In this document: in pieces, positions 1 through 16,794 of the stretch
Position numbering within the stretch: the first letter of the stretch is position 1
Layout: the number at the start of each line of letters is the position of its first letter
DNA from: Betaproteobacteria bacterium
GTDB taxonomy: Bacteria; Pseudomonadota; Gammaproteobacteria; Burkholderiales; SG8-39
Direction of reading: 5' to 3'
Assembly (NCBI GenBank): GCA_029865405.1
Contig: JAOUGZ010000016.1
Span: 1-16,794 of the forward strand
Length of the DNA stretch: 16,794 nucleotides
The notes under the pieces: model-generated
What the model was told of the DNA's origin: nothing
The model's input: only the letters and a program-made list of their open reading frames with translations
The model's database searches: none
Translations under genes and position numbers: made by a program

Positions 1-429
1 AGCGGCGAGTTCGTCTTGCAGCTTGAATTTCTGTGCGCGAAGGTTCTGCACAGCTTCCTCCAGTTGTTCGCGCGTGGCGCTCTTGAGCAACAATGGCTCT
101 AGCATCCCGGTTATTTCTATCTTCCCCACCCCCTGCGCATTACCGGCTGCTGGCACGGCAGGCTGCGCCGCTGCGGGTAGGGTGGCGGCGTCACGCACGT
201 CTCTGGCGCATCGGCGATAAGCCGCGGCTCGTCCTTCAGCCCATTTCGGATCGTCGCCCACTGCACCGCGTTCCGCAGCCTCGGCGTATCGGTCGAACGT
301 GGCAGCCAATCGCTCGATTTCGCGCTCGTGCGCGGCATCACACGCCTGCCCCACCGAGACCGGGGGCTTCGCCGCGAGCAGCGCCTCCCTGCCTTCGTCG
401 GGTGCAGCCATCTTGCGCGGATCGGTCAT
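1..429 (-). CDS. Hypothetical phage protein, partial (C-terminus beyond left edge)
   Basis: Reading left from an ATG at 429, the frame stays open through position 1 (143 codons), so the C-terminus is outside the window. The start is well supported: GGAGG lies at 435-439, five bases upstream, and the ATG overlaps the stop of the preceding gene as ATGA, suggesting translational coupling. The first 100 residues are Ala/Arg/Glu-rich and helical (AHEREIERLAATFDRYAEA, then a DDPKWAEGRAAAYRRCARD stretch). An Ala/Pro linker follows. The last visible part (KIEITGMLEPLLLKSATREQLEEAVQNL split by the linker) looks like an amphipathic helix or short coiled coil. I do not recognise the family. Its place in a unit of small genes led by a zinc-ribbon gene suggests an early, non-structural role, which is inference. 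Codon use matches its neighbours. Confidence 0.72.
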   Translation of the reverse strand, partial: MTDPRKMAAPDEGREALLAAKPPVSVGQACDAAHEREIERLAATFDRYAEAAERGAVGDDPKWAEGRAAAYRRCARDVRDAATLPAAAQPAVPAAGNAQGVGKIEITGMLEPLLLKSATREQLEEAVQNLRAQKFKLQDELAA

Positions 430-605
430 TTCAGCCTCCGTGCGGCGTCGGCCCACGCAAGCGCGGCTGTGACGCCAGTGCCTAACTCTCGATAACCGTA
501 TTCTATGAGCCACCACCATTGTCCAGCCTCGGGGCCTCGTGAGTTCACGTAATTATGAGATTCCGCGCTTGGGTATTTTTTCAGCACCCGCTGCTTCGGC
601 GTCAT
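426..605 (-). CDS. Small phage protein, WWW...AWADAARRL type
   Basis: This small protein starts MTPKQRVLKKYP and ends AWADAARRLK. Its middle has a tryptophan-rich WWWLIEYGY segment and a GTGVTAALAW turn before the last helix. From memory, short phage proteins with this layout are common and have no known function. I place the start at the ATG at 605 (59 aa) because the family usually begins MTPK. A GTG at 632 in the same frame would give 68 aa, but it would overlap the upstream zinc-ribbon gene by 14 bases. Neither start has a strong ribosome binding site; an AAAGAG sits far upstream of the ATG. The stop TGA overlaps the next gene's ATG. The window holds no clue to function beyond the operon position. 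Confidence 0.7.
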   Translation of the reverse strand: MTPKQRVLKKYPSAESHNYVNSRGPEAGQWWWLIEYGYRELGTGVTAALAWADAARRLK

Positions 606-618
606 CGCTGCGTGCGCT

Positions 619-792
619 TTACTCTTTGGCACGGCGCCGTCTACGCGGTGTATTCCAGTACGGTGACTTGCAGGATGGGCAACGGACCGGCTTGCCGTTC
701 TTTCGTGGGATCCAGCGATGGAGACAGCGGATGCACTTCCACTGCGGAAGCGCCCCGCTGTTCCGTGTTGCCTTGGGCTCAGCTCTCGGCAA
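619..792 (-). CDS. Zinc-ribbon protein, 57 aa, TTG start
   Basis: I read this gene directly from the minus strand. It begins at a TTG (790-792) with GGAGG at 799-803, six bases upstream, and no ATG is available in frame. The product has two CxxC knuckles, CIRC at residues 20-23 and CPSC at 38-41, separated by 14 residues. These are followed by KSPYWNTPRRRRR and an end in AKE. This is the layout of small zinc-ribbon proteins of the CxRC...W.PR...CP.CKS.YWN.PRR type, found in phages and bacteria. Four cysteines should bind one zinc, and the Arg-rich tail suggests nucleic-acid contact. The actual target is unknown. It is the first convincing gene after the candidate leftward promoter at 846-875. 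Confidence 0.72.
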   Translation of the reverse strand: MPRAEPKATRNSGALPQWKCIRCLHRWIPRKNGKPVRCPSCKSPYWNTPRRRRRAKE

Positions 793-845
793 GCATCGCC
801 TCCAGCTTCGCCAGCACGACTACTCCGTCCTTCATGACGGCGCGA

Positions 846-875
846 AGTCTAAGGTGCCCTTATGGGGGTTGTCAA
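846..875 (-). promoter_or_regulatory. Candidate sigma70-type promoter, leftward
   Basis: On the minus strand, TTGACA (870-875) is a perfect -35 box. After an 18-base spacer comes TAGACT (846-851), matching four of six -10 positions. Transcription would begin near 838 and read into the zinc-ribbon gene and the two genes behind it. The -35 box overlaps the one proposed for the opposite strand. No operator or regulator gene could be identified in the window. Confidence 0.4.
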
Positions 876-897
876 CAATCTTTTGCAGGACTAGGAT
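869..897 (+). promoter_or_regulatory. Candidate sigma70-type promoter, rightward
   Basis: On the plus strand, TTGTCA (869-874, five of six) and TAGGAT (892-897, four of six) are separated by 17 bases. Transcription would begin near 904, just before an ATG at 905, and read through the HAD phosphatase gene to the terminator at 1624-1660. The box shares bases 870-874 with the leftward -35 box, within the near-palindrome GTTGTCAAC (868-876). Confidence 0.4.
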
Positions 898-904
898 GCC
901 GCCC

Positions 905-1080
905 ATGCACATCACGATCCCACACGTCCCCGGCATACAGACCGGCGATCACATCATGCTGGCTGATCCCAGGACACGGTGGCGTCGTCTCGCAGATTTT
1001 TTCCTGATGCGTAAGTTCATCAGGCATTTCATCGTTGTTCGCATAGGTGACCGAGTGCTTTACGTGGAGGGGGCCAATGA
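905..1080 (+). CDS. Small phage ORF, probably frame-broken near its end
   Basis: From the ATG at 905 the frame encodes a protein-like sequence: MHITIPHVPGIQTGDHIM, then DPRTRWRRLADFFLM, then FIVVRIGDRVLYVEG. The alternating hydrophobic strands and the GD turns look like a small beta-rich phage protein. An AGGA lies about 12 bases upstream. In the sequence as given the frame does not stop but runs on to 1366 inside the phosphatase gene, where it becomes an Arg/Ala/Gly-rich shadow. One extra G in the GGGGG run (1069-1073), or a -1 ribosomal shift there, would end it at the TGA at 1078-1080. That stop would overlap the next ATG as ATGA. I therefore give 1080 as the likely end (about 58 aa). No family is recognised. 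Confidence 0.4.
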
Positions 1081-1517
1081 TCGTCGTTTGCGATTTGGAT
1101 GGGACGCTAGCCGACAGCCGGCACCGGGAGCATCACTTGAAGAAGACGCCCGCCGACTGGGACGCTTTTTTCAGCGCTTGCGAGCAGGATCTCCCGATCG
1201 AGCAAGTGCTGCGCCTGGTGCACAGCCTTTGGATGGCGGGCCATCGCATCGTAGTGGTGACAGGGCGCCCGGAGCGCCTGCGCTCGCAAACGACGATCTG
1301 GCTGGACGAGCACGGGATCCCGGCCGAGAAGCTTCTCATGCGGCCGAACGAAAGCCGCGTGCGTAGCTGCGATTTCAAGCGCGCCCTCGTGCACGAGGCG
1401 GTGATGCGCAATCGCACTCCTTCGGACATTGTGCTTGCGCTGGACAATAGCGAGGAAGATTGCGCCGCCTACAGGTCGCTTGGGATCCTGTCGCTGCACG
1501 TCGCGCTGCCGACCTAG
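1077..1517 (+). CDS. HAD-superfamily phosphatase, polynucleotide 3'-phosphatase-like
   Basis: The product is 146 aa from the ATG at 1077, which has GGAGG at 1066-1070. A GTG at 1047 would add ten unlikely residues. HAD motifs are in order. Motif I is VCDLDGT with nucleophile D6 and D8. Motif II is VVVTGR with T62. Motif III is probably K101 in CDFKRAL. Motif IV is LALDNSEED around D123. The spacing and the MRPNESR segment before the lysine resemble the phosphatase half of T4-type polynucleotide kinase, which removes 3'-phosphates during nucleic-acid end repair. No kinase P-loop is present, so this is a stand-alone phosphatase domain. The usual DD of motif IV is DN here. Other HAD substrates such as nucleotides are possible. 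It lies alone on the plus strand between two leftward gene blocks, with its own candidate promoter and a strong terminator. Confidence 0.82.
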   Translation: MIVVCDLDGTLADSRHREHHLKKTPADWDAFFSACEQDLPIEQVLRLVHSLWMAGHRIVVVTGRPERLRSQTTIWLDEHGIPAEKLLMRPNESRVRSCDFKRALVHEAVMRNRTPSDIVLALDNSEEDCAAYRSLGILSLHVALPT

Positions 1518-1543
1518 CTAGGGCATACTGGCCACGATTTTTG

Positions 1544-1625
1544 AAGGAGGGCATGCCATGAAGACCTAGCCGATCCACCATTTCCGGGAACCAGCATTTT
1601 CGGAAAACCAAGAAAGCGCGAGTAG
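1544..1625 (+). pseudogene. Micro-ORF behind a perfect RBS, possibly frame-broken peptide gene
   Basis: AAGGAGG (1544-1550) sits seven bases before an ATG (1558), an ideal ribosome binding site. The frame then reads only M-K-T before TAG at 1567-1569. One extra base near 1566 would continue it as LADPPFPGTSIFGKPRKRE and stop at TAG 1623-1625, directly at the terminator stem. It could be a decayed or sequence-error-broken peptide gene of about 22 aa, or a chance site. It fills most of the 142-base gap after the phosphatase gene; nothing else was seen there. Confidence 0.25.
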
Positions 1626-1660
1626 AGGCCCGGCCGGTAAAGCCGGGCCTCTTTCGTTTC
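1624..1660 (+). terminator. Rho-independent terminator (plus strand)
   Basis: A perfect 11-bp stem, AGAGGCCCGGC (1624-1634) with GCCGGGCCTCT (1642-1652), has the 7-base loop CGGTAAA and is followed by the T-rich tail TTCGTTTC. It ends the rightward phosphatase unit. The stem would also form in leftward transcripts leaving the giant gene, whose stop codon is at 1660-1662. The T-run on that side is poor, so leftward termination would be weaker. Confidence 0.88.
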
Positions 1661-4600
1661 TAGGGCGCCGCGCGCTCCTCGAATCGCTTATTGAAGCCCA
1701 TCATCGCCTGCCGGATGCGCCCCTGCAGCTGCTCGATCTGCTTGGTGCGCTGGTCGTCGGTAAGCCGGTCGTTCTTGCGGACCCGCCAGACCTCTTTGCG
1801 CAGGACGCCGATCTGACGCTCGACGGCCTGGGCTTCGGCGTACATGGACCGCTCGCCGCGGAATTCGCTGGCGTAGGCGCGAGCCTTGTCCTGCTGGCCG
1901 CGCTCGAAGGCACGCTGGACCTCGAAGTGCGCCGTCTCCGCTGCGTTCAGGTTCTCGTAGAAGCGATGCGAGAGCTCGAAGTCCTTGGGCTGGTAGTAGA
2001 AGCGCCGCAGGAACGGAATGTCCCGGACCTCGGGCTCCGCCCCGACTGCCTTGCCGTGCACGAACTCGGCCGTGCGCGCATAGAAGGCGCCGGCGCCGCC
2101 GAAGATCGAGCGCGTCCAGTGCTCGAGCATGTTCGGGGCAATGTCCAGGATCCCGGAGCGCACTTCATTTCCACCGGTTGCCTCGTTCAGCCAGGCCGTG
2201 ACATCGACGTAGCCCTGCGGCGTGCCAGCGTAGTAGGTCGCGCTCTTCGCCTGCGGCGGCGCGGTGCGCGGGCGCTCTGGCACGATGCTGCGGTCGAACC
2301 AATTCCGGTTCGTCATGGCCTGCGCGAACGGATCGAAGAAGGTAGGACTGATCAGCTGCAGCGCGCCCAGCGCGCTCTCGGGGCTTTGTCCGAACGGGTT
2401 GAAGGCATTGATCATCGTCACGAGCATGTCGCCCGCGGCGTCGAGCGGCGTCTTCGCCCCCTGCATGACCGACATGGCATGCACGCCGGCGACGTAGAAC
2501 ACGTTGAAACCGAAGGGCAGCGGCACGGTAATCGCGTCTTCGCCGTCCGGCGTCATGAGGATGAAGTTGCGCTCCTTGATGGCGTCGTTGATGTTGTCGT
2601 AGACCTTGCGGCCGTCCGGCTCGGTCGCGCTTTCTCGGCGGTTCCACCAATCGAACCCCATACCCAACAGGAACAGCATCAGCGCCAGGGCTTGAATCGC
2701 CCGGTGGTTCGCCACGGAGCGGAACAGCAGCGCCGAGCCCTGAATGTTGGCGTTGAAGAACATGTAGTAGGCGCCGATCAGCGTGCCGGCATTGCCCTTG
2801 AGGTTGAAGTCCACGGTCACGTTGCGCGCGAGGAAGGCGGCGTCCTTCTCGTTCCACCCGGACTCGACCGCGTTCTTGAAGGTCGACAGGCGCAGCGCGT
2901 TTTCCACGGCGCCGTTGGCGTTGATGATGAGATTGGCGAAGAACTTTACGCCGGCGACTTTCGCCACACGATGCGCGCGCAGCCGCGTTTTCGTCAGCCC
3001 AGCGACGGCCTCGGGCATGATCCCGCTGTCGGCGAGCGTGGTCAGGAAGTCCTTGTGTTGGGTTTCCACGTCCTGCAGGCCGCGGTAGGCGACGTGCCCG
3101 CCGGCCTCGATGTAGCGCCTGTACCAGCGGTGCCAGTCGCCAGAGTCCGGCTTCAGTTGGCCCTTCGCGTGCAGCCCGGCGAATGCGCCCCAGAGCGCCC
3201 CAGGGACGTCCTTCGCCACCTTGAGCGCGAGGCCGGGATTCTGCTCCCCGGAAATGCGGATTACCGCCTGCTGGAAGTCGCGCATCAGGTTCGTGACTAC
3301 GAATTCCGGGTTCGCCGCGGTTGCCATCAGCGCATAGAAGCGCGTGATAGTCCCGATCATCTGGGTGAATTCGCTCACTGGCTGGCCGCTCGTCTTGTAT
3401 GCCTGGGCCATGCGCTCGTCGGCCATCATGATGATCACGCGCTCGCCGTTGACGGGGACGCTGATTGCGCGCCCGCCGTACTTGGCGTCGATCAGCACCG
3501 AGCGCGGCGCGTACTGGACTTGCCCGGTGTCCTGGTCGATATAGGGCTTCCACACGTGCTTCTGGATCCGCCACACGCCGGGATTCGGGGCGAATTCGAC
3601 TTGGCGCAGGAGGGAGCGCAGCACCGCCGCGTTCTCACCTGCCGAGATAGTGCCTTTGGCCTGGGCGATGAGCGCCGGCAGGATGAACTCGGACTGCGCT
3701 TCGGTGAACCGGCCGAAGGCGGTGTTGATCAGCCGTCCCACCTGGTAGCCGCCGCCGACCTCGGTTTGCACGTGCTCATCCGTCGCCATTTCCTTGAGCG
3801 GCACGTAGTTCGGGTACTTTTGCTGCAGGAGCGCCACCGCTTCCATTTTGGCGAGGCCCTTGTCGATCATGACGTCTTCGCGGAATCGGCTGATGCGATT
3901 GGCGAGGGCGCCGATCTGCTCCATGGCGGCGAAGCGCGCGCCCAGCCGATCGCGTAGCCCCTGCATCATCTGCGCCGCGCGCTCGGTGGTGATACCCGAC
4001 CCGGCCTTGTTGTCCGGGTTGATGGACTCGATCGCCGCATTGCGCTCCGGGGCGTGGCGCGCGTACAGGTAGTCGCCAACGTCTCTGAGAGTGAAGCGAT
4101 TGGCCTTCATCAGGTCGATGATCGGCTCGCTGTGGTCGTGGTCGAAGTCGGCGATCTTGCCGGCCGCGCGCGGATGCGCGATGCGCGCCTCGCGGTGAGC
4201 CTTGGCCGACTCGGGGATCGCGCCCACTTGCGCCGCGATCGTGCGCTCGTAGAGCTCGGGCAGGAGCAACCTGTTCTGGAAGTAGATCACGGCGCGACGC
4301 AGGTACGAATCGGCTTTGGGCGCCACCCAATCCCGATCGAACAGAGACGAATCGGGCACCGGGAGATTGCGGGGCTTGATCACGTTCAACTCCAGCCCTT
4401 CCCGGTTGAACATGCGATTGACTTCGTTCAGGCTCGCAGCCTGGTCGCGACGGAACTGCCCCCGGGCGAACATGTTCTCGTTCGTGCCGTTAGCCAGGTA
4501 CACGTCCCAGATCCCGGCGTTACCACGCTTCACGGCCATGCCGAGCAGCCGGCCATCCTTGACCCCGTAGACCTCGCGCACGCCCACCGGCTCGCGTAGG

Positions 4601-7600
4601 GAGAAGCGCGTGCGGCGCGCAGCGCGGGCCAGGTGCGCGGCGTAGGCGTCCCGGGCGGCCTCGATCAGCTGCTCGTCGCTGCCCGCCCTCCCGCTTGGCG
4701 TCCCCGATACGATGTGGCGCAGCCGGTCAGCCAACTCGGTCCGCGTTTCGATCTTCATGCCGGAAGGAACGTCGCCCATGAAGCGCCAGTAGGAATCCCG
4801 GAATTGCTCCTCCACCGTGCTGTAGTCCGCGGCGTCCTCGGCGTCCTGCTCGACCTCGAGCTCGCCTTCCAGTTGCTCCAAGGTGCTGGAGTAGCGAACG
4901 CGCAACTGGGCCAGCTCGGCGTCCAGGTCTTCGGCGTTCTTCTGGCCGCGCCGATAGGCCTGGTCGACGCGCCGGCCCAGCGCGCGCATCTGATCCGCCA
5001 TGCGCGACACGTCGTCGCGCAGGCTGAACATCGGCAGGCCGCGCAGCGCCGCATCGCGCATGGCTGGGGTGATGTCGAAGCCGAGTTGCGTCATTACAAC
5101 AACACTGGTAGGACGTGGGGACGGGCTCAATGTTTCAAGTTTGGCTAGCGCATCGCCGGCCAACTCTCTCGTTCTGTAAGAGCCATAGCTGGTGCCGTCA
5201 GCGTAGAACACATCAAAGTGAGAGGCGCGCGCTGTGCTGGGTCGAATGTAATTACCTTGTGCTGTACGGATCTCGGCGATGCCGACTTCCACAACGCGCC
5301 CGCCGCCGACCTTCTTCAACACGTTGTTGGCGACGATGGGGACGATCTTGTCGTAGAACTCGATCATGGCCTTCCCGCCGATGCGTAGCTCCTGCCGCAG
5401 CGTGCGTGCGCGCGTCATGCTCGGCGCGAGGCGTTCGGCCTCGGCCTTGGTCGGCGCGTCGCCAAGGTAAACACCATGACGGGTGACCTGGAAGTGCGAC
5501 TGCGTAGCGTTCCTGTAGCGCGCCTCGGTAATCAGGGCGTCGGCCTCACCTTCGCCGGCGATGATCCGTTTGGCTAGATCCTCGCCCACCACGTCGGGCA
5601 GGAGGGCGGCGGTGTAGTAGCCAAGGTCAACTCGGCGGCCGCGCGTGTCCTTTCCGGTGATCCGATACTTCGACTGCCCATCGCCCGGGGGCTCGTAGCT
5701 CACCTCGCTGACGCGCGTGCCGATGCCATAGCGGTCATTCTGCTGATCGCCGGTGGTCCACGCGACGCGCTCGAAGCCGTTCTCGGCGGCGTAGCGGATG
5801 ACGCGCTTCAGCAATAGAGCGGTCCACTGTTCGGTCTTGCCGACGAAGGGGGCGCGCGGAATGGCAGTAGCATCAAAATGTGCGACAGCCTCCGCCCTGG
5901 TCGGCCTGGATCCGCCGATGCGAGCCCCATCCCCCTCCCGCACAACGACAAACATGCCGTCACCACGTTGCTCTACATGATGGCCACTCGGCAACTGCCC
6001 ACGGAACCCTCTCTTGCGCCCCTGCTCGGCCCAATCGCTTTGAAACTCCTCGACGAACAGGACGCGCTTGCCCTCGGCGTCGGTGCGCTCGTCGAAGCGC
6101 ACGTGGGCGAACAGGTTGAGCGTGTCGAAGTGCGGCGGGGTGAACGCATCGGCGCGCGCGTATGGCGGCACCACGGATGGCGCCGCCGGTGGCGGTAACG
6201 TCAGCAAGAGCTCTCGATAGTTGCGTCCACCTGGAAGCGCCCACTTCTCATAGCGCGTTACCGACAAACCAACGAAGTTGTCGTCTCCATGCCACGCTGT
6301 AGTAGGCGCGATCTCCCGTAGCCGATCCACCGCTTGGCGCAGGGTGCCGCCAACACCTTCCACAGATACATTCGAGTCCGGCAGTGCCGCGTACGGCTCT
6401 TCGCCGAGCAAGTGTCGGCCAGGCTCATCCTCTCGACGTGGGACGCGATTCGGATCCGCGAGGTAGAAGGCGTCGTTGTTCCTGTCGATCACTCCCCACA
6501 GCTTGCCTTCCTCGTCGTACTCGACATCGAAGCCGTGGGCGTCGAGGGCAACCTGCAGGTTGTCGCGCTCACGCAGGAGGTTGCGCATCTCGTTTTCGTC
6601 AGTGATGCCAGCGGGCGTGATGTAGTTCGGCTCGCCAAGGATTCGTTCCTCGATCTGCACGCCGTGATCCGTGAGGAATTCCAGCACGTTGTCCTTGGGC
6701 AGAATCGTCGTCTCTTTATCGGCATCCAGGGCATCGAACCACTCACGAAGGCCGGTCCACTCAATCTCGTCCGGCTTCACGCCCTTCTGCAGCAGGCCGC
6801 CGACGAACTTGCGCCACTCCGCGGTGGTGGCGCGCTTCGGCCCGAGCTCGCGCACCCGGTCCATCAGAGTCGAGCGCCAGATCGGTCTGGGCGCCGCAAG
6901 CTGCCATGCAGGCGAGCCGTTGTACGTGGTGTTGCCGCCGTTGATCACGGCCAGCCTGCTCTGGCGCAGCATCATCAGAATGTCGCTTTCGCTCCACTCT
7001 TTCACGAAGCCGTTCTCGCGCAGCCACAGGCGCACCATGGCGACGAAGCGCTGCCACAGATTCGCCTCCTCGCCGCGCTCGGCCCGGTGCGCCAGCCACT
7101 CGCTCGCGGCGTGGATCTGGTGCTCGGGCTTTCGGAAATCGAAGTTGTAATTCCGCAGAGGGCCGGTCCGCGCTTCGGCTTGAATGTCGCCTGCGCGAGA
7201 GCGGTAGACGTCGAGCATGAAATCGACGTACTTCTCGCCGAGGATCTGGTCCATGCCATAGTGCCCGACGAACTCGTGCAGGATGGTCGTACTGGCTTCG
7301 CCCGGTTGCAGGTTCGAGGCGACCAGGTAGACCTTGCCTTGCACCGGGCTCCAGGCGCCGCTCACCTTGGCGATCCCGCCGATCGCCATGAGCTCGTCGA
7401 TCATGTGCTGCGGCAGCTGGTATGGATTGTCAACGTACTCGATGCGGCTGCGGAAGGCTTGAGCGATGGGGTTGCTCATCAACTCTTCCTGCACCTTCGG
7501 CACGGTCATGTCGCTCCAGCGACCGGACAGGCTGTAGAACGGCTGCAGCGCCGTCGAGCGCCCGCGCTCGGCGAACGAAGCGAGACTGGGCAGGCCTTGG

Positions 7601-10600
7601 GCCGATCCGACGTCTACGGGCGTGAAAGCGTCGAGCATTCTCACGTCCGCGCCAGCGAGCGCGCCGCCCACGTTGCTCACGGCGCGCTGTATTTCCGGGG
7701 AATAGGCCTCGCCCGGGAAGTACGCCACCGCCGCCGCTGGATTGTTGCGCCCCACCTGGCGCATCAGCTTGGCAAAGCCGCTCGTGAGCTCGTGCGTGCG
7801 CAGCTTCGACATTTCCTCCTTCGCCATGTAGTAGAAGGCGATCGGCCGATGCTGCGCATCCATGAGGAGCAGGCCGCTACGCTCTGGCTTGATACGGCCA
7901 AGGTACTCGCGCATGGCGCCGGGCGACTGCAGCGCGACGCCGCGGTCCTGCTCGAGCTTGACGACACGCTCGCGCACGGGGATTTCCTTCCCCTGCGCCA
8001 CCACTTGAGGAAGCGGCTGCGTGCCCAGCCCCATTGCGTGGAAGTTCTGCCCCGCGATAATGATGTGGCCCTTGAATTCGATGCCCAGGTCGCGAGTCAG
8101 GCCGGCCGAGAGGCTGTCGTTCAGGAGCTCATCAGCGTTCGAAGGGCTCGCCAAGCCGCTCGGATGATTGTGGGCCAACCAGACCTTACGTACTTCCGGG
8201 GTCTGGTAAAGAGCAAGCCATACCTCGCGTGGATAGACGCTCGTTTGCGTGAGCGTGCCGGCGAACAGGTCGTAGTAGGCAATCGGCTCGTCGCGCTCGT
8301 TCAGGCCGAGCATGTGGAAGCGCTCGCGCGGCGACTTCACCAGCTGCGTGAACGCGCTGGCGGCGTCTACGTGGTCCCGAATTACTGTCGAGGGCAACCG
8401 GACGGATCCGGTGCGCTCGGATTCGACTACGATTTTTTCGAAGAGGACGCCCGGCGTACCCGGTACGGGGGTCTGGGAGAATAGGTCGAGTTGCGGCGTG
8501 GCCGCACCTTCGTCTCGATCCTTTCTTTGGGAAGCGGGTACTTCACCCCCCAACGATACCATCGCCTCGAACTTCTTCGCGAGCGACGTCGACAGCGGCC
8601 CGCCCTTCGGCCCCTTACCGCCCTTGGTCTGCGCCCACTGCGTGAACGCCTTGAAGGACATGGGGATGATGGAGTCCAGGCCGTCCCAGTTTGCCGCGTA
8701 GTTGCGCAAATAGCCCTCGCGCGCGTCGGCGAGGTCGCCGTAGCCGAGCATCACCTTGTGCTCATCGAAGCCGCCGACCACCTGGTTGACGACGAATACG
8801 AGCCCGCCGAAGTCGTCCCGCGTCCCCGGCTTCACGAACACGTCCAGGTGATCCTTGTCGAATCCGATCGTCCCCTTGATGTAGCCGTAGTGATCTTTCA
8901 GCGGCGGCCATTCCGGGCGGCGCTTCTCTCCTTCTGGCGTCTCGATCGAGATATCGAGTTGGTGACCTTTAGGCCCGACGATCCAGTGGCCCTTCGAGTA
9001 GTTGCCAGCTTCGGCCTGCGCCTGACTCTCGGGCGTCTCGGCTTGCTTCGCGGCGTAGTCGACAGTGCGCTGGAACAGCTTGAGTTGCTGCGTCGGAACT
9101 TTCTGCTCGTCCACCGACTTCGGCGGCGCCGTGCCCTCGGGCGTCGTGAGTAGGGGCGGCTCGGGGCCGGTGAGCTTGGGCTGCGGGGCTTCGGTGGGCT
9201 TCGAGAACAGGTCGCCACCGCGCTCCGGTGGCTTCTCCTTCGCGATCGTTCGCAGCCGCTCCCAGGGCTGCAGCTTGCCCGGCGCTGGGATGCCCTTCGG
9301 GTTGCGGTTTGCGTTGCGGATCAGGCTGACGCTCTTTGTGCGCTCCCACTTGACCTCGACGCTCTGCTCGCCACCAACTTTCTCGGCCTTGATGATTTCG
9401 CCCTTGTCGCCCTTTTCGTTCTCAACGCGATCGCCTACGGCAAATTCAGTCGGCTTGGTGAGAGCCCGGCCTTCGTCCTCCGGCAGTTCGGCCTCGCCCC
9501 AGCTGCGTTCGTCGGCCTCGCGCTCGGCGATTTCGCTCTGCGACAACTCACCCAGCAAGTCGGGTTGCGGCGCGCGCTCGGCCATGAGCGCCTGCATGTC
9601 GTCTCGCCACTTCTCGTAGGTAAAGCTATCGTCGTGCGCGTAGCTGGCGTGCGTGACCTCGCCGAAGTCCATCGCACGCGCATCGAGTAGCGGCTCAGAC
9701 TCGGGGCCAGAACGCCCGTAAAGGAACGTGCGAATGTGGAATCGGGTTGGCGTGATCTTCTCGATCTTCCCGAACGTGCCTGACACATACGCGCTCGCGC
9801 CGTCCACCGTGTCCGCGATCACCGCGTGGATCTGCACGGTATCGCCGACGCTGAAAGTCTCCCTGTAGTCTTTCTCCTGCTGTCTCCAGTGTGCTTCGGC
9901 CTTGGCGCGATCATCGGCTTGCACTTGCGCTTTCGATTTGCCGGCGACGTACTTGCCCTTGGGCTGCTTGACCTTGGAGCGCTCATCGAACACGGCACGG
10001 CGCATTTGCGCGACTAGCTCTCGGCGTGAGGCGAGCACCCAGTCGTAGGTGCCCCGGATTGCGTTCTCTCCGGGGATCGGGCGCTCGGCAATGTTGCGCT
10101 CGACCTGCTCTATAACTCTCTCGGCAACGAGTAGCCAGCCATCGCCATAACGCTTCTTGATCCGCGCGACCCATTGCGCGCCATCCTCGTTGCCGTACGC
10201 CGCGCGCGCCTGCTCCGCAACGAGGCGCGTGCCGCGTCCGCCGCGCTCGGTCTTGACCTCGGGATCCTTGGTGTGCCCATCGAAAGCGATGGCCTTTGCT
10301 TCGTCGAACGACTGCGCCACGCCCTTGTTGCGCAACTGGCCCATGGAGCCGCTGACCACGACGTGCCACGGGCGCATGTCGGGCACCGGCTTGAGGATGA
10401 TAGCGCGGCGCCCGTTGATGTCCGCGGCAAAGTAGTCCAGGTACTCGTTCCAGTTGACGTCTTCTGGCGTTTTAGCAACCGGCGCGCCCTCGTCGATCTC
10501 GCGCGGGCCGAACGCCTTGAGCCTGTTCTTGCGCGCCTCGACCGCAGCTTGGTCCACCGGCACATCACGCGCGTGCTCTGCGGCGTCGCGCGCCGTTTCC

Positions 10601-13600
10601 ACGAGCTCCTTGGGCGCCGTCTTTATTGCCTGGTCGCTGAACAACCAGGTCATGAATTCCGCCTTTTGGACACGGACGCGCGTGCCCCCGGGCGGATAGG
10701 TCCAGAGCGCGCCGTCGTCGTTCAGCTTCGCGTTCTTGTCGAAGGCCGCTATCAGCTTGGGCATGTCGCTGGCCGCGTGCTCGGCCACCGCATCGAAGTG
10801 CGGCCCGATCGCGCGCCCCTTGAGCTCGGTGCCATCGGGCAGCGTGAACGCAGCTACTTGAGCGGCTTCGCCTTCAGCGGCCTCACTGTCGACAATTTTG
10901 GTGACTTTGTAGCGCGGCGGCGGGCGTTGGCGAGTTTGGCGATCTCCATCACCTTCTTCATCTCGTTCGGTGTCATAGGGCTTCTCCAGTTCGCGGCGCA
11001 GGGCCACGATCAATTCTTCGTCGGGGGCTTCGGCGTACTGAATCGAGAACCGCTCGCGCGTGTCTTCGTCCAACTGGCTCATCAGATCAGTGATCACCAT
11101 TTTCGAGGCATCCGCCGTCAGGCCGCGCTCGGCCAACTCCTCGGGCGGAATGTCGAATTGCAGCGGTATGTCGCCGGCAAGCGCCTCGGCTTCGTCGGCT
11201 AGTTCCCGGTCTGGATCCTCTGACAGTTCGGCCTTGGCGCGCTCGTCTGCGGCGAGCGCCCGATCGCTGCGCTGCATCGACCAATGCTTGGGAACGACCG
11301 TGTTGTTCGGCCCGATCTCGTCCCTGATGCGCTCGGCGATCACGGTCAGATCGCCGCGCTCCTCCTCGTTGAGATAGCCCATTTCGTAGAGCTTCTCGGC
11401 CATGCCGTCGAGGGACTCGCCTTCGGCATTGAACAAGGCGCCGAGAAAGGGGATTTTCGGGTTCGACCCCTTGGTGTCCCCGGTGATGTCGAGGCGCTCG
11501 ATCGGCCCGATGCCGCCCAGCTTGATGACCGCCGACACGATGCTGTCAGTGTCGGTGTTGACCTGCGCGCGCCGCGCGCGGGCCTCGCGCATCTTGCGCA
11601 GCGCCTCCTCGGTCGGGGGCTTCTTGGGCTTTTTCACCAGGTCGATGAGCTGCTGGCGCAGTGGTGCGCGATCTGGATCGTTGACGGCCAGGCGCCCCAT
11701 CTGATCGAGCACGGCCTTGACCTCGGCTGCCGCCTCGTCGTCGATCGCTTTCCAGAGCCGGCCCAGCGCGCGCCCATCGTTGAGCTCTACGGTATCGGCG
11801 TCGACCAGCTTGCCGTCCTTGCCTACGTAAAAGCTGGACACTATGCCGCTCGGGCTGCGTTTCTCGAGCATCACGGCGCCGCCCGCGCTCTTGACCCTCG
11901 AAACCCGGTACTTGGAGCCCTTCTCTGGTCCTGCACGGAACCCATTTGGCAGCTCGGCGCCAGGCTCACTCGGCGTCGGCGTGACGGCCTGCGGCGGACG
12001 AACTGCCTCCGGCGAAACATCACTCGGCGGCGCAACGGCGGCTGAACGAGAACCAGGAGGAGGAGAAGGTTCAACGGCAGCCGCCGCCGGCCGCCTTTCA
12101 GGAGCGGGCTTGCGGCCCACTGTTTTTCTGGTCATGCCCAGGAGCGCTTTGGCGTCCTCACCGAGCGATGCGAATTCCGTCAACGGTACTTCCTGCCCAT
12201 CGGCAAGGCGCGCGGTGCCAATTTCCTGCCCAGGCCCTGTGATCTGGACCTCGTAGCCGACACCGTTGACGGTCCATTCGGCGTTCGCCTCGGGCTTCTT
12301 GACGGGCTCGGCGCGATCGGCCTCGACCAGATCGCCCTCGTCGGTTTCCCACACCCCGCGCACCGGTTTTCCCTGTTCGGCGCGCGCGCGCACGGGGGTG
12401 CCGTCCTCGAGGCGGTGCGTGGCTGGGCCGCGCGCCTCACGCTGCGCCACGGCGGCCTTGGCGGCGGCCTCGGTCACCTGTTTGAACTGTTCCACCCCTT
12501 CCCGGAACTTCTGCAGGATCGCGGCTTGCTGCTCCGCCGCATCTGCCTCACGGCCGCGCAGCGCGCGCACCGCGCCAGCCTGCGCGCCCGCGGCGAGCGG
12601 CGTGCTGGTGATGGTGAGCAGGAGCTCCTCGGCGTACTCGTCCCAGGTCATTTCCGGACGCACGCTCACTTTGTCGACGGCATTCTGCAGGCCGGTGGCC
12701 AGGAGCTCCTGGCCGACCTCCTTGGACAGGAAGTTGAGGAACCATTGCAGGGTGCCCTTCCCGGCGCCGGCGAACAGCTGCTTGACCGGGGCGTACTCGG
12801 TCCCGCCCTCGATGACGGCATGCAGCATGGCGTAGACGCCAGCCTGGCCGGGAGACAGCCCCTCTTCCCGGCCCTCGCCGTACGCGATCGCGCCTGTCTC
12901 AGCCGACATCAAACCGATGACCGCCAGCGGCGAGCGCGTGATCAGCCCGGCGCCCAGCGCCGGCCCCATGATTGCGAGGCTCTGGATCGCCATGCCCACG
13001 GACTGGGCGCCCAAGCCCGGCCGCAGATCCTTGGTGAGCTCTTTCTCGCGCTCCTCGCCCATCTTGACCAGGGTGCGACCCAAGGTCGCCATCTGCTCGC
13101 GTTCCTGATCCGTCAGGTCCGGTGTCAGCGGCCCTTCGGCGCCCTGCTCGGGCGTTTCTGCCCGGTAAATGGGGGCTTCGGCCATCCCCATCATGACGCC
13201 GCCCAGCATCTTCCGGTACAGGGGGTCGATCCCCTTCACGCTGGCTTCCACGTTGCGCCAGAAGTCGCTCATGGCGACGTCGCGCGCGCGCTGCGCCTCG
13301 CCCTGCACCCTGCGCTCGACCTCGCTCAGCGCGTTGGCCGGAAGCTGCTGGCGTTCCAGATTGGCGATCTGGGCTTCTGGATACGGGCGCGGTCGGCCTT
13401 CCCGGTCGGCCTCGATGTTCGCGATGCGCATCCGAGAGGATTCAACCCGCAGGCCAGGCTCGGCGGCGCTGCCCAATGCCCCGGCGCGCTGCCGCGCGAT
13501 CACGTCGCGCTGGGTCTGGTTCAGACCATCTTGCGCTGCATCAATCCTCTGTTGCTGGCGCCTGCGGTCCTCGGGTCCGCTTGGGCGCAGGAGGTTCGAC

Positions 13601-14025
13601 ACCCAGTCGATTCCACGGTCAACTGCAGACTTGACTGAATCGAGCACGCCATCGTCGGCGGGAGCGGCCTTGGCGCCAAACTGCTGCAGAAACTCCGCCC
13701 CCAGTTCGGCGTCGGACTTCTCCCCGACCGGCGCGCCACGGCGCGGCCCCGCGATGGCCGCCTCGCGCTCGTCGAAGCGCAGTGTGTCCGCGTCGTAGGC
13801 TTCCCGGAGGATCTGTCGGCGCGCTGGATCTGGTTGTCTCTCGATGGCGCGGCGATGCTCCTGCCGCTGCGTAGGTTGCGACTCGTAAGCGTCGCTCGCC
13901 TCACGCTCGCCTTCGGACATCAGCTGCGCGCGGCGGTTCTCCAGCGCACGCATCGACGGGCCTTGCCGCCCGTTTGGCGGCTCCAGCTCGTCGAGGATCG
14001 CCTTGAAATCGTCGTAACCACTCAC
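1660..14025 (-). CDS. Giant polyvalent virion/ejection protein, 4,121 aa
   Basis: An intact leftward frame of 4,121 codons starts at a GTG (GTGA overlap with the upstream stop; GGGGAAG upstream). Domains in order are: a charged helical N-terminus (1-330); a Gly/Ala hydrophobic stretch (about 343-381); small beta modules and a Pro-rich linker (about 637-691); a conserved 'LGGI...LDGMAEKLYEMGYL' phage region (827-905); a family I pyrophosphatase-like domain (1672-1822); a JAMM/RadC-like domain (1853-1998) and a dead copy (2032-2133); a HEFVGH zincin (2196-2358); an EEFQSDW/FYDK domain (about 2576-3001); a coiled coil (3005-3065); and an LPD38-like C-terminus (about 3570-4121). This matches phage polyvalent proteins of the DarB type, thought to be injected with DNA and to act on host defences or processes. 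The operon position after two internal-protein-like genes supports packaging in the head. The domain calls are from motifs; overall function is inference. No helicase or methylase domain was seen. Confidence 0.9.
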   Translation of the reverse strand: MSGYDDFKAILDELEPPNGRQGPSMRALENRRAQLMSEGEREASDAYESQPTQRQEHRRAIERQPDPARRQILREAYDADTLRFDEREAAIAGPRRGAPVGEKSDAELGAEFLQQFGAKAAPADDGVLDSVKSAVDRGIDWVSNLLRPSGPEDRRRQQQRIDAAQDGLNQTQRDVIARQRAGALGSAAEPGLRVESSRMRIANIEADREGRPRPYPEAQIANLERQQLPANALSEVERRVQGEAQRARDVAMSDFWRNVEASVKGIDPLYRKMLGGVMMGMAEAPIYRAETPEQGAEGPLTPDLTDQEREQMATLGRTLVKMGEEREKELTKDLRPGLGAQSVGMAIQSLAIMGPALGAGLITRSPLAVIGLMSAETGAIAYGEGREEGLSPGQAGVYAMLHAVIEGGTEYAPVKQLFAGAGKGTLQWFLNFLSKEVGQELLATGLQNAVDKVSVRPEMTWDEYAEELLLTITSTPLAAGAQAGAVRALRGREADAAEQQAAILQKFREGVEQFKQVTEAAAKAAVAQREARGPATHRLEDGTPVRARAEQGKPVRGVWETDEGDLVEADRAEPVKKPEANAEWTVNGVGYEVQITGPGQEIGTARLADGQEVPLTEFASLGEDAKALLGMTRKTVGRKPAPERRPAAAAVEPSPPPGSRSAAVAPPSDVSPEAVRPPQAVTPTPSEPGAELPNGFRAGPEKGSKYRVSRVKSAGGAVMLEKRSPSGIVSSFYVGKDGKLVDADTVELNDGRALGRLWKAIDDEAAAEVKAVLDQMGRLAVNDPDRAPLRQQLIDLVKKPKKPPTEEALRKMREARARRAQVNTDTDSIVSAVIKLGGIGPIERLDITGDTKGSNPKIPFLGALFNAEGESLDGMAEKLYEMGYLNEEERGDLTVIAERIRDEIGPNNTVVPKHWSMQRSDRALAADERAKAELSEDPDRELADEAEALAGDIPLQFDIPPEELAERGLTADASKMVITDLMSQLDEDTRERFSIQYAEAPDEELIVALRRELEKPYDTERDEEGDGDRQTRQRPPPRYKVTKIVDSEAAEGEAAQVAAFTLPDGTELKGRAIGPHFDAVAEHAASDMPKLIAAFDKNAKLNDDGALWTYPPGGTRVRVQKAEFMTWLFSDQAIKTAPKELVETARDAAEHARDVPVDQAAVEARKNRLKAFGPREIDEGAPVAKTPEDVNWNEYLDYFAADINGRRAIILKPVPDMRPWHVVVSGSMGQLRNKGVAQSFDEAKAIAFDGHTKDPEVKTERGGRGTRLVAEQARAAYGNEDGAQWVARIKKRYGDGWLLVAERVIEQVERNIAERPIPGENAIRGTYDWVLASRRELVAQMRRAVFDERSKVKQPKGKYVAGKSKAQVQADDRAKAEAHWRQQEKDYRETFSVGDTVQIHAVIADTVDGASAYVSGTFGKIEKITPTRFHIRTFLYGRSGPESEPLLDARAMDFGEVTHASYAHDDSFTYEKWRDDMQALMAERAPQPDLLGELSQSEIAEREADERSWGEAELPEDEGRALTKPTEFAVGDRVENEKGDKGEIIKAEKVGGEQSVEVKWERTKSVSLIRNANRNPKGIPAPGKLQPWERLRTIAKEKPPERGGDLFSKPTEAPQPKLTGPEPPLLTTPEGTAPPKSVDEQKVPTQQLKLFQRTVDYAAKQAETPESQAQAEAGNYSKGHWIVGPKGHQLDISIETPEGEKRRPEWPPLKDHYGYIKGTIGFDKDHLDVFVKPGTRDDFGGLVFVVNQVVGGFDEHKVMLGYGDLADAREGYLRNYAANWDGLDSIIPMSFKAFTQWAQTKGGKGPKGGPLSTSLAKKFEAMVSLGGEVPASQRKDRDEGAATPQLDLFSQTPVPGTPGVLFEKIVVESERTGSVRLPSTVIRDHVDAASAFTQLVKSPRERFHMLGLNERDEPIAYYDLFAGTLTQTSVYPREVWLALYQTPEVRKVWLAHNHPSGLASPSNADELLNDSLSAGLTRDLGIEFKGHIIIAGQNFHAMGLGTQPLPQVVAQGKEIPVRERVVKLEQDRGVALQSPGAMREYLGRIKPERSGLLLMDAQHRPIAFYYMAKEEMSKLRTHELTSGFAKLMRQVGRNNPAAAVAYFPGEAYSPEIQRAVSNVGGALAGADVRMLDAFTPVDVGSAQGLPSLASFAERGRSTALQPFYSLSGRWSDMTVPKVQEELMSNPIAQAFRSRIEYVDNPYQLPQHMIDELMAIGGIAKVSGAWSPVQGKVYLVASNLQPGEASTTILHEFVGHYGMDQILGEKYVDFMLDVYRSRAGDIQAEARTGPLRNYNFDFRKPEHQIHAASEWLAHRAERGEEANLWQRFVAMVRLWLRENGFVKEWSESDILMMLRQSRLAVINGGNTTYNGSPAWQLAAPRPIWRSTLMDRVRELGPKRATTAEWRKFVGGLLQKGVKPDEIEWTGLREWFDALDADKETTILPKDNVLEFLTDHGVQIEERILGEPNYITPAGITDENEMRNLLRERDNLQVALDAHGFDVEYDEEGKLWGVIDRNNDAFYLADPNRVPRREDEPGRHLLGEEPYAALPDSNVSVEGVGGTLRQAVDRLREIAPTTAWHGDDNFVGLSVTRYEKWALPGGRNYRELLLTLPPPAAPSVVPPYARADAFTPPHFDTLNLFAHVRFDERTDAEGKRVLFVEEFQSDWAEQGRKRGFRGQLPSGHHVEQRGDGMFVVVREGDGARIGGSRPTRAEAVAHFDATAIPRAPFVGKTEQWTALLLKRVIRYAAENGFERVAWTTGDQQNDRYGIGTRVSEVSYEPPGDGQSKYRITGKDTRGRRVDLGYYTAALLPDVVGEDLAKRIIAGEGEADALITEARYRNATQSHFQVTRHGVYLGDAPTKAEAERLAPSMTRARTLRQELRIGGKAMIEFYDKIVPIVANNVLKKVGGGRVVEVGIAEIRTAQGNYIRPSTARASHFDVFYADGTSYGSYRTRELAGDALAKLETLSPSPRPTSVVVMTQLGFDITPAMRDAALRGLPMFSLRDDVSRMADQMRALGRRVDQAYRRGQKNAEDLDAELAQLRVRYSSTLEQLEGELEVEQDAEDAADYSTVEEQFRDSYWRFMGDVPSGMKIETRTELADRLRHIVSGTPSGRAGSDEQLIEAARDAYAAHLARAARRTRFSLREPVGVREVYGVKDGRLLGMAVKRGNAGIWDVYLANGTNENMFARGQFRRDQAASLNEVNRMFNREGLELNVIKPRNLPVPDSSLFDRDWVAPKADSYLRRAVIYFQNRLLLPELYERTIAAQVGAIPESAKAHREARIAHPRAAGKIADFDHDHSEPIIDLMKANRFTLRDVGDYLYARHAPERNAAIESINPDNKAGSGITTERAAQMMQGLRDRLGARFAAMEQIGALANRISRFREDVMIDKGLAKMEAVALLQQKYPNYVPLKEMATDEHVQTEVGGGYQVGRLINTAFGRFTEAQSEFILPALIAQAKGTISAGENAAVLRSLLRQVEFAPNPGVWRIQKHVWKPYIDQDTGQVQYAPRSVLIDAKYGGRAISVPVNGERVIIMMADERMAQAYKTSGQPVSEFTQMIGTITRFYALMATAANPEFVVTNLMRDFQQAVIRISGEQNPGLALKVAKDVPGALWGAFAGLHAKGQLKPDSGDWHRWYRRYIEAGGHVAYRGLQDVETQHKDFLTTLADSGIMPEAVAGLTKTRLRAHRVAKVAGVKFFANLIINANGAVENALRLSTFKNAVESGWNEKDAAFLARNVTVDFNLKGNAGTLIGAYYMFFNANIQGSALLFRSVANHRAIQALALMLFLLGMGFDWWNRRESATEPDGRKVYDNINDAIKERNFILMTPDGEDAITVPLPFGFNVFYVAGVHAMSVMQGAKTPLDAAGDMLVTMINAFNPFGQSPESALGALQLISPTFFDPFAQAMTNRNWFDRSIVPERPRTAPPQAKSATYYAGTPQGYVDVTAWLNEATGGNEVRSGILDIAPNMLEHWTRSIFGGAGAFYARTAEFVHGKAVGAEPEVRDIPFLRRFYYQPKDFELSHRFYENLNAAETAHFEVQRAFERGQQDKARAYASEFRGERSMYAEAQAVERQIGVLRKEVWRVRKNDRLTDDQRTKQIEQLQGRIRQAMMGFNKRFEERAAP
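1663..3315 (-). other. Region: LPD38-like C-terminal part of the giant protein
   Basis: Residues about 3571-4121 carry ANPEFVVTNLMRDFQQAVI, DFNLKGNAGTLIGAYYMFF (from D3739), a hydrophobic segment ending FDWW (W3794), ERNFILMTP, VPLPFGFNVFY and NAFNPFG. This ordered set resembles the large-polyvalent-protein-associated domain 38 region. The last 100 residues are a charged helix ending in MGFNKRFEERAAP. The role is not known; the hydrophobic helix may contact membrane. Confidence 0.6.
5020..6300 (-). other. Domain: conserved phage EEFQSDW/FYDK region, function unknown
   Basis: Residues about 2576-3001 carry FAHVRFDERTDAEGKR, EEFQSDWAEQGRKRG, a LKRVIRYAAENGFERVAWTTG segment, and IEFYDKIVPIVAN. 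They end in GFDITPAMRDAALRG. I recognise this set from many large phage proteins, but the biochemical role is not known to me. The domain is interrupted by three small beta-alpha modules. Confidence 0.6.
6952..7440 (-). other. Domain: zincin-like metallopeptidase of polyvalent proteins
   Basis: Residues about 2196-2358 contain TTILHEFVGHYGMDQIL with H2250, E2251 and H2255. This is the HExxGH form common in phage polyvalent metallopeptidases. SEWLAHRAER 54 residues later offers E2309 as a third zinc ligand. Its substrate could be a host protein or the giant protein itself. Confidence 0.75.
7627..7932 (-). other. Domain: degenerate second JAMM/RadC-like copy
   Basis: Residues about 2032-2133 repeat the fold pattern of the preceding domain: SPGAMREYLG helix, ERSGLLLMDAQHRPIAFYY strands, then a helix and AAAVAYFPGE. 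The HNHPSG of the active copy is replaced by YFPGE (Y2102-E2106) and no S-x-x-D follows, so it should not bind the catalytic zinc. Confidence 0.55.
8032..8469 (-). other. Domain: JAMM/RadC-like metalloprotease fold, catalytic residues intact
   Basis: Residues about 1853-1998 contain the exact JAMM signature: E1901 (RERF), then H1952-N-H1954-P-S-G, seven residues to S1962, then D1965. The SVYPREVWLAL helix before it is typical of RadC/JAB proteins. JAMM domains are usually zinc isopeptidases or deubiquitinases; the RadC branch has no settled activity. Confidence 0.85.
8560..9012 (-). other. Domain: family I inorganic pyrophosphatase-like (InPase of polyvalent proteins)
   Basis: Residues about 1672-1822 of the giant protein run from AGNYSKGHW through HGYIKG-type and DVFV segments. 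The core HYGYIKGTIGFDKDHLDVFV mirrors the family I soluble pyrophosphatase signature. D1723, D1725 and D1728 form DxDxxD, and FDEHK (D1754, K1757) fits the later metal/phosphate-binding region. Such domains are known in phage polyvalent proteins, where they may act on pyrophosphate or nucleotide substrates. The retained acidic residues suggest an active enzyme. Confidence 0.8.
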
Positions 14026-15152
14026 CTACGCTTCCCCGGGATCTGATCAAACAGATAGCGCGCGACATCATCGCCGTATGCCCTGCGGATACGCCCGATC
14101 GCCTGCATGAGCGCCTGGGCTGCTTTGTCGCCATTTTTGGCGGCACGCGACACGCCTTCCGCGTCCTTCGGGTCGACCTTGGACTTTCCGAGCGCGGTGG
14201 CCGCATCCAGCGCCTCGCGTTTGGCGCCGGCGAATTCGGTCCGAGTTTCGGTGATGGCCTTCTTCGCTGCCTCTTCGGGCTTCTCGCCATTGCGCACGAG
14301 CTCGCCCATCTTGGTGTAGATGTGCGGCACCATTTTCGCGTCGTCCTCGCTCGAATACACGTTGGCGAAATGCCCCGGGATGGAGGTCGTTTTCAAGCCC
14401 GAGTCAACGAACGATTTCCCCAGCTTGATGCCACGATCATCAGCAACGGCTTGCGCGCTTGCCGCCCTCGTGGTCGCGACTGCTTCGCGTGATTCAGCTG
14501 CGATGCGCGCGCGCTCTGCGGCAGCGTCAGCTTTGACCTGTTCTTTCTCGAGCCCGTAGTCTGCTTCCAGGCGTTTTTTCAGAACTTCGACCGGGTTGTA
14601 CAGCTTGTAGGCCATCATGCCCAACTCCTCGTCGGGCGAATACTGGCGGCCATCCTTGGTCTTGCCGCCCTTGAGCACGCGCTCGCCACCCTGCGGGCTG
14701 GTCAGGATGATCGAACCGGAGTCAGTGCGCACCGCCTTGAATTGGTGCGTGCCGCCCTCTCCACCGCCCGCCATTTCCGGGAACATCTGGGCGAAGGCAT
14801 TGGCGACGTGCTGCGGGTCACCAGTGGAATGGAATTGGCCGAGCCCCATCTTGAGGATCTTCTCTTTGGCCTGCGCTTCGCTGAGCGCCCTCTCCTCGCG
14901 CTCCATACCGCCCTTTTTCAATTTCGCGATGTCGAGATTCAGGTCGGTGATCCGTAGCTCGCGATCGCCTTTCTCGATCCCCTGCGTCAGCGCGCGTCGA
15001 CGTAGCGGTTGCAGCTCGCGCTCCTGCGACATGCGCTCGTCCTGCCGCGCTTCGTCCTTTCGAAAACGCTCCTCCTCGAGGTCGAAGCGCCGCTCATCCT
15101 GAATGGCGCGCGCGGCGCCGTAGATGGCACTACCGAAAGTTCCGCTCGCCAT
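14022..15152 (-). CDS. Helical internal virion-type protein, 376 aa
   Basis: It starts at an ATG with GGGAGG a few bases upstream (minus-strand context GGGAGGTAGTC), two bases after the preceding stop. Its TGA overlaps the giant gene's GTG. The N-terminus, MASGTFGSAIYGAARAIQ, is mildly hydrophobic. Residues 15-105 are a very charged helix or coiled coil rich in Arg/Glu/Lys. A Gly-rich turn and a short beta segment (HQFKAVRTDSGSIILTS) follow. Then comes a long Ala/Glu/Arg helix with ARIAAESREAVATTRAASAQ, and a Lys-rich helical end. No enzyme motif is visible. Position and composition resemble podovirus internal or ejection proteins placed before the largest virion protein; a scaffold or chaperone for the giant protein is an alternative. 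I do not recognise a named family. Confidence 0.8.
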   Translation of the reverse strand: MASGTFGSAIYGAARAIQDERRFDLEEERFRKDEARQDERMSQERELQPLRRRALTQGIEKGDRELRITDLNLDIAKLKKGGMEREERALSEAQAKEKILKMGLGQFHSTGDPQHVANAFAQMFPEMAGGGEGGTHQFKAVRTDSGSIILTSPQGGERVLKGGKTKDGRQYSPDEELGMMAYKLYNPVEVLKKRLEADYGLEKEQVKADAAAERARIAAESREAVATTRAASAQAVADDRGIKLGKSFVDSGLKTTSIPGHFANVYSSEDDAKMVPHIYTKMGELVRNGEKPEEAAKKAITETRTEFAGAKREALDAATALGKSKVDPKDAEGVSRAAKNGDKAAQALMQAIGRIRRAYGDDVARYLFDQIPGKRR

Positions 15153-15154
15153 GA

Positions 15155-16231
15155 CTACCTCCCTCTCCGAGTGCTCAGCGCCTCGCGCGGTAGCGATACG
15201 AAGATTGCGTCCTCGACGTCAGCCGGCAATCCGCGGCGTTGCAGCACGCCCCCGTTAGCCATGCCAGCGCGCTCGCGCTCCGGCGCCGGCCGGTGGTACT
15301 TCTGCAGCATCTTGTCGAAGAACTCCTGGCCTTTCTTGCGCACAACGTCGGCCGGGATCACGTACTCCCCGCTCGACAGCTGCACGCGCTTTCGGCCATC
15401 GACAACGGCAGGGACGCTATCGCTCGTGCCAGTCCCGGGACCATCGATCCTGCCACCGTGTTTCAACTGCAGTTGGCTGTAGTCCTGCGATACACCTGGT
15501 TGGTTGAACCCGACGTCGTAGACGCTGCCCGCCGCGCCGCCGTCGAACGTAGACCCACCAGGTTGTCCACCAGGTTGATTGAACCAGCGGCGCGCAGCAT
15601 TGGCGATCGCCACGCTGCCATAGGCCGATTGTGACGCTTGCTGCTGAGCGAGTTGCTGCTGCCCAAGGCTCATCGCACCTGCAGTCTGCGCCGACCTTCC
15701 GGCGATCGCGCCCGCAGACGCCGCCGAGGCACTCGCATCTTGTGGAAGCCGCTGGAACGCCTGTACCGTTTGCAAGGTACGGGCCCAGTCGCGATCATCC
15801 ACGGTACGACGCGCATCGGTAATCGCCTTGCTGACCGCGCCCGCCTCGTCGATGTACGTCGGCGCCATGAGCGCCGCATAGCCCTGGTCGCCGGGATTAC
15901 GCTGGCGGCCAATGGCGCGCTCCAACTGCTGCCTGGCTTGGCCGAAGGCGGCCTTCGTCTCGCCGGCAACCTGCGCTTGCTCCTGCTCTACCGTGATCGG
16001 GCTGCGCTTGTCGACCAGAGACTTCAGGAGCGGCACCGCCTCAGTTTTGTAGAGATCCCATTCCTCCTGGGACATGTCCACCAGCTGGCGCTGGATGGCG
16101 TTGGCCTCGAACTGAGCCTCGGCTTGCAACTGCGCGGACGTCATTGAAGCTCGCGACGCGGCTCTGGACGCCGAAGCGCTGTTTAGCGAACCTATCACCG
16201 CGACTCCCGCGGCCACCCATCCCATGCTCAT
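15155..16231 (-). CDS. Internal/ejection virion protein with GPGTGTSDS motif, 358 aa
   Basis: The ATG at 16231 overlaps the upstream TGA (ATGA) and has AAAGGAG upstream. The N-terminus, MSMGWVAAGVAVIGSLNSA, is hydrophobic, followed by an Ala/Gln-rich helix, as in T7 gp14-like internal core proteins. Residues 50-160 are helical and charged. Residues about 188-228 are Gln/Ser/Gly-rich with the repeated phrase FNQPG. From residue about 261, GRIDGPGTGTSDSVPA and SSGEYVIPADVV form a motif seen at the C-termini of many phage virion proteins. It ends with FFDKMLQKYHRP and a Gly-rich tail. The likely role is packaging inside the head and delivery into the cell envelope during infection. This is inferred from composition and gene order, not from a clear homologue. 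Confidence 0.78.
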   Translation of the reverse strand: MSMGWVAAGVAVIGSLNSASASRAASRASMTSAQLQAEAQFEANAIQRQLVDMSQEEWDLYKTEAVPLLKSLVDKRSPITVEQEQAQVAGETKAAFGQARQQLERAIGRQRNPGDQGYAALMAPTYIDEAGAVSKAITDARRTVDDRDWARTLQTVQAFQRLPQDASASAASAGAIAGRSAQTAGAMSLGQQQLAQQQASQSAYGSVAIANAARRWFNQPGGQPGGSTFDGGAAGSVYDVGFNQPGVSQDYSQLQLKHGGRIDGPGTGTSDSVPAVVDGRKRVQLSSGEYVIPADVVRKKGQEFFDKMLQKYHRPAPERERAGMANGGVLQRRGLPADVEDAIFVSLPREALSTRRGR

Positions 16232-16722
16232 GGGTTTTCTCCTTTTTCTTCGATCATTCTACGGAACTCCAGGTATTCCTCGGTCGTTTCGGCTGTGAAG
16301 TCCCGTTCGATCTTGTCGGGGTCGGTTTCGTCGGTGCCAATCAGGGTCAGCCACACCGTGTCCTCATTGGCAAAGGCAAGTCGCTTTGTGCCTGCTGGTG
16401 AGAGCACGATGAAGGGCGGCGTGACGCGCTTCGGACCGGCCTCGGTAAGCACGGTCAGATCGCCCGAGACGAGCACGTTGATCTGCGGGTACTTGTGGAT
16501 CTTGCCGCTCAGAAAGCAGTCCTTCGGGATGAAGATTGCGCGCCCGTAGACGCCGCGCGCGAAGTAGTGCTCCAGGTGAAAGGCGCCCGGATCTGGCAAC
16601 TTCGCCATCAGCTGGTCGCACAACTCCACTTGCCGCCGGAGCTCGTCCTGCCGTGCCGGTGGCGGCGGTGCGAAGTGCATCACTTCGTCGCGATACTTGA
16701 GTTGGCGCTCGACCGGGATCAT
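16228..16722 (-). CDS. Cupin-like podovirus structural protein, 164 aa
   Basis: It starts at an ATG overlapping the upstream TGA. After a helical N-terminus (ELRRQVELCDQLMAKLPD) comes a beta-rich core: GVYGRAIFIPK, SGKIHKYPQINVLVSGDLTVLTE split across strands, FIVLSPAGTKRLAF, and EDTVWLTLIGTDETD. G60-G73-H76 and the PxGT-KR turn have the rhythm of a cupin jelly-roll. Similar proteins recur beside internal virion genes in podoviruses and are annotated as cupin-superfamily or hypothetical. Only one clear histidine (H76) sits at a metal-site position, so enzyme activity is doubtful and a structural role is more likely. The stop overlaps the 358-aa gene's ATG, suggesting coupled expression. Confidence 0.82.
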   Translation of the reverse strand: MIPVERQLKYRDEVMHFAPPPPARQDELRRQVELCDQLMAKLPDPGAFHLEHYFARGVYGRAIFIPKDCFLSGKIHKYPQINVLVSGDLTVLTEAGPKRVTPPFIVLSPAGTKRLAFANEDTVWLTLIGTDETDPDKIERDFTAETTEEYLEFRRMIEEKGENP

Positions 16723-16794
16723 TCGATCACCCCGTCGTTCACGACCGCCGCATCCACGAGATCCTGGATCGTGACAAAGCGGCTGTTCGTGCGG
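16719..16794 (-). CDS. C-terminal end of an upstream virion gene, partial
   Basis: The last 24 codons of a leftward gene enter from the right edge and end at TGA 16719-16721, overlapping the cupin-like gene's ATG. The visible end reads RTNSRFVTIQDLVDAAVV plus six residues. 'FVTIQDLVDAG-V' endings are familiar from phage tail or head-tail proteins, but too little is present to name it. Confidence 0.6.
   Translation of the reverse strand, partial: RTNSRFVTIQDLVDAAVVNDGVIE

Follow-up and report, generated by a model that had tools for sequence, protein, structure and literature searches.

The question raised by this locus is what kind of protein is encoded by a single gene of 4,121 codons, and where the domains of such a chain would act. 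In the stretch of DNA analysed here (16,794 nucleotides, hereafter the window), an uninterrupted open reading frame (ORF) with a GTG start occupies 1660..14025 of the minus strand as the last gene of a tight minus-strand cluster. One intact ORF of 4,121 aa at this place had already been recognized in a first-pass annotation, which gave no strand; the plus strand of 1660-14025 is full of stops. G+C content by codon position, calculated in ten tiles of 412 codons, stays at 0.76-0.90 in position 3 and 0.42-0.50 in position 2, and a coding signal is present over the full length of the ORF. At its GTG start the ORF overlaps the end of the upstream gene P0002 (14022-15152), stop included, by four bases.

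It is extremely improbable that the ORF arose as a chimera during assembly or that it is a dead gene drifting towards decay. Such a reading is contradicted by a second contig, a viral record of 43,877 bp from IMG/VR (G001), which carries the same locus. From base 583 onwards the window is identical to G001 except for 5 mismatches, and the only one inside the giant ORF is a synonymous change at codon 3326. In addition, the codon bias is uniform along the ORF, and the parts of its product recur in unchanged order in another protein, P0009. What speaks for a chimera is the arrangement of the first 582 bases of the window, which is unlike that of G001. Here blastn pieces of 98.5-100% are found at shifted positions (window 1-174 at G001 16968-17141, 383-429 at 17653-17699 and 571-700 at 17826-17955), which suggests either a deletion or insertion limited to this end or an error of assembly.

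The source of the locus is a phage. From 16722 down to 1660, genes follow one another with 4-base overlaps or 2-base gaps, all on the minus strand. P0002 (14022..15152, 376 aa), directly upstream of the giant gene, is a candidate second ejection protein by position only; P0003 (15155..16231, 358 aa) is a candidate ejection/core protein and P0004 (16228..16722) is tail fibre adhesin-like (phrog_24280, E 2.7e-33). P0003 shows weak similarity (E 6e-4) to one of the upstream genes of Vibrio phage 1.205.O and is similar to proteins encoded upstream of giants in the loci L059 (E 7e-9) and L067 (E 1e-7). The latter likeness apparently resides in a GEYVIPA-type segment near the C-terminus of P0003, which also gave weak tape-measure PHROG matches. 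Beyond P0004, G001 continues with a small gene and, after it, a gene for a head-closure/internal virion protein of 606 aa, which matches phrog_511 (E 9e-106) and resembles NVP1205O_13 (E 1.9e-47). The cluster with the giant gene holds this protein together with tail fibre proteins, which is the late-gene neighbourhood of polyvalent proteins. Elsewhere in G001, Bet/RecT-like and RecE-like proteins, a tail fibre-like protein and an ATPase are encoded. Of the 39 genes called in G001, 38 were scanned against PHROG, with no terminase, portal or major capsid protein among the matches, and the record is therefore probably partial. On the plus strand of the window, convergent with the giant gene, 1047-1517 encodes a protein of the HAD superfamily that resembles polynucleotide kinase 3'-phosphatase (PF25109, E 5e-17; phrog_415, E 4e-36).

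The giant is a phage-type "polyvalent protein". Several disparate activities are joined in one polypeptide, of which InPase, RadC and LPD38 were recognized by Pfam while the zincin and a GNAT-like domain were recognized by motif, profile or predicted fold. The earlier view of the chain as a polyvalent phage protein, a probable virion passenger with several enzyme types, is thus supported. Most of the domains listed at that time (InPase, JAMM, a degenerate second copy, zincin, LPD38) are present, and the entries for the JAMM domain, the EEFQSDW/FYDK domain and the C-terminal end are corrected below. No helicase or methylase family is found among the Pfam matches of the chain, as had been stated, and Pfam and NCBIfam scans identified no RNA polymerase module. 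An N-terminal hydrophobic module (residues 329-497; 12535..13041, minus) is common to other phage giants. It was found in 84 of 232 proteins, in all of which it starts within the first quarter of the chain. A hydrophobic segment lies near each end of the giant chain, and the most hydrophobic 19 residues (3776-3794; 2644..2700, minus) are inside the C-terminal module. For residues from about 500 to 1660 (about 1,160 residues) Pfam gave no domain and one sub-threshold match only.

The InPase domain, of family I pyrophosphatase type (residues 1667-1801; 8623..9027, minus), matches PF18823 at 1668-1798 with E 1e-31. The DxDxxD and D...K residues that mark family I inorganic pyrophosphatases are conserved: D1728 in 103/103 alignment rows, D1754 and K1757 in 104/105 and D1723 in 99/103, while D1725 is kept in 79/103 rows and is E in 22. 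We take the conserved acidic positions to be metal-binding. The domain falls in the same register as the pyrophosphatase 2uxs in a match that is not significant alone (E 0.22). It would probably hydrolyse PPi, or else a phosphoanhydride of a nucleotide signal. In the part of Iyer et al. 2017 (PMC5512222) that treats this domain, clearing of PPi and removal of a nucleotide signal are both considered.

The JAMM domain (residues 1873-1992; 8050..8409, minus) is of RadC type. Pfam PF04002 (RadC/JAB) matches residues 1888-1997 (E 5.5e-18), the E...HxH...SxxD motif and the RadC fold are both present, and E1901, H1952, H1954, S1962 and D1965 are intact. The last four of these residues are found in 50/50 alignment rows and E1901 in 44/50. 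The NCBIfam equivalog for full bacterial RadC scores 68 bits against a cut-off of 180, with model positions 90-205 of 212 matched. A degenerate second RadC-like copy without HxH follows at residues of about 2015-2134 (7624..7983, minus). Profile-profile comparison of the two gave E 1.5e-4 with a probability of only 51%, and the order of helices and strands in the predicted model of the second copy is similar to that of RadC. Because the second copy stands directly after RadC in 46 of 52 RadC-bearing proteins, the two seem to have been retained as a pair. In MPN+/MPN- dimers an active and an inactive JAMM unit lie side by side, and we conjecture by analogy that RadC and its copy are arranged in the same manner. 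As a metalloenzyme joined to its own inactive copy, RadC would probably act on nucleic acid or a nucleotide. In their discussion of RadC-type JAB domains, Iyer et al. (PMC5512222) regard a groove for the ubiquitin tail as unlikely and argue for a nucleic acid or nucleotide substrate. The earlier count of two peptidase types is not supported, since the JAMM domain is RadC and the substrate argued for is not a peptide.

The presence of RadC in this chain bears on a published partition. In the domain survey of Iyer et al. 2017 (PMC5512222), as far as its account of these families goes, RadC is confined to polyvalent proteins of conjugative elements and InPase and LPD38 to those of phages; this split is an observation of the survey and not part of the definition of a polyvalent protein. 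RadC, InPase and LPD38 are all matched by Pfam in the window chain, which breaks and corrects a partition in which RadC never occurs with InPase or LPD38. In a set that was gathered with the window protein as query and is hence biased, 27 of 52 RadC-bearing proteins match both InPase and the C-terminal module and 51 match at least one of them, with more than 60% of the C-terminal module being present in 28.

The zincin-like metallopeptidase domain (residues 2172-2345; 6991..7512, minus) contains H2250, E2251 and H2255, with E2309 as the candidate third ligand. The motif HEFVGH had been noticed earlier; with four residues between the histidines it is of the form HEXXXH and not HEXXH. HEXXXH with a downstream glutamate is the signature of the polyvalent-type zincin (MPTase), a form described in the zincin passages of Iyer et al. 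2017 (PMC5512222). Among zincin matches, 129 of 151 have HEXXXH, 21 have HEXXH and 1 has neither. Conservation is high throughout: H2250 and E2251 in 90/93 alignment rows, H2255 in 92/92 and E2309 in 93/93.

Two lines of counting connect the zincin with the C-terminal module. Of 112 proteins collected through the C-terminal module only, the zincin is present in 58, the N-terminal module in 48, InPase in 30 and the EEFQSDW domain in 13; in 66 complete IMG/VR giants the respective numbers are 44, 19, 10 and 3, with RadC in 4. Since the zincin is the commonest counted companion of the C-terminal module, the counts favour a zincin that takes part in the processing or packaging of its own chain, and the HEXXXH zincin would most likely process the giant chain. 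The first-pass annotation had instead suggested that zincin and JAMM are both host-directed proteases forming a multi-target anti-host payload. The catalytic residues of zincin and RadC are both conserved, as this suggestion would have it, and some zincins are allowed as effectors in the pertinent passages of Iyer et al. (PMC5512222). However, the same authors argue that RadC-type JAB domains, being unlikely to possess the ubiquitin-tail groove, act on nucleic acids or nucleotides, and the frequent company of zincin and C-terminal module suits self-processing better than attack on one host target. We therefore consider host-directed proteolysis by both domains unlikely. Cleavage of the chain into effectors by its zincin is not a new idea, self-cleavage of polyvalent chains having been proposed in the corresponding section of Iyer et al. 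(PMC5512222).

Between the zincin and the C-terminal module lies a domain of residues 2455-2944 (5194..6663, minus), which holds both the EEFQSDW (at 2659) and the FYDK (at 2890) motifs. No Pfam-A model matches this domain and no Pfam GNAT model matches any part of the chain. Its predicted model, a weak one, resembles GNAT acyltransferases in fold, with large insertions. GNAT enzymes carry an acyl-CoA pyrophosphate loop with the signature R/Q-x-x-G-x-G/A; after the EEFQSDW strand only a GRxxG piece is found (G2669 in 113/116 alignment rows, R2670 in 89/117). As cargo, this GNAT-like domain would probably modify a host target. It is a candidate for a new, widespread and unnamed family of enzyme-like domains. 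Three EEFQSDW blocks stand in a row in the giants P0032, P0053 and P0066. In L054 (2072-12751) the giant is split inside this domain by an ORF of 222 aa, with the two halves of the domain in the flanking ORFs. The 222-aa ORF, which has a GIY-YIG-like start, looks like a homing endonuclease insertion.

The C-terminal end of the chain had been described as LPD38-like. LPD38 is indeed present at residues 3807-4006 (2008..2607, minus; Pfam PF18857, E 7e-39), but the conserved unit is far larger and comprises about 880 residues (3237-4117; 1675..4317, minus). In comparison with the giants of three named phages, clear relation is confined to these last 880 or so residues, and a weak match in the zincin region to two of the three is not significant alone. 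The module forms the C-terminus of the giants of Vibrio phage 1.205.O, Ruegeria phage 45A6 and Bcep22-like phages; in the giant of 45A6 no zincin was detected. Stretches similar to it are found in 133 phage records (60 of them listed), and relatives are encoded in at least 568 IMG/VR stretches, of which the best 80 were used. Its position is nearly invariant. In 152 of the 153 proteins that have most of the module it ends within 100 aa of the C-terminus, the exception being P0224 (137 residues), and it ends 1-95 aa from the C-terminus in all 76 IMG/VR loci that include the stop. The complete IMG/VR giants (n=66) range from 1,124 to 4,090 aa. The module is predicted to be mostly helical (pLDDT 80, pTM 0.72), and the model has 74 matches at E <= 0.001 to predicted viral proteins, with identities of 12-31% among the 50 listed.

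In contrast to this fixed end, the parts upstream of it are swapped. In the slot that separates zincin and C-terminal module, P0009, P0010, P0011 and P0015 have the EEFQSDW domain and P0013 and P0014 a HATPase, while neither is listed in P0128, P0012 and P0129. Distant relatives with the C-terminal module have matches to helicase, GNAT and MuF-type models (P0233), and to methylase and others elsewhere. The order InPase, RadC, second copy, zincin, EEFQSDW and C-terminal module, with other domains allowed in between, occurs in 12 of the 232 proteins, one of which (P0008) is the window's own. The combination had been proposed as possibly new; the order recurs in 11 other proteins, none of them characterised. 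Nine of the 11 match 758-839 of the 840 positions of the C-terminal model, and P0023 and P0041 match only 207-234.

The module is fixed at the C-terminus, its upstream parts are exchanged, and a related module is present in a giant of the virion of phage JC1; taken together, these facts most likely describe a chassis for delivery, with cargo that can be exchanged. In the results reported for JC1 virions (PMC9144972), mass spectrometry of CsCl-purified particles gave 51 unique peptides (15.6% coverage) for gp69 (4,515 aa). This protein matches the C-terminal module of the window over 84% of the query with 25% identity (E 1e-40). By analogy with JC1 gp69, the window giant would be packaged and delivered with the DNA, and delivery is also what Iyer et al. 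2017 (PMC5512222) predict in the text that defines the polyvalent class. We consider it quite probable that the giant, as a polyvalent protein of phage type, is packed into the virion and enters the host with the DNA, that its C-terminal 880 or so residues, probably together with the N-terminal hydrophobic module, act as a conserved packaging and ejection chassis, that the segments between them are exchangeable cargo and that the zincin most likely serves self-processing. The chain would be packed with the genome and ejected with it, and its enzymes would be presented early in infection.

Virions also contain structural ejection proteins such as gp16 of T7 and gp16 and gp20 of P22, and the giant might mainly be one of these, building or anchoring a trans-envelope channel, with its enzyme-like parts serving DNA entry rather than attack on the host. 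Several observations agree with this. The giant gene closes a short cluster next to genes for head closure and tail, the chain has a hydrophobic segment near each end, and by record titles Pseudomonadota account for 72 of the 79 genome loci in which a related module occurs. Two smaller virion genes adjoin the giant gene of phage N4, and these we take to encode the two further proteins that N4 ejects. Ejection of the N4 giant with two other proteins is reported in the relevant part of PMC12633501. However, the cargo upstream of one and the same C-terminal module changes freely (the HATPase of P0013 and P0014, the helicase, GNAT and MuF-type domains of P0233, methylase and others) and so does not resemble a component of a fixed channel. 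The module is found in Bacillus phages too. A mainly structural role appears rather unlikely to us, and packaging as a carrier of exchangeable cargo remains the preferred reading.

A broader proposal is offered tentatively, with a confidence slightly short of even. It holds that EEFQSDW is an undescribed GNAT-fold family with invariant residues of its own (H2632, R2643, E2660, Q2662, W2734 and Y2891) replacing the CoA loop, occurring in phage giants and in smaller proteins, and also that the giants are cassettes whose conserved C-terminal ejection module, often accompanied by a self-processing protease of HEXXXH form, takes enzymes that are exchanged freely, the tandem of RadC and inactive RadC among them, into mostly Gram-negative cells. 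Independently of this proposal, the giant makes a testable design of a vague class, with a single C-terminal module by which enzymes could be brought into bacteria and a defined slot between zincin and C-terminal module that holds different cargo in related phages. The EEFQSDW domain, conserved, enzyme-like and unnamed, merits a search for its substrate.

Among proteins of the same architecture, the metagenomic P0009, P0010, P0011 and P0015 share with the window the order InPase, RadC, second copy, zincin, EEFQSDW and C-terminal module, with C-terminal identities of 73%, 67%, 59% and 50%, respectively. Unlike the window chain, P0010 and P0015 add a ddrB-ParB domain (PF18763) and P0015 also has an intein-like segment, while in P0011, a short chain of 2,628 aa, no N-terminal module is seen. 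The segment of P0015 (1665-1989) is intein/Hint-like, below the Pfam cut-off, and lies next to a helicase-like stretch (SNF2/ResIII matches at 1561-1623); an intein model (PF14890) is also listed for P0183.

Among individual virion proteins, the InPase fused to a portal (gp19, PDB 9b41) is of the same InPase family (E 5e-21), but it is joined to the portal whereas that of the window is joined to a polyvalent chain. The virion RNA polymerase of N4 (gp50, 3,500 aa) is a parallel case of an ejected giant encoded beside smaller virion genes. It has, according to the section of PMC12633501 on its architecture, a HExxH region that precedes a large, helical C-terminal part, while the zincin of the window is HEXXXH. 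A phmmer search of the whole window chain against the PDB (E up to 1), a set that includes the N4 chains, gave only 9b41 and 2qlc. The C-terminal parts of window and N4 giants align with an hhalign probability of 0.5%, full-length N4 chains exceeding the 3,000-residue limit of the aligner. A common origin of the two zincin and C-terminal parts is not supported at the sequence level.

A relation is found to the Bcep22-like (Lessievirus) giants BcepIL02 gp70 (4,667 aa) and JC1 gp69, whose C-terminal module is related with 25% identity over 84-85% of the query. They share with the window giant its size and its place beside other virion-protein genes; they differ in a DarB-like annotation and in cargo of transglycosylase, helicase and methylase type, none of which was found in the window by Pfam. 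The phage-type polyvalent proteins of Iyer, Burroughs, Anand, de Souza and Aravind (2017, PMC5512222) are, in the descriptions given there, large multidomain chains beside virion genes with InPase, zincin and LPD38 as in the window. To that account the window adds RadC and a GNAT-like domain that has no Pfam match. The window giant belongs to this known class, and it joins in one chain parts that were once reported separate.
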